Part shown: positions 1-64,000 of the stretch, in pieces
How positions within the stretch are numbered: the stretch's first letter is position 1
How the letters are laid out: every line of letters begins with the position of its first letter
Source of the DNA: an uncultured Cocleimonas sp.
Lineage (GTDB): Bacteria; Pseudomonadota; Gammaproteobacteria; Thiotrichales; Thiotrichaceae
Assembly: GCF_947495625.1 (NCBI RefSeq)
Contig: NZ_CANLZW010000005.1
Span: forward strand, 1-64,000
DNA: 64,000 bases
Reading direction: 5' to 3'
Made by a program: the position numbers and the translations under genes
Notes under the pieces: generated by a model
What the model was told of the DNA's origin: nothing
Databases searched by the model: none
What the model saw: the letters and a program-made list of their open reading frames with translations, nothing else

Positions 1-10
1 CACCTGAGTA

Positions 11-64
11 GGTTCTTGAGGCTAGAGCCTTGAACCTCTTCCACGTCCTAAGGACGTGGTTCTT
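11..64 (+). terminator. Tandem hairpins, probable terminator
   Basis: Two adjacent hairpins are visible. The first pairs GGTTC (11-15) with GAACC (32-36), with an inner AGGCT/AGCCT stem. The second pairs CCACGTCC (41-48) with GGACGTGG (52-59) and is followed by TTCTT. This would end a + strand transcript coming from left of the window. The T-run is short, so rho-independent function is only likely. Confidence 0.5.
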
Positions 65-177
65 ATGTGTAATAGAAAGTAACAGTTAGTAGACAGCATT
101 TCGATGCAAATAACCAGATATCCTGATCTTGCTTTTGCGCTGTTTTATTCAACAATCAAAGCAGCGCGTAAAATCAA

Positions 178-462
178 TTAAGCCGCTGTGGCAAACCGTT
201 GAATATGACGTTTGAATTTGAAATACACATCGAATATCTGGGTGGTGTTTGAATCTGTCACGATAAAAAATGGCGCACGATCCATATTATGTTTTAAGGC
301 TAATTGAATGCCTTCTGATTGCGCATCGTTTACGTCTGCGACCACGATGCGATCTATATATCGTAAGGTGCCATCTTTTTCTAAACGATTAGATACATCG
401 ATACATTTAGCGCACCATTCGCCGGTTGCCAGTTTCTTTTTTACAAAGATGATTTCTTGCAT
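178..462 (-). CDS. Thioredoxin-like protein of the cysH locus
   Basis: A 94-residue protein with a CAKC redox motif at Cys17/Cys20 near the N-terminus and a cis-proline-like APFF segment further on, as in short thioredoxin/glutaredoxin folds. A start at 462 is preferred over the upstream in-frame start at 498 because GGAAGGG lies a few bases before it. It follows cysH on the same strand, 86 bases downstream. Inference: it supplies reducing equivalents to the PAPS reductase, which needs a dithiol donor. The family level is fairly sure; the exact partner is not shown. Confidence 0.75.
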   Translation of the reverse strand: MQEIIFVKKKLATGEWCAKCIDVSNRLEKDGTLRYIDRIVVADVNDAQSEGIQLALKHNMDRAPFFIVTDSNTTQIFDVYFKFKRHIQRFATAA

Positions 463-487
463 ATTGCCCTTCCGGATTTTGCTGATA

Positions 488-515
488 CCCCTTGGCAAAT
501 ATGGTCGCCAAGGGG
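488..515 (-). other. Hairpin in the cysH-thioredoxin gap
   Basis: A perfect 9-bp inverted repeat, CCCCTTGGC (488-496) and GCCAAGGGG (507-515), lies between cysH and the thioredoxin-like gene. It has no T-run on the minus strand, so it is more likely an mRNA processing or stability element than a terminator. Confidence 0.5.
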
Positions 516-548
516 TGATTTGTCTTTATTGTGGTGTATGTTTTAAGA

Positions 549-1202
549 CTACGCCGCGTTTTCTATTGGCTGGTCTTCTACCTTTAAAGTGTGTAAACCA
601 CATTCGCGATCGCCTTCTGCTTTGGTCGGATCGAAGTAGTTTGTTTCGTTAGGTAGGTTGTACTTTTCGATGTACGCGTCCATCTGCTCTAATGTCCAAT
701 CCAGTAAAGGCGCTATCTTGGTTAAACCAAATGGGCCATTATCAACGTATTCCATGTCTGCGCGGACTGCGGTTTGTTCTCGGCGTACTGCGGTAAACCA
801 GACTTTATCTGTTTGTGAATTCATCGCGCGCTGGAAGGGCTCTAACTTGAATTGCTTGGTGAATGCTGCGTGACGCTCATCATCAATAGTTGGAATGCCG
901 CCGAATACAGATTCTAAACGCACCGCCGTTACTGTTGGTGTATATACAGTTACATTCAGGTTTAGTTCTTCGATTGCGGTTTCTGCAAATTCATAGGTTT
1001 CTGGTTTGTTTAAACCAGAGTCAATCCATACCACAGGAATGTCAGGTTTAACTTGTGTGAGCATGTGTAAAATGACGGTTTCATACGGGCTGAAATTTGT
1101 AGTCACAAACGCGTTTGAATCCGCTGCTAACACTGCTTTGATAATTTCCTGTGGTGATTTGCCTGTCACTTCGGCATTTAATTGTTCTATGTTGATTGAC
1201 AT
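549..1202 (-). CDS. cysH: Phosphoadenylyl-sulfate (PAPS) reductase
   Basis: A 217-residue member of the PAPS/APS reductase family, which reduces activated sulfate to sulfite with thioredoxin or glutaredoxin in the cytoplasm. The C-terminal ECGLH motif carries the catalytic cysteine (about Cys201), and the N-terminal half has the nucleotide-binding PP-loop fold with a VVWIDSG strand. The paired cysteines that bind a 4Fe-4S cluster in APS reductases are absent, which favours PAPS over APS as substrate. It lies upstream of a thioredoxin-like gene and in the same direction as cysI and cysJ. No cysDNC genes are inside the window. Confidence 0.9.
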   Translation of the reverse strand: MSINIEQLNAEVTGKSPQEIIKAVLAADSNAFVTTNFSPYETVILHMLTQVKPDIPVVWIDSGLNKPETYEFAETAIEELNLNVTVYTPTVTAVRLESVFGGIPTIDDERHAAFTKQFKLEPFQRAMNSQTDKVWFTAVRREQTAVRADMEYVDNGPFGLTKIAPLLDWTLEQMDAYIEKYNLPNETNYFDPTKAEGDRECGLHTLKVEDQPIENAA

Positions 1203-1310
1203 GATTTCTCCTAAAAATTAATGATTATGTTTGTACTGAAAAGTGCTTATTAATAAAGGTATTCAGTGCATGAATGCTATTATCATTTAAAATTATCATC
1301 AGTTAAAACG

Positions 1311-1334
1311 ATATAATTAGATTTATGTATCTAA
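1311..1334. promoter_or_regulatory. Candidate LysR/CysB operator upstream of cysH
   Basis: TTAGAT-N6-ATCTAA is a perfect inverted repeat at 1317-1334, about 110 bases upstream of the cysH start. The overlapping string ATAATTAGAT(T/A)TATG recurs in the cysJ-cysB divergent region at 5688-5702. CysB control is the obvious inference but is not proven by sequence. Confidence 0.4.
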
Positions 1335-1360
1335 CTTTTAGATATTGAGTGAAGGATGTT

Positions 1361-1410
1361 TAACGGAGAAATAAACAAGGAAATAAATGAGGAAATAAAT
1401 AAAGAAGAAG
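1361..1410. repeat. Purine-rich imperfect tandem repeat
   Basis: Imperfect units of the type GGAAATAAAYRA repeat three to four times between cysH and cysI, just before the poly-G repeat. Apart from this, the following repeat copy and the candidate operator at 1311-1334, the 1203-1723 gap shows nothing recognisable. Confidence 0.5.
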
Positions 1411-1412
1411 AT

Positions 1413-1443
1413 AAAAAAAGGCCTCAAAGTAGGGGGGGGGGGG
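1413..1443 (+). repeat. Dispersed G6 repeat, copy 1 (G-tract expanded)
   Basis: It matches the family core (GCCT-N-AAAGTAGGGGGG) but the G-tract is 12 long and the trailing GTGAC is missing. It lies 3' of cysI (minus strand), about 280 bases past the stop. Confidence 0.7.
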
Positions 1444-1723
1444 CTTTGCTTAATTGATCTATCAAGCGATAGAAGGGCTCTCTTTACATCGAGCTGATGT
1501 TTAATAAAGAAAACGAAATCTGCATGGATTTGATGGAGTACAAAGAGCAGGCTCTTTGGGGTTGAAGAAATTGAAAAGATTAAAGAGATTTCAGAATTGT
1601 AGATTAAGTAAAAGTAGATTAAGTAAAGAGAAGTGAGGGAGGCATTTTGGAATCAAAAGTTTACTGCATTCAAACTGCGCCATACCAGATATGACGCAGT
1701 CTGGGTTCTTGCTATAAGGTAAA

Positions 1724-3502
1724 TCAGTCGTGAAAATCCAGACCTTGTTTGGTTGCTTTAACATAGCCCGCTCTAATGACGTAGTCACCAAAGTGTTCAC
1801 CCTTATTTCTATTGTTAGCATAATCGGTGAGCAATAGATCCATCTCTTCGAGGATTTGTTTCTCATCCAGATTTTCTTTATAGAGTTTGCTGAGTCGATC
1901 ACCCTGATGGCTTGAGCCGAGATACACATTGTATCGACCCAATGATTTACCGATAAATCCGATCTCACCCATTACCGAACGACCACAGCCATTCGGGCAT
2001 CCTGTCATGCGGAATTTTATCTCATCATTAATCAAACCATTCTTTTCTAGAATGGGTTCTATTTTAGTGATTAAACTAGGTAAGTATCTTTCTGCTTCTG
2101 CCATTGCTAACGGACAGGTGTTTAGTGCAACACAGGCAATCGCATTACGGCGCAGTCCACTCAGGTGACTGGCATCAGCGGATAAACCATATTTGGTGAA
2201 GATCGCTTCAATACTGGCTTTGTCGTTTTCTTCGATATCGACGAGCAATACGTGTTGATTACCCGTGAGTCTGAACTTACACACACCGAGTTCTGCGATC
2301 TCTTTTAAGGCTTGTTTTTGTTGAGAGCCTTCGACGTTTTGTACGCGACCATGTTCAACAAAACATAGTAGGTGCCACTTGTCATTGGTCGCTTTATGCC
2401 AGCCAAAGTTATCTGCTGACGTTTTGAATTCAACAGGCTTTGGTGCATCAAGCTTGTAACCAAGGCGTTCGATTAACATGGTTTGGAATGTGTCTAGGCC
2501 CATGCGGTCGATGGTGTATTTTAAACGCGCCTGACTGCGGTCTGTTCGATCACCATAATCACGTTGAATTTCTACGATTTTGGTCACGACTTCAAGTAAT
2601 TGCTCTGGTTTTACATAGGCAATATCGGTCGCAAGTCTTGGGTATGTTTCTGTGCGACCAAACGTCATCGCTAGACCACCACCTACGGCAATATTAAAAC
2701 CTTGAAGCACTTCATCTTTAACGATAGCGACGATGCCCACATCATTGGTGTAAATATCACTGTCGTTATTTGGTGGAATCGCAATACCAATTTTGAATTT
2801 TTTCGGCAGATAGAGTTTGCCGTAAAGCGGTTCAACGGTTTCTTCAGGTGTGATTGAAGAAACTAGTTTTTTGCCTTCGCCCTTCTTTCCATTAGAGCCT
2901 TCATCTAACCAGATTTCATGGTAAGCACGAGATTTAGGCAACAGATGTTCGCTGATTTTTTTAGCCCATGGGAAGACCTGCGCATGAATTTTGGATTGCG
3001 TAGGGTCAGGATCACACATGACGTTTCGATTGACATCACCACAGCCAGCAATGCTGTCGAGTAATGCTTTATCCATCGCTTTGATTGTCTGCTTTAAATC
3101 AAACTTGATGATTCCATGAAACTGCACCGCTTGACGCGTCGTTAGTTTGAAATCTTTATTGCCGTACTCGTCACTGATCGCATCGAGCGCGAGCCATGCA
3201 TCTGAAGTTAAATCGCCACCAGGAATTCTGACGCGAATCATAAATGAATAAGCAGGTTCTAATTTCTTTTCCTGACGCACGATTCGCTGGTCTCTATCAT
3301 CTTGTTGATAGGTGCCGTGAAACTTGAGTAAGTAAGTGTCTTCTGCGGGAATCGATCCTGTTATTTGATCGGCAAAGGTATCGACTAAGGTTCCACGAAG
3401 GTAGTTACCTTTATCTTTTGCAACTTCCACAGGGGTGCTGTCATTGATTAACACACCCTGGTGTTTGATGAGTTCTTTGCTTGGGTCTAATACATTTTTC
3501 AT
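1724..3502 (-). CDS. cysI: Assimilatory sulfite reductase hemoprotein, beta subunit
   Basis: A 592-residue sulfite reductase hemoprotein that reduces sulfite to sulfide with electrons from the CysJ flavoprotein. It has the two ferredoxin-like/siroheme repeats and the cluster and siroheme cysteines Cys457, Cys463 (CVALNTC) and Cys502, Cys506 (CPNGC). The siroheme-contacting arginine/lysine-rich segments such as LTTRQAVQFHG are intact, and the length is normal for CysI. It lies downstream of cysJ with a 222-base gap that contains a copy of the dispersed repeat, so readthrough may be limited. Confidence 0.96.
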   Translation of the reverse strand: MKNVLDPSKELIKHQGVLINDSTPVEVAKDKGNYLRGTLVDTFADQITGSIPAEDTYLLKFHGTYQQDDRDQRIVRQEKKLEPAYSFMIRVRIPGGDLTSDAWLALDAISDEYGNKDFKLTTRQAVQFHGIIKFDLKQTIKAMDKALLDSIAGCGDVNRNVMCDPDPTQSKIHAQVFPWAKKISEHLLPKSRAYHEIWLDEGSNGKKGEGKKLVSSITPEETVEPLYGKLYLPKKFKIGIAIPPNNDSDIYTNDVGIVAIVKDEVLQGFNIAVGGGLAMTFGRTETYPRLATDIAYVKPEQLLEVVTKIVEIQRDYGDRTDRSQARLKYTIDRMGLDTFQTMLIERLGYKLDAPKPVEFKTSADNFGWHKATNDKWHLLCFVEHGRVQNVEGSQQKQALKEIAELGVCKFRLTGNQHVLLVDIEENDKASIEAIFTKYGLSADASHLSGLRRNAIACVALNTCPLAMAEAERYLPSLITKIEPILEKNGLINDEIKFRMTGCPNGCGRSVMGEIGFIGKSLGRYNVYLGSSHQGDRLSKLYKENLDEKQILEEMDLLLTDYANNRNKGEHFGDYVIRAGYVKATKQGLDFHD

Positions 3503-3677
3503 TGTTTTGTGTTAAATCATACGGAGTATTTCAGCGATATCAGTATTAACGTTTCAGCTTGTGTCTGCTGGTCACTCAATCAATGAGTGGTTAATGGTGC
3601 TAACGGTTATGATGGCGCTAAAGTTTTTTCAATATGATTATTCCTGTTCCTGTTTGTTCGTTGTTTTTAGCTTTTAA

Positions 3678-3706
3678 TAAAAAACCCCTGTAAGTAGGGG
3701 GGTGTC
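3678..3706 (+). repeat. Dispersed G6 repeat, copy 2
   Basis: CCCCTGTAAGTAGGGGGGTGTC matches the core with a GTGTC ending (the longest run shared with the consensus is AAGTAGGGGGGTG). It lies about 20 bases 3' of cysJ, in terminator orientation for the minus strand, between cysJ and cysI. Confidence 0.8.
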
Positions 3707-3724
3707 TAATACATTTTTGGTCTG

Positions 3725-5557
3725 TTAGTAAACGTCACGCTGGTATTTTTTATTGATCTTTAACTGATCGATATAGTTGTTTACACCGTCGTCATCTAAA
3801 CCTGAGTGTTTACTAATGATTTTGTGAAGCGTGTCGTGAACACCTTGTGCCAGTCTGTCGATATCACCACATACATACAGCGTCGCGCCTTGTTCAATCC
3901 ACTCAAACACTTGTGCTGATTCTTCTAGTAGCTTGTCCTGAATATAGATTTTCTCTTGTTGATCTCGAGAGAAAGCAACATTCATTTTTTCTAATGTGCC
4001 ATTCTTCAGGAAGTGCTGCCAATCCGTTTGGTATAGGAAGTCACTCTGGAAGCGTTGCTCACCAAAGAACAACCAGCTATTGCCTTTCGCTTCACGTGCT
4101 TCACGTTCGTACAAAAAGCTTCTGTAAGGTGCAACACCGGTGCCTGCACCGATCATGATGATCTTGTCTTCATTGCTTTCAGGTAATGAAAATCCGCTAT
4201 TAGGCTTGATGTGAACCGGGATTGTATCTCCCGCTTGTTTGTCGATTAACCAGTTAGAAGAGACACCAAGGTGTTTTCTATCGTTGTGATCATAGTAGAC
4301 AGGCTTGATTAAAATATGTGCTTCTTCGGTATGCACTTGCTCACTGCTGGCAATTGAATACTGACGAGAGAACAGCGGACGCAAAATATTTAATAAGTCT
4401 GCCGTCGCAATCTCACCCGGGTAATCTTGTAATAAGTCGAGCAGGTCAGAACCGTGAAGATATTGCTTTAATTGTTCTTTATCTGCAGTAAGCGCGTTTA
4501 GTGGTTCGTTGCTTACTAACTCAGCATAAGATTTTACAACTTTAGCCGTAAGATTCGCGATTTCTAATTTATGCGTTAGGGCATTGCGTAATGAGCTTGT
4601 ATCGCCTGAAACAGTCACCAACTCGGTTTCACTTGCATCTAATTGTTTGATGATTGCATCAACCAGTTCGGTATTGTTTTCTGGCAGAATCGCAATGAGA
4701 TCGCCTGGTTCGTAGCGTAGACCTTCAGCTTCTGTTGAGATTTCGATGTGGTAAGCATCTTGCTCAGAATCATCTGTGGTCAGGTTTGTAATTGCTATAA
4801 TCTCAGCGTGATACGGATTTGCTTCGCTCCAGCTTTGTGTTTCAGCAGTGTTAATCGCTTGTTTGCTATTGATGTCGATAACGACATGCTGAGCGTCATT
4901 CGATTCTGTTTTTTGATCGTTAAGCGCATCTAATTTAGAAACGATTTCCTGCTGCCAGCTTTTTGCACCTACTTCGAAATCAAGGTCTAGATCGACACGG
5001 TCATGAAAGCGTTTTGCGCCAAGTTCTTCAAATTTAGCATCAACATCAACACCTGTCTGGCAGAAGTCGTCGTAGCTAGAATCACCTAAGCCAAGTACTG
5101 CAAATTCCAGATTGTCTAATTTAGGTGCGCGGTCACTATAGATGAAGTTGTAAAACGTCAAAGCTTCATCAGGTGCTTCGCCATTACCATGAGTACTGAT
5201 CACAAGAACAACTTTCTGTTCTTTCTTTAGTTGTTGTGGTCTGTAGTCCAGTAGATTCTTTAAAGTAACATCAGCGCCTTTGGTTTTAAGTTCGGCACTT
5301 ACTGACTCTGCAATTTTTTTGCTGTTACCTGTTTGGCTGCCATACAATACCGTCACTTTTTCTGCGGTATGCAGTTGTGGGCTAGTCTGTGCGCCAGTTT
5401 GTGTACTGGATAAGTCAGTGATCTGATGCTGTAAACCCGTGTCAGCATTTGCAGATAAGCCAGAGAAATAACCACTCACCCATGCAAGCTGATTCGCATT
5501 AAGGCCTTCGACTGCTGAAGACACTTTCTGTATTTGTTGTTGGTTTAGTAATGTCAT
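3725..5557 (-). CDS. cysJ: Sulfite reductase [NADPH] flavoprotein, alpha subunit
   Basis: A 610-residue diflavin reductase that passes electrons from NADPH through FAD and FMN to CysI. An N-terminal flavodoxin domain starts with TVLYGSQTGNS (about residues 69-79). It is followed by a connecting/FAD domain with SRQYSIAS, by a GAGTGVAPYRSF pyridine-nucleotide site, and by the usual CGD and C-terminal RDVY ending. Length and domain order are typical of CysJ. It is divergently transcribed from the cysB-like gene across a 142-base gap. Confidence 0.97.
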   Translation of the reverse strand: MTLLNQQQIQKVSSAVEGLNANQLAWVSGYFSGLSANADTGLQHQITDLSSTQTGAQTSPQLHTAEKVTVLYGSQTGNSKKIAESVSAELKTKGADVTLKNLLDYRPQQLKKEQKVVLVISTHGNGEAPDEALTFYNFIYSDRAPKLDNLEFAVLGLGDSSYDDFCQTGVDVDAKFEELGAKRFHDRVDLDLDFEVGAKSWQQEIVSKLDALNDQKTESNDAQHVVIDINSKQAINTAETQSWSEANPYHAEIIAITNLTTDDSEQDAYHIEISTEAEGLRYEPGDLIAILPENNTELVDAIIKQLDASETELVTVSGDTSSLRNALTHKLEIANLTAKVVKSYAELVSNEPLNALTADKEQLKQYLHGSDLLDLLQDYPGEIATADLLNILRPLFSRQYSIASSEQVHTEEAHILIKPVYYDHNDRKHLGVSSNWLIDKQAGDTIPVHIKPNSGFSLPESNEDKIIMIGAGTGVAPYRSFLYEREAREAKGNSWLFFGEQRFQSDFLYQTDWQHFLKNGTLEKMNVAFSRDQQEKIYIQDKLLEESAQVFEWIEQGATLYVCGDIDRLAQGVHDTLHKIISKHSGLDDDGVNNYIDQLKINKKYQRDVY

Positions 5558-5676
5558 GATTATTCACTCGCTTTTATTCGCCTTTCATAAATGTTTAACT
5601 GATATATTTGCTGTCAGCATTTTGTGGAAGCTAATATCCCTTAAAATAAACAACAATAAAAGTGATTAAATTCGTT

Positions 5677-5697
5677 ATCTATATGACATAATTAGAT
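5677..5697. promoter_or_regulatory. Candidate LysR-type operator, cysJ-cysB divergent region
   Basis: ATCTA-N11-TAGAT is an inverted repeat just before the cysB-like start, in the geometry typical of LysR-type sites (T-N11-A). Part of it is shared with the region upstream of cysH. It could serve both autoregulation and cysJ activation. Confidence 0.45.
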
Positions 5698-5699
5698 AT

Positions 5700-6608
5700 A
5701 TGAAAATTACACAATTACAATTACTCAAAATTTTATTAAGCAATGGTTTAAATATTAGCGAAGCTGCTAAGCAGACCTATGTTGTGCAATCTGCCGTTAG
5801 TCGACAGCTGAGTTTGTTAGAAGATGAATTAGGGATGCCATTGTTTATTCGAAAGGGAAAACGTTTGGTAGAGCCGACGCCTCTATGTATTGATATTTGT
5901 AAAGAAATCGATCATCTGGAGCTGGCAATGGATAATATTCGTGCCGTAGCGGATGACCATCGAGATGCACGAATAGGGGAGCTACGTTTAGCCACAACTC
6001 ATATGCAGGCGAAGTATTTTCTACCTGAAGTGATTAAACAGTTTCGCGAAAAATACCCCAAGGTCAAAATACATATTCTTCAAGGTAATCCGACACAATT
6101 AGTCGATATGTTGCATAAACGAGAAGCCGATATTGCGGTATGTACCGAAGAATTAGCGGAGCATTCTGATCTGGTAAAGAATAAATGTTATGACTGGAAT
6201 CATGCATTGATCGTTCCTTCAGGTCATCCGTTAGAAAAAGGCAAGCTCAATCTTGAACGAATAGCTGAATTCCCTTTACTTACTTATGTATTCGGCTTTA
6301 CAGGTCGTACTAAAATCCATCAAACCTTCAAAGACAAAGGTCTTGAAATGGATGTAACATTCTCTGCAACCGATACTGATGTGATTAAAAGCTATGTACG
6401 ACTTGGGTTTGGTGCAGGAATCATCTCAAGAATGGCGTATTCAGAACAGAATGATAGTGATTTAGTGTTGCGGGACTTATCGCAGTTTTTTCCGAATTCT
6501 ACAACCTCGGTCGCGTATGTTAAAAGTAAGTTTATGAAAAGTTACTTACATGATTGCGTTGATTTATTGGTGGAGCATGGCCAAAAAACGATGCTTTCAG
6601 TTTCCTGA
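5700..6608 (+). CDS. cysB: CysB/Cbl-type LysR transcriptional regulator
   Basis: A 302-residue LysR-family regulator. The N-terminal winged helix (residues 1-60) reads like CysB, with SEAAKQTYVVQSAVSRQLSLL and then LGMPLFIRKGKR. The rest is a periplasmic-binding-protein-like effector domain. In the family, CysB senses N-acetylserine/O-acetylserine or sulfur anions and activates the cys genes. The divergent position beside cysJ supports this role. It is about 20 residues shorter than E. coli CysB at the C-terminus; Cbl is the alternative name. Confidence 0.85.
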   Translation: MKITQLQLLKILLSNGLNISEAAKQTYVVQSAVSRQLSLLEDELGMPLFIRKGKRLVEPTPLCIDICKEIDHLELAMDNIRAVADDHRDARIGELRLATTHMQAKYFLPEVIKQFREKYPKVKIHILQGNPTQLVDMLHKREADIAVCTEELAEHSDLVKNKCYDWNHALIVPSGHPLEKGKLNLERIAEFPLLTYVFGFTGRTKIHQTFKDKGLEMDVTFSATDTDVIKSYVRLGFGAGIISRMAYSEQNDSDLVLRDLSQFFPNSTTSVAYVKSKFMKSYLHDCVDLLVEHGQKTMLSVS

Positions 6609-6764
6609 TAGTTTTTCGAATTTTTTAATCACTATTGTAAAAAGCCCAATTTTATGAACATAGGAAATTGAATAAATTATTACTACTGTGGGATATACAA
6701 AAATATAAAATTGTTGGTATTGTTTGTTAGTATTAATAACAATTAACTACCATAAGGAGTATTT

Positions 6765-7067
6765 ATGAAATTTTTATCAATAGCATTAAGCAGTCTTCTT
6801 TTATCTACAGCCTTTAGTGTTTCCGTTTATGCCGACGATGAGCATTCGGGTAAAGAGATTCATGATGAAAATTGTCTTAACTGCCATAAAGTTAAACACG
6901 ATGATAAATTTTATACACGTGAACAACTACGGGTTAAAGATCTTAAAGGACTTGGTTCAATGGTAAGAATGTGTGATGCCAATCTGGGTACTTCTTTGTT
7001 TGATGAAGATATGGATGAGATTACTGATTATCTAAACCAAAGCTATTACAAATTCCCTAAGAAGTAG
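6765..7067 (+). CDS. Small periplasmic cytochrome c
   Basis: A 100-residue protein with a signal peptide (residues 1 to about 23, ending SVYA) and one heme c site CLNCH (Cys37, Cys40, His41). MVRMCDANLG supplies candidate distal methionines and an extra cysteine, and the C-terminal helix MDEITDYLNQ is typical of small class I cytochromes. AAGGAG precedes the start. It lies 67 bases upstream of a half-length SOR-like gene on the same strand. Inference: it accepts electrons from a sulfur or other inorganic oxidation. The specific partner is unknown. Confidence 0.85.
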   Translation: MKFLSIALSSLLLSTAFSVSVYADDEHSGKEIHDENCLNCHKVKHDDKFYTREQLRVKDLKGLGSMVRMCDANLGTSLFDEDMDEITDYLNQSYYKFPKK

Positions 7068-7134
7068 ATTGAATTTTAGGAATTTGCCCAAATAGTTATA
7101 TTGTTATAACTAATTAGATTAACTGGAGAAAATT

Positions 7135-7545
7135 ATGTTTCACCCAATAGAAATTCCGTTTGGCTGTGTCATGTTATTCAACGTTGTAGATCTTAAAGAT
7201 GGCGTAAAAATTGAAGATGTTGAATTGACCCTCGGCGAAATGTGTAACGTTGTTAAAAATAATTATGGTGATGATAATGGCGGCTTCATCGGTGGTCAGG
7301 TATTTAAGTACGCAGGCTTTATTTCTGAAGAAGGTTCGGTAGGCGCCACTCCTGCTGAAAAAGAAAAAGCGGCGAAAGTGAAGCAGGGCGAAATTGCGAT
7401 AATTACCTACTGGAAATCTTTTGAGCAACACGAAAAATCACATGCTGATGCGTTATTCAAAGAGAAATTTAGCGAGTTAGCTGAATTCTGTGATGACACC
7501 CATGAATTAGGTTATGAAATGCTATGGCAGGGTGTTCCAGAATAA
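7135..7545 (+). CDS. Half-length SOR-like (dimeric alpha/beta barrel) protein
   Basis: A 136-residue protein without signal peptide. ITYWKSFEQHEKSH (residues 90-103) closely resembles ITYWDSWEAHEDFH in the full-length SOR homologue encoded at 18986-19921. An upstream MC (Cys37) followed by GGFIGG resembles SOR's active-site cysteine and GFSGF. The end, MLWQGVPE, resembles SOR's GPxEP iron-ligand segment, so Cys37, His99, His103 and Glu136 could match SOR's cysteine and 2-His-1-Glu iron site. The protein stops where SOR's second half would begin. It could instead be a generic ABM-type monooxygenase fold. Together with the cytochrome upstream it forms a likely two-gene operon that ends at a clear terminator. 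Homology at family level is moderately supported; activity is inference. Confidence 0.6.
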   Translation: MFHPIEIPFGCVMLFNVVDLKDGVKIEDVELTLGEMCNVVKNNYGDDNGGFIGGQVFKYAGFISEEGSVGATPAEKEKAAKVKQGEIAIITYWKSFEQHEKSHADALFKEKFSELAEFCDDTHELGYEMLWQGVPE

Positions 7546-7580
7546 GTAATTATTTTTAGTTTTTTAACTTATAAATACTC

Positions 7581-7612
7581 AAGGAGTAGCTGTTAAAAGC
7601 TACTCCTTTTTT
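7581..7612 (+). terminator. Rho-independent terminator
   Basis: AAGGAGTAGCT (7581-7591) pairs perfectly with AGCTACTCCTT (7598-7608) and is followed by T-rich sequence. It ends the cytochrome/SOR-like unit. Confidence 0.9.
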
Positions 7613-7810
7613 GTTTCTGCTAGGTTGATTTCTTTTATTATTTAATTTCTTTCTTATTTTTCTTTTATTTGCCTTTACCAGACCTACAAATAACAGCAGT
7701 TTTCTTCATAAATGCTAATTTGATTCTCCTTTACGAAGCAATCCCACAAGTCCAGTTTTTGTAGACATTTTTTGCTTAAAAACAGGCTCAATTTATTCAA
7801 AAAAATTGTC

Positions 7811-7828
7811 TTTTGACGTAAGTCATAT
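7811..7828. promoter_or_regulatory. FNR/CRP-family-like palindrome
   Basis: CTTTTGACGTAAGTCATA has TGAC/GTCA arms and is nearly identical to the 13909-13926 site. It lies about 250 bases upstream of the PiT gene. The rest of the 7613-8072 gap shows only AT-rich sequence and a weak ACATC/GATGT inverted repeat near 7899-7917. Confidence 0.35.
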
Positions 7829-8072
7829 ATCCTTCCGAATAGTTTGTACAATAGACCAATTTTGAACTATATCTATATACAGAAAGCATACAAGCCTATA
7901 CATCTTTATAGTGATGTAAATGCAAGTCTGTACTCTCGTATCTGGTAGAAAACTCTCTTTTTAACAATGAGTTTTTTGTTTCCCTTAATCTTAATGGTGG
8001 TAGCTAGTCAGTTCTAGTTAGCTAAGACATAACGCCAACAACGTTAATAATGTCAACAACAGGAATAACTGT

Positions 8073-9641
8073 ATGGATTTATCGAGCATAAATAAAATAG
8101 AACAAAATACTGGCTTTAGTAAAAGCGAGTCGTTTCGTATGGCCATAGTCTTGGTATTTATGATAGGAATTATGTTGTATACGCATTTCAATATTCCAGA
8201 TGTGCCAAACCGTATCATGTTAATAGTTGCAGCGATGATTGGTGGCTACATGGCATTAAATATTGGTGCTAATGACGTTGCTAATAATGTCGGGCCAGCG
8301 GTGGGCTCACAGGCTTTAACACTTGTCGGTGCTATTCTTATTGCTGGGGTATTTGAGGCTGCAGGTGCACTGATAGCTGGTGGTGATGTTGTCAGTACCA
8401 TCAAAAAAGGCATTATTAATCCCGAAATGATTAAAGACAGTAATGTCTTTATCTGGTTAATGATGGCGGCATTACTCGCGGGGGCAGTGTGGTTGAATTT
8501 TGCTACTGCAGTAGGTGCGCCCGTATCGACAACACACTCCATTGTTGGTGGAGTCATGGGTGCTGGTATAGCAGCCGGTGGCTGGGGAATCGTCAATTGG
8601 GATCAGATGGCAGCCATAGCATCCAGCTGGGTAATATCACCGGTATTGGGAGGGGTAATTGCTGCGGGTTTTCTGTATTTTATAAAGCACGCAATAACCT
8701 ATCAGGATGATAAAATTTTAGCTGCCAAACGCATGGTGCCGATTCTTTTATCATTAATGGCGTGGTCATTTTCGACTTATCTGGTTATGAAGGGCTTAAA
8801 GAAACTTTGGAAAGTGGATTTTTTGATGGCCTTGGGTATCGGTTTCCTAATAGCTATCGCGATCTATTTTTTCATTAAACCATTGATCGCTAAGGCAGCA
8901 GATAAGCTTGAAAATGATAAGGATTCTATAAACGGCCTGTTTACCATTCCACTGATTTTTGCCGCTGCTATGCTGAGTTTTGCACATGGTGCCAATGACG
9001 TTGCCAACGCAGTAGGTCCATTAGCTGCGATTAATGATTCAATTACACAGGGTGGCATTCATAGTAAAGCTTCAATACCAATCTGGGTCATGATGGTTGG
9101 TGCAATAGGTATCGTTCTTGGTTTGGCATTATTTGGTCCTAAACTGATTCGTACTGTGGGTAGTGAAATCACAGAACTCAATAAATTGAGGGCTTTTAGT
9201 GTTGCGATGGCCGCTTCAATTACGGTTATTATTGCATCTCAATTAGGTTTGCCAGTGAGCTCTACGCATATTGCTGTGGGCGGTATTTTTGGTGTGGGCT
9301 TTCTGCGTGAATACATTAAGAAAACATACGATCGCAAAGTTGATGAAATTATTGACCACCACGAAGGTTCTGAACATGAGGTTGTAGAAGCATTTATCGA
9401 AGAATTCCAAAAAGCGAGCGTGGCTAAAAAGAGTGTTATGTTGCAAGAACTCAAAGAAAAGCGCACTGAAGCGGAATTAACCAAGCGTGAAAAGAAGAGC
9501 CTGAAAAAAGTTTATCGCAGAGAGTTGGTTAAGCGATCTGCATTATTAAGAATTGCAGCCGCGTGGATTATCACCGTACCTGCATCTGCAATATTATCGG
9601 CCTTAATCTTTTACACTATCAGGGGCGCTATGCTTCCATAG
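8073..9641 (+). CDS. PiT-family inorganic phosphate transporter
   Basis: A 522-residue inner-membrane protein of the PHO4/PiT family, which takes up phosphate or metal-phosphate with a cation gradient. Both family signatures are present: GANDVANNVGP at residues 65-75 and HGANDVANAVGP near residue 300, each in a hydrophobic half. A long charged cytoplasmic loop (VDEIIDHHEGSEHE to KRTEAELTKREKK) lies before the last membrane segment. The start has an AGGAA site. The next gene is a second, unrelated phosphate transporter, only 59 bases downstream, so the two probably share regulation. Confidence 0.93.
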   Translation: MDLSSINKIEQNTGFSKSESFRMAIVLVFMIGIMLYTHFNIPDVPNRIMLIVAAMIGGYMALNIGANDVANNVGPAVGSQALTLVGAILIAGVFEAAGALIAGGDVVSTIKKGIINPEMIKDSNVFIWLMMAALLAGAVWLNFATAVGAPVSTTHSIVGGVMGAGIAAGGWGIVNWDQMAAIASSWVISPVLGGVIAAGFLYFIKHAITYQDDKILAAKRMVPILLSLMAWSFSTYLVMKGLKKLWKVDFLMALGIGFLIAIAIYFFIKPLIAKAADKLENDKDSINGLFTIPLIFAAAMLSFAHGANDVANAVGPLAAINDSITQGGIHSKASIPIWVMMVGAIGIVLGLALFGPKLIRTVGSEITELNKLRAFSVAMAASITVIIASQLGLPVSSTHIAVGGIFGVGFLREYIKKTYDRKVDEIIDHHEGSEHEVVEAFIEEFQKASVAKKSVMLQELKEKRTEAELTKREKKSLKKVYRRELVKRSALLRIAAAWIITVPASAILSALIFYTIRGAMLP

Positions 9642-9700
9642 TGATATGGCTAAGTAAAAGCTAAACAAAAAAATCAATAAAATAATGAATAGTCACTGAT

Positions 9701-11557
9701 ATGTTTAGGAGAGTCGTCCTATTAAGCATCTTCGCAATTCTGTCTTATGGTTTCTGGATTAGTCCTAACCTTAAGCAGATTACTGCGGGGGTAGCTATAT
9801 TTCTATTTGGTATGCTTGCTCTGGAAGAGGGCTTTAAGGCTTTCACCGGAGGCTTACTAGAAAAAATCCTCAAGAAAACCACTAATGGTTTATGGAAAAG
9901 CATGAGTTTTGGTGTAGTTACGACAACACTGATGCAGTCCAGCTCTCTGGTTTCTGTCATAACCATTTCCTTTTTGTCAGCTGGCTTAATTACCCTGGCG
10001 TCTGGTATCGGCATTATCTTTGGCGCAAATTTGGGTACAACAACTGGCGCATGGCTAGTCGCGGGCTTAGGTCTTAAGGTTAATATATCAGCCTATGCGA
10101 TGCCGATGTTGGTGTTTGGTGTCATTCTTGTTCTGCAAAAGCCCAAGGAATTAAAAGGGATCGGCTATATTCTGGCTGGTCTGGGATTCTTATTTCTTGG
10201 TATCCATTACATGAAAGAAGGGTTTGAATCTTTCCGTGAGCATATTGATTTAACCACCTATGCAATGTCTGGCTTCAAAGGCTTATTGCTGTATACGTTG
10301 ATAGGTATTGCCGCAACCGTCATTATGCAATCAAGTCATGCGACACTTGTGTTGATTATTACTGCTTTAGCCAGTCAGCAGATAACTTATGAAAATGCTT
10401 TGGCGCTCGCTATAGGCAGTAATGTGGGAACCACTGTCACAGCAATAATAGGCTCTATCAGTGCCAATATTAATGGAAAACGACTCGCTGCAGCACATCT
10501 GGTGTTTAATGTGGTTACCGGATTGGTGGCTATCGCACTGATAGCACAATTAGTCGATTCTGTAGATTGGCTATCAGAACGTTTGGGTATCGCATCTGAT
10601 AATTACACGTTAAAACTAGCCGTTTTTCATACGCTGTTTAATTTGTTGGGTATTGCTTTGATGCTACCTTTTATTAATAAATTAGGAGCGATGATTACCA
10701 AGCTTTTACCAGAAAAGCAGCATGAAATTGCAGAACCACTTTATTTGAACAATGCCTCATTAGAGCTGCCAGAAATGGCGCTCGAAGCTGTACGTAAAGA
10801 AACGCTTAATCTTTATCAGTACTTTTTTGGAATCGTTTGTCACGGTTTAAGTTTTAGAGTTCGGGATATTAAGTCGTATCTACCTGTTGAAGATATTATT
10901 AAATCACAGAGAAAACCGATTCCGGTAAATATTAAAGAAGAATATACCAATAAAATTAAAGGACTCTACGCGGAAATCGTTAACTTCATTGGTAAAGCCA
11001 ATGAAAACATGACACAAGATCAAAGCAATGAAGTGTTTGAGTTACGTTCGGCTGGAAGGGCAATGCTGGAAAGTATTAAGAGTACTCAGCACCTTCATAA
11101 AAATTTGTCACATTATATTAACAATTCTAATCCCTATATTCGTGCAGAATACAATCAAATACGTTTTCGTCTAGGTACTATTTTAAGAGCCTTGTCAGAT
11201 ATGCAAAAAGATCCAGACGAGCATCGAACAGCATTGGCGACACTTGAATCGATGAAGATTGGCATAATAGAAGCTGATAAAAAGTTTTTTGTCGATATGA
11301 ATAAACTGATTCGCGATAAACACATCAGTGGCGTAATGGCGACGTCACTCATGAATGATCACAGCTATACTAATATCATAGCGAATAAACTAATAGAGAT
11401 CGCTTCAATCCTATTTAAGAGTCAGGACACTGAAATGCACGAGATCGAAAAAAGCTTGATGCTGGACGAAGACGAGATGGCAGAAGCGGTTGCTGCGCGA
11501 AAAAGATCTGAGAATTTGGATTCAGATAAAGGGAGTATAGATTGTGAAGATAAGTGA
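9701..11557 (+). CDS. Na+/phosphate cotransporter family protein with PhoU-like tail
   Basis: A 618-residue protein with two Na_Pi_cotrans repeats. Each contains the QSS signature of this family (LMQSSSLVSV near residue 80 and VIMQSSHATLV near residue 210) and GxNxGTT motifs (GANLGTTTG and GSNVGTTVT). The last 240 or so residues are a soluble helical region resembling PhoU bundles. This family is the NptA/YjbB type, moving phosphate with sodium, sometimes outward. The C-terminus overlaps the next gene by 14 bases, so they are translationally coupled. Confidence 0.9.
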   Translation: MFRRVVLLSIFAILSYGFWISPNLKQITAGVAIFLFGMLALEEGFKAFTGGLLEKILKKTTNGLWKSMSFGVVTTTLMQSSSLVSVITISFLSAGLITLASGIGIIFGANLGTTTGAWLVAGLGLKVNISAYAMPMLVFGVILVLQKPKELKGIGYILAGLGFLFLGIHYMKEGFESFREHIDLTTYAMSGFKGLLLYTLIGIAATVIMQSSHATLVLIITALASQQITYENALALAIGSNVGTTVTAIIGSISANINGKRLAAAHLVFNVVTGLVAIALIAQLVDSVDWLSERLGIASDNYTLKLAVFHTLFNLLGIALMLPFINKLGAMITKLLPEKQHEIAEPLYLNNASLELPEMALEAVRKETLNLYQYFFGIVCHGLSFRVRDIKSYLPVEDIIKSQRKPIPVNIKEEYTNKIKGLYAEIVNFIGKANENMTQDQSNEVFELRSAGRAMLESIKSTQHLHKNLSHYINNSNPYIRAEYNQIRFRLGTILRALSDMQKDPDEHRTALATLESMKIGIIEADKKFFVDMNKLIRDKHISGVMATSLMNDHSYTNIIANKLIEIASILFKSQDTEMHEIEKSLMLDEDEMAEAVAARKRSENLDSDKGSIDCEDK

Positions 11558-11840
11558 GTTAATTGCGAAGGCAGACGACTACATTGGTGCCGAGAACCGC
11601 AAGCGAAAATCAAAAATTAATTGTTTAAAGCACGTCTTGAATAAATTACGTAAACGTGAAAAGAAGCTTGAATTGAAGTTTGCAGAAGGACGAGGCAGTA
11701 AGGAAAAAATTTCCAATGAGCTAGCGTTGATTCATGCGCATCGAAAAAAAGGTCTAAAGCTTCTTAAAGAATTGAAAGAGGAACATAAAGAAGCCAAGAT
11801 TAACAAGGAAGAGAAGCCTTCCGATGAATCAGCAGATTAA
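11544..11840 (+). CDS. Small charged coiled-coil protein of the phosphate operon
   Basis: A 98-residue Lys/Glu-rich, probably fully helical protein with no membrane segment. It starts at GTG with GGGAG eight bases before, inside the end of the Na/Pi cotransporter gene. No family is recognised. The overlap suggests a partner or regulator of that transporter. It ends 32 bases before the convergent purN gene. Confidence 0.7.
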   Translation: MKISELIAKADDYIGAENRKRKSKINCLKHVLNKLRKREKKLELKFAEGRGSKEKISNELALIHAHRKKGLKLLKELKEEHKEAKINKEEKPSDESAD

Positions 11841-11872
11841 TCTGTGGGTTTTTATAACTAGATCTTATTTCT

Positions 11873-12568
11873 TTAAATTAGCTGTTTCTTCAGGGGGTTC
11901 AGCATAGGCTTATTATCATATAAAACTTCGCCTGCATTATATTCTAATTGACCCTCAGCCAATATTTTAACCGCATGCGGATAAATTTGGTGTTCGATTT
12001 GATGCACGCGATTTGCTAATGACTCTTCATCGTCATCTTCTTTTACATCAACAATTCCCTGAATAATTACTTTTCCCGCATCTAATTCGGGAATCACGAA
12101 ATGCACACTCGCACCATGTTCTGTTTGCTTGTCTGCCAAGGCTCTCTGGTGTGTATGCAAGCCTTTGTATAAAGGCAATAGCGAAGGATGAATATTGATC
12201 ATCTTGCCTGTGAAATGCTCTACAAAATGATCACTAAGAATACGCATAAAACCAGCCAGAACGATTAAGTCTGGTGAGTAGCTATCGATGAGACTTTGTA
12301 ATTCTTCATCAAACGCTTCTCGTGAATCATATTTAGTATGATCCAGAACTTTAGCTTCAATATCAGATTTTTCGGCGCGTTTAAGACCGTATGCATCAGC
12401 ACGATTACTGATAACTGCAGCTATTGATGCTTTGATGTTTCCAGCTTCAATATTATCGATAATCGCTTGAAGGTTTTTGCCACTTCCTGAAATTAAAACA
12501 ACCAGCTTATAGTTGTTGTCAGAAGTGGTATCAGGAGAACTGTCAGACTGGAGCTTAGAACTGGGCAT
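11873..12568 (-). CDS. purN: Phosphoribosylglycinamide formyltransferase
   Basis: A 231-residue GART that transfers a formyl group from 10-formyl-THF to GAR in purine synthesis. SGSGKNLQAI near the N-terminus binds the phosphoribosyl group. NIHPSLLPLYKGLHTH contains the catalytic Asn/His, and ELDAGKVI holds the catalytic Asp region. About 20 extra polar residues precede the usual start. It follows purM by 17 bases and forms the standard purMN pair. Confidence 0.95.
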   Translation of the reverse strand: MPSSKLQSDSSPDTTSDNNYKLVVLISGSGKNLQAIIDNIEAGNIKASIAAVISNRADAYGLKRAEKSDIEAKVLDHTKYDSREAFDEELQSLIDSYSPDLIVLAGFMRILSDHFVEHFTGKMINIHPSLLPLYKGLHTHQRALADKQTEHGASVHFVIPELDAGKVIIQGIVDVKEDDDEESLANRVHQIEHQIYPHAVKILAEGQLEYNAGEVLYDNKPMLNPLKKQLI

Positions 12569-12585
12569 ATTACTTATTACTGTTG

Positions 12586-13626
12586 TCAGACATATTCGAT
12601 ATGTGGCTCAGTTTCAGTAGAGCTTTCGATAGAACCGATCACCCAATTGTTGATGCCAGCATCTGTAAAGTGTTGCTGGATACTTGCAGCATCGTCTTTA
12701 TCAACCACTGCTACCATGCCAATACCACAGTTAAAGGTACGTAGCATTTCCTGCTCTTCGATATTGCCTTGTTCTTGTAACCAATCAAATACCGCTGGTT
12801 TTTCCCAACTGTTTAAGTCAATAACGCCTTTGCTGTTTTCAGCCATCACGCGCGGAATGTTCTCAGTAAGACCACCGCCGGTAATATGCGCTAATGCATT
12901 GATTTTGTGTTTTTTCAGTGCTTCGAGCAATGGTTTAACGTATATTTTGGTAGGTGCTATTAAAGCTTCGCCAAGAGTTCCGCCATCAAACTCATCAGAC
13001 AGCGATGCTCCACTGACTTCTAACACTTTACGAATTAGCGAGTAACCGTTTGAATGTGGGCCTGTAGAAGCAAGTCCAATCAAAACATTACCATTCTCGA
13101 TATTTGCAGGATCAAGAATTTCTTCTTTCTCAACGACACCGACGCTGAAACCAGCGAGGTCGAAATCACCTTCGGCATACATGCCTGGCATTTCAGCCGT
13201 TTCACCACCGATTAGAGCAGCACCAGATTGAACGCAACCCTCTGCGATACCCTTGATAACATCTTCAGCGATATCGTTATCTAATTTTGCGGTGGCATAG
13301 TAATCGAGGAAAAAGAGTGGCTCAGCGCCAGTCACTATAATGTCATTCACACACATCGCTACTAAATCAATGCCTATGGTGTCATAAATACCTGCTTCGA
13401 TAGCCAGCTTTAACTTAGTGCCAACACCATCAGTGCCAGATACAAGAATAGGTTCTTTATAACCGGTAGGTAATGACATCAGTCCACCAAAACCACCAAG
13501 ACCACCCATAACTTCGGGGCGCGTAGTGCGTTTTGTGTGTGGTTTAATGCGGTCAATCAGGGCGTTACCAGTATCAATATCGACACCAGAATCACGATAG
13601 GTTAAGGGCGTTTTAGAATCAGGCAT
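12586..13626 (-). CDS. purM: Phosphoribosylformylglycinamidine cyclo-ligase (AIR synthetase)
   Basis: A 346-residue AIR synthetase that closes the imidazole ring in purine synthesis using ATP. Visible family marks are the N-terminal [49 protein letters not shown] and [12 protein letters not shown]. Its length equals that of E. coli PurM. It is the first gene of the purMN operon. A structured element with a T-run lies about 160 bases upstream on the same strand and may affect expression. Confidence 0.97.
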
Positions 13627-13785
13627 AATCAGTGCGGAGGGGGTATTTGAAAAAAGGGAATTCTAACACGAAACTAGTCCAGTTTTGCTGGATTAATTCA
13701 ATAGTATTTAGAAAGTAATGTGAAGAAATATGTGATTATCTGGAGAATGACAGAGAATCTGAAGTGAATAAGTAAATGTGAATGA

Positions 13786-13847
13786 AAAAAAATGGCTGGC
13801 TAGCTAGATCGTCTTAAGGAGGAGGAAATCTTATCTAGTAACCAGCC
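13786..13847 (-). ncRNA. Candidate small RNA 3' hairpin with anti-Shine-Dalgarno loop
   Basis: GGCTGG (13794-13799) pairs with CCAGCC (13842-13847), and CTAGAT (13804-13809) with ATCTAG (13833-13838). On the minus strand the stem is followed by ATTTTTTTTC, a good terminator, and the loop reads TTTCCTCCTCCTTAAG, the complement of Shine-Dalgarno sequences. This could be an sRNA or a purM leader attenuator. No convincing promoter was identified. Confidence 0.4.
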
Positions 13848-13908
13848 AACACAATCACCAAAAGAGACATGTTTGGTAGGCATATAATAGCCAATACACG
13901 AAACAGGC

Positions 13909-13926
13909 TTTTGACTTAAGTCATAC
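13909..13926. promoter_or_regulatory. FNR/CRP-family-like palindrome
   Basis: TGACTTAAGTCA (13912-13923) is a perfect palindrome inside CTTTTGACTTAAGTCATA, differing by one base from the site at 7811-7828. It lies between the divergent purM and aldo/keto reductase genes. Confidence 0.4.
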
Positions 13927-14023
13927 TTTTAAAAATTTAAAAGAAAAAACAGATAGACGTACTGATTTGAAACGGTTGGTTTCACAGAGCATAGCCATGA
14001 TATTTTTTGGAATTAAATATATC

Positions 14024-14042
14024 GATAAAGTAGGGGGGTGAC
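14024..14042 (+). repeat. Dispersed G6 repeat, copy 3
   Basis: A short copy, ATAAAGTAGGGGGGTGAC, between purM and the aldo/keto reductase gene. It has no GCCT arm and is not 3' of any gene. Confidence 0.75.
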
Positions 14043-14179
14043 CATTTTTATAAAAACACAATTTGTGTGTGTTGGTGAATTGTGGGTAAAATTCCTGAAC
14101 ACCAAAGATGATTTCACAGTCATTTCTAAACAATTAATTGATAATAAACAATTACAAAAGCGAGAGAACTAAAGAGATT

Positions 14180-15232
14180 ATGAAAAAAGTAAAATTAGGC
14201 AGTAGTGATTTACAGGTCTCCGAGGTTTGTCTCGGGTCGATGACATGGGGAAGTCAAAATACAGAAGCGGAAGCTTTTGAGCAGATTGATTATGCGCTAG
14301 ATAGAGGTATTAACTTTATCGACACGGCAGAGGTTTATGCCGTGCCACCAAAAGCCGAAACACAAGGGTTGACCGAGACTTATATCGGTAATTGGCTGGC
14401 TGATAACAAAGATAAACGAGAAGATATTGTGCTCGCCTCTAAAGTTTGTGGTCCTGGAATTTCGTGGATTCGTGATGGCGGAAAGATCACAGGTAAAGGG
14501 CTAAAAGAAGCATTAGATGGTTCGCTAAAACGTCTACAAACCGATTACATCGACCTTTATCAATTGCATTGGCCGAATCGTCCGTTCCCGCATTTTAATC
14601 GCCACTGGCCGCAAGATGTTAATTACGCAGAGATCGATGTAGCCCAAGAGCGTGAAGAACACCTGGAAATTCTAACGGCTTTAGGTGATTGCGTAAAAGC
14701 AGGAAAAATTCGTCATTGTGGTTTATCTGATGATACGCCTTGGGGAGTGAATGAATATTTGCGTCTAGCTGAAAAGCACGATTTACCAAAAATGGTATCC
14801 ATCCAGAATGAATTCAACGTACTGCATTTAATGGACTCACCGCATTTAATTGAAACCTGTGTGTTGAATGATGTGGCTTATCTTCCCTGGTCACCGTTGG
14901 CTGGTGGTGCATTATCGGGTAAATACCGCAATGGTGCATTACCGCCAAATTGTCGCTGGACCATCGAACAGCGAAATGGCATTTTCCGTGATACCAGTCA
15001 GTCACACGCAGCTATTGAAGCCTTGTACAACATCGCAAGCAGCCATAATCTTTCATTGACACAAATGTCGTTGGCATGGGTGTATCAGTTTAATGGTGTG
15101 ACTTCTTCTATTATTGGCGCAACGTCAATGGAGCAACTAAAGGAAGATATTGATGCGTATGACTTGACGCTTTCTGAAGACGTATTGTCGGAGATTGATG
15201 GTGTAATTAAGCAATTCCCAGTGCCTTTTTAG
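14180..15232 (+). CDS. tas: Aldo/keto reductase, Tas type
   Basis: A 350-residue NADPH-dependent aldo/keto reductase. The N-terminus (LGSSDLQVSEVCLGSMTWG), INFIDTAEVYAVPP with the catalytic Asp and Tyr, and GLTETYIGNWLA match the E. coli Tas group. IVLASKV supplies the catalytic Lys and DLYQLHWPNRPFP the catalytic His. The start at 14180 fits Tas length; an in-frame ATG at 14138 would add 14 unlike residues. The substrate is unknown for the family. It is monocistronic, ending at a paired copy of the dispersed repeat. Confidence 0.88.
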   Translation: MKKVKLGSSDLQVSEVCLGSMTWGSQNTEAEAFEQIDYALDRGINFIDTAEVYAVPPKAETQGLTETYIGNWLADNKDKREDIVLASKVCGPGISWIRDGGKITGKGLKEALDGSLKRLQTDYIDLYQLHWPNRPFPHFNRHWPQDVNYAEIDVAQEREEHLEILTALGDCVKAGKIRHCGLSDDTPWGVNEYLRLAEKHDLPKMVSIQNEFNVLHLMDSPHLIETCVLNDVAYLPWSPLAGGALSGKYRNGALPPNCRWTIEQRNGIFRDTSQSHAAIEALYNIASSHNLSLTQMSLAWVYQFNGVTSSIIGATSMEQLKEDIDAYDLTLSEDVLSEIDGVIKQFPVPF

Positions 15233-15258
15233 ATTACCTGTTAATTTCTGTTTTTTTA

Positions 15259-15308
15259 GTCACCCCCCTACTTATAGGCACTTTTTTCAAATTGTTTATA
15301 AGTAGGGA
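15259..15308. repeat. Dispersed G6 repeat, copy 4 (paired, inverted)
   Basis: A left arm with the C-rich strand on + (GTCACCCCCCTACTTATAGG, then CACTTTTTT) is followed by a partial inverted right arm ending TATAAGTAGGGA. It begins 26 bases after the aldo/keto reductase stop, in terminator orientation for that gene. Confidence 0.8.
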
Positions 15309-15941
15309 TTAATTTAAACAATATTGTAAATACAAATAGATAAATGAGGTAAGACTTTTTATTTGTAATTACGTACAGCATCAATTTATGTCACCTCTGA
15401 TTATTCCACCGCTACATGTTTCTAGTCTATTTACCATCACTATGGGTAGTTGTTTGGATAATATTTAGCACAAAAGTTGACCACTATAAATTACTTTATT
15501 CTAACAATTCGATAAATATGGAAATATAGAATTAGTGAATCACACTTTTTACGCCTTATCTTTATTCTATAAATTATTATAATCAAAAGAATTAATTACA
15601 TTTTTGTGAGCCCAGTTCTTCATCAAATTAATTATTCTGTTATTTGAAGATGTAAATGTCATATTTATAAAAATAAATTCAAAAAATGTGACAAATTCAC
15701 GTTTTTTTAAAATTCTTCATGCTAAATTGAAAATTGTCTTATAAAAGTCGAAGGAATGCTCACTTTTTCATAAATTCACTATGAACCTTTTGTATGGCAC
15801 TTGTTACTTATATCAAGACTAAATTTTAAGCACAGACAAAAAAACAATTTAATAAAAAACTATAATATATTTTGATGTTGCGCTAAAATATTGTAAATAA
15901 TAACAATTTGATCAGTGTGGCTGGGGAATAAAGGAAAATAA
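15309..15941. other. AT-rich intergenic region
   Basis: No reading frame, hairpin or convincing promoter was recognised in this stretch of very AT-rich sequence. Confidence 0.5.
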
Positions 15942-16175
15942 ATGGTTGAGTGGGTTGCCGTTAAAACTTCAAGAATTAACAGAATTGGTTACAACAGAGA
16001 AGTTAAAACGATGTTTATAGATTTTCAGGGAAGTGAGATTGATACACCCTACGTGAATGTACCTGAAAGTGTTTTTAAATCTTTTTCTAAGTCAGATACG
16101 ATCAATAAATACTTCAACGAATACATCGATGGAAAATTCAAAGTCGAGCATGTTGGCGATTCTTACAAAGATTAG
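15942..16175 (+). CDS. KTSC domain protein
   Basis: A 77-residue protein matching the short KTSC domain pattern: RINRIGYN, a FIDFQGS strand, YVNVPESVFKSF and a YFNEYIDGKFKVE ending. The function of this domain is not established; it is found alone or attached to other domains, often with RNA- or phage-related proteins. AAAGGA precedes the start. It stands alone and ends at a terminator hairpin. Confidence 0.75.
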   Translation: MVEWVAVKTSRINRIGYNREVKTMFIDFQGSEIDTPYVNVPESVFKSFSKSDTINKYFNEYIDGKFKVEHVGDSYKD

Positions 16176-16198
16176 TTCTGTGTTATTTCTGTATCTGT

Positions 16199-16234
16199 AA
16201 AATGCTTATAAATATTCAAAAATAAGCATTTTTG
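16199..16234 (+). terminator. Rho-independent terminator
   Basis: AATGCTTA (16201-16208) pairs with TAAGCATT (16223-16230), followed by TTTG. It lies 25 bases after the KTSC gene. The rest of the gap to 16482 is AT-rich with nothing recognised. Confidence 0.7.
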
Positions 16235-16482
16235 TTCGTTTTTATTTCTTCGATTGGCTTTCATTTATTTTTATTCACTTTAGTTATTTTCAATCACAAT
16301 CAAAAAAACATACCGAATTTACATATATTATTTACACATTGTATTTCAGATAGTTTTGTTCTAAATATTTTCAATAATTAATTCTTAGTCGTAGTCAGTT
16401 TTGTGTTTTATCAATGACGACTTCATATAACTGCCCCAATATCACACGTTAGATGTCAATAAATCCGCGTAGGGTATAAATC

Positions 16483-17445
16483 ATGGATAAATTACAAAAT
16501 AACCGTTTAGAAAACTTTCCGGTTTCTTTTTTCTCTGTCGTAATGGGTCTTTGTGGCTTAACCATTGCATGGGAGAAAGCGCAACATGTATACAATCTTC
16601 AAATGGGTCTCACTCCTGTTTTAGTGGGTATTGCCACAGCGGTATTTGCCTTGCTGTTAATTCTTTATGTAACGAAAATAATCAAATACGCTTCAAATGT
16701 TAAAAAAGAACTCAAGCATCCCGTTAAACTAAGTTTCTTTCCCAGTATTTCGATCAGCTTTATCCTGCTTTCAATAACGTATTTGAGTATTAATGAAGCG
16801 ATCTCACGTTCCTTATGGATTATAGGGGTCATATTACATTTGGGATTTACCCTTTATATAATTAGCTCCTGGATGCATCACGAGCACTTCAAAGTGAATC
16901 ATATAAATCCAGCGTGGTTTATTCCGGCGGTAGGTAATGTGTTAGTGCCGATATCTGGCGTGACACTTGGTTACATTGATGTGTCATGGTTTTTCTTTAG
17001 CGTTGGAATGTTGTTCTGGATTGTGTTGATGACGATTTTCTTTAACCGCATTCTGTTCCATGACCCAATGGATAAGCATTTACTTCCCACGCTTTTTATA
17101 TTGATAGCTCCACCTGCGGTGGGTTTTCTAGCGTATATGAAACTCAATGGCAGTATGGATAACTTTGCTCACTTCCTTTATTTTGCAGGCTTGTTTCTAA
17201 CATTAATGTTATTGTCGCAAGCTAATCGATTTATCCGTTTACCGTTTTTTCTTTCATGGTGGGCATACTCTTTTCCATTAGCAGCAATCACAATCAGCAG
17301 CTTTGTTATGTATGAGAATACTGACAAAGATAGCTATCTTTGGATAGCGAGTGGATTACTGGTATTAGTGACTATTATCGTTGGAATAATAATTGTCGCA
17401 ACGCTAAAAGCGATCCGTAAAAAAGGTATTTGTGTCGGTGAATAA
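16483..17445 (+). CDS. SLAC1/TehA-family anion channel or C4-dicarboxylate transporter
   Basis: A 320-residue inner-membrane protein with about ten hydrophobic segments. The N-terminal LENFPVSFFSVVMGLCGLTIAWEKA pattern (residues 10-34), WFIPAVGNVLVPISG and PPAVGFLAYM are typical of the voltage-dependent anion channel/TDT family, which includes TehA and plant SLAC1. Members pass monovalent anions or export sulfite, tellurite-related or dicarboxylate compounds. In this sulfur-rich context sulfite export is possible but unproven. It is monocistronic with a strong terminator. Confidence 0.8.
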   Translation: MDKLQNNRLENFPVSFFSVVMGLCGLTIAWEKAQHVYNLQMGLTPVLVGIATAVFALLLILYVTKIIKYASNVKKELKHPVKLSFFPSISISFILLSITYLSINEAISRSLWIIGVILHLGFTLYIISSWMHHEHFKVNHINPAWFIPAVGNVLVPISGVTLGYIDVSWFFFSVGMLFWIVLMTIFFNRILFHDPMDKHLLPTLFILIAPPAVGFLAYMKLNGSMDNFAHFLYFAGLFLTLMLLSQANRFIRLPFFLSWWAYSFPLAAITISSFVMYENTDKDSYLWIASGLLVLVTIIVGIIIVATLKAIRKKGICVGE

Positions 17446-17497
17446 TCACGAGTAACACGGCTTTCAAAACAACTTTCAAAGTTTACAGTTATAGATT

Positions 17498-17537
17498 GGC
17501 TTCAGTATCATTTGACGAAATACTGAAGCCTGTTTTG
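17498..17537. terminator. Strong terminator between convergent genes
   Basis: A perfect 11-bp stem, GGCTTCAGTAT (17498-17508) with ATACTGAAGCC (17520-17530), is followed by TGTTTTGTTT on +. It ends the channel gene and sits against the convergent lipase gene. Confidence 0.85.
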
Positions 17538-17543
17538 TTTGCC

Positions 17544-18851
17544 TCAAAATACGATTTCAGAGAGTCGTTGATTAACTCTATCCAGCATTTCTTGATGCTG
17601 AAGAATGCCAACATGATCAACATCAAACCCATACACTTCTTCGGCGTGAGTTTGCACAACGGGCAATAACTCACTGCTGAGTGTCACCGTACCATCGTTA
17701 TTTTCACTGTTGATTAAGCTCAAGTTACCTTTATAACTAAAGAGTAAATGATGTCTGACAGGTGTTTTTGCTATCTGTTGTTGCAAGCCTTTTAAGTAAG
17801 GGCTTCCGGGGGCAATGTCAAACCATACCGGGATCACTACAGGCGCGCCTTCAATGCCCCATGTGGCTGCTTTATGACCATTCCAGGGTGTTGAAATAGA
17901 AATAAACAGAGGGATATCAACCTCTCTTTTTTGGGATAATTGGCGTTCGATAATACTACGAGACAGCAAACCACCCATACTATGTGCAATAACCACGTAT
18001 TGATCAAAATGGTATTTTGAACGTAGCTTGTTAATCTCTCCTGAAGAGTGAGAGGCGATTAAATCCAGACGTAAACCAGAAGGGTATTGCAGCACCCACG
18101 GTTGAAACTTGTTAGTGTCTATACTGGCTATTAGTGATTTTAGGTCAGCACCAGAACCACCAATGCCATGAAAGAATATAATTGGAATTTTTTTAGGATC
18201 GTATTCCTGTAGGAAAAATATCCCGTATTTTTGTTGTTTCACAAATTCTAGCGGATGCCATAAACCTAATTGACCAACGGAATGAGAAAGTGATGGGTCA
18301 GTTATTTTCAGAACCCTACCCAGTGTCTGATCATTTTTTAGCGTTATTAGCTGTAGATAGTTAGCATCATAAATAGAAGGCATATCGATGTTAACTTCTG
18401 CAGGTGGTTTTAATGTGATTTGTATCGGAGGTATCTGTTTGCCGCTAATCATTTTCAAGGCAGACGGTTTACCATACCAGCCCGCCGATTCATTTTTCTG
18501 TAAAATGAAGTCCTGATTTATATCTGCAAAAGCAGCGATATAATAACTATCTTCTTCAGTCAAAAATTCAAAAGCAGAATTTCCATATACGACTGTAGAT
18601 TGTAAAAGGGTATATTTGTTTTTATTGCCTTGCTCTTTTACTCTCTCTTTTTCTTTCCCTTTTTCTTTCCCTTTTTTAAATAAACCTATAACAATTGGCG
18701 TATCAGGGTTTTTAGCGTTTTGGATTTTCCCTGAAATGGTTACAGCGCTGTCAATTTCCTTGATTTCCTGATCTGTTTTAATCAGGGAACAACCAGATTG
18801 GAGTGTTAATAGCATTAACAAAAATAGGCTTTGAGCGTTTCTAAATTTCAT
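17544..18851 (-). CDS. Lipoprotein alpha/beta-hydrolase (lipase/esterase-like)
   Basis: A 435-residue protein with a lipoprotein signal (LQSGC, lipidated Cys21). An N-terminal beta-rich region (about 30-190) is followed by an alpha/beta-hydrolase domain with oxyanion FFHGIGGSG and nucleophile AHSMGG. A late GFDVDHVGIL supplies a probable catalytic His. The domain resembles PGAP1/lipase-type hydrolases acting in the envelope. Residues near 65-80 form a Lys/Glu repeat (GKEKGKEKE) encoded by a short DNA tandem repeat that may vary in length. The substrate is unknown. Confidence 0.78.
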   Translation of the reverse strand: MKFRNAQSLFLLMLLTLQSGCSLIKTDQEIKEIDSAVTISGKIQNAKNPDTPIVIGLFKKGKEKGKEKERVKEQGNKNKYTLLQSTVVYGNSAFEFLTEEDSYYIAAFADINQDFILQKNESAGWYGKPSALKMISGKQIPPIQITLKPPAEVNIDMPSIYDANYLQLITLKNDQTLGRVLKITDPSLSHSVGQLGLWHPLEFVKQQKYGIFFLQEYDPKKIPIIFFHGIGGSGADLKSLIASIDTNKFQPWVLQYPSGLRLDLIASHSSGEINKLRSKYHFDQYVVIAHSMGGLLSRSIIERQLSQKREVDIPLFISISTPWNGHKAATWGIEGAPVVIPVWFDIAPGSPYLKGLQQQIAKTPVRHHLLFSYKGNLSLINSENNDGTVTLSSELLPVVQTHAEEVYGFDVDHVGILQHQEMLDRVNQRLSEIVF

Positions 18852-18913
18852 GAAATGAAAGTATCATGAATTGACGCATTGAAAGCTGATATCTCTCAAT
18901 AATACTGAGAATG

Positions 18914-18940
18914 AAAAACAGCGTTAAAGTAGGGGGGTGT
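18914..18940 (+). repeat. Dispersed G6 repeat, copy 5
   Basis: GTTAAAGTAGGGGGGTGT lies about 50 bases 3' of the SOR gene, in terminator orientation for the minus strand. Confidence 0.75.
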
Positions 18941-18985
18941 ATCAATAGCAATCTCCATTAAACAGACTGCTATTGAAATAAACTT

Positions 18986-19921
18986 TTATTTATTACCGTT
19001 TAAAATTTCTCGATTACTTTGTTCTCTGAACATCGAATCAGACATTCTTACCGTAGGCATGTGCAAACAGTTGTTTAAAACTTTTGGGCCATGCTGGAAT
19101 AATAATTCTGGCTTAACATTTACATGTGGCATCCCAGCTTGTGCAGCACCCAAAGAGTCCCATTCAACCATCACTAGATATTCAGCCGGAATGGTATAGC
19201 CTTCCCATACTTCTGCGGTGCGCTTGAGTTTGCTCCCAGAACTGTTTTTCATATCTTCCATAATAGATTCTACAGTCGCATGACCACTGCCTAATGTTGA
19301 TATGCCAATACGCTTAAGTATTTGATAACCAACCATACCGCTAGTTGCTTTCAACCCTTCCATGGTGGCAATTTCACCTTCTTCAAATTCTGCTTCAGCA
19401 CCGGGCTTAATCTTATGCGTCGCCATTACTGTAACTGAGTTACCCGAATCAACCGCGTAACCATCTGCTTTGCCTTCTGCACTTTTTCGCAACCACTGGG
19501 TCATTGAAATTAATGAAGGTAGATCACTTTTCACCACGCGATAAACAGGCTCTTCAGGCCCCTCAAGCAATACATCACCGCATCGTGCGCAGGTATCAAC
19601 GACTACATCTTCAAACGTTTCGTGGAAGTCTTCATGAGCTTCCCAGGAATCCCAGTAAGTGATTTGATCAATCCAGATATGAGAAAGCTCATCGCTCATG
19701 TCTGAACTAGCTCCCCAGCGCATACCCATCGGACAACTACCCACTTGTTTCATTAAATCAAAGCCACTGAAACCTGGTGTCAACGATGTAGCCAAGCACA
19801 TTTTTGCGCTCGCCTGTTTCATCATGCGCATAAGATTGGGATCGTTTTTCACCAGTACTTTATTAATCGCAACATAAAGTGGTGATTTTGGTTCGGCATC
19901 AAAAAGTTGTTTAACGTCCAT
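18986..19921 (-). CDS. sor: Sulfur oxygenase/reductase homologue
   Basis: A 311-residue protein with the full length and motif order of SOR, the cytoplasmic non-heme iron enzyme that disproportionates sulfur with O2 to sulfite, thiosulfate and sulfide. PLYVAIN opens the fold, and KMCLATSLTPGFSGF carries the active-site cysteine (Cys42, the Cys31 position of Acidianus SOR). His96 and His100 (AHEDFH) with Glu124 (GPEEPVY) correspond to the 2-His-1-carboxylate iron site, and CARC (Cys111/Cys114) matches the conserved second cysteine pair. A second barrel half follows, with GMVGYQILKRIGIS. AAGGA precedes the start. The gene stands alone between trhP and the lipase gene. Confidence 0.88.
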   Translation of the reverse strand: MDVKQLFDAEPKSPLYVAINKVLVKNDPNLMRMMKQASAKMCLATSLTPGFSGFDLMKQVGSCPMGMRWGASSDMSDELSHIWIDQITYWDSWEAHEDFHETFEDVVVDTCARCGDVLLEGPEEPVYRVVKSDLPSLISMTQWLRKSAEGKADGYAVDSGNSVTVMATHKIKPGAEAEFEEGEIATMEGLKATSGMVGYQILKRIGISTLGSGHATVESIMEDMKNSSGSKLKRTAEVWEGYTIPAEYLVMVEWDSLGAAQAGMPHVNVKPELLFQHGPKVLNNCLHMPTVRMSDSMFREQSNREILNGNK

Positions 19922-19972
19922 TAGAGTGTCCTTATATAAATGAATTAATGATTTTAATATTACAAAAATCTA

Positions 19973-19985
19973 TACATTTAATGTA
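19973..19985. promoter_or_regulatory. Palindrome upstream of SOR
   Basis: TACATTTAATGTA is a perfect inverted repeat with one central base, 52 bases upstream of the SOR start, a plausible operator site. The regulator is unknown. Confidence 0.35.
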
Positions 19986-20027
19986 GAAACCTTAAAAAAG
20001 CATGGTGTTCATTCGTTTCTACACCTA

Positions 20028-20055
20028 AAAAACTACTTAAAAGTAGGGGGGTGAC
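20028..20055 (+). repeat. Dispersed G6 repeat, copy 6
   Basis: AAAAAACTACTTAAAAGTAGGGGGGTGAC-type copy immediately 3' of trhP. On the minus strand CTACTT-TT-AAGTAG followed by TTTTTT forms the clearest terminator-like hairpin of the family. Confidence 0.85.
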
Positions 20056-20068
20056 TTAAAAAAAGTAT

Positions 20069-21445
20069 CTATTTCAAATATCGAGATATCAAAACACGAT
20101 CACCTTCGATGCCCAACTCTTTAATGGGAATTCGAACTGTATGTCCACTGCCTGGTGCGATATCAATAGTTTCACCTTTGAGTGTTTCCATGTGATCCAG
20201 AGTAACTTCAATATTCTTACCATTTGGCATCACAAATTCTAAGCGGTCATTAATGCCAAAGCGGTTTTTTACTTCCACATCCATAAAGCCATTTTCGTGA
20301 TCGACCTGAATCGCTTCACCGACAAATTGTGCGCGATTACTTTGAGACGCATTAGCCATGTAGCTTTGGTACTCATGTGTATGATGACGCTGGTAGAAAC
20401 CATCGGTATAGCCACGGTTGGATAAGTTTTCTAAAGTGCCGAGTAACTCTGTGTCAAATTCTCGTCCTGCGACCGCATCATCAATTGCTTTACGATAGGT
20501 TTGTGCAGTGCGCGCGGCGTAATAATGAGACTTGGTACGACCTTCGATTTTCAAACAATCGACGCCAATTTCGCACAAGCGCTGAACGTGTTCTACCGCA
20601 CGCAAGTCTTTGGAATTCATGATATAGGTGCCGTGCTCGTCTTCCATAATCGGCAACAGTTCACCGGGTCGTTCTTTCTCTTCAAGGAAGTAAACATCAT
20701 CAGCCAGTGGGTGACGTTGTTGATCGCCTATACCGGGATTATTCAGAATATCTTCTGAGAGGATTACAGGCTTAGCCAAATCAGTATTTACATCTTCAGG
20801 GCTGAAAATACCTTCCTCCGTTTCAACAGCGGGTTTGGTATCGTATTTCCAGCGACAGGAGTTGGTGCAGGTTCCCTGATTCGGGTCGCGATGGTTGAAG
20901 TAGCCCGATAGTAAACAGCGCCCCGAATACGCAATACACAATGCGCCATGCACAAACACTTCCAATTCCATATCAGGACATTCCTGACGGATTTCTGCGA
21001 TTTCATCCAGTGATAATTCACGCGATAAAATCACACGCTCAACACCCATGGTTTTCCAGAATTTAACCGTGGCGTAATTGACGGTATTCGCCTGCACCGA
21101 TAAATGAATGGGCATATCTGGCCACGCTTCACGTGCCATCATAATCAAACCAGGATCCGCCATAATAAACGCATCGGGCTTCATCTTGGCAACTGGGTCT
21201 AAGTCTTTTATAAAGGTTTTGATTTTGCTGTTATGCGGAGATGAATTTACCGTTAGATAAAACTTCTTATCCAGTGCGTGCGCTTCGTTGATTCCCTGAG
21301 CGAGTTTTTCATTTAAGAATTCATTATTGCGAACGCGAAGACTGTAACGCGGTTGCCCCGCATAGATCGCATCAGCGCCATACGCAAAGGCATAGTGCAT
21401 GCTTTTCAAGGTGCCCGCAGGTGCGAGTAATTCTGGTTTTTTCAT
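20069..21445 (-). CDS. trhP: tRNA hydroxylation protein TrhP (U32 peptidase family, YegQ)
   Basis: A 458-residue U32-family protein that closely follows E. coli YegQ/TrhP, the prephenate-dependent enzyme for 5-hydroxyuridine at tRNA position 34. PELLAPAGT at the N-terminus, YGADAIYAGQPRYSLRVRNN, SVQANTVNYATVKFW and FVHGALCIAYSGRCLLSGY are intact. The cluster cysteines lie in SGRC and in GTCTNSC. The C-terminal half has DLRAVEHVQRL and LKIEGRTKSHYYAARTAQ. It is monocistronic, and the upstream gap has an FNR-like TTGATTTATGTCA on the minus strand near 21530-21542. Confidence 0.93.
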   Translation of the reverse strand: MKKPELLAPAGTLKSMHYAFAYGADAIYAGQPRYSLRVRNNEFLNEKLAQGINEAHALDKKFYLTVNSSPHNSKIKTFIKDLDPVAKMKPDAFIMADPGLIMMAREAWPDMPIHLSVQANTVNYATVKFWKTMGVERVILSRELSLDEIAEIRQECPDMELEVFVHGALCIAYSGRCLLSGYFNHRDPNQGTCTNSCRWKYDTKPAVETEEGIFSPEDVNTDLAKPVILSEDILNNPGIGDQQRHPLADDVYFLEEKERPGELLPIMEDEHGTYIMNSKDLRAVEHVQRLCEIGVDCLKIEGRTKSHYYAARTAQTYRKAIDDAVAGREFDTELLGTLENLSNRGYTDGFYQRHHTHEYQSYMANASQSNRAQFVGEAIQVDHENGFMDVEVKNRFGINDRLEFVMPNGKNIEVTLDHMETLKGETIDIAPGSGHTVRIPIKELGIEGDRVLISRYLK

Positions 21446-21598
21446 GGGGTTCGAGCAGCTTATAAAAGGCAGGAGTCTAACATGAAATATCTACGAGACA
21501 GTTCACATGATGAGTCTGTGGTGACATAAATCAAGTTTAAAAAGAGTAAAGAAGTTGAAACTCTATTTATGTTGATTCTAAGAAATTGTGCTATGCAT

Positions 21599-21624
21599 AA
21601 AAACCGCCTAAAAGTAGGGGGGTG
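21599..21624 (+). repeat. Dispersed G6 repeat, copy 7
   Basis: CCGCCTAAAAGTAGGGGGGTGG lies 3' of the first DUF2202 gene. Here the G-tract can also pair with the following CCTCCCTACT (21630-21639), giving a longer hairpin before the T-run on the minus strand. Confidence 0.85.
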
Positions 21625-21657
21625 GTTAACCTCCCTACTGTAGTTTCTTCATTAGCA

Positions 21658-22446
21658 TTAACGACCGAGATAAGCGTCTACCTGTGACTGAGGCAATACC
21701 TGAGCCACATAACTCCCTTCTCCGGTTCGTTTTTCGATGTTTTTAACATACCCGGCAAGATGACTATCAGAACCATCCAGTAGTGAGTTATACAACTGTG
21801 TAATATCTTCATTATCGGTATAAATTTTACCGCATTCAGTCACATCATTGATGCCGTTATCCGCTTCGACAATTACTTTAGGGCATTGATTAATATCCAT
21901 CATATCCAGCTCTTCGATAAAGGCACCTACATAAAGCGCTTCGAGTTCGCTAATAGAGCCTCTTGTGACGAGTTGATCAAACTTTTCAGTGAAATACCAA
22001 CCGTATTCTGCTCCCGTATATGCACCAACATTATCATTGGTATTAGGGTCTTCCAGACCATACTTTTCGATCATCTCTTTAACCGCAGTCGTATGCTGTT
22101 GTTCGGAATCATCTATATTGCCGAAAATGGGCGAGTCAGGGTACATCTCTCCTAATTTTAGATAGACGTCACGCGCTAGCTTTTCTTCCTCACGCATAAA
22201 CATCAAATGTGTCTGTTCATTAGCATCTAGCTGATTGTCATCAATGATCTGAGTGTCGGTTTGATCACTGACCACCGCAGTAGTTGTATCGGTAGGAGTG
22301 ACTTCATGTTCAAGTACCACATTACTGTTCTGGTCTTCAGTGCTGCTAGAAGATGCCCCATTACAGCCAATTAAAGCTGTACTCATACCGGTAATCATCA
22401 CAAGTCCGGTAAATCCATTGAGTAATATTTTGTTTGAGATTTTCAT
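21658..22446 (-). CDS. DUF2202 ferritin-like lipoprotein (paralogue 1)
   Basis: A 262-residue lipoprotein (lipobox IGC, Cys28) with an acidic Ser/Thr/Asp linker and a DUF2202 domain from about residue 95. EEEKLARDVYLKLG and DSEQQHTTAVKEMIEKYG carry Glu and His residues typical of ferritin-like di-iron bundles, and four helices are expected. The start at 22446 follows GGTGA at good spacing. A second copy at 30948-31652 shares long identical stretches but lacks the lipid anchor. Function of the family is not established; metal or oxidant handling in the envelope is plausible. Confidence 0.8.
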   Translation of the reverse strand: MKISNKILLNGFTGLVMITGMSTALIGCNGASSSSTEDQNSNVVLEHEVTPTDTTTAVVSDQTDTQIIDDNQLDANEQTHLMFMREEEKLARDVYLKLGEMYPDSPIFGNIDDSEQQHTTAVKEMIEKYGLEDPNTNDNVGAYTGAEYGWYFTEKFDQLVTRGSISELEALYVGAFIEELDMMDINQCPKVIVEADNGINDVTECGKIYTDNEDITQLYNSLLDGSDSHLAGYVKNIEKRTGEGSYVAQVLPQSQVDAYLGR

Positions 22447-22693
22447 ATTATTCACCATTGTTAACATTATTTTCTACTGATAAGTCGTTTGAAAAAGGAT
22501 TCTCTAAATATCAGTTGTTTTTTTTGTAGCCCTGTAAATCTGACCATTAAAGTCTATGCCTGACGCATCTATTAGCCATTGATATTGCGCAAATATAATG
22601 AGCAAGTAGATGAACGGTAAGGTTATTTTTAGTAAATTTGATTTAAGTCTAGATATAGAAAAAGAATTCTGGAATCAGATGTATTTGAGTGAT

Positions 22694-22722
22694 AAAAAAC
22701 GGCTTGAAAGTAGGGGGGTGAC
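22694..22722 (+). repeat. Dispersed G6 repeat, copy 8
   Basis: AAAAAACGGCTTGAAAGTAGG with G6 and TGAC lies 3' of uraA, 20 bases beyond an ordinary terminator hairpin. Confidence 0.85.
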
Positions 22723-22742
22723 TTTTATTGATCCTCAAATAC

Positions 22743-22768
22743 GAAAAAGGCCAGCATAAACTGGCCTC
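22743..22768 (-). terminator. uraA terminator
   Basis: GGCCAG (22749-22754) pairs with CTGGCC (22761-22766). On the minus strand the stem runs into TTTTTCG, directly after uraA. Confidence 0.85.
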
Positions 22769-22793
22769 TCACTTTAGATCAAACACTTCAAGT

Positions 22794-24044
22794 TTAAGCT
22801 TGCTCAGTCTTCTCTCTAGGTAAAACGATATTTAATATAATCGCCAATACTGCAGAAAGTCCAATCCCTTTCAACGTAAATTCACCTAGACCAAATTGCA
22901 TGCCGCCCAGTCCGAATACCAAAACCAGCGCGATGATAATCATATTGCGTGATTGAGATAAATCTAAACGTGCGCGTACTAAGGTATTCATGCCAACTGC
23001 AGCGATAGCACCAAACATAAGCGTCATAATGCCGCCCATTACAGGTGTTGGAATGGTTGCCAACAATGCACCCGTTTTACCAGAGAACGATAAGAAGATT
23101 GCGAATACCGCTGCCCACGTCATAATCACTGGGTTAAATGATTTTGTTAGCGCAACTGCACCTGTTACTTCTGAGTAGGTTGTATTTGGTGGACCTCCAA
23201 ATAATGCTGCGGTTGATGTCGCTAAACCATCACCTAGTAACGTACGATGTAAGCCAGGCTTTTTCATAAAGTCTTTGCCAGTGACACCACTGATTGCAGA
23301 AATATCGCCGATATGTTCAATCGCAGGAGCAATTGCAATCGGTAAGATAAACAGAATCGCTTCAAGATTGAATTCAGGCGTTGTAAATTTAGGTAGTGCA
23401 AACCACGCTGCATTTGCTACACCGTCAAAATTAACCAAACCATAAAACATCGAAATGATATAACCGACAACGATTCCCATTAAAATAGGGATCAGTTTGA
23501 ATAGGCCTTTGGCGAAAACGGTGGTTAGCATTGTCGCTAATAAGGTCACCATGGAGATAATTAAAGCAGTATTGTGCGCCACTAAAACGGCAGAACCATC
23601 GCCTGTTTTACCCAGCGCCATATTAATGCCCACTGGCGCTAATGTTAGACCAATTACGATAATCACAGGGCCTACTACAATCGGTGGTAAGTAACGGTCA
23701 ACAATGCCACGACCTCGCCACTTAATCATTGCACTTAAAACCATATACAGCATACCGGCCGCAAATAAGCCTGACATGGTTGCAGGTATTCCCCAGGTTT
23801 GAACGCCGTAAATAATGGGTGCGATAAAGGCAAATGAAGATGCTAGAAAGATAGGTACTTGACGTTTGGTGACTACCTGAAAAACCAGCGTACCAATACC
23901 CGCTGTAAACAAGGCTACATTTGGATCTAAACCAGTTAAAATAGGGACTAAAACTAACGCACCAAACGCTACAAATAACATTTGTGCGCCGAGGATGGCG
24001 GTGTGAAGCATCGATTGTTTTTCTAAATCTGTGCTTTGTTGCAT
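22794..24044 (-). CDS. uraA: Uracil permease
   Basis: A 416-residue NCS2-family nucleobase/proton symporter with about 14 hydrophobic segments. AIAPAIEHIGDISAISG holds the family glutamate that binds the base, and GGPPNTTYSEVTGAVALT matches the second conserved site. It lies 62 bases downstream of upp on the same strand, the standard uracil salvage pair. AGGAGA precedes the start. Confidence 0.95.
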   Translation of the reverse strand: MQQSTDLEKQSMLHTAILGAQMLFVAFGALVLVPILTGLDPNVALFTAGIGTLVFQVVTKRQVPIFLASSFAFIAPIIYGVQTWGIPATMSGLFAAGMLYMVLSAMIKWRGRGIVDRYLPPIVVGPVIIVIGLTLAPVGINMALGKTGDGSAVLVAHNTALIISMVTLLATMLTTVFAKGLFKLIPILMGIVVGYIISMFYGLVNFDGVANAAWFALPKFTTPEFNLEAILFILPIAIAPAIEHIGDISAISGVTGKDFMKKPGLHRTLLGDGLATSTAALFGGPPNTTYSEVTGAVALTKSFNPVIMTWAAVFAIFLSFSGKTGALLATIPTPVMGGIMTLMFGAIAAVGMNTLVRARLDLSQSRNMIIIALVLVFGLGGMQFGLGEFTLKGIGLSAVLAIILNIVLPREKTEQA

Positions 24045-24106
24045 ATCTATTATTCTCCTGAAGATTTATGCAGTCGGCTTTTCCTTCCAACTTTTTTATG
24101 TAAGTT

Positions 24107-24733
24107 TTACTTAGTCCCAAACAATTTGTCGCCCGCATCACCCAGACCCGGAATGATGTAACCATTTTCGTTTAAGTGGTCATCTACTGCTGCAACAAAT
24201 ATATCGACATCAGGATGTTGTTCTTGAACGGATTCGATACCTTCTGGAGACGCAACCAGGAAGAGGCCCATAATGTGAGTACAGCCTGATTTTTTAACCA
24301 TATCAACAGCAGCATTAAATGAACCACCGGTGGCAAGCATTGGATCAACAATAAGAGAAATGCGGTCTTCAATTTTAGGTGCCATTTTTTCAAAATAAGT
24401 CACAGGCTCCAAAGTTTCTTCATCGCGATATAACCCGACTACGCTGATACGCGCATTGGGTAATAATTCGATTACACCATCTAACATGCCGAGTCCTGCG
24501 CGCAAGATTGGTACGATGGTAATTTTCTTACCTTTGATTTGCTGGATCTCAACTTCACCGTCCCAACATTCGATTGTGGTCGGTTCTAGTTCTAAATTAG
24601 CGGTCGCTTCATAGGTCAGTAACATACTGATTTCGCTTGAAAGCTCGCGAAATGATTTGGTGCTAATGTCTACAGCTCTAAGTAGACCAAGTTTATGTTG
24701 GATTAAAGGATGGGTGGCAACATGAACTGTCAT
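24107..24733 (-). CDS. upp: Uracil phosphoribosyltransferase
   Basis: A 208-residue enzyme converting uracil and PRPP to [15 protein letters not shown] is the PRPP-binding loop, the ending [15 protein letters not shown] is the typical uracil-binding C-terminus, and [14 protein letters not shown] is the usual N-terminus. It is the first gene of the upp-uraA operon, with GAGGAA before the start. Confidence 0.97.
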
Positions 24734-24750
24734 AGAAGTTCCTCGTAAAC

Positions 24751-24770
24751 TTTAAAAAGGGGGGGGGGTA
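24751..24770 (+). repeat. Degenerate G-tract repeat, copy 9
   Basis: AAAAAG followed by G-run (10 G at 24759-24768) just upstream of upp. It lacks the TGAC ending, so family membership is uncertain; the expanded tract resembles copy 1. Confidence 0.4.
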
Positions 24771-24844
24771 TTTGTTTATTTAATGTTTATAGACGTTTTC
24801 ATTGAAATAATAAACCGTTGAATTAGATTTATTTTAATTAATTG

Positions 24845-24872
24845 AAAAAGTGCCTGAAAGGTGGGGGGTGAC
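24845..24872 (+). repeat. Dispersed G6 repeat, copy 10
   Basis: AAAAAGTGCCTGAAAGGTGG with G-run and TGAC lies 100 bases 3' of rlpA. The CCT/AGG arm pairing is kept although the sequence differs from other copies. Confidence 0.85.
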
Positions 24873-24971
24873 TTTCTATTATTTCTGTCGATAATAATTG
24901 TTATTATTTGGGCTTTTTAGCTAGTTGAGACTGAAAAAATATCTCAAATCTATCTCTCAGTAATAAATAAC

Positions 24972-25397
24972 TCAGTGATGAATAACTTCCACTACCACAT
25001 CAACAACTCCCACTCTTGGGTTTGCAATAGCTGCAAAAGCTGATTTTGAAAGATCGATAATCCGTCCTTTCACAAATGGACCACGGTCGTTAACTCTAAC
25101 AATGACTGTTTTCCCATTGTTTACGTTAGTGACTCTAACCCACGTACCAAAGGGTAACTTTTTATGTGCGGCGGTTTTTGCTCTTTGATTGAAGCGTTCG
25201 CCGTTGGCTGTTTTCCTGCCATGATATTTATCCGCATAATACGAGGCTTTACCTTTGGCGTGATAGCTAACAGAGGGATGTGATGGAGAAGACGCATTAG
25301 TTGCGGCGTATCTACCTGATTGCGTAGATTGCTGGGAGCATGCGCTAACAGTAATAACCACGAACAGAATGAGTAAACTTTTAAGAGATAATGACAT
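24972..25397 (-). CDS. rlpA: RlpA-like septal-ring lipoprotein (short)
   Basis: A 141-residue lipoprotein (VSAC, Cys20) with a single double-psi beta-barrel domain. [31 protein letters not shown] with the catalytic His and VRVNDRGPF with the catalytic Asp are present. RlpA enzymes cleave naked glycan strands in peptidoglycan. The C-terminal SPOR domain of long RlpA is absent, so this is the short form. It starts 26 bases after dusC and is probably co-transcribed with it. Confidence 0.85.
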
Positions 25398-25423
25398 GCG
25401 TGAATTGTACTCTGTAAGGTAAA

Positions 25424-26431
25424 TTAGACCAATGCAGTAGCTTGCTCTGTTTTTTCTTCAATAGGTGAATGTGATGCTAGTTGTTTTTGATGGGCTGCTA
25501 TTGCGGCATAAATCTCATCTTCGGTTTGCAAACGCTTAACCGCATGGAATAACTCAGCGGCTCCAATGTATTGTCTTTTTAAAAATACTAACCATTGCTT
25601 GGTTCGGTTTGCGATGAACTTAGGGTGTTGGTTTTTAGTCGATGCTTGCAAATACATTAACATCATTTCCAATACTTCAGTCCAGGTCATTAATTGATGA
25701 GACAAGCCATCAATCTCGGCTTTTATACTCAACGCCAGGTCGGGGCGAGTCAGCGCACTGCGACCTAGCATAATATCTTCGCAGCCACTTTCTTCACGTG
25801 CTTTTTTTGCATCATCAATGGTCCAAATTTCACCATTAATGATTACCGGTATTGGGCTCATCGCAGCAACGTCTTTAACCGCCGACCAATAAGCCGGTGG
25901 GACATAACGATCCTGACGGGTACGCGCATGAATGCACAGTTCGTTAGCGCCGGCTTTGATGATATTTTCAGAAATGGTATGCAGTGAATCATGATCACTA
26001 AAACCTAAACGGATTTTAGCGGTAACCGGTATTTTAGGATCAACCGCATCACGCACCGCGGCCACAATATGATAGATACGATCAGGCTCGCGCAAGAGTG
26101 CTGAACCGCCGTCGCGTTTATTCACGGTTTTAGAAGGGCAACCAAAGTTGATATCGATCCCGAGTGGATCAAGATTCTGAGCACGAACTGCATTGCGCGC
26201 CATCGCATCAGGATCACCACCGAGTAATTGTAAATAGACGGGAGTGCCGGCTGGTGTTTTTCCACCATTTTTCAACTCAGGAGCGCTGCGCAGGAAAAGA
26301 CTTTCCTTCAGCGTTTGTCGCGTTACCCGAATAAACTCAGTCACACAACGATCATAGCCACCGATACGCGTTAAAACATCGCGTATCTCATGGTCTACCA
26401 CACCTTCCATTGGGGCTAAAAATGTTCGCAT
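25424..26431 (-). CDS. dusC: tRNA-dihydrouridine(16) synthase
   Basis: A 335-residue flavin enzyme that reduces uridine in the tRNA D-loop. It has the Dus N-terminus LAPMEGVVD, the [19 protein letters not shown] loop with the catalytic Cys, HARTRQD and VIINGEI. The C-terminal helical region ([16 protein letters not shown]) is the DusC type rather than DusA or DusB. It is followed closely by rlpA. Confidence 0.9.
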
Positions 26432-26504
26432 ATTTGAATTATTAAGAGAGTCGAAAAAACAGTCGAGGGATTATAGAGCTTACGTAGCTATAAGTCTGTG
26501 TTTC

Positions 26505-26954
26505 TCATGCGAAAAAGGAAGATAGTAGTAACAATGTCGCCACAGAAATACTCAAATGGAAGCGCAAACGCAGATATTGAGAAGATACGCGAGAGCTAAG
26601 CATTTTCAGGTCAGCCACATACGCCATCACAATTAAGCCCGCCATTATTGCTAACGCCAGTTTAATCGGCAACAACAATGAAAACCATGCGAATAGCGAC
26701 GGTAAAACACCATATATCAAAAGCAGGTTTATTTGTTGCTGTGATAATTCAGATTGTCTAGATAGAGCCACTCCCCAACTTACTGCGCCGAGAAAACTTA
26801 ATATAACTGCGGCATAGATGCCCAGCCATAAAGATAAAGGAATCGCAGGGTTGAAAAACAAGGATTTATCCTGGGCGACAAATACTGATAACACTAAAAA
26901 GGGAATGACGCCTGCATAACCCAGGAGCCACATTAATTTTGGAGAACTCAACAT
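26505..26954 (-). CDS. DUF3429 membrane protein
   Basis: A 149-residue protein with five hydrophobic segments. The pattern (LGYAGVIPFLVLSVFV, then YAAVILSFLGAVSWGVAL) matches the DUF3429 family, whose function is unknown. It is monocistronic, upstream of dusC with a 73-base gap. Confidence 0.75.
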   Translation of the reverse strand: MLSSPKLMWLLGYAGVIPFLVLSVFVAQDKSLFFNPAIPLSLWLGIYAAVILSFLGAVSWGVALSRQSELSQQQINLLLIYGVLPSLFAWFSLLLPIKLALAIMAGLIVMAYVADLKMLSSRVSSQYLRLRFHLSISVATLLLLSSFFA

Positions 26955-27146
26955 TGTAATTGCCTCTTAAAGACTTTTCGAGATAAGGATTATTGTAAAA
27001 TATAACTTATGTATCTATATTGTACAAATATTGTATAATATATTTCTCGTTAGGATAATTTGATTACAAATGAATAACGATTTGTGAATTATCGTCCATA
27101 TCTGTAGCAAGATCTGTAACAAGATCAAAAAGGAAATAAGAACCTC

Positions 27147-28472
27147 ATGGCAGATTCAGGTAAAAACAAATCGGCAAGTGTTCCTACACATAGGTTGTCA
27201 CGCTTTGCCAAATTAGGGTCTTTAGCAACTGGAGTCGCAGGAGGAATGCTGGCTGAGGGTGCCCGACAACTTGCCAAGGGAAATCGTCCTAATACGCGAG
27301 ATATGTTATTGACGCCAGCTAACGCAAAACGGGTTGCCGATCAATTAGCACAATTGCGTGGTGCTGCGATGAAAGTGGGACAGTTACTATCGATGGATAC
27401 CGGCGATCTACTCCCTGAAGAACTCACCCAGATTTTATCTCGATTGCGTTCAGATGCGAAGCCGATGCCGTTTAGTCAACTCACCAAAATCCTGCATGAT
27501 AATTGGGGTGATGGCTGGAATAAGTCTTTTAAACAATTTTCCTTCGACCCGGTTGCAGCCGCTTCAATTGGACAGGTGCACTCTGCCTATACCAAAGATG
27601 GCCGTCATCTGGCGTTAAAAATACAGTATCCCGGTGTACGCGAAAGTATTTCCAGCGATGTAGATAACGTTGCTACCTTATTGCGTGTCTCAGGTTTGAT
27701 TCCTAAAGAGGTTGATTTCAAACCGTTATTAGAAGAAGCAAAAATTCAGTTACAGCTGGAAGCTGATTACGCGCTCGAGGGTAAGTGGATAAAGACGTAT
27801 ACAACATTGCTAGAAAACGAAACAGACTACGAGCTTCCCGAATATCACCCCGATTACAGCACAGAAAATATTCTCGCGATGTCTTTTGTTGGCGGTGATC
27901 CGGTTGAAACACTGGGGCAGAAAATTAGTCAGGAACAACGCAATCGTGTTGTTAGTTTACTGATGTCCTTGTTGTTCAAAGAAATATTTGAGTTCAAACT
28001 GGTCCAGACAGATCCTAACTTTGCTAACTACCAATACGATATTGAGAGTGAAAAACTCATTCTGCTGGATTTTGGTGCAACACGTGAATACTCAGATAAG
28101 ATTTCTTCTGCCTATCGCGCCTTAATGCAGGGAGCGATTGAAAAAAACCGTGATGCTATGGAACAGGCAGCCACAGATATTGGTTTTTTTCAGGAGTTTA
28201 TTCAACAACCACAACGAGAAGCAGTGTTGGATTTATTTGAAACAGCCTGCGAACCGTTAACGTTTAAAGGTGAATACGACTTCGGTACATCTAATCTTGC
28301 TAAACGTATTCGTGAGTCAGGCATGGCATTGAGTACGCAACAGGATTACTGGCACACACCACCTGCGGATGCATTATTCTTACATCGCAAACTGGCAGGG
28401 CTTTATCTACTTGCGGCTAAGTTAAAAGCGCGCGTGAATATGCACCAATTATTTTTACCTTATATCCATTAA
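27147..28472 (+). CDS. ABC1/ADCK (UbiB-like) atypical kinase
   Basis: A 441-residue ABC1-family protein. It shows the family KxGQ motif (AAMKVGQLLSMD), the Ala-rich loop AAASIGQVHSA, the catalytic VQTDPNFANYQY and the metal-binding LLDFGATRE. It has no C-terminal membrane segments, unlike UbiB, so it belongs to the soluble AarF/COQ8-related branch whose members act as ATPases supporting quinone or lipid metabolism. AAGGAA precedes the start. The target is unknown. Confidence 0.88.
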   Translation: MADSGKNKSASVPTHRLSRFAKLGSLATGVAGGMLAEGARQLAKGNRPNTRDMLLTPANAKRVADQLAQLRGAAMKVGQLLSMDTGDLLPEELTQILSRLRSDAKPMPFSQLTKILHDNWGDGWNKSFKQFSFDPVAAASIGQVHSAYTKDGRHLALKIQYPGVRESISSDVDNVATLLRVSGLIPKEVDFKPLLEEAKIQLQLEADYALEGKWIKTYTTLLENETDYELPEYHPDYSTENILAMSFVGGDPVETLGQKISQEQRNRVVSLLMSLLFKEIFEFKLVQTDPNFANYQYDIESEKLILLDFGATREYSDKISSAYRALMQGAIEKNRDAMEQAATDIGFFQEFIQQPQREAVLDLFETACEPLTFKGEYDFGTSNLAKRIRESGMALSTQQDYWHTPPADALFLHRKLAGLYLLAAKLKARVNMHQLFLPYIH

Positions 28473-28515
28473 ATAAGTATAAATAGTGAAATAGCGAGTA
28501 GTCTTCAGTCATTGT

Positions 28516-28572
28516 GCAAACAACCAAAGTTCAAACAACTAAAGTACAAACAACCAAAGTACAAACAACATT
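28516..28572. repeat. Short tandem repeat, 15-bp unit
   Basis: ACAAACAACCAAAGT-type units repeat about four times with small changes, between the ABC1 gene and the transglutaminase gene. It is consistent with local slippage. Confidence 0.7.
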
Positions 28573-28687
28573 TCAAAGCATTATTGAAAAACAGAAATTC
28601 ATTTTAGAGGTGCAACACTGCTATGGTAGTTATAACTACAAAAAGTTTACTCTAAATACTCCATTTTACTAACTTAAGGAAATCCAC

Positions 28688-29485
28688 ATGTGGTTACGCA
28701 CTATTTGTGACATGACGTTTAACATCGAAACACCAACAACATTTATTTTAATGCTGAGACAACGCAGTGGTGCAAATCAATGGATAGCCAGAGAAGAATA
28801 CCGACTCAGTCCTCAAGTACCTGTTTACGAATTCACTGATAGTTATGGGAATCTTTGTCAGCGATTGGTTGCACCGGTAGGCCGATTCGAGATTTATTCT
28901 TCATCAGATGTGTTGACCGCTGATTTGGTAGATCAATCACCCGGTGCGCCTTTTGTTGAAATAGAACATCTACCGGATTCTGTACTTAGTTATCTTTTAC
29001 CCAGTCGCTATTGCGAGTCAGATCGATTTAACGACATGGCCGCTTCTATCACTGAAGGTTATTCGATGGGTTACGATCAAGTAAAAGCCATTGAAACATG
29101 GTTACGTAATAACATTAGTTATCTACCGGGAACCAGTGATATAGCTATATCTGCTGTAGAAGTGAATGACAGACAATCAGGTGTTTGCCGTGATCTTTCT
29201 CATCTGGGCATAGCACTGTGCAGAAGTCTTAGTATCCCGACACGATTGGTGGTGGGCTATTTATACGAATTAAAACCGATGGATTTACATGCCTGGTTTG
29301 AAGCGTATGTCGGCGGTCGCTGGTACACTTTCGATGCGACACAGTCTGAAATCACAGGAGGCTATGTTGCAATTGGTTATGGTCGTGATGCGGCTGACGT
29401 AGCAATTTTCAATCAGTTTGGACCTTCGGTGAGCCTAGAAACACAACGTGTTGAAGTGCAGCTGATAGAAGAAGAAAAACTATAA
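28688..29485 (+). CDS. Transglutaminase-like protein
   Basis: A 265-residue cytoplasmic protein with an N-terminal beta-sandwich part and a transglutaminase-like core. The catalytic triad is visible as Cys167 (GVCRDLSHL), His201 ([10 protein letters not shown]) and Asp216 (FDATQ). Such proteins act as cysteine peptidases or amidases; the substrate is unknown. AAGGA is well placed before the start. It ends before a copy of the dispersed repeat, convergent with a small membrane gene. Confidence 0.88.
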
Positions 29486-29526
29486 CTATAACTGCTTTAA
29501 GTATTAGAAATCAGCAATCACAATCT

Positions 29527-29555
29527 TAAAAAGCACCTAAAAGTAGGGGGGTGAC
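29527..29555 (+). repeat. Dispersed G6 repeat, copy 11
   Basis: AAAAAGCACCTAAAAGTAGG with G6 and TGAC lies between two convergent genes, in terminator orientation for the minus-strand membrane gene 137 bases away. Confidence 0.85.
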
Positions 29556-29691
29556 CTGAAATTTTATTGAAGGGCTAGTTAACAATAAAATGGCAGATCA
29601 CCCAAGACGTGAGGATTATTTAAATCCCCTTCATTTCTAAAACGTTGATATTTTTTTGAATAGGTTGTCTATTAGTGTCTTTAGTAAGTTT

Positions 29692-29940
29692 TTAGTCTTC
29701 AGATGAAACAGAACGCCATAAAACAAATAGACATAAAGATAAAGCCGCTAAGAATGTCACCAGAATAGTCGGTGTTGAAAACATACCTAAATCAGTTGCC
29801 CAGCCACCTTGCGGGTGTCGGCTATAAAGCACATTTACTATCATTACCTGCGCGAAAAGAAAGCCGCTTAAAAATAATAGAAATGCATTTGAAGGTTTCT
29901 TTGATAATAAAGATATTACTTTGTTTATGAGTTGATTCAT
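29692..29940 (-). CDS. Small two-helix membrane protein
   Basis: An 82-residue protein with two hydrophobic segments (about 19-37 and 56-75) joined by SRHPQGGWATDLGM, with no recognised family. AAGGAG precedes the start, which supports a real gene. Confidence 0.7.
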   Translation of the reverse strand: MNQLINKVISLLSKKPSNAFLLFLSGFLFAQVMIVNVLYSRHPQGGWATDLGMFSTPTILVTFLAALSLCLFVLWRSVSSED

Positions 29941-30084
29941 TTTTTAGCTCCTTGCGTCTTTTTGTTTGTTATGTGTTCTACTATAAATCAAAAGAATACA
30001 AAAAGCGAACATAAATTCTAAATAGTTATTTCCCTGTTGATTAACAATCTACGAGTTTCTTTTTCGTGGTTGTTTGCTGACTAA

Positions 30085-30756
30085 TTAACTGGCCAAATAA
30101 ATAGTATGGCGACTGCCTTTTCCTTTATGTGCCCTAACAGTTTTAACGTCAACTTTAAAACGGGCTTTCTTCAATTGCTGGGTGAATTTAGGGTCATGCC
30201 ACGCTGACCATATAGCTAACACACCTTTAGGGCGAAGTGTTTGTTTGATCGCAAGTAAACTATTTAGCGAATACAGATTGTTGTTATCGGCATGTGTAAA
30301 ACCTTCTGGGCCATTATCGACATCTAATAAAACTGCGTCATAGGTAGGTTCTTTGGCTTTAAATAGCGCTGCGACATCGCCTAATTCAACCACTTTGCGT
30401 TTATCATCCAAGGGCCTGCCGGCGCACTCTCCCAATGGGCCTTTATTCCATTCCACAACCTCAGGCACTAATTCTGCAACAACCACTGTCGAACTCATTG
30501 TCGTTGCTTTTAGTGCAGCCGCCAGCGTGAAGCCCATGCCCAATCCACCCACTAACACCTTAGTATTCTCAACGCCTTGGATATGTGCACAACCTAATTC
30601 GGCTAAAGCTAATTCGGAAGAATGCACACGACTGTTCATCAATTCGCCTCGCAGTCCTTTAAGGTGAATAGAAAAATCATCGCCACGTTGAGTTAAACGC
30701 AGCTCGCCACCGTTATTCGGAATAGTGGCAGTGCCTAAGAGTGTTGAGGGGATCAT
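30085..30756 (-). CDS. Spermidine-synthase-like SAM-dependent methyltransferase fold protein
   Basis: A 223-residue protein with a Rossmann SAM/decarboxy-SAM site VLVGGLGMGFTLAAAL and then VVVAELVPEVVEWNKG and YDAVLLDVDNGPEGFTH. This resembles spermidine synthases without their N-terminal beta domain. Polyamine synthesis is not assured, and a methyltransferase role is equally possible. No Shine-Dalgarno is obvious. It is monocistronic. Confidence 0.7.
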   Translation of the reverse strand: MIPSTLLGTATIPNNGGELRLTQRGDDFSIHLKGLRGELMNSRVHSSELALAELGCAHIQGVENTKVLVGGLGMGFTLAAALKATTMSSTVVVAELVPEVVEWNKGPLGECAGRPLDDKRKVVELGDVAALFKAKEPTYDAVLLDVDNGPEGFTHADNNNLYSLNSLLAIKQTLRPKGVLAIWSAWHDPKFTQQLKKARFKVDVKTVRAHKGKGSRHTIYLAS

Positions 30757-30845
30757 GGATTGAGTGAAATTTTACAAGTGAAGAATGAAACCCGATTATA
30801 GAGAGTGCCCCAGATTAAGGAACCTCTTAATATTTAATTTCTGAT

Positions 30846-30862
30846 TCAAAGTATGGGGGTGC
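30846..30862 (+). repeat. Degenerate G repeat, copy 12
   Basis: TTCAAAGTATGGGGGTGCC is a decayed copy 3' of the second DUF2202 gene, in terminator orientation. Confidence 0.55.
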
Positions 30863-30947
30863 CAATTATGCAAAAGCATCATAGTGCTTTTGCATAATCA
30901 AGCGATTAAAGAAAACTATATTTGAAGCTATAAATTTACGCAAGACA

Positions 30948-31652
30948 TTAACGCCCTAACATTTTATCCACTTCTGCCTGTGGTAAAACTTGCGCCTGAT
31001 AACTGCCTTTACCCGTGTATTTTTCGATGTTCTTCACATAACCTGCAAGGTGGCTATCAGAGCCATCTAGCAAGAACCCATATAGTTTCTGCGCATCTGC
31101 GTTATCGGTATAAATTTTGCCACACTCACTGACATCGTTAATGCCGTTATCGGCTTCTACAATGACTTTTGGACATTGATTGATATCCTGCATATCCAGC
31201 TCTTCAATAAATGCACCAACATACAAAGCTTCAAGCTCACTAATAGAAGCACGCTTTACTAATAGATTATATTTTTCGGTGAAATATTCTCCGTAATCTT
31301 TACCGGTATATGCGCCGACATTGTCATTGGTATTCGGGTCTTCAAAACCATACTTTTCGATCATGTCTTTAACGGCCATCGTATGTTTCTGCTCGGAGTC
31401 ATCAATCTTGCCAAAAATACGTGAGTCAGGGTACATCTCGCCCAGTTTCAAATACACATCACGCGCAAGCTTTTCTTCTTCGCGCATAAACATCAGATGT
31501 GCCTGCTCATTCTTATCCAGAGTCATGGTCTTGGTAGTGGCTTGATTGTTTTTAGAAAAGGCTTTTCCGCCGCGTGCCATCGCACTACTAGTGCCAGCAA
31601 TAATAGCGAGCCCTACAAGACCAGTAAGTAAAGTTTGATTTAAGGTTTTCAT
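30948..31652 (-). CDS. DUF2202 ferritin-like periplasmic protein (paralogue 2)
   Basis: A 234-residue protein with a cleavable signal peptide (ending SSAMA near residue 26) instead of the lipobox of paralogue 1. The DUF2202 domain (about 50-234) has the same EEEKLARDVYLKLGEMYPDS and EELDMQDINQCPKVIVEADN segments, including two conserved cysteines. The acidic linker of the other copy is absent. The pair probably arose by duplication, then diverged in localisation. Function is unknown. Confidence 0.8.
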   Translation of the reverse strand: MKTLNQTLLTGLVGLAIIAGTSSAMARGGKAFSKNNQATTKTMTLDKNEQAHLMFMREEEKLARDVYLKLGEMYPDSRIFGKIDDSEQKHTMAVKDMIEKYGFEDPNTNDNVGAYTGKDYGEYFTEKYNLLVKRASISELEALYVGAFIEELDMQDINQCPKVIVEADNGINDVSECGKIYTDNADAQKLYGFLLDGSDSHLAGYVKNIEKYTGKGSYQAQVLPQAEVDKMLGR

Positions 31653-31855
31653 TTTTTTTATTTTCCGATTTTACAGAAGATGAATTCTGTTTTGTTATTA
31701 GGAGATCTTTTATCTTTATTATTTCTACCTAATCCTTGGCGGAACAACTACATTTTAAGACTCTGGCAACTGGAGATAATTAACAATTATCAAATTTGAA
31801 ACGCAATATTAGAAGTTTCTTATGAACGGTATGTTTTTTAAAAAATTACCTAACT

Positions 31856-31959
31856 GCAGGGCGAAAAAAATGAGTCAGGCCTAGGCGAGACAATGTTGAA
31901 GCAAAGCGACGACTACCCGAAGGGAAGCTTTGAAAAACTGCCTAAAAGTAGGGGGGTGA
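31856..31959 (+). repeat. Composite element F with G6 repeat copy 13
   Basis: A segment with CCCGAAGGG, shared loosely with the composite elements near 41 kb and 45 kb, leads into AAAAACTGCCTAAAAGTAGG with G6 and TGAC at 31932-31959. It lies 45 bases 3' of the sensor kinase gene, in terminator orientation. The rest of the gap from 31653 shows nothing. Confidence 0.7.
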
Positions 31960-31981
31960 CCTATAGAATACTTATTTTGCG

Positions 31982-32011
31982 ATTAATCACTAATCACTAA
32001 TCACTAATCAG
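31982..32011. repeat. Heptamer tandem repeat spanning a stop codon
   Basis: The 7-bp unit ATCACTA repeats three to four times across the end of the sensor kinase gene; its TAG stop lies inside the array. Because 7 is not a multiple of 3, stops occur in all frames. Confidence 0.75.
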
Positions 32012-33380
32012 AAACAATGACTTGCTCATAACGAAAACATAAGCCACCTTCTTTTCGATTCGATAAGTGAATCTTACCGTTTAAGTGTTCTGCTATTTCA
32101 TGACTTATTGCCAAGCCCAGACCGTTACCGGGTTTACCACTTTCTAATACACGATAGAATGGTTCCATCACTTGCTGGAGTTCATCTTCAGGGATGCCGA
32201 TGCCGGTATCTTCCACCAACAATACCGCTTTATTTCCCTGTTTAAACAGGCTGATATCCACCTTGCCCGATGCGGGTGTGTAGTGAATCGCATTACCAAT
32301 CGCATTATGCACTAATTGGCCTAAACGACCGTTTTGGTCTTTGACATTGATCGCCTTATCCTGGCGCAACATACCCAAATCAATCTCGGCAGATTCAGCG
32401 AGCGGGAAGAGATCGGCAATCGCACTTTTCACTACATCGTTAAAACTAACGGTTTGTGCCTCAACCTCGTCACTGCTTTGCAAACGAGCCAGATCGAGTA
32501 ATTGCGCCACCAGATTGCCCAAACGATCGAAGCCTTGTTTCAGTTGTTTTTGTCGTTCATTTCGCTCGGCATCATCGTTGGCATGCGTGACGTTTTCTGC
32601 CTGTAACGATAATGCCGTAATCGGGGTGCGTAATTCATGCGCTGCATCGGCGATGAATCGGTGTTGCTTGTGCATCACCTGTTTTACTCTCGAAATCAGC
32701 GCATTAATAGAACTCACAAAGGGAATAATCTCCAGAGGAATATTCTTTTCAGAGAGTTCCTTCAACTGTGTACCATCTTGCCTATCGATGTTTTTAACCA
32801 ATAGATTCAGCGATTTAAACTGACGGCGAATGATGATATGAATCATCAATAACAGAATACTTACCAGTAACAGAATCGGCAAAAAAGTGCTGATGCTACT
32901 GCTCCACGCAATATTGTTTCTTAACTCGGTGGGTTGCGCGATGATAAAGCGGCGATCGCTGTAAAATTGGCTCATCACCAGGACGCGCCATTTGTCATCG
33001 CCGAGGGTAATGGTTTTTAAACCGTCGCTAATATCTGGCGGGATGCCTTTTAAATTATCGCTGATGCCTAATTCGTGGATGATGATGGTGGTTTCATCTT
33101 CGATATTATGTTCGTCTCGGAAATCTTCATTGCGATCATGAATCTTCTCGCTGAGTTTCTTCTTTCTTCTGGCGTGTTGTTCATCTTCATTGAAATCAGA
33201 AAAATCTAACTGACCGTTACGCACCAATAATGAAATCTCAATTAGCGTATTGTCTTGAAGTTCTCTGGCTTGTTGAAAGGCCAATGCACCAGCGATTGCA
33301 CCACCGAAAACCACCAGAACCAACGCGCTGAGAATAATCCAGCGATACAACTCACGTTGCAGTGATTTTTGTTGCATCAT
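32004..33380 (-). CDS. QseC/PmrB-like sensor histidine kinase
   Basis: A 458-residue membrane kinase with membrane segments at about 14-34 and 163-184. The periplasmic sensor domain between them is rich in charged residues (DEQHARRKKKLSEK). It is followed by a HAMP-like linker, an H-box FIADAAHELRTPITAL (phospho-acceptor His248) and an ATPase with HNAIGNAIHYTP, EDTGIGIP and GNGLGLAI. Its start overlaps the end of the response regulator gene by four bases. The signal is unknown; an acidic or basic stress or cation would suit such a charged domain. Confidence 0.93.
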   Translation of the reverse strand: MMQQKSLQRELYRWIILSALVLVVFGGAIAGALAFQQARELQDNTLIEISLLVRNGQLDFSDFNEDEQHARRKKKLSEKIHDRNEDFRDEHNIEDETTIIIHELGISDNLKGIPPDISDGLKTITLGDDKWRVLVMSQFYSDRRFIIAQPTELRNNIAWSSSISTFLPILLLVSILLLMIHIIIRRQFKSLNLLVKNIDRQDGTQLKELSEKNIPLEIIPFVSSINALISRVKQVMHKQHRFIADAAHELRTPITALSLQAENVTHANDDAERNERQKQLKQGFDRLGNLVAQLLDLARLQSSDEVEAQTVSFNDVVKSAIADLFPLAESAEIDLGMLRQDKAINVKDQNGRLGQLVHNAIGNAIHYTPASGKVDISLFKQGNKAVLLVEDTGIGIPEDELQQVMEPFYRVLESGKPGNGLGLAISHEIAEHLNGKIHLSNRKEGGLCFRYEQVIVSD

Positions 33381-34030
33381 TTGCTGACCATCCAGCCCAT
33401 GCCCCTGATATTTTTAATTGCATCTTTGCCCAGTTTTTTACGCAATGCGTGAATAATAAACTCGATCGCATTACTCGCGACTTCTTCATTCCAGCCGTAA
33501 ATGCTTTCTTCCAGATTATCGCGTGAGAAAATAGTGCCAGGTCTAAGCATCAGCGTTTGTAGCAAGGCATACTCGCGTGCAGATAAGGGAAACGATTCGC
33601 CATCTCGGCTGACTTCGCGTGTGGCAGGATCAAGTTCTAACAGAGAGTTAGAAAGAATAGGGGTGGCAACACCATGATTGCGTCGGACCACAGCACGCAT
33701 ACGGGCGTGTAATTCATCAATCGAGAAAGGTTTGACCAGATAATCATCTGCGCCTAAATCCAGTCCCTGAATACGGTCTTCAACGGCATCTCTCGCCGTT
33801 ATCACGATCACGGGCAGGCTTTTGGTTTTGCGTAACTCGTGCAAGACCTCTAAACCATTTTTACCGGGTAAACCCAAATCCAGCAATACCAGCGAATATT
33901 CTTCGGTGTTAAGGCTAGACAAGGCAGTAATGCCATCCTTTACCCAGTTGACAGCGTAGGATGCATCATTAAGTGCCTGCTTAATCGCATTGCCGATAGA
34001 TTCGTCATCTTCTACCAGTAGAATGCGCAT
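33377..34030 (-). CDS. OmpR-family response regulator
   Basis: A 217-residue regulator with a receiver domain (phospho-acceptor Asp51 in LVLLDLGLPG, acidic EDDES pocket, conserved Lys in LVKPFS) and a winged-helix DNA-binding domain from about 125 on. It closely resembles QseB/PmrA. It forms an operon with the overlapping kinase gene. The two small genes upstream, including a PepSY protein, are common companions and probable targets. Confidence 0.94.
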   Translation of the reverse strand: MRILLVEDDESIGNAIKQALNDASYAVNWVKDGITALSSLNTEEYSLVLLDLGLPGKNGLEVLHELRKTKSLPVIVITARDAVEDRIQGLDLGADDYLVKPFSIDELHARMRAVVRRNHGVATPILSNSLLELDPATREVSRDGESFPLSAREYALLQTLMLRPGTIFSRDNLEESIYGWNEEVASNAIEFIIHALRKKLGKDAIKNIRGMGWMVSK

Positions 34031-34159
34031 ATTTGATTTGCCGTATTTGTCATTGTTATAAAAACTGTTATCGCTAATAGATATGCTAACGACAATCTCT
34101 AAGGAAAATCGCTAATGAATAGTCATTGCATATTAACAAAAACGGTTTTATCAATCGCG

Positions 34160-34441
34160 TTATTTTAAAGGCTCATCCACAACCGTGTATTCGGCATCGA
34201 TGATTTCGCCATTTTTAATCACAGCCGCCTGACCTAAGCTTACATCCTTCTGATGCTGTCGCTGTAAACGCCACAGTTTAAATGCCACAAAAGGAAAGAT
34301 GATAGCCGAAACAGCCATTAAGATTAGGCTAAACATAAAACCACTCAAAAGAACCACACTAGCGATAACAGACAACATGGCAACCTGAGCAAACGAAGGT
34401 TTACGCTGTGACATCTGTTGATAAAATGTTTGAGTTTGCAT
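34160..34441 (-). CDS. Small membrane protein next to the two-component system
   Basis: A 93-residue protein with one long or two closely spaced hydrophobic segments (about 20-55) and a charged C-terminal tail. The start at 34441 follows AAGGAG; an earlier in-frame start would be unlikely. No family is recognised. It lies between the PepSY gene and the regulator on the same strand. Confidence 0.7.
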   Translation of the reverse strand: MQTQTFYQQMSQRKPSFAQVAMLSVIASVVLLSGFMFSLILMAVSAIIFPFVAFKLWRLQRQHQKDVSLGQAAVIKNGEIIDAEYTVVDEPLK

Positions 34442-34564
34442 TGTATACTCCTTGTAAATAGTCACCAGCAAAATGCTGGTGACCGTTATTTATCTTTGAT
34501 TTATCTTTGATTTATCTATGAATTTTTATTAAGTACTATTCAAATCAGAATCTAGATTCACGAC

Positions 34565-34888
34565 TTAATCTTTGTAATCAAGTTTCTGCTTCAGCACCTT
34601 GCCCGAAGCCGCATCTATTTCTAATTCGTGAATCAGTTTGTTCGCATCAACCACTTCGACTTCCCAGACTGATTTGCCGTGTTCATTATCAAACTCGACT
34701 GCTTTAGCCTTTCCAGGAACGGTTGTTAGTGCGATCTCCAACGCTTTATCAATGCTGATTGATGACTCAGTAAACGAGATGACTTCCGTTTCTTTTTTAT
34801 CATTACTGCTCGCCTGAGCAATAAATGCAGAACCCAAAAGACCTGTACCGATAAGCGTAGAAATTATTGTTTTATTGAAAAGTTTCAT
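34565..34888 (-). CDS. PepSY domain periplasmic protein
   Basis: A 107-residue protein with a signal peptide (ending AQA near residue 26) and one PepSY domain: SIDKALEIALTTVPGKAKAVEFD, WEVEVVDANKLIHELEIDAASGKVL. PepSY proteins are thought to inhibit peptidases or sense envelope conditions, and are often controlled by a linked QseBC-type system, as its position suggests here. Confidence 0.88.
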   Translation of the reverse strand: MKLFNKTIISTLIGTGLLGSAFIAQASSNDKKETEVISFTESSISIDKALEIALTTVPGKAKAVEFDNEHGKSVWEVEVVDANKLIHELEIDAASGKVLKQKLDYKD

Positions 34889-34929
34889 TGTGTATATCCA
34901 TCAGTGTTTAGTTATGTATATTTCACTAT

Positions 34930-34975
34930 TAAGTAAATTATTGAGTAAACGATTAAGTAAACGATTAGGTTAATA
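34930..34975. repeat. AT-rich tandem repeat, 13-14 bp unit
   Basis: TAAACGATTAAG-type units repeat about three times upstream of the PepSY gene. A related 11-bp repeat, GATTTATCTTT, lies at 34485-34520 on the other side of the gene. Confidence 0.5.
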
Positions 34976-35144
34976 GCCAAACCCTTTTGGTTTAGCATGG
35001 TGAGAAGAATAGAGAATGAAACTTAGCTGTAACTTAGGAACTCAAAATTATTGAAATAATTTTGAAAATAGCTTGAGAGTTGTGACTGAGAATGACGGTA
35101 AGTTACTGTATTTAATTGTTTATTATAGTTAAACGAGTTGTCAT

Positions 35145-35216
35145 TTCGCGAAGCATAAGTTCTATTTACGCTTTTGAAAAACAAAAACCTAATATCACTT
35201 GAAAGTAGGAGTGAGA
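35145..35216 (+). repeat. Composite element D with G repeat copy 14
   Basis: It shares a 65-base stretch (AGCATAAGTTCTATTTACG, then AATATCACTT) with the composite element at 41008-41180, and ends in a degenerate copy, GAAAGTAGGAGTGAGAC. It lies 3' of the first RRM-like gene. Confidence 0.75.
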
Positions 35217-35238
35217 CCCTAAAAGCGTTAAAGCTAAC

Positions 35239-35535
35239 TCAGAAAAGCAACATATAAGAATGAATGCAGCGACCTTTCCAGCAGTATTGGTTTAGACGTT
35301 GTTGCAAAGCGATACCCTGTATACGATCCACCAGCTTAAGGTCTACCAGGCACTCATAATGTGAATGTGAATCTTTGTTGTTTACATAGGTACTTTTTAC
35401 ATAGGTACTTTCTATATTGCTTTCTTCGCTTTTTTTTAAAAACGAAACATTGCCAACTGTAGAAAAGCGACTCAAAAATTCCCTGATATCCTTTTCATCA
35501 ACGCGATCGGGTAGATTCCCAAATACAAAATACAT
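35239..35535 (-). CDS. RRM-like RNA-binding protein (paralogue 1)
   Basis: A 98-residue protein whose start YFVFGNLPDRVDEKDIREFLSRF looks like the RNP2 strand and first helix of an RNA recognition motif. A HYECLVDLK strand and an amphipathic helix (RIQGIALQQRLNQY) follow. Compared with the paralogue at 38220-38465 it has an insert of about 17 residues containing STYVKSTYV, a small in-frame duplication in the loop. GGGAG precedes the start. The RRM call rests on pattern only. Confidence 0.6.
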   Translation of the reverse strand: MYFVFGNLPDRVDEKDIREFLSRFSTVGNVSFLKKSEESNIESTYVKSTYVNNKDSHSHYECLVDLKLVDRIQGIALQQRLNQYCWKGRCIHSYMLLF

Positions 35536-35693
35536 AGTAACTCCCGCTTAAAATATCAGTATAGTATTAATAAAAACGGACACCTATTTAAATTTGTATT
35601 TATAATTTTAATAGTGGAGGCAATGAGTAGAGACACTGTGATTTAAAACATATGTAGTTTGTTTTAGTTTTTCTTTTAATAACAGTGTCACAC

Positions 35694-35770
35694 GGCAAGA
35701 ACTGCCTTGAGCTAAGAACTACCTTATAGCCAAGGAATGCGTATAGCCAAGAACTGCCTATAGCCAAGAG
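35694..35770. repeat. Degenerate tandem repeat, about 18-bp unit
   Basis: AGCCAAGAACTGCCTAT-type units recur about four times with changes. They sit upstream of a CRP-like site. Confidence 0.65.
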
Positions 35771-35805
35771 AGTGTTGCAAGATAAATTTAAGGTAATGTC
35801 AGTTT

Positions 35806-35821
35806 TGTGATGTATTTCACA
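35806..35821. promoter_or_regulatory. CRP-like site
   Basis: TGTGA-TGTATT-TCACA is a perfect match to the CRP consensus arms with six-base spacing, 62 bases before a short secreted-peptide gene. Confidence 0.7.
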
Positions 35822-35882
35822 GAATGTGATTGAGCCATTAGTTATATTCAATCCAATAATTCAATAATAATAGGGGAAGGGT

Positions 35883-36017
35883 ATGAAATTCGTAAATAAA
35901 TTCACAAAAATCAGAGGCATACTTTACATTGCCGTTATCGTTAGTTGCTTTACATTTACGCCAGCGAAAAGCGAGCCGATCAATGATTCAGCTTCTTTCA
36001 CGGCAATTAGCCAGTAA
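35883..36017 (+). CDS. Short secreted peptide (44 residues)
   Basis: It begins MKFVNKFTKIRGIL, has a hydrophobic core LYIAVIVSCFTF, and a cleavage-like PAKS followed by about 14 polar residues. A strong AGGGGAAGGG lies just before ATG, and a CRP-like palindrome lies upstream. The mature part would be only about 15 residues, or the Cys could be a lipoprotein anchor. No family is recognised. Confidence 0.5.
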   Translation: MKFVNKFTKIRGILYIAVIVSCFTFTPAKSEPINDSASFTAISQ

Positions 36018-36090
36018 TACAGCTATTGGCTAGTAACTCAGATTTAGCCTGCACTAATAGACAGAAGCACTAATGAATACAAGCACTAGA

Positions 36091-36118
36091 AAATAGTGCT
36101 TAAAAGTAGGGGGGTGAC
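36091..36118 (+). repeat. Dispersed G6 repeat, copy 15
   Basis: AAATAGTGCTTAAAAGTAGG with G6 and TGAC lies 17 bases 3' of the 36135 gene, in terminator orientation for the minus strand. Confidence 0.85.
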
Positions 36119-36134
36119 TGCTAGTTACTTCCAA

Positions 36135-36494
36135 TCAATCGTGGAAATCAAATACCGTAGGTAAATCGACATTAGGCCAATCCAGCCAGGACATACTCGA
36201 TTCAAACCACTTTTTAGAAGCGCCATTCGTCATCGCAGCAGTCATTTCTGCTTTCATCTCAGAATAATTAAAATCTTCACCAATAGAATCGTGGTAAGAC
36301 GCGAAGCCAGAAGGTGATGCAAATAAACTCATTGCCCAACTGTGCCAATCAAAACCGTTTTTAGCTTCTATAGATGCTTTCTTGATGTGCGCGCATGAAT
36401 AGTATTTTTTCTTACCATAGTCTCGAACCAGAATCTCTCCTACTTCTTTACCATGAGCCTTCTGTTCTGCAGGTGATATTGCAAGATCAGTCAT
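36135..36494 (-). CDS. Conserved hypothetical protein
   Basis: A 119-residue soluble protein with no signal peptide. It has Trp-rich patches (FDWHSWAMSLF and WFESSMSWLDWP) and an SCAHIKKAS segment. AAGGAG precedes the start, so the gene is real, but I do not recognise the family. Confidence 0.7.
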   Translation of the reverse strand: MTDLAISPAEQKAHGKEVGEILVRDYGKKKYYSCAHIKKASIEAKNGFDWHSWAMSLFASPSGFASYHDSIGEDFNYSEMKAEMTAAMTNGASKKWFESSMSWLDWPNVDLPTVFDFHD

Positions 36495-36923
36495 TTTCTT
36501 CTCCTTGTTTTTTCTTCTTTTTTTATTCTTATATTAACATTTGACGTATTAACTCAATCTGAATATTTATCTAAAGTATTCAGATTTAAAAGTACGTGAT
36601 GTGCGGGGTTATATTGGTTCATTAGAATTATGAAAAGCTTACAAAAGGTGTAGAAAAGGAGACAAGAATCCGCTCCTGAATATAAAACGATTGTAGCTAA
36701 GTGGTATCTATTCGAGAGGGCTATATGTTTCTAGTAATCTATAAATAAGTTTATTAGTGGTAATTGATAATTGTTACATTCTATTTAAAAGATAAGAGGT
36801 ATTTTATAGTTGAATTTGGATGATCTTTATAATTGTCAGAGAGAGATTTTGAATTTTTTATATCATGTCTATAACGACCTTTGTATGAATGTCTTATAGT
36901 TGAAATATATTTAGGAGAGCACT
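36495..36923. other. Intergenic region, nothing recognised
   Basis: The AT-rich gap between divergent genes shows no reading frame, hairpin or repeat of note. It must hold the promoters of both flanking genes. Confidence 0.5.
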
Positions 36924-37505
36924 ATGAAAAAACCAGTTATTACGTTGATGTTAGTTATGCTAACGGTCGTCTTTTCAACGTCCTCATATGCCGAAAAACG
37001 ATTCAGCCGTGAAGATCAGCAATTGTTAAAAGATTACGAAAGACTCGAACGTGGCAGCAAAGATAAGAGAAACCGTAGTAATAGCAGTCCAACTAAACAC
37101 AGAAAACAAATAACTCCGCAACGTAGACCTCAGGTTCATGGAGCACCGGCACACAGGCCACCAGTTCGCAAACCACAGGTTTACAGAGCACCGGTACACA
37201 GACCACCAGTTTATAGAGCGCCTGTTCATAGACCACCAGTAACTCGACATGGAAATGTTTACGAACGTAAAGCACAACTTCAAAGAAAAATTCAAAGAGG
37301 CGAAAGGTCTGGGGAACTCGTACATTCAGAACGCAAGAGATTGAATGCAGAGCTTCGAAAAATCTCTCGTCTGATTGAAACCTATCGATCAGATGGTGTA
37401 TTCGATCGTCGTGAAAGAAGTCAAATCAACTACATGCTGGATGCCGCGGAAAGAAATATAGAAAGAAAACGAAATAATCATCTTCGTGATAGATATCGTC
37501 GTTAA
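36924..37505 (+). CDS. Secreted basic Pro/Arg-repeat protein
   Basis: A 193-residue protein with a signal peptide (cleavage after SSYA near residue 24), a basic linker, and a decapeptide repeat YRAPVHRPPV at about 75-110 in three to four copies. The C-terminal region is Arg-rich and helical, with YRSDGVFDRRERSQINYMLD resembling an EF-hand-like helix pair seen in other small secreted proteins. AGGAGAG precedes the start. The repeat is encoded by near-identical 30-base units. Function is unknown. Confidence 0.65.
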   Translation: MKKPVITLMLVMLTVVFSTSSYAEKRFSREDQQLLKDYERLERGSKDKRNRSNSSPTKHRKQITPQRRPQVHGAPAHRPPVRKPQVYRAPVHRPPVYRAPVHRPPVTRHGNVYERKAQLQRKIQRGERSGELVHSERKRLNAELRKISRLIETYRSDGVFDRRERSQINYMLDAAERNIERKRNNHLRDRYRR

Positions 37506-37543
37506 TTCATTCTTTGTAGATAATAGATAAGTTTAGATCTATT

Positions 37544-37576
37544 GAAAAATAGCTGGCGTCTGCTGGCTATTTTTCG
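37544..37576 (+). terminator. Rho-independent terminator
   Basis: AAAAATAGC (37545-37553) pairs with GCTATTTTT (37566-37574), which can serve as a T-run on both strands, after the Pro/Arg-repeat protein gene. Confidence 0.75.
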
Positions 37577-37706
37577 TTTACCCCTTTCATTTATTATTCA
37601 AGATAACTCGTTCCTAAAACACCTTAAACTAGCTATCATCTGCGTAGAGAAAAATCAGACCGAGGCACACAGAGCGCTTTCACCTAAAGCACTCGCATAA
37701 AAAACG

Positions 37707-38147
37707 ATGGAATATTTTACAGAACTCGGTTATCTCGGTCTTTTGGTTTCAGCCTTTTTAGCGGCGACGATATTACCCTTAAGCTCCGAAATAGTGCTAA
37801 GCGGTTTGCTGCTAAATGGTTTCTCCCCTGTGGCATTAGTTGCGGTTGCAACAATAGGAAATGTACTGGGATCACTCACAAATTACGCTTTGGGCTATTG
37901 GTTAAGTCTGGACGTCGTAAAAAAGTGGTTAAAGATGTCAGAAAAAGACTTTGTTCGAGCCGAGCAACGCTTTGCCAAATACGGCTTATTCTCACTCTGT
38001 TTTGCATGGGTCCCCATCATTGGCGATCCACTTACCGTCATAGCCGGTGTTCTGCGCATTCGCTTACTCTGGTTTTTAATACTGGTAACCGCAGGCAAAT
38101 TAATGCGCTATGTCGTACTGAGTTATTTAGTGTTAGAGAATGTATAA
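37707..38147 (+). CDS. YqaA/DedA-family membrane protein
   Basis: A 146-residue inner-membrane protein of the SNARE-associated (DedA-like) family, YqaA subgroup: LGYLGLLVSAFLAATILPLSSEIVL near the N-terminus and ATIGNVLGSLTNYALG and FAWVPIIGDPLTVIAG further on. Members are linked to lipid-carrier or envelope homeostasis. Length is normal for YqaA. Confidence 0.8.
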   Translation: MEYFTELGYLGLLVSAFLAATILPLSSEIVLSGLLLNGFSPVALVAVATIGNVLGSLTNYALGYWLSLDVVKKWLKMSEKDFVRAEQRFAKYGLFSLCFAWVPIIGDPLTVIAGVLRIRLLWFLILVTAGKLMRYVVLSYLVLENV

Positions 38148-38219
38148 GAATATATAAAGAGATCCGCAAGCGCATAGACGTTTCTTACATTCCATAGCCG
38201 ACCTCACGCTAAATAGACA

Positions 38220-38465
38220 TCAAAAAAGTAACATATGAAAATGAATGCAACGACCCTTCCAGCAGTAATTGTTTAAGCGATTCTGCAAGCTAGTACCCTG
38301 AATGCGATTCATCAACTTCAGGTCAACGATACATTCATAATCAGAATGTGAATTATCGCCAGGCTCGAAAAACGACACGCTTTTAACCGAAGAAAATTTA
38401 CCCAAAAACGCTCTGATTTGCGTCTCATCAACTCGGTCAGGAAGATTTCCAAATACAAAATACAT
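38220..38465 (-). CDS. RRM-like RNA-binding protein (paralogue 2)
   Basis: An 81-residue protein that matches the 35239-35535 gene almost throughout (MYFVFGNLPDRVDE, DYECIVDLKLMNRIQGTSL, NNYCWKGRCIH) but lacks its loop insert. GGAGG precedes the start. The RRM fold is inferred from pattern. The two copies lie 3 kb apart, both minus strand. Confidence 0.6.
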   Translation of the reverse strand: MYFVFGNLPDRVDETQIRAFLGKFSSVKSVSFFEPGDNSHSDYECIVDLKLMNRIQGTSLQNRLNNYCWKGRCIHFHMLLF

Positions 38466-38547
38466 ACAAACCTCCGGATGATTAGGCTGAATATCATAGA
38501 GCGGATAATGGCTGCTGTCTTAAATCTGGGTTAGTTTTGATGAAGTT

Positions 38548-38575
38548 AAAAAATGCCCCAAAGTAGGGGGGTGTC
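38548..38575 (+). repeat. Dispersed G6 repeat, copy 16
   Basis: AAAAAATGCCCCAAAGTAGG with G6 and TGTC sits between divergent genes, so it is not in a terminator position. Confidence 0.8.
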
Positions 38576-38725
38576 ATTCTTTACTTTATTTCTGATGTCA
38601 GTCTATGATTTGCTTATTTTGAATCCGCCATTGTTCCGTACAACTTGCTTTAATCAAAGAGTTTGTTATTATTTGATATTATTGTAGGTACGGAAATGAT
38701 CCGTACAATTATAGAGAGCACTATT

Positions 38726-38992
38726 ATGGCAACGTCAAGACTTGATCTGCGTTTGGATATGGAAATTAAAAACAAAGCTGAAAAGGCATCTGCCTTATTG
38801 GGTATGAAGAGTTTGACTGAGTATGTGGTTAAACTGATGGATGAGAATGCCTCTGAGGTTATTGAGAAGTATGAAAGTATCACCCTCGACAATGACATTT
38901 TTGATCAATTTATGGATGCCTGTGATAAAGCAGATAAACCCAATAAAGCTTTAAAAGATGCCGCCAGCTTTGCTAAAGAGCAGGGCTTTTAA
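38726..38992 (+). CDS. DUF1778 antitoxin, TacA-like
   Basis: An 88-residue ribbon-helix-helix antitoxin: ATSRLDLRLDMEIKNKAEKASALLGMKSLTEYVV is the DNA-binding part and the acidic C-terminus wraps the toxin. The start at 38726 gives the usual family length; the upstream in-frame start would add 21 unlike residues. Its stop overlaps the toxin start (TAATG). Antitoxins of this type repress their own operon. Confidence 0.88.
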   Translation: MATSRLDLRLDMEIKNKAEKASALLGMKSLTEYVVKLMDENASEVIEKYESITLDNDIFDQFMDACDKADKPNKALKDAASFAKEQGF

Positions 38993-39543
38993 TGAGCGAT
39001 TTTCAGCTCGATATTACGCAGTGTGAAAAACAGTTTGTTGAGTTAGATAAATCAAAACATGACCGCACATTATTCGATTGTGGAGAGCCGCAGCTAAATC
39101 ATTTTATCAAGCAGCAAGCAGCCCGCCACATGAAGGCAAACATCAGCCGGACAATGGTGTTAGCAAGTAAACAACTTACGAATGGTACAAGCGCTATTTG
39201 TGCTTTTTATACCATTACGCCCAGTGCTATTTCACGTAAACAATTACCTGATGCTTTAGTCAAAAAGTTACCCCATTATCCCATACCTGTTTTTCTTTTG
39301 GCGCAGTTAGCCGTGGATAAACAACACCATGGTTCTGGCCTAGGTAAAATTACCTTGATCAAAGCATTGCAACATTTACATAGTGTCAACGATCATATGC
39401 GAGCTTATGCGGTTATTGTTGATTGCTTAAATGGAAATGCTGAAAGCTTTTATAAGAAGTTTGGTTTTGCATCTCTCGGTGAACAAAACGGCATGGTTAG
39501 GATGTATTTACCGATGAAGCAGCTTGAACAGCTATTTGGTTAA
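38992..39543 (+). CDS. GNAT-type toxin, TacT/AtaT-like
   Basis: A 183-residue acetyltransferase with VFLLAQLAVDKQHHGSGLGKITLIKAL, the acetyl-CoA-binding RxxGxG/A-like loop (QHHGSGLG), and FYKKFGFASL. Toxins of this family acetylate the amino group of aminoacyl-tRNA and stop translation. It overlaps a DUF1778 antitoxin gene by one base, the standard order. Confidence 0.9.
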   Translation: MSDFQLDITQCEKQFVELDKSKHDRTLFDCGEPQLNHFIKQQAARHMKANISRTMVLASKQLTNGTSAICAFYTITPSAISRKQLPDALVKKLPHYPIPVFLLAQLAVDKQHHGSGLGKITLIKALQHLHSVNDHMRAYAVIVDCLNGNAESFYKKFGFASLGEQNGMVRMYLPMKQLEQLFG

Positions 39544-39579
39544 ACCACTCTTATGTGCTTTTTAGAAAAGTGTCTCTTA

Positions 39580-39615
39580 GATTCCGCAAGGAATCATCGA
39601 CCTACAATGGTCGAT
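39580..39615. other. Two adjacent hairpins after the toxin gene
   Basis: GATTCC/GGAATC (39580-39595) and ATCGACC/GGTCGAT (39596-39615) are perfect and contiguous. There is no T-run, so they could be an mRNA end structure or a recombination-type site. Confidence 0.5.
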
Positions 39616-39773
39616 CATCAATAAAAATAAATTCAACATCACATCAACAACAAAAGTAACTTGTATCTCCATTTACTTAATTTGTATCAAGAACCCAGTT
39701 TTTCTTAACTGCTAGTATCAAACTCATAATACACACCAATCAATAAACTGTTAGGCAATATGCGAGAGCTTTG

Positions 39774-40757
39774 ATGTTATCTATCTTCACTACATTTGCG
39801 GATTGGCTAGCTTATTCGGTATTGGGTTTAGAACAAGGTTCCAAGCTGGGTGGGTCGGTTCAGTTTTTTATCGAAGACACCACCAAGATATTTTTCCTAC
39901 TTGTGGTGATGATATATGTCATAGCGCTTATCCGCGCATCACTCAATGTTGAAAGAATTCGTGACTATTTGGCGGGAAAAAACAGATTTATCGGCTATTT
40001 CATGGGGTCAACGTTCGGCGCCATAACCCCCTTTTGTTCCTGCTCAAGCATCCCTGTTTTTCTTGGCTTTACCTCAGCCAGTATACCTGTCGGCATAACC
40101 ATGTCATTTCTCTTAACATCACCGTTAATCAATGAAGTTGCAGTATTACTCTTATTAAGCCTGGTGGGATGGAAGGTAACCGCAATTTATGTAGCAGTAG
40201 GAATGGCAGTAGGGATAGCGGGTGGAATATTCCTCGACCTTATTCATGCCGAAAAGCTGTTGCAACCTTTCGCCCTCAAAGCATATCAAACAGCGGAAAG
40301 CCCTAATAGCGAACCAGGCATTAAAACCAAACTGACGCTTATCGAACGGCATGAATTCGCCAAAACAGAGTTACTGGATATTTTAGGCCGTGTCTGGAAA
40401 TGGGTATTTATTGGTGTCGCATTAGGCGCAGCATTACACGGTTTTGTACCAGAATCATGGTTCGAAGAAAACCTCGGCAGTGGGCAATGGTGGTCAGTAC
40501 CGGCGGCAGTACTTGCCGGAATCCCCCTCTATTCAAATGCCACAGGTGTCATCCCGGTTATGGAAAGCTTAATAGTCAAAGGGCTTCCGCTGGGGACAAC
40601 ATTGGCATTTTGCATGAGTACCGTAGCAGCGAGTTTTCCCGAATTCATATTATTAAAGCAGGTAATGACATGGAAGTTACTGGCTATAATTTTTGTACTT
40701 TTACTCACATCATTCACCCTTGTAGGGTGGATAGTAAATTTAATAACCGTGCTCTAA
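39774..40757 (+). CDS. ArsP-type permease
   Basis: A 327-residue membrane protein of the permease family that includes ArsP (methylarsenite/organoarsenical efflux). TPFCSCSSIPVFLGF contains the metalloid-binding-like cysteines, SFLLTSPLINEVAVLLL is intact, and about eight hydrophobic segments are visible. ATG at 39774 is chosen over the adjacent TTG at 39771. A small disulfide protein gene follows ten bases later, the usual partner of such permeases. The substrate may be something other than arsenic. Confidence 0.82.
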   Translation: MLSIFTTFADWLAYSVLGLEQGSKLGGSVQFFIEDTTKIFFLLVVMIYVIALIRASLNVERIRDYLAGKNRFIGYFMGSTFGAITPFCSCSSIPVFLGFTSASIPVGITMSFLLTSPLINEVAVLLLLSLVGWKVTAIYVAVGMAVGIAGGIFLDLIHAEKLLQPFALKAYQTAESPNSEPGIKTKLTLIERHEFAKTELLDILGRVWKWVFIGVALGAALHGFVPESWFEENLGSGQWWSVPAAVLAGIPLYSNATGVIPVMESLIVKGLPLGTTLAFCMSTVAASFPEFILLKQVMTWKLLAIIFVLLLTSFTLVGWIVNLITVL

Positions 40758-40767
40758 GGGGGGCAAA

Positions 40768-41001
40768 ATGAAACAGATTCAAGTACTCGGCAGTGGCTGT
40801 GCCAAATGCGTAAAAACCGCTGAGCTTATTCAGCTGATAGCCAATGAAAGCGATGTTAGCGTAAACGTCACCAAGGAAACCAATCCAGAAACCATCATGA
40901 ATTATGGCGTCATGAGCACACCCGCAGTTGTTGTAGACAATCAAGTGGTGCACACCGGGTCGATACCGGATAGAAAAAAAATAGAAGGATGGTTGAAGTA
41001 G
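40768..41001 (+). CDS. Small thioredoxin-fold (redox-active disulfide) protein
   Basis: A 77-residue protein with GSGCAKCVKT (CxxC at Cys11/Cys14), MSTPAVVVDNQVVHTGSIPD and a final helix. This is the pattern of small thioredoxin-like proteins paired with permeases of the ArsP family. It is the second gene of that operon. Inference: it reduces or delivers the thiol-bound substrate. Confidence 0.85.
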   Translation: MKQIQVLGSGCAKCVKTAELIQLIANESDVSVNVTKETNPETIMNYGVMSTPAVVVDNQVVHTGSIPDRKKIEGWLK

Positions 41002-41007
41002 GCCAAT

Positions 41008-41180
41008 AAAAAGTGCCCAGCCGAGTGTTTTTTTAAGAGGCAACGTTGGAATGCAATGACGACGGCCCGCAGGGCGAGGTTTTCATTTTTAATGAATAAA
41101 AAACCACGTCGCAAAGCATAAGTTCTATTTACGTTTTTAAAGAACAAAAACGTAATATCACTTAAAAGTAGGGGGGTGTC
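41008..41180 (+). repeat. Composite element A with G6 repeat copy 17
   Basis: It starts AAAAAGTGCCCAGCCGAGTG, has CAACGTTGGAATGCAATGAC and GAGGTTTTCATT blocks shared with elements B and C, then an AGCATAAGTTCTATTTACG block shared with element D, and ends in CACTTAAAAGTAGG with G6 and TGTC. It fills the gap between convergent genes. Confidence 0.8.
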
Positions 41181-41214
41181 AAAATCAGTTATTAACACCC
41201 CAATATTGCTTTTG

Positions 41215-41239
41215 CTAATACCTAATACCTAATACCTAG
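41215..41239. repeat. Heptamer tandem repeat spanning a stop codon
   Basis: TAATACC repeats about three times across the end of the LysE-type gene; its TAG stop lies inside the array. The sensor kinase gene ends in a similar heptamer array. Confidence 0.75.
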
Positions 41240-41856
41240 CTGCGTTGCATGGTAGCCGTAATTAAACCAGCGCCTACTAAAGCACCGCCACCAACTCTAT
41301 TTACTTTTCTCTGAGTATCAACGCTACTAATTTTAGTTCTCATGGTATGCGCAAACACAGCAAACGAAATAATAAATAACATATCAACGAATAAAAAGGT
41401 CGCCATTAATATGGCTATTTGAGGCAAAGGTTCAGAAGCGGGATTAACAAACTGCGGGAGAAAGGCAACGTAGAAAATAATATCTTTTGGGTTTAATGCC
41501 GTCACCAAAAATGCAGAGCCAAACATCTTTTTAGAGCTACCAGGATTAATACCATCTTCAGTGAATATCTGGGGCTTTTGTTTCCAGGTTTTAATGCCAA
41601 GATAGATTAAATAACAAACACCCAACCATTTAAGCATAAGAAATAGCGTGGCAGATGTTGCTAAAATTGCGCCTAAGCCTAACAGAGAAAGCGACATAGC
41701 AATAAAGCCACCAAGAAGCACACCCGAAACCAACGGTAAAACAGATTTTTTCCCGTTATTAATAGATTCGCTGACAACTAAAATCATAATCGGACCAGGA
41801 ATCAGAAATAACACCACAATGGATGTTATGAAAGCTAACCAGATTTCTATCGTCAT
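41236..41856 (-). CDS. LysE/RhtB-family amino acid exporter
   Basis: A 206-residue membrane protein with about six hydrophobic segments and the family marks VLFLIPGPIMILVVSESINNGKK, LVSGVLLGG and ALNPKDIIFYVAFLPQF. Members export amino acids such as threonine, homoserine or lysine. AAAGGT precedes the start. It is monocistronic, with the substrate unknown. Confidence 0.88.
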   Translation of the reverse strand: MTIEIWLAFITSIVVLFLIPGPIMILVVSESINNGKKSVLPLVSGVLLGGFIAMSLSLLGLGAILATSATLFLMLKWLGVCYLIYLGIKTWKQKPQIFTEDGINPGSSKKMFGSAFLVTALNPKDIIFYVAFLPQFVNPASEPLPQIAILMATFLFVDMLFIISFAVFAHTMRTKISSVDTQRKVNRVGGGALVGAGLITATMQRS

Positions 41857-41950
41857 AATTTTATACCTTTAGGTTTTTCTTTGAAAATATAGCATATTTT
41901 ATTTTCTACGACTTCGTATAAGGAGAAGCGTTTATTAATACTGGCCCTTT

Positions 41951-42070
41951 AATAAAAACAGGTTCAGCCGAAGCGCAGTAAAGATAACGTTGAAATGCAG
42001 TGACAACGGCCTGAAGGGTGAGGTTTTCATTACATGAATAAAAAAAACCTCATAAAAGTAGGAGGGTGTC
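41951..42070 (+). repeat. Composite element C with G repeat copy 18
   Basis: It shares ACGTTGAAATGCAGTGACAA, GAAGGGTGAGGTTTTCATT and ATGAATAAAAAAA blocks with elements A and B and ends CATAAAAGTAGGAGGGTGTC. It lies between divergent genes (LysE-type and higB). Confidence 0.8.
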
Positions 42071-42115
42071 TTAATTTATTGATCTCCGTGCCGTTACGGG
42101 GTACATTTTATTGCA

Positions 42116-42412
42116 ATGATAATCAGTTTCCAGCACATAGGTTTACGCCAGTTATATGAAACAGGCAGTAAACAAGAGGTAATTTGCTTTACATCAAACA
42201 AAGCCTCTCATCAAACAAAGCTGCAAATGATTCTAGCCGCACTGGAAATTGCTGAAAACACAGATGAACTTGATTTGCCCGCATTTTCTCTTCATGCACT
42301 TAAAGGCGATCTCAAAGGTTACTGGTCAATCAAAGTAAATGGTAACTGGCGAGTTATTTTTAGATTCACTGGCAACGATGTTGAGTTGCTAGATTATCTT
42401 GACTATCACTAA
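42116..42412 (+). CDS. higB: HigB-type mRNA interferase toxin
   Basis: A 98-residue RelE/HigB-fold toxin: a GLRQLYETGSK start, LHALKGDLKGYWSIKVNGNWRVIFRF with the catalytic-region Arg residues, and a DYLDYH end. This pattern is the HigB subgroup that cleaves mRNA at the ribosome. It precedes its antitoxin gene, the reversed gene order typical of higBA. Confidence 0.92.
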   Translation: MIISFQHIGLRQLYETGSKQEVICFTSNKASHQTKLQMILAALEIAENTDELDLPAFSLHALKGDLKGYWSIKVNGNWRVIFRFTGNDVELLDYLDYH

Positions 42413-42485
42413 ACATTTATTAATTTATTTACTTATTAATAATTACTAATGTTAGAACAACACAAGCAATAGGAAGGAGCTAAGA

Positions 42486-42770
42486 ATGATGCACAACCCA
42501 CCACATCCCGGAGTATTTTTAAATGAAACAGTCATAAAGCCTTTGGGTTTAGGTGTTACTGAAACAGCGCAGCGTTTAGGCATGTCGCGTACTGCATTAT
42601 CTCGTGTGCTTAATGGTAAAGCAGGCATCAGTCCTGATTTAGCCGTTCAGTTAGAACGAGCAGGACAAAGCAAAGCCCGCTTTTGGGTTAATTTACAAGC
42701 CAACTATGACCTATGGCAAGCAACACAGCGGCCACACCCTGATGTGATTAAACTGGATGCTGTTGCTTAA
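42486..42770 (+). CDS. higA: HigA-type antitoxin
   Basis: A 94-residue XRE-type HTH antitoxin: HPGVFLNETVIKPLGLGVTETAQRLGMSRTALSRVLNGKAGISPDLAVQLERAG. It neutralises HigB and represses the operon. GGAAGGAG lies before the start, 73 bases after higB. Confidence 0.93.
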   Translation: MMHNPPHPGVFLNETVIKPLGLGVTETAQRLGMSRTALSRVLNGKAGISPDLAVQLERAGQSKARFWVNLQANYDLWQATQRPHPDVIKLDAVA

Positions 42771-42911
42771 GTGATAAGTGTTTAGCATCGGTTAATTAGT
42801 TTATCTATATAAAACATAGCCTTATTGCATCTTAAGTAGCTATAAAGCTCTGGATATTTATCTGAATGTTTTACCAAATTCTCTAGTGGGTACTTTCTCG
42901 GTTTCTTAATA

Positions 42912-42967
42912 TACTACACCAACAATCCTTTAATTCACTACACCAACAATCCCTTAATTCACTACAC
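42912..42967. repeat. 24-bp tandem repeat spanning a stop codon
   Basis: The unit ACTACACCAACAATCC-YTTAATTC repeats 2.3 times. The last unit contains the stop codon and final codons of the RNase gene, so the gene end has been tandemly duplicated. Confidence 0.8.
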
Positions 42968-44861
42968 GAAAAAATGCCTGTAATTCCGGAATATTCACAG
43001 ATTGCACTTGTACGGTTAACGATTGATCTAATTCAGTATTATCCTGACGTTGTAACTTAGGCTCTAAAGCAAGGTCTGGCAAAATAACCGTAGTCTTACG
43101 CTCATCTTGCATAACCACGACAGCTTCTCCTTGCCAATGTCCTTCATTATTATCATTGCTGTTGTCTTGCTTCTGTTTATATTGATTCAGGTACAGCATG
43201 GTCCAATGCTGATTAGAATGTCGCTCAGCTTTACGCGCCGCAAATGATGCTTCATCCGCCAGACCGATCCTTTCTACAAGCTCCTCGTGTCCAAGTAAGG
43301 GATGTTGTGCTGATTGTGGATCTTGCGAGGACTGCGTCAAAAATGCCCTGAGCTGTTGGTGCACGATTAAATCCAGATAGCGTCTGATCGGGCTGGTTAC
43401 ACGGGTGTAAATTGGCAGACCAAGCCCAAAGTGTGCAGCCGGTTCTGTGGTATGCCGGGATGCCTTAAAACGACGTCGATAGGCATAATGCTCCGACATT
43501 TTTTGCGGATGCTGAATTTCCTCGGGTTCGGGTTGATAGGCATAGGGAATCGGGATGTTATTTTGATGCGCAAATAATGCAACGGCTTCACCCGCTGCCA
43601 GCATCGCTTCAGTAACTATCTGACGACTTCCACCTCGACTATAAGGACGAATCGAAATGTCTCCATTATCGACCTTAATATTGACCTCGGGTAAATCCAG
43701 CATCGCGGCGTTATTATTGATGCGGCGTTGATGAAAACGATCTGTCAGTGATTTTAATTCAGCAAAGGTGCTGTCCAACTCCTTGTCGGCATCGTCGTAA
43801 GTGGTTCGAGTGACGTTAAGCGATGAAAAACACAGCTCGATATCTTCTAACTCGCCATTTTCTGCAATATCAAAGCCAATCGAGAGGGCATTGCTTTGTT
43901 CCTGCAAACCAAGTCCAAGCTGTTCGGTGATGCCTTGCGGCAACATGTGAATGGTCTGATCAGGCAAATACACGTTTGTGCCGCGAGCACGCGCTTCAAT
44001 ATCCAACTCAGAATCTGGCGTTACGATTGAAGAAACATCAGCGATATGTACCCATAAACGCTTGCCCTCTATCGAGATGGCATCATCAGGATCTTGATTG
44101 CCGACATCATCAATCGCCCAGGCCTGTAAGTGTTGCAGATCGCGCCGACTGGTCTCAACAGCCTCGGGGATTCTACTCTCAGGGTTACTCATATTAACCC
44201 CCATGCGACGTGGCCAGGGGTTGTACTCATCTGGCCAATAACCAAGTTTCAATAACAGCGCATGCGCGGCTTCTTTGGTCTCTTGAATACCCACTGCTTT
44301 TAATATGCGACTATTTTCCCGCTCACCACAGGCGAGTTGTTCAACCTCAACAAGCTGGGGGTAATCAGCCTCTTCAATGCACCCCTTACTTACTCGCTCA
44401 ATCAAAGAATCCCAGGCTTGCTGCTGCTCAAGCTTCGATTCGCGTTTTTCTCTATCTGCTGCGATGTCATCCAGCGCACGAGCCTTTATTAGATCCTCTC
44501 CAGCAGCGCTTGCGTTATCATCTGCCAGTTCAAAATAAAGACCATCCGTCACCAGCATCCAGCTAGACCATGCGCTTTGCGGAGAAAATTCACCGTATAG
44601 AAGATCAGATAATTCACTCAGTGAGACCGCTTCGTCCTCCAGTAATTCCAATGTTTCATTTAAGGTTTGAGGAGGGTCGGGCAACTCCAAATCAAGAGAT
44701 GATAAATTGCCTGTCGGGCCAGGGTGTAATAGTTTGATGTCCTTATCACGCACCTTTTTTGTAGCTTTTAAGATAGAAATATCAATCTTTTCGCCAACTG
44801 TATCTACGATTGCAGCTTTGCTTTTGTAGTAAACCAATGCGCCTTTTTTAAACTCTGACAT
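42954..44861 (-). CDS. RNase II/RNB-family exoribonuclease
   Basis: A 635-residue protein with a small N-terminal beta domain and an RNB catalytic domain. Marks are AIDDVGNQDPDDAISIEG with the metal-binding Asp cluster and VHIADVSSIVTPDSELD, then TRVTSPIRRYLDLIVHQQL. The C-terminal S1-like part is short. It lacks the usual cold-shock length of RNase R. The start MSEFKKG at 44861 is preferred; an upstream GTG at 44903 would lie inside a copy of the G repeat. It degrades RNA 3' to 5'. Confidence 0.88.
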   Translation of the reverse strand: MSEFKKGALVYYKSKAAIVDTVGEKIDISILKATKKVRDKDIKLLHPGPTGNLSSLDLELPDPPQTLNETLELLEDEAVSLSELSDLLYGEFSPQSAWSSWMLVTDGLYFELADDNASAAGEDLIKARALDDIAADREKRESKLEQQQAWDSLIERVSKGCIEEADYPQLVEVEQLACGERENSRILKAVGIQETKEAAHALLLKLGYWPDEYNPWPRRMGVNMSNPESRIPEAVETSRRDLQHLQAWAIDDVGNQDPDDAISIEGKRLWVHIADVSSIVTPDSELDIEARARGTNVYLPDQTIHMLPQGITEQLGLGLQEQSNALSIGFDIAENGELEDIELCFSSLNVTRTTYDDADKELDSTFAELKSLTDRFHQRRINNNAAMLDLPEVNIKVDNGDISIRPYSRGGSRQIVTEAMLAAGEAVALFAHQNNIPIPYAYQPEPEEIQHPQKMSEHYAYRRRFKASRHTTEPAAHFGLGLPIYTRVTSPIRRYLDLIVHQQLRAFLTQSSQDPQSAQHPLLGHEELVERIGLADEASFAARKAERHSNQHWTMLYLNQYKQKQDNSNDNNEGHWQGEAVVVMQDERKTTVILPDLALEPKLQRQDNTELDQSLTVQVQSVNIPELQAFFRVVN

Positions 44862-44900
44862 AGGATGTGGGGCTCTGTTTTTTGGTGAGGATGATATAAA

Positions 44901-44930
44901 CACACCCCCCCGGTTTTAGCCACTTTTTCG
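44901..44930 (-). repeat. Dispersed G repeat, copy 27 (minus orientation)
   Basis: On the minus strand AAAAAGTGGCTAAAACCGGG is followed by G-run and TGTG, directly upstream of the RNase gene and with its C-rich strand on +. The core is altered (ACC instead of GTA). Confidence 0.7.
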
Positions 44931-45139
44931 TAGCGGAGCTACGAGTTCATTTCTTTTGCGCGGCCAAAAGAAACCGAACCAAAGAAAAGGCCGTTAATTT
45001 TACAACGTACTATTACGGGAAGTATGAGGGGAAACAATGGGGCTGAAGGGAACTCGCTCCTTCTTTTGCAAAGAGTCGCTCAAACAACCTTCATCCTAGC
45101 CCATTGCTTCTTGAGATTAGTTTTGAATTGAATGGGTTA
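44931..45139. other. Intergenic region, nothing recognised
   Basis: The sequence between the copy upstream of the RNase gene and composite element B shows no reading frame or motif of note. Confidence 0.4.
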
Positions 45140-45257
45140 AAAAAAGTGCCAAGCCGAGTGTTTTTTACGAGACAACGTTGGAATGCAATGACAACGACCC
45201 GAAGGGTGAGGTTTTCATTGCATGAATAAAAAAACCTCATAAAAGTAGGGGGGTGAC
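45140..45257 (+). repeat. Composite element B with G6 repeat copy 19
   Basis: It runs from AAAAAGTGCCAAGCCGAGTG through GTTGGAATGCAATGACAACG and GAAGGGTGAGGTTTTCATTG to CATAAAAGTAGG with G6 and TGAC. It is the cleanest example of the composite type and lies between divergent genes. Confidence 0.85.
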
Positions 45258-45360
45258 AAATTCATTCAAACAAGTATCTAAGTCCATAGGTGCTACATCC
45301 CACATGTTTACTTTTCAGTAGTTTATTGCCTAAATGCCCGTTTTATAGTATAAATTTCGT

Positions 45361-45379
45361 TATTCGCAAATCGCGAATA
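45361..45379. promoter_or_regulatory. Operator-like palindrome before the HTH gene
   Basis: TATTCGC-AAATC-GCGAATA is a perfect inverted repeat, 38 bases before the HTH gene that follows. Self-regulation is likely. Confidence 0.55.
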
Positions 45380-45416
45380 GAAAAAATACTAATAAAGAGA
45401 AACACAAAAGGGGAAC

Positions 45417-45971
45417 ATGTATTTAAAACCACAAGACATTCTGTTCTTGTTAAAGCTTCTAGCAATTAAGAAAGAAAGCTGGGCATATAATTCGTTGGCA
45501 CTCGAATTAGGCATGAGTACGTCTGAAGTGCATGCATCAGCTAAAAGGTCACTGTATACAAAGCTTGCAATAGAAGACGAGGTTTTTGGTATAAGACCAA
45601 ATACCATAAATTTATCTGAATTCCTGAATCATGGTATTCAGTATTCGTTTGCACCCCAAAAAGGCGGCATGGTTAGAGGCTTAGCTACCAGTTTTGCCGC
45701 AGAACCACTCGCAGAGAAATTTATAGACAATAATGAGTTGCCATCTGTCTGGCCAGACCCAGAAGGAAATATCAGAGGGCTATCATTTTCACCTTTGTAC
45801 AAGTCAGCACCTAATGCAGCAAAAAAAGATTCAGACTTATATGAATTATTAGTTTTGGTAGATGCAATTCGAGGTGGCGGATCACGCGAAAAGGCTATCG
45901 CCATAGAATTACTTGAAGAGAAAATTAAAGCTTACGTAGAGATAAAAAAAGAAGAGATTAAAAATGAATAA
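45417..45971 (+). CDS. Winged-helix/HTH protein of the defence island
   Basis: A 184-residue protein with an N-terminal HTH-like region (LLKLLAIKKESWAYNSLALELGMSTSEVHASAKRS) and a C-terminal region ending in an acidic/basic helix. VWPDPEGNIRGLSFSPLYKSAP is a distinctive central block. A palindromic operator lies upstream, so it may repress its own gene and perhaps the RM operon 195 bases downstream. I do not recognise a named family. Confidence 0.7.
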   Translation: MYLKPQDILFLLKLLAIKKESWAYNSLALELGMSTSEVHASAKRSLYTKLAIEDEVFGIRPNTINLSEFLNHGIQYSFAPQKGGMVRGLATSFAAEPLAEKFIDNNELPSVWPDPEGNIRGLSFSPLYKSAPNAAKKDSDLYELLVLVDAIRGGGSREKAIAIELLEEKIKAYVEIKKEEIKNE

Positions 45972-46019
45972 TCGAAAACGAAACCTGATTGCAAAAATAT
46001 AGATGCATCATCCTGTTAA

Positions 46020-46076
46020 GTCACCCCCCACCTTTGAGGCGTTTTTTTAAAAAGTGCCCTAAAGGTGGGGGGTGAC
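46020..46076. repeat. Dispersed G6 repeat, copy 20 (paired, palindromic)
   Basis: The left arm GTCACCCCCCACCTTTGAGG and T-run are followed by the inverted right arm AAAAAGTGCCCTAAAGGTGG with G-run and TGAC. Both arms are near complete, so the whole forms a long hairpin immediately 5' of the RM operon. Confidence 0.9.
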
Positions 46077-46165
46077 AATAAATACTAATTTGTATCAAAG
46101 ATAATAGTTTTGTTCTATTGGTAATATCAAAACCCAAAAACTTATAACCGCAATGGAAATATTAA

Positions 46166-48766
46166 ATGAGTCAATCGACCAATAAACTCACGTCCCAAAT
46201 CTGGTCAATTACTGACTTGCTGAAAGGTAACTTCAAGGTCAGTCAATATGTGAAGATCATTATACCTTTGTTATTACTTTGTCGTCTGGACTCTGTTTTC
46301 AAAGATTCTAAAAACTCAGTTATAAAAGAGTATGAGAAGTCTAATTGGGAAAGTATTTCAGTTGAAGTTCAAGAGAGAATTCTTCTGCAGGCAACCAATG
46401 GGCTTTCATATTTCAATATTTCTCAAATAGATTTTCCGAGCTTAGAAGGCCCAAATCTTGCAAAAGATATAGAAAACTACATTAAAGGATATTCAAAAGA
46501 TGTGAGGCAGATTTTTGAATGTCTAAGGTTTGTAGACTATTTACACCTACTCAATGATTCAGAACTTTTGTATAAAGTTTTAGAGTTTGTCAGAAAAATG
46601 GATTTAACCACTGAAGCTATTTCTGACCAAGAAATGGGCTCTGTTTTTGATCACATAGCTAGAAGGTTTTCTGAAAACTCTCACGGTATGGCATTAGAAC
46701 ACAATTCACCTAACGATATTCTGAGCTTAATGGTGGCACTTGTCTTTAGAGGTACAACTGAAGAACCTATAGGGCCGAATACAACAATCACAATCTATGA
46801 TCCTACAGTAGGGGAAGGTGGCTTGTTATCAGAAGGAATAAATTATTTTCAAGATTCAAAGAATTTATTAAATATCAATTTGTATGGGCAAGAAATCAAT
46901 GCTGAAAGTTATGCAATTTCTATGGCATCTCTGCTTATACGAGGACAGGATGTATCAAATATAAGGCTTGGAAACAGTTTGTCTACAGATCAATTCCAGA
47001 ATGAAAAATTTGACTACATGTTTTGTCACCCTCCTTTTGGTCTAAATTGGAAAACAATAAGCCAATCTATTAGGGACGAATATGAAACAAGAGGTTTTAA
47101 TGGCCGTTTCGGCCCAGGCTTGCCCCGCATAGGGGATGCATCATTATTATTTTTATTGCATCTTGTAAATAAACTTCGGGGCATTTCAGAAGATGGCTCA
47201 AGGATTGCCATAGTATTGAACGGCTCTCCTATGTTTTCAGGTGACGCAGGTAGTGGCGAGTCAGAAATCCGCCGATATATTCTTGAGTCAGATTTATTGG
47301 AAAGCATAATAGCTCTTCCAAGTGATTTGTTATTCACTACAGGGATTCCTACATATATATGGATACTTTCAAACAAAAAAACTGAAAACCGTAAGGGTAA
47401 AGTGCAGATTATAGATGCTGAAAATCTTTTCAGTAAAATGAGAAAGCCAATAGGCAATAAACGTAACGAAATTCAAAGCTCTCATATTGATACTATCATT
47501 CGCAGTCTTGATAGCTTTTCAATAGAGGATATGGAAAGCAGTAATATATTTGAGACTACAGATTTTGGTTATCGTAAAGTAACTGTGATGCTGGATGAAA
47601 ATACGCGTACCTTTGAAAAGATTCCTTTGAATCAAGATATATATGAGTATTTAAATGAGGAAATACTTCCTTATTCGCCAAATGCAAAAATTGATGAAAG
47701 CGTTCGTGATAAGAATGATGGTGGTATAGGAATCGTAGGTTATGAAATAAACTACAATCGAATTAAGCAAGTTAGTCAGATAAATAGGTTAGAAACACAG
47801 TATAAGAATTATCAGACCATTAAGTTAAAACATCTTACGTCAGAAAGAAATATTTTAACGTCTGATGGAATGTTTAAGGACACTGCAAACGCTATTTACA
47901 TTAACAAAAACGGTATTCCCAAAGTAGTATCTAATCTTGCTGATATCAAAGGAAAACATAAAAATAATGTTCAAGTTGTCTTAAAGCATGAAGCTATAAG
48001 TGATTATGTTGAATCATTTTTTAAATCAACATTGGGGCAATTGACTCTTTTAGCATCTACTACTGGTGATTATATTCCGCATTTGAACCTTGAAGCGCTT
48101 GAAAACCTTGAGATAGCACTCCCAGATATTGATGAGCAAAAAAATGTTGTCAATACACTAACTAAGCTTTTAACACTCCGTGATGCTATTGATCAATTTG
48201 ATGAAGAATTAGCAATTAGTCCTACTAGCTCTAAAGCGGTAATGAGCCAGCTTGATAGTATGTTGGAAACAATTGGTAGTTTAACTGATGCAGATGCAGT
48301 GAGAGGGATAATTCGTGAAGGTGAGACTGAAAAAATCGAATTCAAATCTAGTTTTAGACTCGATTTAAAAAAACAAGAAGTGGCTTCTTATTTAGAAGTT
48401 TCTGCTTTAAAAACAGTAGTAGCTTTTTTAAATTCACGAGGTGGAGTGTTACTAATTGGAATTGCTGATGATGGGGAGATTTTAGGTTTGCCAGAAGTGG
48501 ATAAATTCCATAAGGGTAGTTTTGATAACTTTCTCTTACATTGGAAAAACAAATTAAAGACTAGTATCGGTGAGGAGTTTTATCCGTTTATTAGGACTAA
48601 GAGAGTGGATATTGATGATAAATATGTATTAAAAATTGAATGTAACCCTGGAACAAAACCGTGCTACTTAGACGGTAAAGATTTTTATGTAAGAACCAAC
48701 CCGGCGTCCGATAAATTAGAGGGCCCTAAACTGGTTGATTATGTGAATAACCATTTTAACAAATAA
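46166..48766 (+). CDS. Degenerate HsdM-like protein fused to an AlbA_2/Schlafen domain
   Basis: An 866-residue fusion. Residues 1-160 resemble the HsdM N-terminal helical domain (QIWSITDLLKGNF). Residues 205-430 resemble the N6-adenine methylase core, but motif I is YDPTVGEGG (211-219) instead of DPACGSGG, and motif IV is CHPPFG (287-292) with His288 in place of the Asn of NPPY/F, which suggests loss of methyl transfer. Residues 600-680 resemble an HsdS half (HLNLEALENLEIALPDIDEQ). The last 150 residues form an AlbA_2/Schlafen domain: EKIEFKSSF (722-730) and FLNSRGGVLLIGIADDGEI. It precedes hsdMSR with the same orientation. A helper, sensor or effector role in the RM system is inference. Confidence 0.78.
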   Translation: MSQSTNKLTSQIWSITDLLKGNFKVSQYVKIIIPLLLLCRLDSVFKDSKNSVIKEYEKSNWESISVEVQERILLQATNGLSYFNISQIDFPSLEGPNLAKDIENYIKGYSKDVRQIFECLRFVDYLHLLNDSELLYKVLEFVRKMDLTTEAISDQEMGSVFDHIARRFSENSHGMALEHNSPNDILSLMVALVFRGTTEEPIGPNTTITIYDPTVGEGGLLSEGINYFQDSKNLLNINLYGQEINAESYAISMASLLIRGQDVSNIRLGNSLSTDQFQNEKFDYMFCHPPFGLNWKTISQSIRDEYETRGFNGRFGPGLPRIGDASLLFLLHLVNKLRGISEDGSRIAIVLNGSPMFSGDAGSGESEIRRYILESDLLESIIALPSDLLFTTGIPTYIWILSNKKTENRKGKVQIIDAENLFSKMRKPIGNKRNEIQSSHIDTIIRSLDSFSIEDMESSNIFETTDFGYRKVTVMLDENTRTFEKIPLNQDIYEYLNEEILPYSPNAKIDESVRDKNDGGIGIVGYEINYNRIKQVSQINRLETQYKNYQTIKLKHLTSERNILTSDGMFKDTANAIYINKNGIPKVVSNLADIKGKHKNNVQVVLKHEAISDYVESFFKSTLGQLTLLASTTGDYIPHLNLEALENLEIALPDIDEQKNVVNTLTKLLTLRDAIDQFDEELAISPTSSKAVMSQLDSMLETIGSLTDADAVRGIIREGETEKIEFKSSFRLDLKKQEVASYLEVSALKTVVAFLNSRGGVLLIGIADDGEILGLPEVDKFHKGSFDNFLLHWKNKLKTSIGEEFYPFIRTKRVDIDDKYVLKIECNPGTKPCYLDGKDFYVRTNPASDKLEGPKLVDYVNNHFNK

Positions 48767-48792
48767 ACCACTACTCCCGGATCAAACTAATA

Positions 48793-51189
48793 ATGAATCA
48801 CGCATCTCACAACAAACTCGTTTCCTTTATCTGGTCCATCGCTGATGACTGTCTTCGCGATGTTTACGTTCGCGGTAAGTATCGCGATGTCATTCTTCCT
48901 ATGGTTGTTCTACGCCGATTGGATAGCTTACTAGAACCCACAAAAGAAGCTGTGTTAGCTGAAGTTGAATTCCAAAAGAATGAAGCGGGTATGACAGAGC
49001 TAGATGGTTCAGCGCTTGTTGAGGTGTCTGGTTATGTCTTCTACAACACCAGCAAATGGACGTTAAAACAGATTAAGAATACGGCAACAAATAATAAGCA
49101 AATACTATTAGCAAATGTCGAAGATTATTTAAATGGTTTTAGTGCTAACGTAAAAGAAATCATTGAAAAGTTTGATCTTAAAAGACATGTTCGCCACATG
49201 TCAGAAAAAGATGTGTTGTTGAATATTTTAGAAAAATTCACTTCGCCTCATATCAACCTCACTCCTTTTGTCAAAGAAGACCCTGATGGAAACAAACTCC
49301 CAGAGCTAAGCAATCTTGGTATGGGCTATGTGTTTGAAGAGTTGATTCGTAAATTCAACGAGGATAACAATGAAGAGGCAGGAGAGCATTTTACACCTCG
49401 CGAAGTTATTGAGTTAATGACTCATCTTGTTTTTGATCCAGTGAAAGATAATTTACCACCAGTGATGACTGTTTATGATCCAGCCTGTGGTTCTGGTGGC
49501 ATGTTGACTGAGTCACAAAATTTTATCAAAGATGAGGAGGGTGCAATTAGAGCCATGGGCGATGTTTACCTTTATGGTAAAGAAATCAACGACGAAACCT
49601 ACGCTATCTGTAAATCAGACATGATGATCAAGGGTAATGATCCAGCTAATATCCGTTCTGGCTCCACCCTTTCGACCGATGAATTTTCTGATATCCGCTT
49701 TGATTTTATGCTCTCTAATCCTCCTTATGGTAAAAGCTGGTCAAGCGAACTGAAATATATTAAGGATGGCAAAGATGTTATTGACCCACGTTTCCAAGTA
49801 AAACTTACAGATTATTGGGGTGAAAAGGATACCGTCGATGCCACACCACGCTCCAGCGATGGTCAGTTATTGTTCCTCATGGAAATGGTCAATAAAATAA
49901 AACCACTAGCCTCTGCACCTTTAGGTAGTCGTATTGCTTCGGTTCACAATGGCTCTAGCTTGTTTACAGGTGATGCAGGCAGCGGTGAAAGCAATATTCG
50001 ACGTTACGTTATTGAAAATGATCTTCTTGAAGCGATAATTCAATTACCCAACAATATGTTCTACAACACAGGTATCACTACTTATATATGGCTACTTAGT
50101 AATAACAAAGCACAACATCGCCAAGGTAAAGTACAACTGATTGATGCCAGCCAAATGTTTAAAAAGCTACGCAAAAATCTGGGAGATAAAAACTGTGAAT
50201 TTACACCACAACACATTCAGGAAATTGCCCAAACTTATCTAAAATTTAATGCAATAGAACGGAATATTGAGGAAGAACAAGCAGAAAAAATTGCTGCAAA
50301 ACTATTTGATAATACAGATTTCGGCTATTACAAAGTTAATATCGAACGTCCAGACCGTCGCAAAGCGCAATTTACTGATGAAGCAATAGAAACACTGCGT
50401 TTTGATAAAAATCTACGCGAAGCGATGGAATGGATTTATCTGCAATATGGCGAATTAGTCTACGATAAAGAAACCCTAAAAGAACATCAAAAAGAAATAA
50501 TCAAAAGACTAGAAGATGACGATATTGAACTCAATACCAAAGCACGAAAGAGGTTGTTAGATCATAAACTCTGGGATAAACATCTGCTTCTATTAGAAAC
50601 AGCGCAAGCATTGATGAAGGCAATTGGTGCGGAGGAATACAATGATTTTAATGCCTTTAAAACTGAAGTTGATCAAGCTCTAAAAACCCAAAAAATCAAA
50701 CTCAGTGCCAGTGATAAAAATGCTATTTTAAATTCGGTGAGTTGGTATGACGTAAGTGCTGAAAAAGTTATTAAAAAAGTAGTCAAGCTCAATAGAGATA
50801 AGTTGAGTGAACTATTACAGCGTCTTGATGCTAAAGAAGCTGAACTGGCTGATTATGGTTATTTTTCAACTGCCAATAAAAGTGAATTCATCACCTATGA
50901 ACCTAATTCAGACCTGCGTGATAGCGAAAGCGTACCTATGAAAGATAATATCCATCGCTACTTTTTAGCCGAAGTTAAACCGCATGTGGAAGAAGCATGG
51001 GTCAATCTAGAATCTACTAAAATTGGTTATGAAATTAGCTTTAATAAATACTTTTATCAACATAAACCACTACGAAATATCGAAGATGTTTCCAAAGATA
51101 TTATAAAACTGGAAATACAAGCTGAAGGTTTGATAGCTGAGATTTTAGGCGTATCGGTTGAAGTCTTATCAGGTGTTGATAATGACTGA
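48793..51189 (+). CDS. hsdM: Type I restriction-modification methyltransferase, HsdM
   Basis: A 798-residue N6-adenine DNA methylase with HsdM N-terminal domain, GEHFTPREV (197-205), motif I DPACGSGGML (229-238) and motif IV NPPYG (309-313), all intact. The C-terminal region of about 300 residues, mainly helical, is longer than in classic E. coli HsdM (near 530). It is 26 bases downstream of the HsdM-Schlafen fusion gene, and its end overlaps hsdS by eight bases. Confidence 0.93.
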   Translation: MNHASHNKLVSFIWSIADDCLRDVYVRGKYRDVILPMVVLRRLDSLLEPTKEAVLAEVEFQKNEAGMTELDGSALVEVSGYVFYNTSKWTLKQIKNTATNNKQILLANVEDYLNGFSANVKEIIEKFDLKRHVRHMSEKDVLLNILEKFTSPHINLTPFVKEDPDGNKLPELSNLGMGYVFEELIRKFNEDNNEEAGEHFTPREVIELMTHLVFDPVKDNLPPVMTVYDPACGSGGMLTESQNFIKDEEGAIRAMGDVYLYGKEINDETYAICKSDMMIKGNDPANIRSGSTLSTDEFSDIRFDFMLSNPPYGKSWSSELKYIKDGKDVIDPRFQVKLTDYWGEKDTVDATPRSSDGQLLFLMEMVNKIKPLASAPLGSRIASVHNGSSLFTGDAGSGESNIRRYVIENDLLEAIIQLPNNMFYNTGITTYIWLLSNNKAQHRQGKVQLIDASQMFKKLRKNLGDKNCEFTPQHIQEIAQTYLKFNAIERNIEEEQAEKIAAKLFDNTDFGYYKVNIERPDRRKAQFTDEAIETLRFDKNLREAMEWIYLQYGELVYDKETLKEHQKEIIKRLEDDDIELNTKARKRLLDHKLWDKHLLLLETAQALMKAIGAEEYNDFNAFKTEVDQALKTQKIKLSASDKNAILNSVSWYDVSAEKVIKKVVKLNRDKLSELLQRLDAKEAELADYGYFSTANKSEFITYEPNSDLRDSESVPMKDNIHRYFLAEVKPHVEEAWVNLESTKIGYEISFNKYFYQHKPLRNIEDVSKDIIKLEIQAEGLIAEILGVSVEVLSGVDND

Positions 51190-52483
51190 TAGATTTGTGG
51201 TAATGCCTAAATATGAGGCTTATAAGGATTCTGGTGCAGAGTGGCTTGGGGATATCCCGATTAATTGGGACCTTCTAGCAAATAAATATATTTTTAAGTT
51301 AAAGAAGAACCAAGTAGGAAAAAAATCAAAAGATTATGTCCTGTTATCGCTTACATTGAACGGTGTAATCAAGCGAGACATGGAAAATCCTCAAGGTAAA
51401 TTTCCTGCTGAATTTGATACTTATCAAGAAGTGAAATCAGGAGATTTTATATTTTGTTTGTTTGATGTAGAAGAAACGCCTAGAGCTGTTGGATTGTCAC
51501 CTTTTAATGGAATGATTACAGGTGCATATACAGTATTTGAATCAAGAGATATTTTTGATAAAAAATTCTTCTATTATTTCTATCTAAATCTTGATGCTAA
51601 TAAATTAATGAAGCCCTTATATAAAGGACTACGTAATACAATACCCAAAGAACGATTCTTTGAATTCAAATCTTTCGTACCACCTGCCAAAGAACAAACC
51701 GCCATAGCCAATTTTCTCGATCACAAAACCATACAAATAGATCAGGCTATAGCTATCAAAGAAAAACAAATAGAACTACTTAAAGAAAGTAAACAAATCT
51801 TAATTCAAAATACAGTTACACAGGGACTAGATCCAAAAGTGCCTATGAAAAACACAGCCGTGGATTGGATTGGGAAGATACCGAAACATTGGAACATAAA
51901 AAAACTTGTTCATGTGGCTAAGATAGATTCTGGTGCAACCCCTGATAGAAGTAGACCGGATTATTGGGGAGGTAAAATACCTTGGTTGAAGACTGGTGAG
52001 ATTAATTACAAATTAATAGAATCGTCTGAAGAATATATAACTGAAGCAGGAATGCGTAATGCTTCAGTTAGATTAGCGCCAGTTGGTACCTTATTGATGG
52101 CGATGTATGGTCAAGGTATAACTCGTGGGAGAGTAGCATTACTTGGTATTCAGGCTGCATATAATCAAGCATGTTGCTCAATTCAATTGAATAAAGATTT
52201 TTTAAAAGAATACGGGTTAGCATTTTTCACAGCAGCTTATCAACATGTAAGAGACGATGGCAATGAATCTAGTCAAATGAATCTTAGTGCTGGTTACATA
52301 TCTACTTTAAAAATTACTCTACCTCCGTTACATGAGCAAAAATTAATTGTAAAATTTTTAGAAACTGAAACAAACAGAATCAATATTGCAATTGATTTGC
52401 AAAACCAACAGATTGAAAAACTAAAAGAGTACAAAATGACGCTAATAAACAGCGCAGTCACCGGAAAAATAAAAGTCTCATAG
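51182..52483 (+). CDS. hsdS: Type I restriction-modification specificity subunit, HsdS
   Basis: A 433-residue specificity protein with two target-recognition domains, each ending in a conserved helix (PPAKEQTAIANFLDHKTIQID near 170-190 and PPLHEQKLIVKFLETETNRI near 385-405). The repeated AEWLGDIPINW and VDWIGKIPKHW blocks open each half. The start ATGAC at 51182 overlaps the hsdM stop, indicating translational coupling. TRD sequences define the recognition site, which cannot be read from sequence. Confidence 0.92.
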   Translation: MTDRFVVMPKYEAYKDSGAEWLGDIPINWDLLANKYIFKLKKNQVGKKSKDYVLLSLTLNGVIKRDMENPQGKFPAEFDTYQEVKSGDFIFCLFDVEETPRAVGLSPFNGMITGAYTVFESRDIFDKKFFYYFYLNLDANKLMKPLYKGLRNTIPKERFFEFKSFVPPAKEQTAIANFLDHKTIQIDQAIAIKEKQIELLKESKQILIQNTVTQGLDPKVPMKNTAVDWIGKIPKHWNIKKLVHVAKIDSGATPDRSRPDYWGGKIPWLKTGEINYKLIESSEEYITEAGMRNASVRLAPVGTLLMAMYGQGITRGRVALLGIQAAYNQACCSIQLNKDFLKEYGLAFFTAAYQHVRDDGNESSQMNLSAGYISTLKITLPPLHEQKLIVKFLETETNRINIAIDLQNQQIEKLKEYKMTLINSAVTGKIKVS

Positions 52484-52490
52484 GGAATTT

Positions 52491-55400
52491 ATGGTCAGTA
52501 AAACCAATGAACAAGCATTAGAGTCATCTATAGAAAAGTACCTAACAGGCTATTGTTTGGAAGAGTTAGATCAGGTTAAAAGTGATGATTTACCATTCAG
52601 CCTGAATAATGGATATCAATTGGGTTTGCCACAGAACTTTGATGCCCAGTTTGCTATTGATACTAAATTCTTCTGGCAGTTTTTAGAAAATACGCAGAAG
52701 GAAGAGTTAGAAAAAATACAGAAAACGGGTGCTGATTGGCAACGTAAAATTCTGGAGCGTTTTGATCGTTTGGTTAAAAAGAATGGTCTTCTTTCAATTT
52801 TAAAAAAAGGGCTAGCCGTTGACGATGCTTACTTTGATTTAATGTATCCCGCTTCTTTAGCCAGTAGTTCAGATAAAATTAAAGAGAATTTTGAGCAGAA
52901 TATTTTTAGTAGTACTAGACAGGTTCGATATTCAACGATTAATACGCTCGAAGAGATCGACATGGTTTTGTTTATTAATGGCTTGCCATTCGCCTCATTA
53001 GAATTAAAGAATCCATGGACAGGTCAAACAGCGCGTTATCACGGACAAAAGCAATATCGTAATGATCGTGATGTAAAACAACCTCTACTGCAATTTGGCC
53101 GTTGCTTGGTTCATATGGCGGTTGATACTGATGAAGTCTATATGACGACTAAGTTGGCTGGGAAAAGTACTTTCTTTTTGCCATTTAATAAAGGGAATAA
53201 TTCAGGTGCGGGTAATCCACCTAATCCCAATGGTCATAAATCATCGTATTTGTGGGAAGAGGTTTTTAGCAAACTCAGTGTGGCTAATATCATCCAGCAC
53301 TTTGTGCGACTTGATGGCACGAGTAAAGACCCATTAAACAAACGAACCTTGTTTTTCCCGCGTTTCCAACAACTCGATGTGGTACGTAAGTTGATTGCAC
53401 ATACGAGTGAATTCGGCGTTGGACATAGTTATCTAATCCAACATTCGGCGGGTTCGGGTAAATCTAACTCGATCACGTGGGCGGCTTATCAATTAATTGA
53501 AACCTATCCACAATCAATGAATATTCCTGGTGCTAAAGATTTAGAGCATCCGTTATTTGATTCGGTGATTGTAGTTACCGATCGCCGTTTGTTGGATAAG
53601 CAATTACGCGAAAACATAAAAGACTTTTCTGAAGTTAAAAATATAGTAGCCCCCGCATTTAAATCATCCGATCTTCAAGCAGCATTGCAGTCTGGAAAAA
53701 AAATAATCATTACGACAATTCAGAAATTTCCTTTCATTATCGATGGTATCGCAGATCTAAGTGATAAGCGTTTTGCAGTGATCATTGATGAGGCACACAG
53801 CTCACAAAGCGGTTCGGCACATGACAATATGAATCGTGCTATGGGCGGTGGTGCTAATGGAGGAAGTGAGAATAACGAAGAAGAAATAGATACACAGGAT
53901 AAAATTCTGCATGCTATGTCATCGCGGAAAATGAGAGGTAATGCATCTTATTTCGCATTTACAGCAACACCCAAAAATACGACGCTTGAGAAGTTTGGTG
54001 AACGCCAAGCAGATAATAGTTTTAAGGCTTTCCATTTATATTCGATGAAACAAGCTATCGAAGAAGGGTTTATTCTTGATGTGTTGTCTAACTACACAAC
54101 CTATAAGAGTTACTACGAAATTCAAAAATCAATTGAAGATAACCCTTTATTTGATAGTAGTAAGGCACAAAAAAAGCTACGCGCTTTTGTTGAGCAGAAT
54201 CCAGCGACGATAAAAACTAAAGCTGAGATTATGTTGGATCATTTTATTACTAACGTAGTTAATAAAAAACGACTTAGAGGACAAGCGAGGGGGATGATCA
54301 TTACCCAAAGCATTGAGTCTGCTATACGTTATTACAAAGCAATTGAAACCGCCTTGAAAGATAAAGGTTATCCATTCCGTGCTCTTGTGGCTTTTTCTGG
54401 AACAAAGAAAGTAGACGGTATTGAATATACTGAATCCGATTTGAATGGTTTTTCAGAAAATGATACACGCCATTATTTTGATAAAAACTATAAAGGCGAG
54501 AGAGTTCCGAAAGATGTTAACCAGGATAAATACCGTTTATTAATTGTTGCTAATAAATACCTGACTGGATTCGATCAGCCTAAACTTTGCTCGATGTATG
54601 TCGATAAAAAGCTACAAGGAGTTCTAGCAGTACAAGCGTTGTCTCGATTAAATCGTTCTTCACCGAAACTTGGTAAGAGAGCTGAAGATTTATTTGTCTT
54701 GGATTTCTTTAATTCTGTTGATGATATTAAAAACTCTTTTGATCCTTTTTATACATCAACCAGTCTTACCGAGCCAACCGATGTCAATGTTCTGCATGAG
54801 TTAAAAGACTCGCTTGATGAAGTAGGCGTTTATGAGTGGCACGAAGTAGAGAAATTTGTTGAGCTCTATTTTGAAAATGTGGATGCACAGGAACTAAGCC
54901 CAATAATTGATGTGGCGGCTAACCGTTTTAATATCGAACTTGAGCTTGAGGATAAAGATAAGGTAGATTTTAAAATTAAGGCCAAGCAGTTCGTGAAAAT
55001 TTACGGCCAGATGGCATCTATCATGCCTTTTGAAATGGTGACTTGGGAAAAGCTGTTCTGGTTTCTAAAATTTCTAATACCCAAGTTAATAGTAAAAAAT
55101 CCTGATGTTGAAAAAATAGATGAGTTATTGGAAACCGTTGATCTCTCAACCTATGGTTTAGAGCGAACTAAACTCAATCATGGTATTGGGTTAGATGAAA
55201 CGGGAACAGAAGTTCAACCTCAAAATCCAAGTCCACGCGGAGTTCATGGCGGTGATGAGGAAGAAGATCCTCTGGATGAAATTATCAGAACCTTTAACGA
55301 ACGCTGGTTTCAGGGCTGGAGTGCAACACCCGAAGAACAACGCGTGAAACTAGTCCATCTTGCTGACAGTATCAAAGCGCATCCTGACTTCGATGAGAAA

Positions 55401-55571
55401 TATAAAAACAATCCTGATACAACCAATCGGGAAATAGCATTTTCCAAGATTTTCGAAGAAGTTATGCTGAATAATCGCCGTAAAGAATTAGAGCTTTATA
55501 AGCTCTATGTGGGTGATGCTGCATTTAAGAAGTCTATGCAGGAAAGCTTAAGAAGATCTGTTGAGATGTAG
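52491..55571 (+). CDS. hsdR: Type I restriction endonuclease subunit, HsdR
   Basis: A 1026-residue translocase/endonuclease. A PD-(D/E)xK nuclease is visible as Asp157, Glu171 and Lys173 (FASLELKNP). The SF2 motor has Walker A SAGSGKS (319-325), DEAH (VIIDEAHSSQSG), and FTATP. A C-terminal helical region binds HsdM/S. All catalytic residues look intact, so the system is probably active. It starts seven bases after hsdS with a GGGA before ATG. Confidence 0.94.
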   Translation: MVSKTNEQALESSIEKYLTGYCLEELDQVKSDDLPFSLNNGYQLGLPQNFDAQFAIDTKFFWQFLENTQKEELEKIQKTGADWQRKILERFDRLVKKNGLLSILKKGLAVDDAYFDLMYPASLASSSDKIKENFEQNIFSSTRQVRYSTINTLEEIDMVLFINGLPFASLELKNPWTGQTARYHGQKQYRNDRDVKQPLLQFGRCLVHMAVDTDEVYMTTKLAGKSTFFLPFNKGNNSGAGNPPNPNGHKSSYLWEEVFSKLSVANIIQHFVRLDGTSKDPLNKRTLFFPRFQQLDVVRKLIAHTSEFGVGHSYLIQHSAGSGKSNSITWAAYQLIETYPQSMNIPGAKDLEHPLFDSVIVVTDRRLLDKQLRENIKDFSEVKNIVAPAFKSSDLQAALQSGKKIIITTIQKFPFIIDGIADLSDKRFAVIIDEAHSSQSGSAHDNMNRAMGGGANGGSENNEEEIDTQDKILHAMSSRKMRGNASYFAFTATPKNTTLEKFGERQADNSFKAFHLYSMKQAIEEGFILDVLSNYTTYKSYYEIQKSIEDNPLFDSSKAQKKLRAFVEQNPATIKTKAEIMLDHFITNVVNKKRLRGQARGMIITQSIESAIRYYKAIETALKDKGYPFRALVAFSGTKKVDGIEYTESDLNGFSENDTRHYFDKNYKGERVPKDVNQDKYRLLIVANKYLTGFDQPKLCSMYVDKKLQGVLAVQALSRLNRSSPKLGKRAEDLFVLDFFNSVDDIKNSFDPFYTSTSLTEPTDVNVLHELKDSLDEVGVYEWHEVEKFVELYFENVDAQELSPIIDVAANRFNIELELEDKDKVDFKIKAKQFVKIYGQMASIMPFEMVTWEKLFWFLKFLIPKLIVKNPDVEKIDELLETVDLSTYGLERTKLNHGIGLDETGTEVQPQNPSPRGVHGGDEEEDPLDEIIRTFNERWFQGWSATPEEQRVKLVHLADSIKAHPDFDEKYKNNPDTTNREIAFSKIFEEVMLNNRRKELELYKLYVGDAAFKKSMQESLRRSVEM

Positions 55572-55576
55572 TAAAA

Positions 55577-55636
55577 ACACACCCCCCTACTTATAGGCAC
55601 TTTTTCAAAAATATGCCTATAAGTAAAGGAGTGTCA
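55577..55636. repeat. Dispersed G repeat, copy 21 (paired, palindromic)
   Basis: The left arm ACACCCCCCTACTTATAGGC and ACTTTTT are followed by the inverted, partly decayed right arm GCCTATAAGTAAAGGAGTGT. It begins six bases after the hsdR stop in terminator orientation and closes the RM operon. Confidence 0.9.
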
Positions 55637-55768
55637 TTTTTATATTTATTCTAATTGATACAACTTAAAAAGCACAAAAAGCGAACTGTTCTTCTAATTG
55701 TTGGCACAATTAACTTTTGAAGTTAAAGAGAGCAGTGGTCTTATTAATACATTGTTAGAGTATATAAA

Positions 55769-56560
55769 ATGCACATAGCTATAGATGATACTTATGGACC
55801 AGAGAATGACACGGGGTCAAAATTCATTACAGGAAAACGTCGTACTCACGTTGCGGTAGTTTTTCCAGACGAGGATGTTAACAATATTCGTGAGCAGATA
55901 ACTAATTGCTTAGATTATATTGAAAAGCAAACTGGCGTTTTGTCTAAAGAGTTCCACTTTGTAGATATCTATAACAGGAAGGAACCTTGGAATAAATTGC
56001 CAGAACATATGAATCTCATATTTTTTGAGTTTTTTGCCGATATATACATTCGCTATCGATGGCCAGTCTATATTCAAACAATTGATGATAGAACCATTGA
56101 CGATCATAACTTTAGTCAATTACCAAAGAAAATTGAACGCCTAAATCTTTCGAAACGTGATGACCAATCAGTATTTTTTTTGTTGCTTCAAATTAAGATA
56201 GATCATAAGGGTAACCCTACTCCAATTAATGTCTTTTTAGACGAGGGGAAATGTAAACCAGGTACTAGTATTGGACAAATTATTTTTCATGATTGGACTG
56301 AACCATATAATGGAAGTTATTGCTCATCAGAGACTGAGCCACTTTTACAGATTGCTGATTTTCTTGGTTATTCAATCAATAGATCAACATATTTATCAAC
56401 AAAGAAAAATCGTACAAATATAGATAATTGGTTCATTGACCTTGTTCATAGCATGAAAATTAACTCAAAACATATACAAAGCTTTACTTTCTCAGAGGAT
56501 TTTAGTGTTGCCGATTTAGACGAATTTCATAGCAAAGATAGAAAAAATAAAGGGTTGTAA
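55769..56560 (+). CDS. DUF3800 protein
   Basis: A 263-residue protein with the DUF3800 pattern: an N-terminal acidic IAIDDTYGP strand, a VFLDEGK middle strand and a LLQIADFLGYSINR helix. These proteins are predicted RNase H-fold nucleases, often in defence islands. It lies beside the RM genes, after the palindromic repeat. The Shine-Dalgarno is weak. Confidence 0.8.
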   Translation: MHIAIDDTYGPENDTGSKFITGKRRTHVAVVFPDEDVNNIREQITNCLDYIEKQTGVLSKEFHFVDIYNRKEPWNKLPEHMNLIFFEFFADIYIRYRWPVYIQTIDDRTIDDHNFSQLPKKIERLNLSKRDDQSVFFLLLQIKIDHKGNPTPINVFLDEGKCKPGTSIGQIIFHDWTEPYNGSYCSSETEPLLQIADFLGYSINRSTYLSTKKNRTNIDNWFIDLVHSMKINSKHIQSFTFSEDFSVADLDEFHSKDRKNKGL

Positions 56561-56639
56561 TACTCTACGAACTAATGAATTAGGTTACTCGCAGAGTTAT
56601 ATGTCTGCGACGTAAAAGGGGAAATTCACAGAATATAAA

Positions 56640-56714
56640 AAGAGCCTCGCAAAACATAAATTCCAATCTCGTTTTGAAAAAAAACGAGTTGTCATTCAAA
56701 AGTAGGGGGGTGAC
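56640..56714 (+). repeat. Composite element E with G6 repeat copy 22
   Basis: CCTCGCAAAACATAAATTCC resembles blocks of elements A and D. An ACGAG-type hairpin (CTCGTTTTG and AAAACGAG) precedes TTCAAAAGTAGG with G6 and TGAC. It is 3' of the DUF3800 gene but in the opposite orientation to a terminator. The rest of 56715-57116 shows nothing. Confidence 0.7.
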
Positions 56715-57116
56715 ATTGAGCTTATTTTTAATACGTATAAATATATAAACGGATAGAAACGTAAGGTAATTAATTTAATTCAGTTTTTACTGTTTATCAA
56801 AATTTTGAGATTTCAATGTATTTTTAGTATAGGATTCAACTAATCGCGGGTTTAACGAAACAACTTCCAACGCGGTAACCCGTATACGTAGGTTAGATAA
56901 GCTTGCGCCATCTGACGCATGAGCTAATAACTGTTCTCAAAAAAATCTATTCCTTAATCACGTAACAGCCTTTCTTGGTATATCTAAACAATGTATTCAA
57001 TTTTGTTTTTTGAACTTGTTGAATTGATTCGAGACGAACAATTTAAAAATGGATGTTATGATCTTGTCGAGTATTTTTACTTGTATAGCTGCAAATTAAA
57101 TTTAAGGAGTCATTGA

Positions 57117-57590
57117 ATGAAAAAATTAATCTTACTATCCGTTTTGTTTTTAACTGCTTGTGGTGGGGGTAGTAGCAGTAATGACTTCGATGATTTTGAA
57201 AGCATTAGCGCTCAAAGGATTCAAGGTCCTTGGCTATCTGATTGTTATTACGATGTAGACGGTGATTTCTCTTACAGGGAAGAGATCGAATATTATGGTT
57301 ATGACTATTTTGAAACCCAGTTTTACTTCGATACGGTTGACTGTTCTGGCCCTTCTGATAACGAATATGTTGAAGGTGACATAACTTACTTGGGAGAGTA
57401 TGCAACAAGTATTTGTATCGGCGAGCAATACATAGTTGACAACCTAACGCTTGAAATTGACGGATTCTTTAGTGATATTCGCGGCTTTAAGGGCATTGCA
57501 TGTACTTTTGATAATACGCTGTTTATAGGCGAGACTGACATCGACTCTAGTCGACCTACGTCGGTTGATATTTCGTTTCCTTACTATTAG
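57117..57590 (+). CDS. Small acidic lipoprotein
   Basis: A 157-residue lipoprotein (LFLTAC, lipidated Cys15) followed by GGGSSS and an acidic, aromatic-rich mature part with four further cysteines (GPWLSDCYYD, DTVDCSG, TSICIG, IACTF), which may form disulfides. AAGGAG precedes the start. No family is recognised. Confidence 0.7.
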   Translation: MKKLILLSVLFLTACGGGSSSNDFDDFESISAQRIQGPWLSDCYYDVDGDFSYREEIEYYGYDYFETQFYFDTVDCSGPSDNEYVEGDITYLGEYATSICIGEQYIVDNLTLEIDGFFSDIRGFKGIACTFDNTLFIGETDIDSSRPTSVDISFPYY

Positions 57591-57596
57591 CGGTCG

Positions 57597-57622
57597 GTTG
57601 GGCTGACGTTAGTCAGCCCAAC
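57597..57622 (+). terminator. Perfect hairpin after the lipoprotein gene
   Basis: GTTGGGCTGAC pairs with GTCAGCCCAAC around a GTTA loop, 6 bases after the stop. It lacks a T-run, so termination is only likely. Confidence 0.6.
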
Positions 57623-57737
57623 AATCTACAAGCGTATTCAATTTTGTTTGGGGTTCGTAGCTCACCCACCGCAACTCAATCTTCACAAGAAATGTTTAGC
57701 CCAATCAATTGATCAATAAAAATCCCGACTATATTGA

Positions 57738-57790
57738 CACATTTCATTCGCCCTTCGGGTCGGTGTCGCGATGCTTCTTCGTTCTCTCGC
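57738..57790 (-). repeat. Fragment of a composite element
   Basis: On the minus strand GCGACACCGACCCGAAGGGC and GAATGAAAT resemble the CGACCCGAAGGGTGAGG block of elements B and C. No G6 end is attached. Confidence 0.4.
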
Positions 57791-57915
57791 TTTGCTTGTA
57801 TGATTGTTTCTACCTTAAACTACGATCATAGTTAGGGCATAGTTAGGGTATCGGGAGGCGGAGGCTCATCGCTGCGCCTCAGCTGACTAAGCGTGATTAC
57901 CTTAACCAATTATCA

Positions 57916-57942
57916 GAAAAGTGCCTTAAAGGTGGGGGTGTC
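57916..57942 (+). repeat. Dispersed G repeat, copy 23
   Basis: AAAAGTGCCTTAAAGGTGGG with a G5 tract and TGTC. CCTTTAAGG pairing is retained on the other strand. It is not in terminator orientation for the nearest gene. Confidence 0.8.
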
Positions 57943-58106
57943 ATTTATACTGTGTTTCATACAAACTTTGTTTTCACACTAATAATAAACTCCGTTTAGT
58001 CGCTTAGTGAAAGGCTTAGTGAAAAGAGTAAAGTTTAGCTTCACTGTCTCGGCTTATAAGCCAAAGAGTCAGTGACCAATTTATAATAAAAATAAGAGAA
58101 TATGAC

Positions 58107-58253
58107 ATGAAATCATACGCAGAATGGATTGCTGAAGTACAAGAAATAAGAGCAATAGATTGGTGGGACATTGCAATTATGTCTGAATATTGGTTGAAAG
58201 GTTTGTCACCACAAGAAGCGGTTAATAAACTGTTTTTTTCACCGGCATATTAA
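58107..58253 (+). CDS. Short hypothetical protein (48 residues)
   Basis: It begins MKSYAEWIAEVQEIRAIDWW, is rich in Trp and charged residues, and ends KLFFSPAY. A hairpin terminator follows, which supports expression. AAGAGA is a weak site before ATG. No family is recognised. Confidence 0.45.
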   Translation: MKSYAEWIAEVQEIRAIDWWDIAIMSEYWLKGLSPQEAVNKLFFSPAY

Positions 58254-58280
58254 AGACACCCTGTTGTACCCCACGAAAAG

Positions 58281-58317
58281 TGTCCGCTGTATATAAGCGG
58301 ACCAGAAGGGTTTTTAA
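58281..58317 (+). terminator. Rho-independent terminator
   Basis: TGTCCGCT pairs with AGCGGACA-like sequence (GTCCGCT with AGCGGAC, 58282-58302), followed by GGGTTTTT, after the 48-residue gene. Confidence 0.65.
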
Positions 58318-58426
58318 ACACGCCCGAACCTTCTTTGTTTAATGACTTATGGTTTGTCTATTAATCAATAGGCTTAGACTCGATTGATATTGAAATAACA
58401 GTTTTTTAAAGCAGTCCTGTAGGATA

Positions 58427-58455
58427 CAAAAAGTGCCTGAAACTAGGGGGGTGAC
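58427..58455 (+). repeat. Dispersed G6 repeat, copy 24
   Basis: AAAAAGTGCCTGAAACTAGG with G6 and TGAC in a gene-poor stretch. Confidence 0.85.
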
Positions 58456-58698
58456 TAAAAACGAATCCAATTGTATCGATTTAAAAAATTCACTTTCCAC
58501 TTCGCACTTTCCACATTCAATAGTCATATTTTTTGTCGAGAATTATTATGGTTGCTGTGTAAATAACTCTGATTTAAATGATTTATATGTCGATCAATTT
58601 TAGGTATCTATTCCAATTTTTCCTGCACTAATCTCCCTTAATCTAAACTTAACAAGGACTTAGCGAAATCGGCGCTTTAAATAGGTGTTTTTTTCGAT

Positions 58699-58920
58699 TT
58701 ATACACAAGCAAAAAAGCAAGTGTTAAATTGTCATAAAAATGAAACATCCGCTCTTTTTATGGTTTTATTGATTAATAAGTCGCTGTAAGATATTGAATA
58801 ATATAGGATAATAGCAACTGGTCAAAAATTGACCAATTAGTAAAAACCCCTTTTGTGACGCGGTTCTTAGGATTAATTCACAGTGATATACACAGACTTA
58901 TCCACAGATATTGTGGACAA
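58699..58920. other. Cluster of DnaA-box-like sites
   Basis: TTATACACA (58699-58707), TTATCCACA (58898-58906) and TTGTGGACAA (58911-58920, reverse box) match DnaA boxes. A perfect palindrome TGGTCAA-AAA-TTGACCA lies at 58819-58835. The sequence around is AT-rich. No replication gene is nearby, so this may be an origin relic, a DnaA-titrating site or a chance cluster. Confidence 0.4.
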
Positions 58921-59261
58921 GTTTTGGTGAAAATAATGTCAAGTTTTTTTAATTGCAGAAATGAAAATATTTTTCTGGATTTTATGAACTTTTTAGTGAG
59001 ATAAAATTGTTAAGAGGTGAAAAATCTTGCGCAGGATAAATGTAATTTTCGTTTTTATAGCTGACTCGTAGGACGAGTGATACTCGTTTGTTTTGCGGAG
59101 GTACTTTTATAATAAATAAACGGGTTTGAGACTTTTCGGTCTTGATGGCTAAGTGAATTTTTTATGGTTTCTTTAATGACATTCTCAGTAGCACTTTCAT
59201 TTATATTTTCACTAACTTCTTCTGCCTCCATTTTATTGTAGAGAGCTACTTCATTTTTTAT

Positions 59262-59369
59262 CCGGCCATATAAGCGGCCAAAACCTTTCCTGTGTTTATT
59301 TTTATATGTTTTATTTATATTATAAAACAGATGCTTATGGCATATTTAAAGCGGCCATAAATGCGGCCA
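59262..59369. promoter_or_regulatory. Four GCGGCCATA-type repeats upstream of fic
   Basis: GGCCA occurs at 59264-59268, 59276-59280, 59353-59357 and 59365-59369, in two pairs with 12-base period. They lie 50-160 bases before the Fic gene and could be operator sites. The rest of 58921-59421 shows no confirmed gene. Confidence 0.45.
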
Positions 59370-59421
59370 TAGTTTGATATATGTTAAAGGTCTGACTTTT
59401 TTGATTAGAGAAATATAAATT

Positions 59422-60630
59422 ATGGGTACATCTATTTCGGCGTTGGCTCCCTTTATACCTAGTGATAAAGCTCTGGGGGAGTCGTTATTACCCGATAAGG
59501 CTGTAGATTTAAATAAACAGTCTGCTGGGTTAATGGGGCAATTATCCCCAATAACGCTTGCAACGTTATCGCAATATATGTCTGTCATTAATTCATATTA
59601 TTCTAATCTGATTGAGGGCAATCCGACCCCGCCTCATGAGATTAGGGCGGCACAACGAGAAGAATATAGTGATGATCCATCAAAACGTGATTTACAGATG
59701 GAGTCTTTGGCGCATATTGCCGTTCAACAATGGTTGCGTGAGCAAAGTCATGATCTGGATACGATTTATAGTTCGGAGTTTATTAAAGAATTGCATTTAC
59801 GATTTTATCAACAGGTACCTGAAAGTTTATGGCTGATCAGAAATAACAAAGGTGAAGTGGTTGATAAGGTGGTGCCGGGTGAGTGGCGAAAACGCAGGGT
59901 AGATGTGGGGCGGCATATTGCTCCGGATCATGAAAATGTGGACGACTTAATGAAGCGCTTTTGTGAAATCTACCATCCTAAAAAATATCAGGGTGACCGT
60001 AAGTTGATTGCTGTGATGGCTGCGCATCATCGTTTTGCATGGATTCATCCATTTATTGACGGTAATGGTCGTGTGGGAAGGTTGTTTACTGATGTGGCAT
60101 TAAAAGCTGTCGGTCTAGAAAGCTATGGAGCATGGTGTTTAAGCAGAGGTTTAGCTAAAAGCTCTAATGAATATAAGGCTTTTCTTGCAGCGGCGGATGC
60201 TTCTCGCCAGGGTGACCTTGATGGCCGTGGTGCCTTAACTGAAAAAGGCTTGCTTAACTTTAGTGATTATATGCTGAGTACTGCTATTGATCAGGTTTCG
60301 TATATTAGTGGCTTACTCGACCTTAAAGATTTACGTAAACGTATTAAAAGTTATGTGCTTGCACGCAATGATTATCGTGTACCCGGGATGTCAGAGAGTT
60401 TAAAAACAAATGCTATTTTAGTTTTACATACTGCTTTTATTCATGGAGAGCTTGAACGTGCTGAGGCATTGGAGTTATGTGCGATGCCAGAGCGCAGCGC
60501 GAGACGTTTATTGAGCCAGTTAAAAAGCGAAGGGTTGTTAAGCGAAACTACTAGTAAATCACCTTTGCGTTGGGAGATACCTGAACATGCAGAGCCATGG
60601 TATTTTCCTCAACTTTCACCAGGAATGTAA
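59422..60630 (+). CDS. Fic-family AMP-transferase
   Basis: A 402-residue Fic protein. The core HPFIDGNGRVGR (209-220) holds the catalytic His and the phosphate-binding loop, and SNLIEG (61-66) matches the N-terminal inhibitory [S/T]xxxE[G/N] helix of class II Fic proteins. The rest of the C-terminus looks like a winged-helix (ERSARRLLSQLKSEGLL). Such proteins AMPylate target proteins; the target is unknown. A run of GGCCA sites lies upstream. Confidence 0.9.
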   Translation: MGTSISALAPFIPSDKALGESLLPDKAVDLNKQSAGLMGQLSPITLATLSQYMSVINSYYSNLIEGNPTPPHEIRAAQREEYSDDPSKRDLQMESLAHIAVQQWLREQSHDLDTIYSSEFIKELHLRFYQQVPESLWLIRNNKGEVVDKVVPGEWRKRRVDVGRHIAPDHENVDDLMKRFCEIYHPKKYQGDRKLIAVMAAHHRFAWIHPFIDGNGRVGRLFTDVALKAVGLESYGAWCLSRGLAKSSNEYKAFLAAADASRQGDLDGRGALTEKGLLNFSDYMLSTAIDQVSYISGLLDLKDLRKRIKSYVLARNDYRVPGMSESLKTNAILVLHTAFIHGELERAEALELCAMPERSARRLLSQLKSEGLLSETTSKSPLRWEIPEHAEPWYFPQLSPGM

Positions 60631-60699
60631 TGGGGTGTAATGAAAACTGATATTGATGTTAAGAGAGCCGCTGTCGGTAAGAAAAATACACCCTGTAAA

Positions 60700-60724
60700 G
60701 TCACCCCTTACTTTTATGAAGGTG
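60700..60724 (-). repeat. Dispersed G repeat, copy 25 (minus orientation)
   Basis: On + it reads GTCACCCCTTACTTTTATGA, so the C-rich strand is on +. It lies 70 bases 3' of the Fic gene, consistent with terminator orientation. The G-tract is reduced. Confidence 0.7.
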
Positions 60725-60903
60725 AAACTCAAGCCTTTATTTTCATTCGGTTTTTGCGATAAATCTTCTATTTTCTCTCGCTTTTATTAACTTACCTTAA
60801 TTTTATAATGCAACTTTTTCCAGTATAGTCTTCTCCAATACTTATGTTTGGCCATCGAAAAAACATATCAGTAAATAACACAACAATAAATTGAGGAAAC
60901 CCT

Positions 60904-62319
60904 ATGAAACTGACTAAAACACTAATCGCCACTGCTTTGACATTTTTTTCTTATAATGCTTTCGCGAGTGAGAATGAAAATAATGCGCATGAGGAGGGGG
61001 AGAAATTATACCAGGCGCAGTGTGAGTCTTGCCATGGAGCTACGGGCGGTATGGATATTGATAAACGTATTGCGCCACCGATTGCGGGCGTTAGGATGCA
61101 CTACGTTAGCGTTCATCCGGATAAGGATGCGTTTGTTGCTGCGGTTAGCGGCTGGCTGGCGAGTCAGGATGAGGCTAAAAGCCTGATGCCTGGGGCGATT
61201 CAACGATTTAAACTGATGCCACCCCTTGAGATTGCGCTTGAGGATGCTGAAAAAATTGCAGCCTATATCTATGAAGGTGATATTGAAAAGCTTGAGGGCT
61301 TTGATAAACACGTTGAAGAGATGCATGGCAAAGGTATGCAGGGAATGACCTGTAATGAAATGCAAGGCAAAGGCCAAGATGAGGATCAAGAACAAGGTCA
61401 GGGTCAAAGCCAAGGTCAGGGAATGAATTGTAAAGGCATGCATGGCAAAGGCATGTACGGAAAAGGTCAGGGAATGCATGGCAAGGGTATGAACGGAAAG
61501 GGTATGCAAGGAAATGGTCAGGGAATGTATTGCAAAGGCATGCACGGAATGGGTCAGGGAATGTATGGCAAAGGTATGAACGGAAAGGCTATGCACGGAA
61601 TGGGTAAAGGAATGCATGGCAATAATATGCATGGAATGAATATGCCAAATATGGGCAATATGGCAGGTAATGGAATGCACGGCATGATGCCTAAAATGGG
61701 TACTAAGCCTCGTGGACCTGGAATCTCACCTGCTGATATGAAAGCCAAATTGATGCAACAGTTTAATCTTTCTGCGGAACAGATGGCGAAAATGGAAACC
61801 CTGATGCAGGAGAAAAGCGCCACCATGCAATCGTTAAGTCAGCAACAGCACGCTTTAAAACAGAAATTCATGGCACTTGATACCAGCAGCCCAAGTTATA
61901 AAGCAGATATCTTTGCTCTGGCAAAAGAGGAAGCAACACTGGCAAGCCGCAAGACAGTCGAAAAAGGTGAAATGCGCTTTAAAATGGATTCACTGTTAAG
62001 CCCAGAGCAACGTCAAAGGTTCGCACAGATGAGAGCCAGAAAAACCGAAATGAAACAGCGTATGCGTCAAAGAATACATCACAGTATGAAAAACCGAATG
62101 AATCAAGGTATGAATAACGGAATGCCATCAAACGGAATGCCGAATATGAGTATGCCTTCAATGCGTATGCCATCTAGTGAAATGCCGTCATGGGAAATGT
62201 ACCAAGGCCAAATGCCAGAGATGAAAATGCCAACTATTGGCAATCCTCCACTGTCTATCCCTGAAATGGAAAAGCCAGAAGCGACAGCTCCAGAAGCAAC
62301 ACCGCCAAAGAGTGAGTAA
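60904..62319 (+). CDS. Cytochrome c/Met-rich/Spy-like fusion protein
   Basis: A 471-residue periplasmic protein. A signal peptide (about 1-21) precedes a cytochrome c domain with CESCH (Cys40, Cys43, His44) and a candidate distal Met (LMPP, Met105). Residues 140-265 are Met/Gly/Lys/His-rich (GMHGKGMYGKG-type repeats with extra cysteines), typical of copper or other metal binding. Residues 275-395 contain two LSxEQ motifs (LSAEQ 289-293, LSPEQ 365-369) and a helix pair like Spy/CpxP metal-sensing chaperones. The tail is Met/Pro-rich. AGGA precedes ATG. It is a fusion I do not recognise; metal sensing, scavenging or redox transfer is inference. Confidence 0.85.
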   Translation: MKLTKTLIATALTFFSYNAFASENENNAHEEGEKLYQAQCESCHGATGGMDIDKRIAPPIAGVRMHYVSVHPDKDAFVAAVSGWLASQDEAKSLMPGAIQRFKLMPPLEIALEDAEKIAAYIYEGDIEKLEGFDKHVEEMHGKGMQGMTCNEMQGKGQDEDQEQGQGQSQGQGMNCKGMHGKGMYGKGQGMHGKGMNGKGMQGNGQGMYCKGMHGMGQGMYGKGMNGKAMHGMGKGMHGNNMHGMNMPNMGNMAGNGMHGMMPKMGTKPRGPGISPADMKAKLMQQFNLSAEQMAKMETLMQEKSATMQSLSQQQHALKQKFMALDTSSPSYKADIFALAKEEATLASRKTVEKGEMRFKMDSLLSPEQRQRFAQMRARKTEMKQRMRQRIHHSMKNRMNQGMNNGMPSNGMPNMSMPSMRMPSSEMPSWEMYQGQMPEMKMPTIGNPPLSIPEMEKPEATAPEATPPKSE

Positions 62320-62438
62320 CATCTAAAACTCATCAATCAGTTTTCTGGATCGGATAATCTTCTGGTTAAGAACATCGAGTCAAACCTCTTTTTTATGAAA
62401 TGTGTAATTAAGAGGGGTGGCTCGATTGTTTTGAGTCA

Positions 62439-62633
62439 ATGAAGCCCTTGTTTGAAAAGATACCTATTGAAAGTTTGGTGTATGCGAATCAAGAAGGGTA
62501 TATCGCTAATAATAACAACTCGACCCCCCAAGTGACCCCCCAAGTTACCCCCCAAGTTGAAAAGCTAATTTCTGTGATGGATGAGATAAAGGGGGATGAA
62601 GTCTTTAAAAAAATGTGCCTGAGTTCCGCATAA
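62439..62633 (+). pseudogene. Relic of a Fic-type C-terminal region
   Basis: A 64-residue frame with STPQVTPQVTPQVEKLI, a motif typical of the linker before the C-terminal winged helix of many Fic proteins and related DNA helicases. Nothing of the Fic core precedes it, so it is probably the remaining tail of a lost gene. The Thr-Pro-Gln-Val repeats are encoded by 12-base ACCCCCCAAGTK units. Confidence 0.5.
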
Positions 62634-62661
62634 ATTCTTTAAGTCATTTCAAACAATGAAA

Positions 62662-62691
62662 TAAAAAACCGCCTATAAGTAGGGGGGTGAC
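62662..62691 (+). repeat. Dispersed G6 repeat, copy 26
   Basis: AAAAAACCGCCTATAAGTAGG with G6 and TGAC. It lies between two + strand genes and is not in terminator orientation for either. Confidence 0.85.
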
Positions 62692-62756
62692 TTTATTTCA
62701 CTGTTCCCAACAACTATAAATTGAATCCACTGCATTTCTATCCTACTCTCCGCTTT

Positions 62757-63392
62757 ATGACTTTTCTAATTATTAATGCCGCGATGTTGGCAGTATTTAT
62801 CCCGACTTTTTTGTTCGTTTCTACGACGCCGGGCATGTGTATGACCTTGTCTATGACATTGGGTATGACGATTGGCGTGCGTAAGACATTCTGGATGATG
62901 GCGGGCGAGTTGATTGGGGTTGGTTCGGTGGTGGTGTTGTCCATGATCGGGGTGGCTGCGATTATGCTGAAGTACCCGGATTTCTTTACCGTTTTTAAGT
63001 GGGCGGGTGGTTTGTATCTGGGTTATATCGGGATTCAGATGTGGCGTTCTCGTGGACGTTTGGCGATTCAGGAGGTGTCTGAGGAGGGCGTACAGGTTTC
63101 GCGCTTGTCACTGGCAACTCAGGGCTTTGTAACGGCTATCGCTAACCCTAAGGGCTGGGCGTTTTTCGTGGCGTTATTGCCGCCATTTATTGATCAGTCA
63201 TTACCGTTATTGCCGCAGTTGTCTGTGTTGCTATTGATTATTCTAACCATCGAATTTATCTCTTTAACCTTATACGCAATCGGCGGTCAATCGCTGGCGC
63301 ATTTATTACGTGAGCGCAGTAATGTGCGCATTATGAATCGTATTGCGGGTACGCTGATGATTGGCGTGGGTATCTGGCTGATTACAACTTAA
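62757..63392 (+). CDS. LysE/RhtB-family exporter
   Basis: A 211-residue membrane exporter with VSTTPGMCMTLSMTLGMTIGVRKT, LYLGYIGIQMW and AIANPKGWAFFVALLPPFIDQ, the usual LysE-family pattern. The ATG at 62757 is preferred; an upstream TTG at 62721 would add 12 residues. It is the second LysE-type gene of the window, distinct from the 41236 gene in sequence. Confidence 0.85.
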   Translation: MTFLIINAAMLAVFIPTFLFVSTTPGMCMTLSMTLGMTIGVRKTFWMMAGELIGVGSVVVLSMIGVAAIMLKYPDFFTVFKWAGGLYLGYIGIQMWRSRGRLAIQEVSEEGVQVSRLSLATQGFVTAIANPKGWAFFVALLPPFIDQSLPLLPQLSVLLLIILTIEFISLTLYAIGGQSLAHLLRERSNVRIMNRIAGTLMIGVGIWLITT

Positions 63393-63436
63393 ACGATATA
63401 GGTAATACACGTATTGTTAGCGTAGAGTTTTTTAGA

Positions 63437-64000
63437 TTAGATTAGAGATTGGCTTAATGCCGCTGGCATCTCTTTTTTACTGTGTTGCTTGTCGACATAC
63501 ATGCGATTGTCAGCGACCTTTATTAATGCTTCGGTATCTTTCCCATCTTCTGGATAATTGGCAATACCGATACTGGTTCCTACATGTAATTTACAGCCGT
63601 TAAATGCGATATGTGAGGTGATAACGGCTCTTAATCTGTTGCAGAGATTTTTGATGTATAAATCAGAATAATTATCCGTTTTTATGGCTATCAAAAACTC
63701 ATCTCCACCTAAGCGAGCAACGTAGTCGTCTTTTTTAATCGTTGTCTTTAATCGTTTTGCAGTGACTTCCAGTACTTTATCGCCTGAATTATGCCCATAG
63801 GTATCGTTAATTTTTTTGAAGCCATTCAGGTCGATAAACACCAGCGTTAAATGAGTGTTATTTTCTTCTGCTACTTTGACTGCTTTATTTAAAAGTTTAG
63901 TGATATGACGTCGATTTGGGATGCCCGTTAACATATCCAGATTTGCACGTGATTTTTGCTTTTTTGCTTCTTGCGTTTTAACTAACAAATTATCTTCAAA
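63437..64000 (-). CDS. GGDEF diguanylate cyclase (5' end outside the window)
   Basis: A partial gene. The visible 188 codons contain an A-site GGDEF domain: LDMLTGIPNRRHI, IDLNGFKKINDTYGHNSGD, RLGGDEFLIAI and the end VADNRMYVDKQHSK. The reading frame stays open through the window edge, with no Shine-Dalgarno at the internal TTG, so the true start and sensor region lie to the right. Catalytic GGDEF is intact; it makes cyclic di-GMP. Confidence 0.85.
   Translation of the reverse strand, partial: FEDNLLVKTQEAKKQKSRANLDMLTGIPNRRHITKLLNKAVKVAEENNTHLTLVFIDLNGFKKINDTYGHNSGDKVLEVTAKRLKTTIKKDDYVARLGGDEFLIAIKTDNYSDLYIKNLCNRLRAVITSHIAFNGCKLHVGTSIGIANYPEDGKDTEALIKVADNRMYVDKQHSKKEMPAALSQSLI

Follow-up and report, generated by a model that had tools for sequence, protein, structure and literature searches.

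The window, that is, the whole stretch of 64,000 nucleotides that was analysed, comes from an uncultured Cocleimonas sp. and contains, close to one end, two short genes that lie on the same strand and 67 bases apart. The first (6765-7067, +) encodes a small mono-heme c-type cytochrome of 100 amino acids, with a signal-like N terminus, one CXXCH motif and weak matches to the Cytochrome_CBB3 and Cytochrom_C models. The second (7135-7545, +) encodes a single-domain protein of 136 amino acids which resembles half of a sulfur oxygenase reductase (SOR) and which we call half-SOR; this assignment draws on the open reading frame, family alignments, a PDB search in which SOR chains were the top matches and a structural model with the ABM fold. 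A strong terminator-like hairpin with an 11-pair stem, a 6-base loop and a T-rich tail (7581-7608, +) lies 3' of the half-SOR gene, and a hairpin search found no terminator-like site between the two genes. The gene layout of the original prediction, with a hairpin after the second gene only, is thus borne out.

The window holds several other features. Just upstream of the two genes (549-6608), CysH-, CysI- and CysJ-like genes of assimilatory sulfate reduction are accompanied by the gene of a LysR regulator; a LysR gene also adjoins half-SOR in several relatives that have no cytochrome there. A full-length SOR gene (18986-19921, -; PF07682 E-value 2.8e-64) is located 11 kb from half-SOR. Its product is close to the recently solved structure 9rdn (E-value 4.7e-158) and approximately 30-34% identical to the SORs of four other loci (L117-L120); at one of these (L117, genome G088), a sulfide:quinone oxidoreductase-like protein (70-1362) is encoded beside the SOR gene. 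Two similar and apparently secreted proteins (21658-22467 and 30948-31652, both -; EQ.HLMFMREEEKLARDVYLKLGEMYPDS), which are likely paralogues, are encoded about 8.5 kb apart. Finally, in the product of 60904-62319 (+) a CXXCH segment at the N terminus precedes a long repeat rich in Met, Gly, His and Lys (MHGKGM...), and this protein may perhaps bind metal.

Taken alone, the window's half-SOR is a weak match to the SOR model PF07682 (E-value 0.03; 13.6 bits, with the cut-off at 25), and its likeness to SOR therefore had to be judged at the level of the family. Even the family member with the best E-value scores 21.6 bits against PF07682, which is still below that cut-off, and a model search found no NCBIfam match for the window's protein. 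When a profile of 28 family members was compared with all PDB sequences, however, the eight best matches were SOR chains (best E-value 3.2e-6, 6m35), and the match spans SOR residues 6-130 only; a profile of 48 members repeated this result. A profile-profile comparison (hhalign) of half-SOR with SOR gave an E-value of 2.8e-6, and when the two halves of SOR were taken separately, the N-terminal half gave 6.5e-6 versus 0.018 for the C-terminal half. Individual proteins can also be linked directly, as in a BLASTP alignment of one half-SOR (L126) with one SOR (L121; E-value 5e-7) in which the cysteine, the HxxxH motif, a further cysteine and E-x-x-Y/F are all aligned. The resemblance of ITYWKSFEQHEKSH to ITYWDSWEAHEDFH in the window's SOR, from which the original prediction started, consequently exceeds chance in the PDB-wide, profile-profile and BLASTP comparisons alike. 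These alignments show that half-SOR is remotely but clearly homologous to the catalytic half at the N terminus of SOR.

The alignments pair C37, H99, H103 and E124-x-x-Y127 of half-SOR with C31, H86, H90 and E114-x-x-Y117 of SOR. In the SOR of Sulfurisphaera tokodaii, the iron ligands are His86, His90 and Glu114, and the activity of the C31A, H86A, H90A and E114A mutants was undetectable, while C101A and C104A retain about a tenth of activity (PMC7398979). Among 126 distinct half-SOR sequences, the counterparts of the catalytic cysteine (Cys37, codon 7243-7245, +, which hhalign also aligns with the SOR cysteine) and of the two histidine ligands (His99, 7429-7431, +; His103, 7441-7443, +) are invariant, as are K41, W93, E100 and S102. 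The counterpart of the third ligand, Glu124 (7504-7506, +), occurs in all 125 sequences that are complete there, and its E-x-x-Y aligns with E114-P-L-Y117; Y127 is likewise invariant wherever the sequence is complete. Judged by alignment, the half-SOR family keeps every residue shown to be essential in SOR, and the idea of a half-length SOR-like protein with the Cys/His/His/Glu set is upheld. One detail of that idea is not: the ligand glutamate had been sought near the terminal WQGVPE, but the glutamate that is aligned and invariant is E124, and the terminal E136 can be ruled out as an iron ligand by its lack of conservation in the 126 sequences. C119 is kept in 122 of the 126 proteins and replaced in four, and has no second cysteine beside it.

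Half-SOR belongs to a family of single-domain SOR relatives that apparently has yet to be described; a literature search for half-length or phage-borne SORs turned up full-length SORs or reference-list mentions alone. Relatives with 72-92% identity to the window's protein occur in genomes of the same genus and family, and others with 36-43% identity in five more distant genomes. Of 232 Gammaproteobacteria genomes searched with a profile, 47 contained the family, and a scan of GTDB genomes found at least 543 stretches that encode it, with named carriers that include Cocleimonas flava, Thiothrix, Candidatus Thiodiazotropha, a SUP05-cluster bacterium, a Candidatus Ruthturnera MAG and Ectothiorhodospiraceae; four members come from outside the Gammaproteobacteria. 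The family divides into two subfamilies, one being that of the window (GEMCNVVKN) and the other having LCENVKTYHSDT; they occur together in a few genomes. The gene is retained in a genome of only about 1 Mb (G161). At one locus (L163, genome G441), a complete half-SOR gene (1432-1953) is immediately followed by part of another copy (1968-2129), as if by tandem duplication. Clustering of the neighbours of the 126 half-SOR loci revealed no conserved bacterial operon or neighbours, and a search of a plasmid collection gave no match. We also considered Alvin_1688 of A. vinosum, termed an "antibiotic biosynthesis monooxygenase" in a transcriptome paper, and set it aside: its neighbours form a transport system, and nothing tied it to the half-SOR family.

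The distribution of the family follows that of sulfur oxidation genes. Of the 232 sampled genomes, 81 have dsrB (counted where it exceeded the cut-off or was cut by a contig edge) and 99 have soxB. Each of the 47 half-SOR genomes has at least one of the two genes, as do 107 genomes of the sample overall. The association is strong with dsrB (43 of 47, one-sided Fisher p 1e-19) and with soxB (44 of 47, p 3e-16), and among soxB genomes half-SOR occurs in 40 of 73 with dsrB versus 4 of 26 without it (p 5e-4), although these p values overstate the independence of the data because both genes are markers of a lifestyle and the genomes are related. The sample represents nonphototrophic sulfur oxidizers, since no genome with pufM had dsrB and pufM was absent from the order compared.

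The family is also carried by viruses. Half-SOR was found on 26 viral contigs, 25 of them in a scan of IMG/VR and one (L199) in a scan for dsrC, and the viral proteins keep all four catalytic residues wherever they are complete. Most of them cluster together beside the window's subfamily and a few are placed elsewhere. The flanks that were scanned (L173, L181 and L185) encode T4-type gp32, a tail tube, a tail protein and a DnaB-type helicase; on these flanks, half-SOR is a phage auxiliary metabolic gene, that is, an intact metabolic gene of host type among genes of phage structure and replication. A half-SOR from these phages, used as a query, had no match in PHROGs and none in 50,697 GenBank phage records.

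In 7 of the 25 IMG/VR records, a protein of the DsrC family (PF04358) is encoded 122 to 905 bases upstream of half-SOR, and with L199 there are eight viral contigs that have both genes. The phage DsrC-type protein ends in GLPKPTGC(V/I) and lacks a second C-terminal cysteine. Among 80 viral contigs with a dsrC-type gene, the fetched flank contained half-SOR in 7, so that half-SOR marks a subgroup of them. In nine other contigs (L178, L181, L183-L188 and L192), half-SOR is adjoined, and mostly abutted, by a gene for a Rieske-type ring-hydroxylating oxygenase which had no match in PHROGs; many of these contigs also have an ORF of about 108 amino acids directly upstream, lipoprotein-like in character. 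They have an IscA-like gene nearby as well; in ten viral contigs such a gene is no more than about 1.2 kb away from half-SOR, but this is weak evidence since IscA and NifU are already known as common genes of sulfur phages (PMC8190135). The suggested tie to the oxidation of reduced sulfur is nonetheless well founded, both in the 47 bacterial genomes and in the phage copies near a dsrC-type gene.

An AlphaFold model of half-SOR made with 48 sequences had a mean pLDDT of 87.7 (another model had 78.7) and predicts the ABM, or dimeric alpha-beta barrel, fold with a ferredoxin-like beta-alpha-beta-beta-alpha-beta domain. Both histidines are on a helix (96-104) and E124 is on the last strand (119-128) of the model. 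Its closest structural matches are the ABM oxygenases and cyclases SnoaB, RslO4 and OAC (Z 12-13), with RslO4 superimposing at Z 13.3 and an rmsd of 1.5 over 97 residues. SOR was not among the best 50 structural matches listed, but small ABM proteins take up these lists, and its absence from them is therefore uninformative either way. Because SOR builds its barrel within one chain, a homodimer of half-SOR would make an equivalent barrel, with two sites.

The reading that we prefer, and to which we give a probability of roughly 0.55, is that half-SOR is a cytoplasmic homodimeric iron protein which acts on sulfane sulfur alongside reverse-Dsr; its reaction, iron binding, oligomeric state and substrate we infer. 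Half-SOR would homodimerize, its two ferredoxin-like halves forming the barrel that SOR forms from one chain, and would presumably reside in the cytoplasm. In each subunit, H99, H103 and E124 would coordinate one non-heme iron, and sulfane sulfur would be carried as a persulfide on C37. Oxygen-dependent oxidation (or disproportionation) of this sulfur would then yield sulfite or thiosulfate beside reverse-Dsr, and the adjacent cytochrome would have no part in the mechanism. Half-SOR would thus plausibly work like SOR.

Several observations count against an oxygenase of sulfur. A protein that served some other need of sulfur oxidizers would co-occur with dsrB and soxB in the same manner. The half-SOR sequences have neither the second half of SOR nor the chimney helices nor C104, and even C119 is not strictly retained. 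Moreover, no conserved neighbours accompany the gene in bacteria, and many of its hosts live at low oxygen. Half-SOR might instead be an iron-containing carrier or sensor of persulfide and not an oxygenase, with C37 loaded from the TusA/DsrE/DsrC relay and with an iron that is structural or redox-sensing. The co-occurrence with dsrB and the nearby dsrC-type gene on phage contigs fit a partner of such a relay, and several hosts, for example the SUP05-cluster bacterium, are known from low-oxygen waters. A pure carrier, however, needs the cysteine alone, whereas the invariant His-x3-His and Glu make up the complete iron site of SOR, the loss of which abolishes catalysis in that enzyme. We consider a carrier or sensor unlikely.

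The structural matches might instead suggest an ordinary cofactor-free ABM enzyme (a monooxygenase, cyclase or isomerase with an organic substrate) that resembles SOR only through a shared ancestry of the fold, and its nearest neighbours in structure are indeed SnoaB, RslO4 and OAC. The ABM sequence model, however, is the weaker match: the best E-value over 28 half-SOR members is 0.026 for PF03992 versus 1e-4 for the SOR model PF07682. Generic ABM ancestry also fails to explain why exactly the four residues essential to SOR should be invariant, which argues against the shared-fold explanation and makes it quite improbable.

A related proposal is that half-SOR is an ABM protein of the IsdG type, which binds or degrades heme and recycles heme or iron in sulfur oxidizers rich in cytochromes. 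The fold is the same, IsdI and IsdG chains appear among the fold matches and as weak PDB sequence matches (E-values 0.5-0.8), and in the window half-SOR is preceded by a cytochrome c gene. The invariant N16, W93 and H103 could mimic the Asn/Trp/His set of IsdG. SOR chains nevertheless outscore the IsdG chains by far, and the known chemistry of IsdG makes no use of C37, H99 or E124; furthermore, the adjacency of the cytochrome is not conserved, and the phage copies are near dsrC-type, IscA and Rieske genes. Such a role in heme metabolism seems to us very improbable.

The conservation of the cytochrome also bears on the suggestion, made in the original prediction, that the two genes constitute a module for reduced sulfur oxidation; in such a module, the cytochrome would take the electrons. 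The close spacing on one strand and the single shared terminator favour such a module, as does the same gene order in Cocleimonas flava, but the cytochrome is directly upstream at only 2 of the 126 half-SOR loci, namely those of the window and of C. flava. Close relatives (84-91% identity; L003 and L005) carry other genes there, for example KdsB-like or LysR-type, and the cytochrome is one of a broad family whose members lie elsewhere in 41 of 57 relatives, some of them without half-SOR. The signal-like segment, as read from the sequence, would put the cytochrome in the periplasm, and the window's half-SOR has no such segment. Since the pairing is not conserved and the cytochrome has this segment, the module is unsupported and we find it hardly credible. 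Absence of the pair and of its conserved Cys/His/Glu from other genomes had been named as evidence against the proposal: the pair is indeed nearly absent, but the protein and its residues recur throughout the family. The cytochrome and half-SOR are best read as a local neighbourhood, possibly co-transcribed, and not as conserved partners.

With the preferred reading, a sulfane sulfur-oxidizing iron protein, a broader view can tentatively be put forward. Half-SOR could represent another type of iron-dependent sulfur oxygenase, widespread and built as a single-domain homodimer, that operates next to reverse-Dsr in mesophilic sulfur oxidizers, that T4-like phages of these bacteria carry with dsrC as a hitherto unrecognized sulfur gene, and that is perhaps a living counterpart of the unit behind the two-half SOR. 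The oxidation of cytoplasmic sulfane sulfur in neutrophilic sulfur oxidizers (SUP05, Thiothrix, and the symbionts of clams and mussels) is currently described in terms of rDsr and sHdr; a conserved SOR-like iron protein that roughly half of the sampled dsrB or soxB genomes encode (47 of 107), that is retained even in the genome of about 1 Mb and that phages carry would extend this description by one step. It would also offer a small mesophilic homologue of SOR, with the same four essential residues, in which the mechanism could be dissected without the 24-mer, and would suggest what a gene beside dsrC in phages may do.

Half-SOR can be compared with several known systems. To the ABM or dimeric alpha-beta barrel proteins it is alike in size and in predicted fold (RslO4 and SnoaB being the nearest), but unlike ABM oxygenases such as the cofactor-free SnoaB it has the invariant Cys/His/His/Glu set of SOR, and its sequence match to PF03992 is weak. 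With the heme-degrading monooxygenases IsdG and IsdI it shares the fold and, at possibly equivalent positions, N, W and H, but its additional invariant C37, H99 and E124 are typical of SOR. Like the phage sulfur genes dsrA, dsrC/tusE, soxC, soxD and soxYZ (PMC8190135; PMC4164917), it is found on phages of the sulfur-oxidizer type, and it is absent from the passages searched in those two papers. Half-SOR falls outside the SOR family in the strict sense, since its length, its model score and its lack of a second cysteine all set it apart: it has 136-150 amino acids versus about 310, falls below the Pfam and NCBIfam thresholds, is without the second half, the chimney helices and a counterpart of C104, and has, for the C101/C104 pair, the single C119, which is nearest to C101. 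It is far commoner than SOR in our sample (47 versus 9 of 232 genomes, with true SOR overlapping half-SOR in 6) and is found on viral contigs too. What it has in common with SOR (PF07682, NF047630; 2cb2, 6m35, 9rdn) are the equivalents of Cys31, His86, His90 and Glu114, together with the N, W, GF and E-x-x-Y positions.

Follow-up and report, generated by a model that had tools for sequence, protein, structure and literature searches.

What might a bacterium gain from joining a heme-binding cytochrome domain, a methionine-rich low-complexity segment and a Spy-like domain in one polypeptide? The question is raised by a gene of an uncultured Cocleimonas sp. (Thiotrichaceae), found in a stretch of 64,000 nucleotides (contig NZ_CANLZW010000005.1) that was analysed as a whole and is referred to here as the window. 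The open reading frame, coding for 471 aa, occupies exactly positions 60904-62319, uninterrupted and in one reading frame, and an assembly join, a frameshift or chance as the source of the fusion is ruled out by ten other proteins with the same domain order. A preliminary description, made from the DNA letters, had proposed a single secreted protein with heme c, a low-complexity run containing cysteines, two LSxEQ motifs and a Met/Pro tail, and the ORF and domain analyses agree with this. The protein represents a new architecture built of two known families and conserved in a small clade, for which we infer a function below.

Domain organization of the fusion protein

The features of the protein are listed in Table 1. 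The cytochrome region has a single CXXCH motif (C40-H44) and matches the Pfam families Cytochrome_CBB3 (E=2e-5) and Cytochrom_C (E=5e-4, with a score above its cut-off) at residues 28-122; no NCBIfam model names the module. When the N-terminal part was modelled alone, the confidence was high (pLDDT 92) and Foldseek retrieved NorC, c551 and related cytochromes with probabilities of up to 0.98. The position of CXXCH near the N-terminus, the later Met ligand and the order of the helices are those of class I cytochromes c, and by the usual class I pattern Met105 is the likelier axial heme ligand than Met95. His66 is also invariant in the 40 cytochrome homologues. Together with H136-x4-H141 it may form an extra metal or partner site, and these three histidines would be the best candidates for such a site, ahead of the variable linker.

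Table 1. Features of the cytochrome c-linker-Spy fusion gene and its product (window coordinates)
Feature	Position	Strand	Basis or remark
Cytochrome c - Met-rich linker - Spy-like protein, type A fusion, 471 aa	60904..62319	+	Intact ORF; homologues with the same order
Sec signal peptide, residues 1-22	60904..60969	+	By eye, MKLTKTLIATALTFFSYNAFA; homologues have similar hydrophobic N-termini
Class I cytochrome c domain, residues 30-141	60991..61326	+	Pfam; AlphaFold2 pLDDT ~90; Foldseek (NorC, c551, Rhodothermus cytochrome c)
Heme-binding motif CESCH, residues 40-44	61021..61035	+	Sequence; C40, C43 and H44 invariant in 40 homologues
Met95, one of two candidate axial heme ligands	61186..61188	+	Invariant in 40 homologues
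Met105 (MPP), candidate axial heme ligand	61216..61218	+	Invariant in 40 homologues
H136-x4-H141, past the last cytochrome helices	61309..61326	+	H136 invariant, H141 at least 90% (40 homologues)
Disordered Gly/Met/Lys/Gln-rich linker with three Cys, residues 142-269	61327..61710	+	pLDDT <50 over 146-244; tandem repeats; composition
Spy/CpxP-like four-helix domain, residues 276-404	61729..62115	+	AlphaFold2; Foldseek; LTXXQ; PDB profile search
First LTxxQ-type motif, LSAEQ, residue 289	61768..61782	+	Motif L and Q invariant in full-length fusions
Second LTxxQ-type motif, LSPEQ, residue 365	61996..62010	+	Sequence; family alignment
Met/Pro-rich C-terminal tail, residues 405-471	62116..62316	+	Only in the window protein; tails of other fusions 8-17 aa

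An AlphaFold2 model built with 40 homologues predicts the cytochrome and the C-terminal four-helix domain with confidence, leaves the linker and the tail disordered, and gives the two domains no fixed mutual arrangement (pTM 0.41). The C-terminal helices comprise residues 276-287, 291-323, 332-362 and 367-404, with pLDDT >90 over most of their length. Foldseek matched this part to CnrX, ZraP, NccX, Spy and CpxP with probabilities of up to 1.00, at modest E-values of 0.2-2.6 for the full-length query, and a profile of the fused Spy domains found E. coli Spy as its top match in the PDB (E=0.002). The window copy scores below the cut-off of the Pfam family LTXXQ (PF07813; residues 280-375, E=0.006, 17.7 bits against 24.3), and the homologue in genome G007 scores above it (E=5e-9, 37.2 bits). 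Both LTxxQ-type motifs are present, and the L and Q of the first are invariant across the family alignment. A histidine metal site like that of CnrX or ZraP is absent from the fused Spy domains, which contain 0-1 His each and no conserved His or Cys.

The linker of the window protein (128 aa) contains 39 Gly, 26 Met, 13 Lys, 13 Gln, 7 His and 3 Cys (C150, C176 and C210), that is, ~30% Gly and 20% Met, with His at only ~5%. Over the whole protein the counts are 59 Met and 16 His, so that Met far outweighs His and 'Met-rich' is a better name than the 'Met/His-rich' of the preliminary description. The 67-aa tail has 14 Pro and 12 Met and contains MPxM repeats. The DNA of the linker includes imperfect tandem repeats of 36, 51 and 87 bp, which suggests that the linker grew by duplication. 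The preliminary description was to be refuted if the low-complexity part proved to be a variable insertion without conserved function, and this applies by half. Variable it is, ranging from 17 to 135 aa across the 11 fusions and missing the Met enrichment in five of them (type B, see below), but Met/His enrichment recurs in all six type A proteins. When the 586 proteins of the loci are ranked by Met+His density over 60 residues, these six take the first six places. Because this enrichment is found in linkers that cannot be aligned with one another, composition rather than sequence seems to have been kept.

Similar tails follow unfused cytochromes at three loci (L044, L046 and L069) and occur in a fusion from Bacteroidota (L078), and N-terminal extensions rich in Gly, His and Lys are seen in several free Spy proteins of the family; each half of the fusion may thus have brought such a low-complexity segment. 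The Bacteroidota protein (L078:5833-6936, Salinimicrobium), from another phylum, has the cytochrome module followed by a separate Gly/Met/Lys/Gln-rich linker and a Tll0287-like domain.

Distribution and two subtypes

The cytochrome-linker-Spy order was identified in 11 proteins from 10 genomes, all of Cocleimonas or near relatives. The preliminary description had proposed a search for it in sulfur oxidizers, and it does recur in other Thiotrichaceae, a family of sulfur oxidizers. In a collection of named genomes, the matching loci belong to Cocleimonas flava DSM 24830, to uncultured Cocleimonas, to MAGs of Thiotrichaceae and to one MAG that bears the label Leucothrix mucor. Profile searches of 274 class-level and 398 phylum-level genomes found no fusion beyond the genus and its near relatives; within the same family, only two copies lie outside the Cocleimonas-like genus, both in genus g8. 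A tblastn search recovered no plasmid-borne copies.

In the tree of Spy domains, the full-length fusions form one clade (support 94/95) within which types A and B separate fully. The fusion therefore probably had a single origin, with which the cytochrome tree, too poorly resolved for counting origins, is compatible. Type A consists of the window protein and those of G002, G007, G009, G023 and G029, the last with an internally shortened Spy domain that retains both motifs. These proteins have a Met- or His-rich linker, and their full-length Spy domains are basic (net charge +5 to +13). Type B (G003, G004, G008, G011 and a paralog in the genome of the window) combines a short, Met-free linker with a Spy domain of slightly acidic charge (-1 to -7) and conserved synteny. 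Given this acidity, client binding may differ between the two types, both of which the genome of the window carries. Its type B gene (G000:C4:42592-43476, corresponding to L021:9493-10404) lies at a position common to C. flava and three other Cocleimonas genomes, flanked by gene clusters 6, 7 and 9 on one side and 8, 10 and 11 on the other.

Gene neighborhoods

The fusion gene of the window is a single gene, flanked by genes for Fic and for a LysE-type exporter. No cytochrome or stress gene adjoins it, a point against a role in redox and stress defense. Upstream, the region at 52491-60630 is low in GC and encodes a type I restriction HsdR-like protein, a weak DUF3800-like match and Fic, and is possibly a mobile or defense island beside the fusion gene. 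A small ORF at 62439-62633 with PQVTPQVTPQV repeats has no Pfam match and may be the remnant of a gene of Fic or helicase type.

In three type A genomes (G007, G009 and G002), a gene for a c'-like cytochrome, with an N-terminal hydrophobic stretch resembling a membrane anchor, begins 31-52 bp after the end of the fusion gene. Family f198, which belongs to another class of the phylum, has the cytochrome module fused to a c' domain (Cytochrom_C_2 above cut-off). The downstream gene and this fusion together constitute a Rosetta-stone link. As a candidate for the same partner in the genome of the window, the closest match was rejected, being only 24% identical and located on another contig. The f198 fusions occur in many genomes, and at the nine loci that were read (L151-L159) they mostly adjoin an outer-membrane porin-like gene.

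Without fusion, the cytochrome module is common in Gammaproteobacteria and also occurs in Bacteroidota and others. It is a widespread mix-and-match unit that occurs either by itself or joined to a Spy, cytochrome c', Ig_CycH or Tll0287-like domain. The free-standing genes adjoin di-heme peroxidase (CCP_MauG) and b561 genes. At two loci (L067 and L073) they have RegB/RegA-type redox two-component genes directly upstream, and at four (L025, L027, L035 and L036) a PmrA/PhoP-like two-component pair is adjacent. The clusters of G007 and G005 also hold DUF2202 and an RND efflux pair. These neighbors point to a shared theme of redox and envelope stress, not copper; because they vary, no single pathway is indicated. 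The peroxidase is present in 16 of 18 genomes and so does not discriminate between them.

Two further arrangements were observed among these loci. In three Flavobacteriaceae (L090-L092), genes for an ECF sigma factor, an anti-sigma-like protein (both named by eye), Metal_resist and a Gly/Met-rich EF-hand repeat protein precede a cytochrome with an unnamed helical C-terminal domain. At L026:1719-2534 the module is fused to the Ig-like domain of CycH/CcmI (Ig_CycH E=3e-36), and 58 bp downstream there is a gene resembling di-heme peroxidases.

We saw no two-component or sigma/anti-sigma gene adjoining any of the 11 fusion genes; a LysR-type gene (cluster 9, named by eye) beside the type B fusion is the only adjoining regulator. 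No copper genes were recognized near the fusions by eye, in a survey that was not systematic. Upstream of the window gene there is no CpxR box (GTAAA-N5-GTAAA, at most one mismatch), matches in the window being at chance level, and sigma-70 sites do not exceed the number in shuffled sequences. The same genome also encodes an ordinary Spy in a Cpx-like locus, next to genes for a response regulator and a kinase of HAMP type, and for this reason the fusion is an addition to the ordinary Spy and not a replacement. An ortholog of the kinase that adjoins the free cytochrome elsewhere was sought there and rejected, the best match having 28% identity.

Possible functions

We favor a periplasmic class I cytochrome c with a tethered Spy/CpxP-family domain, serving redox and envelope-stress defense, and assign this reading a probability of roughly 0.45. 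It builds on what the analysis shows, namely the anatomy, the two predicted folds and a fusion that is conserved in two subtypes. From these we infer that the protein is periplasmic, attaches heme, transfers electrons and acts as a chaperone, and what its linker does. The cytochrome domain would hand electrons from one periplasmic partner to another; in several type A species a probable partner is the c'-like cytochrome whose gene follows immediately. The Spy domain could hold or protect stress-damaged proteins or dock partners, and the Met-rich linker could act as a flexible tether that is also able to take oxidation or bind Cu(I). In favor of this reading, both domains are confidently predicted, one matching cytochromes and the other the Spy/CpxP/ZraP/CnrX fold; the fusion has been kept in 11 proteins, with its Spy domains in one clade; and the link to c'-type cytochromes and the redox and stress genes beside the free cytochrome fit it. 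Against it count the lack of such neighbors in the window, the distant c'-like match in this genome, the acidic Spy domain of type B and the varied surroundings of the free cytochrome.

Alternatively, the protein might be a redox-sensing regulator in which the Spy-like domain restrains a sensor kinase or anti-sigma factor, as CpxP, ZraP and CnrX do, with heme as the redox input. The two-component and ECF/anti-sigma/Metal_resist genes beside free cytochromes are what this would lead one to expect, as are the DUF2202 and RND genes of G007 and G005 and the rank of the metal sensor CnrX among the best structural matches. We nevertheless regard it as unlikely: the fusion genes lack such neighbors apart from the LysR-type gene of type B, the genome of the window has no ortholog of the kinase next to the free cytochrome and keeps its separate Spy gene with its own kinase and response regulator, and the fused domains lack CnrX-type His ligands. 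Less probable again is the copper or iron handling suggested in the preliminary description. In such a role, Cu(I) or Fe would be bound by the linker and tail, and the heme would alter the redox state of the metal. A coupling of redox to a stress- or metal-type domain is plausible, which supports that description in part, and the Met+His density of type A, the conserved H66 and H136-x4-H141, and the MPxM repeats of the tail suit metal binding; type B fusions without Met-rich linkers, the small share of His in the linker and the lack of copper genes recognized by eye do not. We give still less credence to a heme-gated chaperone or signal protein, in which the redox state of the cytochrome, or oxidation or metallation of the tether, would switch binding by the Spy domain. 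If it were correct, the respiratory or oxidant state would directly control periplasmic proteostasis or signaling.

Lowest, and level with each other, we place two readings that center on the linker. By analogy, its Met residues could be a sacrificial oxidant sink recycled by methionine sulfoxide reductase, or could protect the Spy domain. Oxidation of its Met residues inactivates E. coli Spy, and MsrPQ repairs it (PMC12503329, PMC4623255), and a periplasmic Met-rich peptide, MrpX, which acts with YedY/YedZ, offers a Met-cycling analogue in the account given by PMC4623255 (citing Melnyk 2015). The 59 Met in 471 aa and the MsrP (E=2e-141) adjoining MsrQ in the genome of the window are consistent with such a sink. 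These genes lie elsewhere in the genome and do not adjoin the fusion gene, however, and a search confined to the MsrP family did not find MsrP in G002 and G009, with Met-rich type A linkers, but did find it in G003 and G008, two genomes in which type B was the only fusion detected. Met cycling with MsrP was rejected, as the presence of MsrP does not track the Met-rich linker. The linker could instead be a neutral, slippage-prone spacer between domains that are co-expressed but functionally uncoupled, a picture that accommodates its variable length, tandem repeats and predicted disorder and the lack of a fixed domain arrangement. Yet the recurrent Met/His enrichment in six proteins that cannot be aligned there, and the conservation of the fusion itself, argue against this.

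The conservation of the fusion, its two subtypes in one genome and the occurrence of type B in the cultured Cocleimonas flava would allow a direct test of whether periplasmic redox state affects protein quality control. Since the cytochrome module is so widespread a unit, finding its partner would inform many genomes. Full-text literature searches for a combination of Spy and a redox cofactor returned no paper describing one, judged on titles and abstracts, and we know of no characterized Spy-family chaperone joined to a redox cofactor.

Comparison with known systems

The cytochrome module shares CXXCH, the helix order and the region of the Met ligand with class I cytochromes c such as c551 and NorC (PF00034/PF13442), but has its own RxAPPxxxVxxHY and M-x-GAI-x2-F motifs and the C-terminal H-x4-H. 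With MrpX the fusion has a periplasmic Met-rich segment in common; unlike it, the fusion is not a small peptide, lies outside any msr operon and has its Met-rich segment joined to two folded domains. The metal sensors CnrX and ZraP (PDB 3epv, 2y3h and 3lay) have the same fold as the C-terminal domain and are among its best Foldseek matches, whereas they are separate soluble or anchored proteins that adjoin their own regulators, and the fused domain has no conserved His ligands.

The C-terminal half resembles the Spy/CpxP family, with which it shares the four-helix cradle, two LTxxQ-type motifs and secretion (E. coli Spy, PDB 3o39 and 3oeo). In contrast to E. coli Spy, the domain in the window sits behind a cytochrome c and a Met-rich linker, and of the three essential cradle Met of E. 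coli Spy the window protein has Met only at the position of Met46 (alignment by eye), a residue not conserved in the other fusions. The f198 proteins have the same N-terminal cytochrome module followed by a helical C-terminal domain, but in them that domain is a heme-carrying c' and not Spy.
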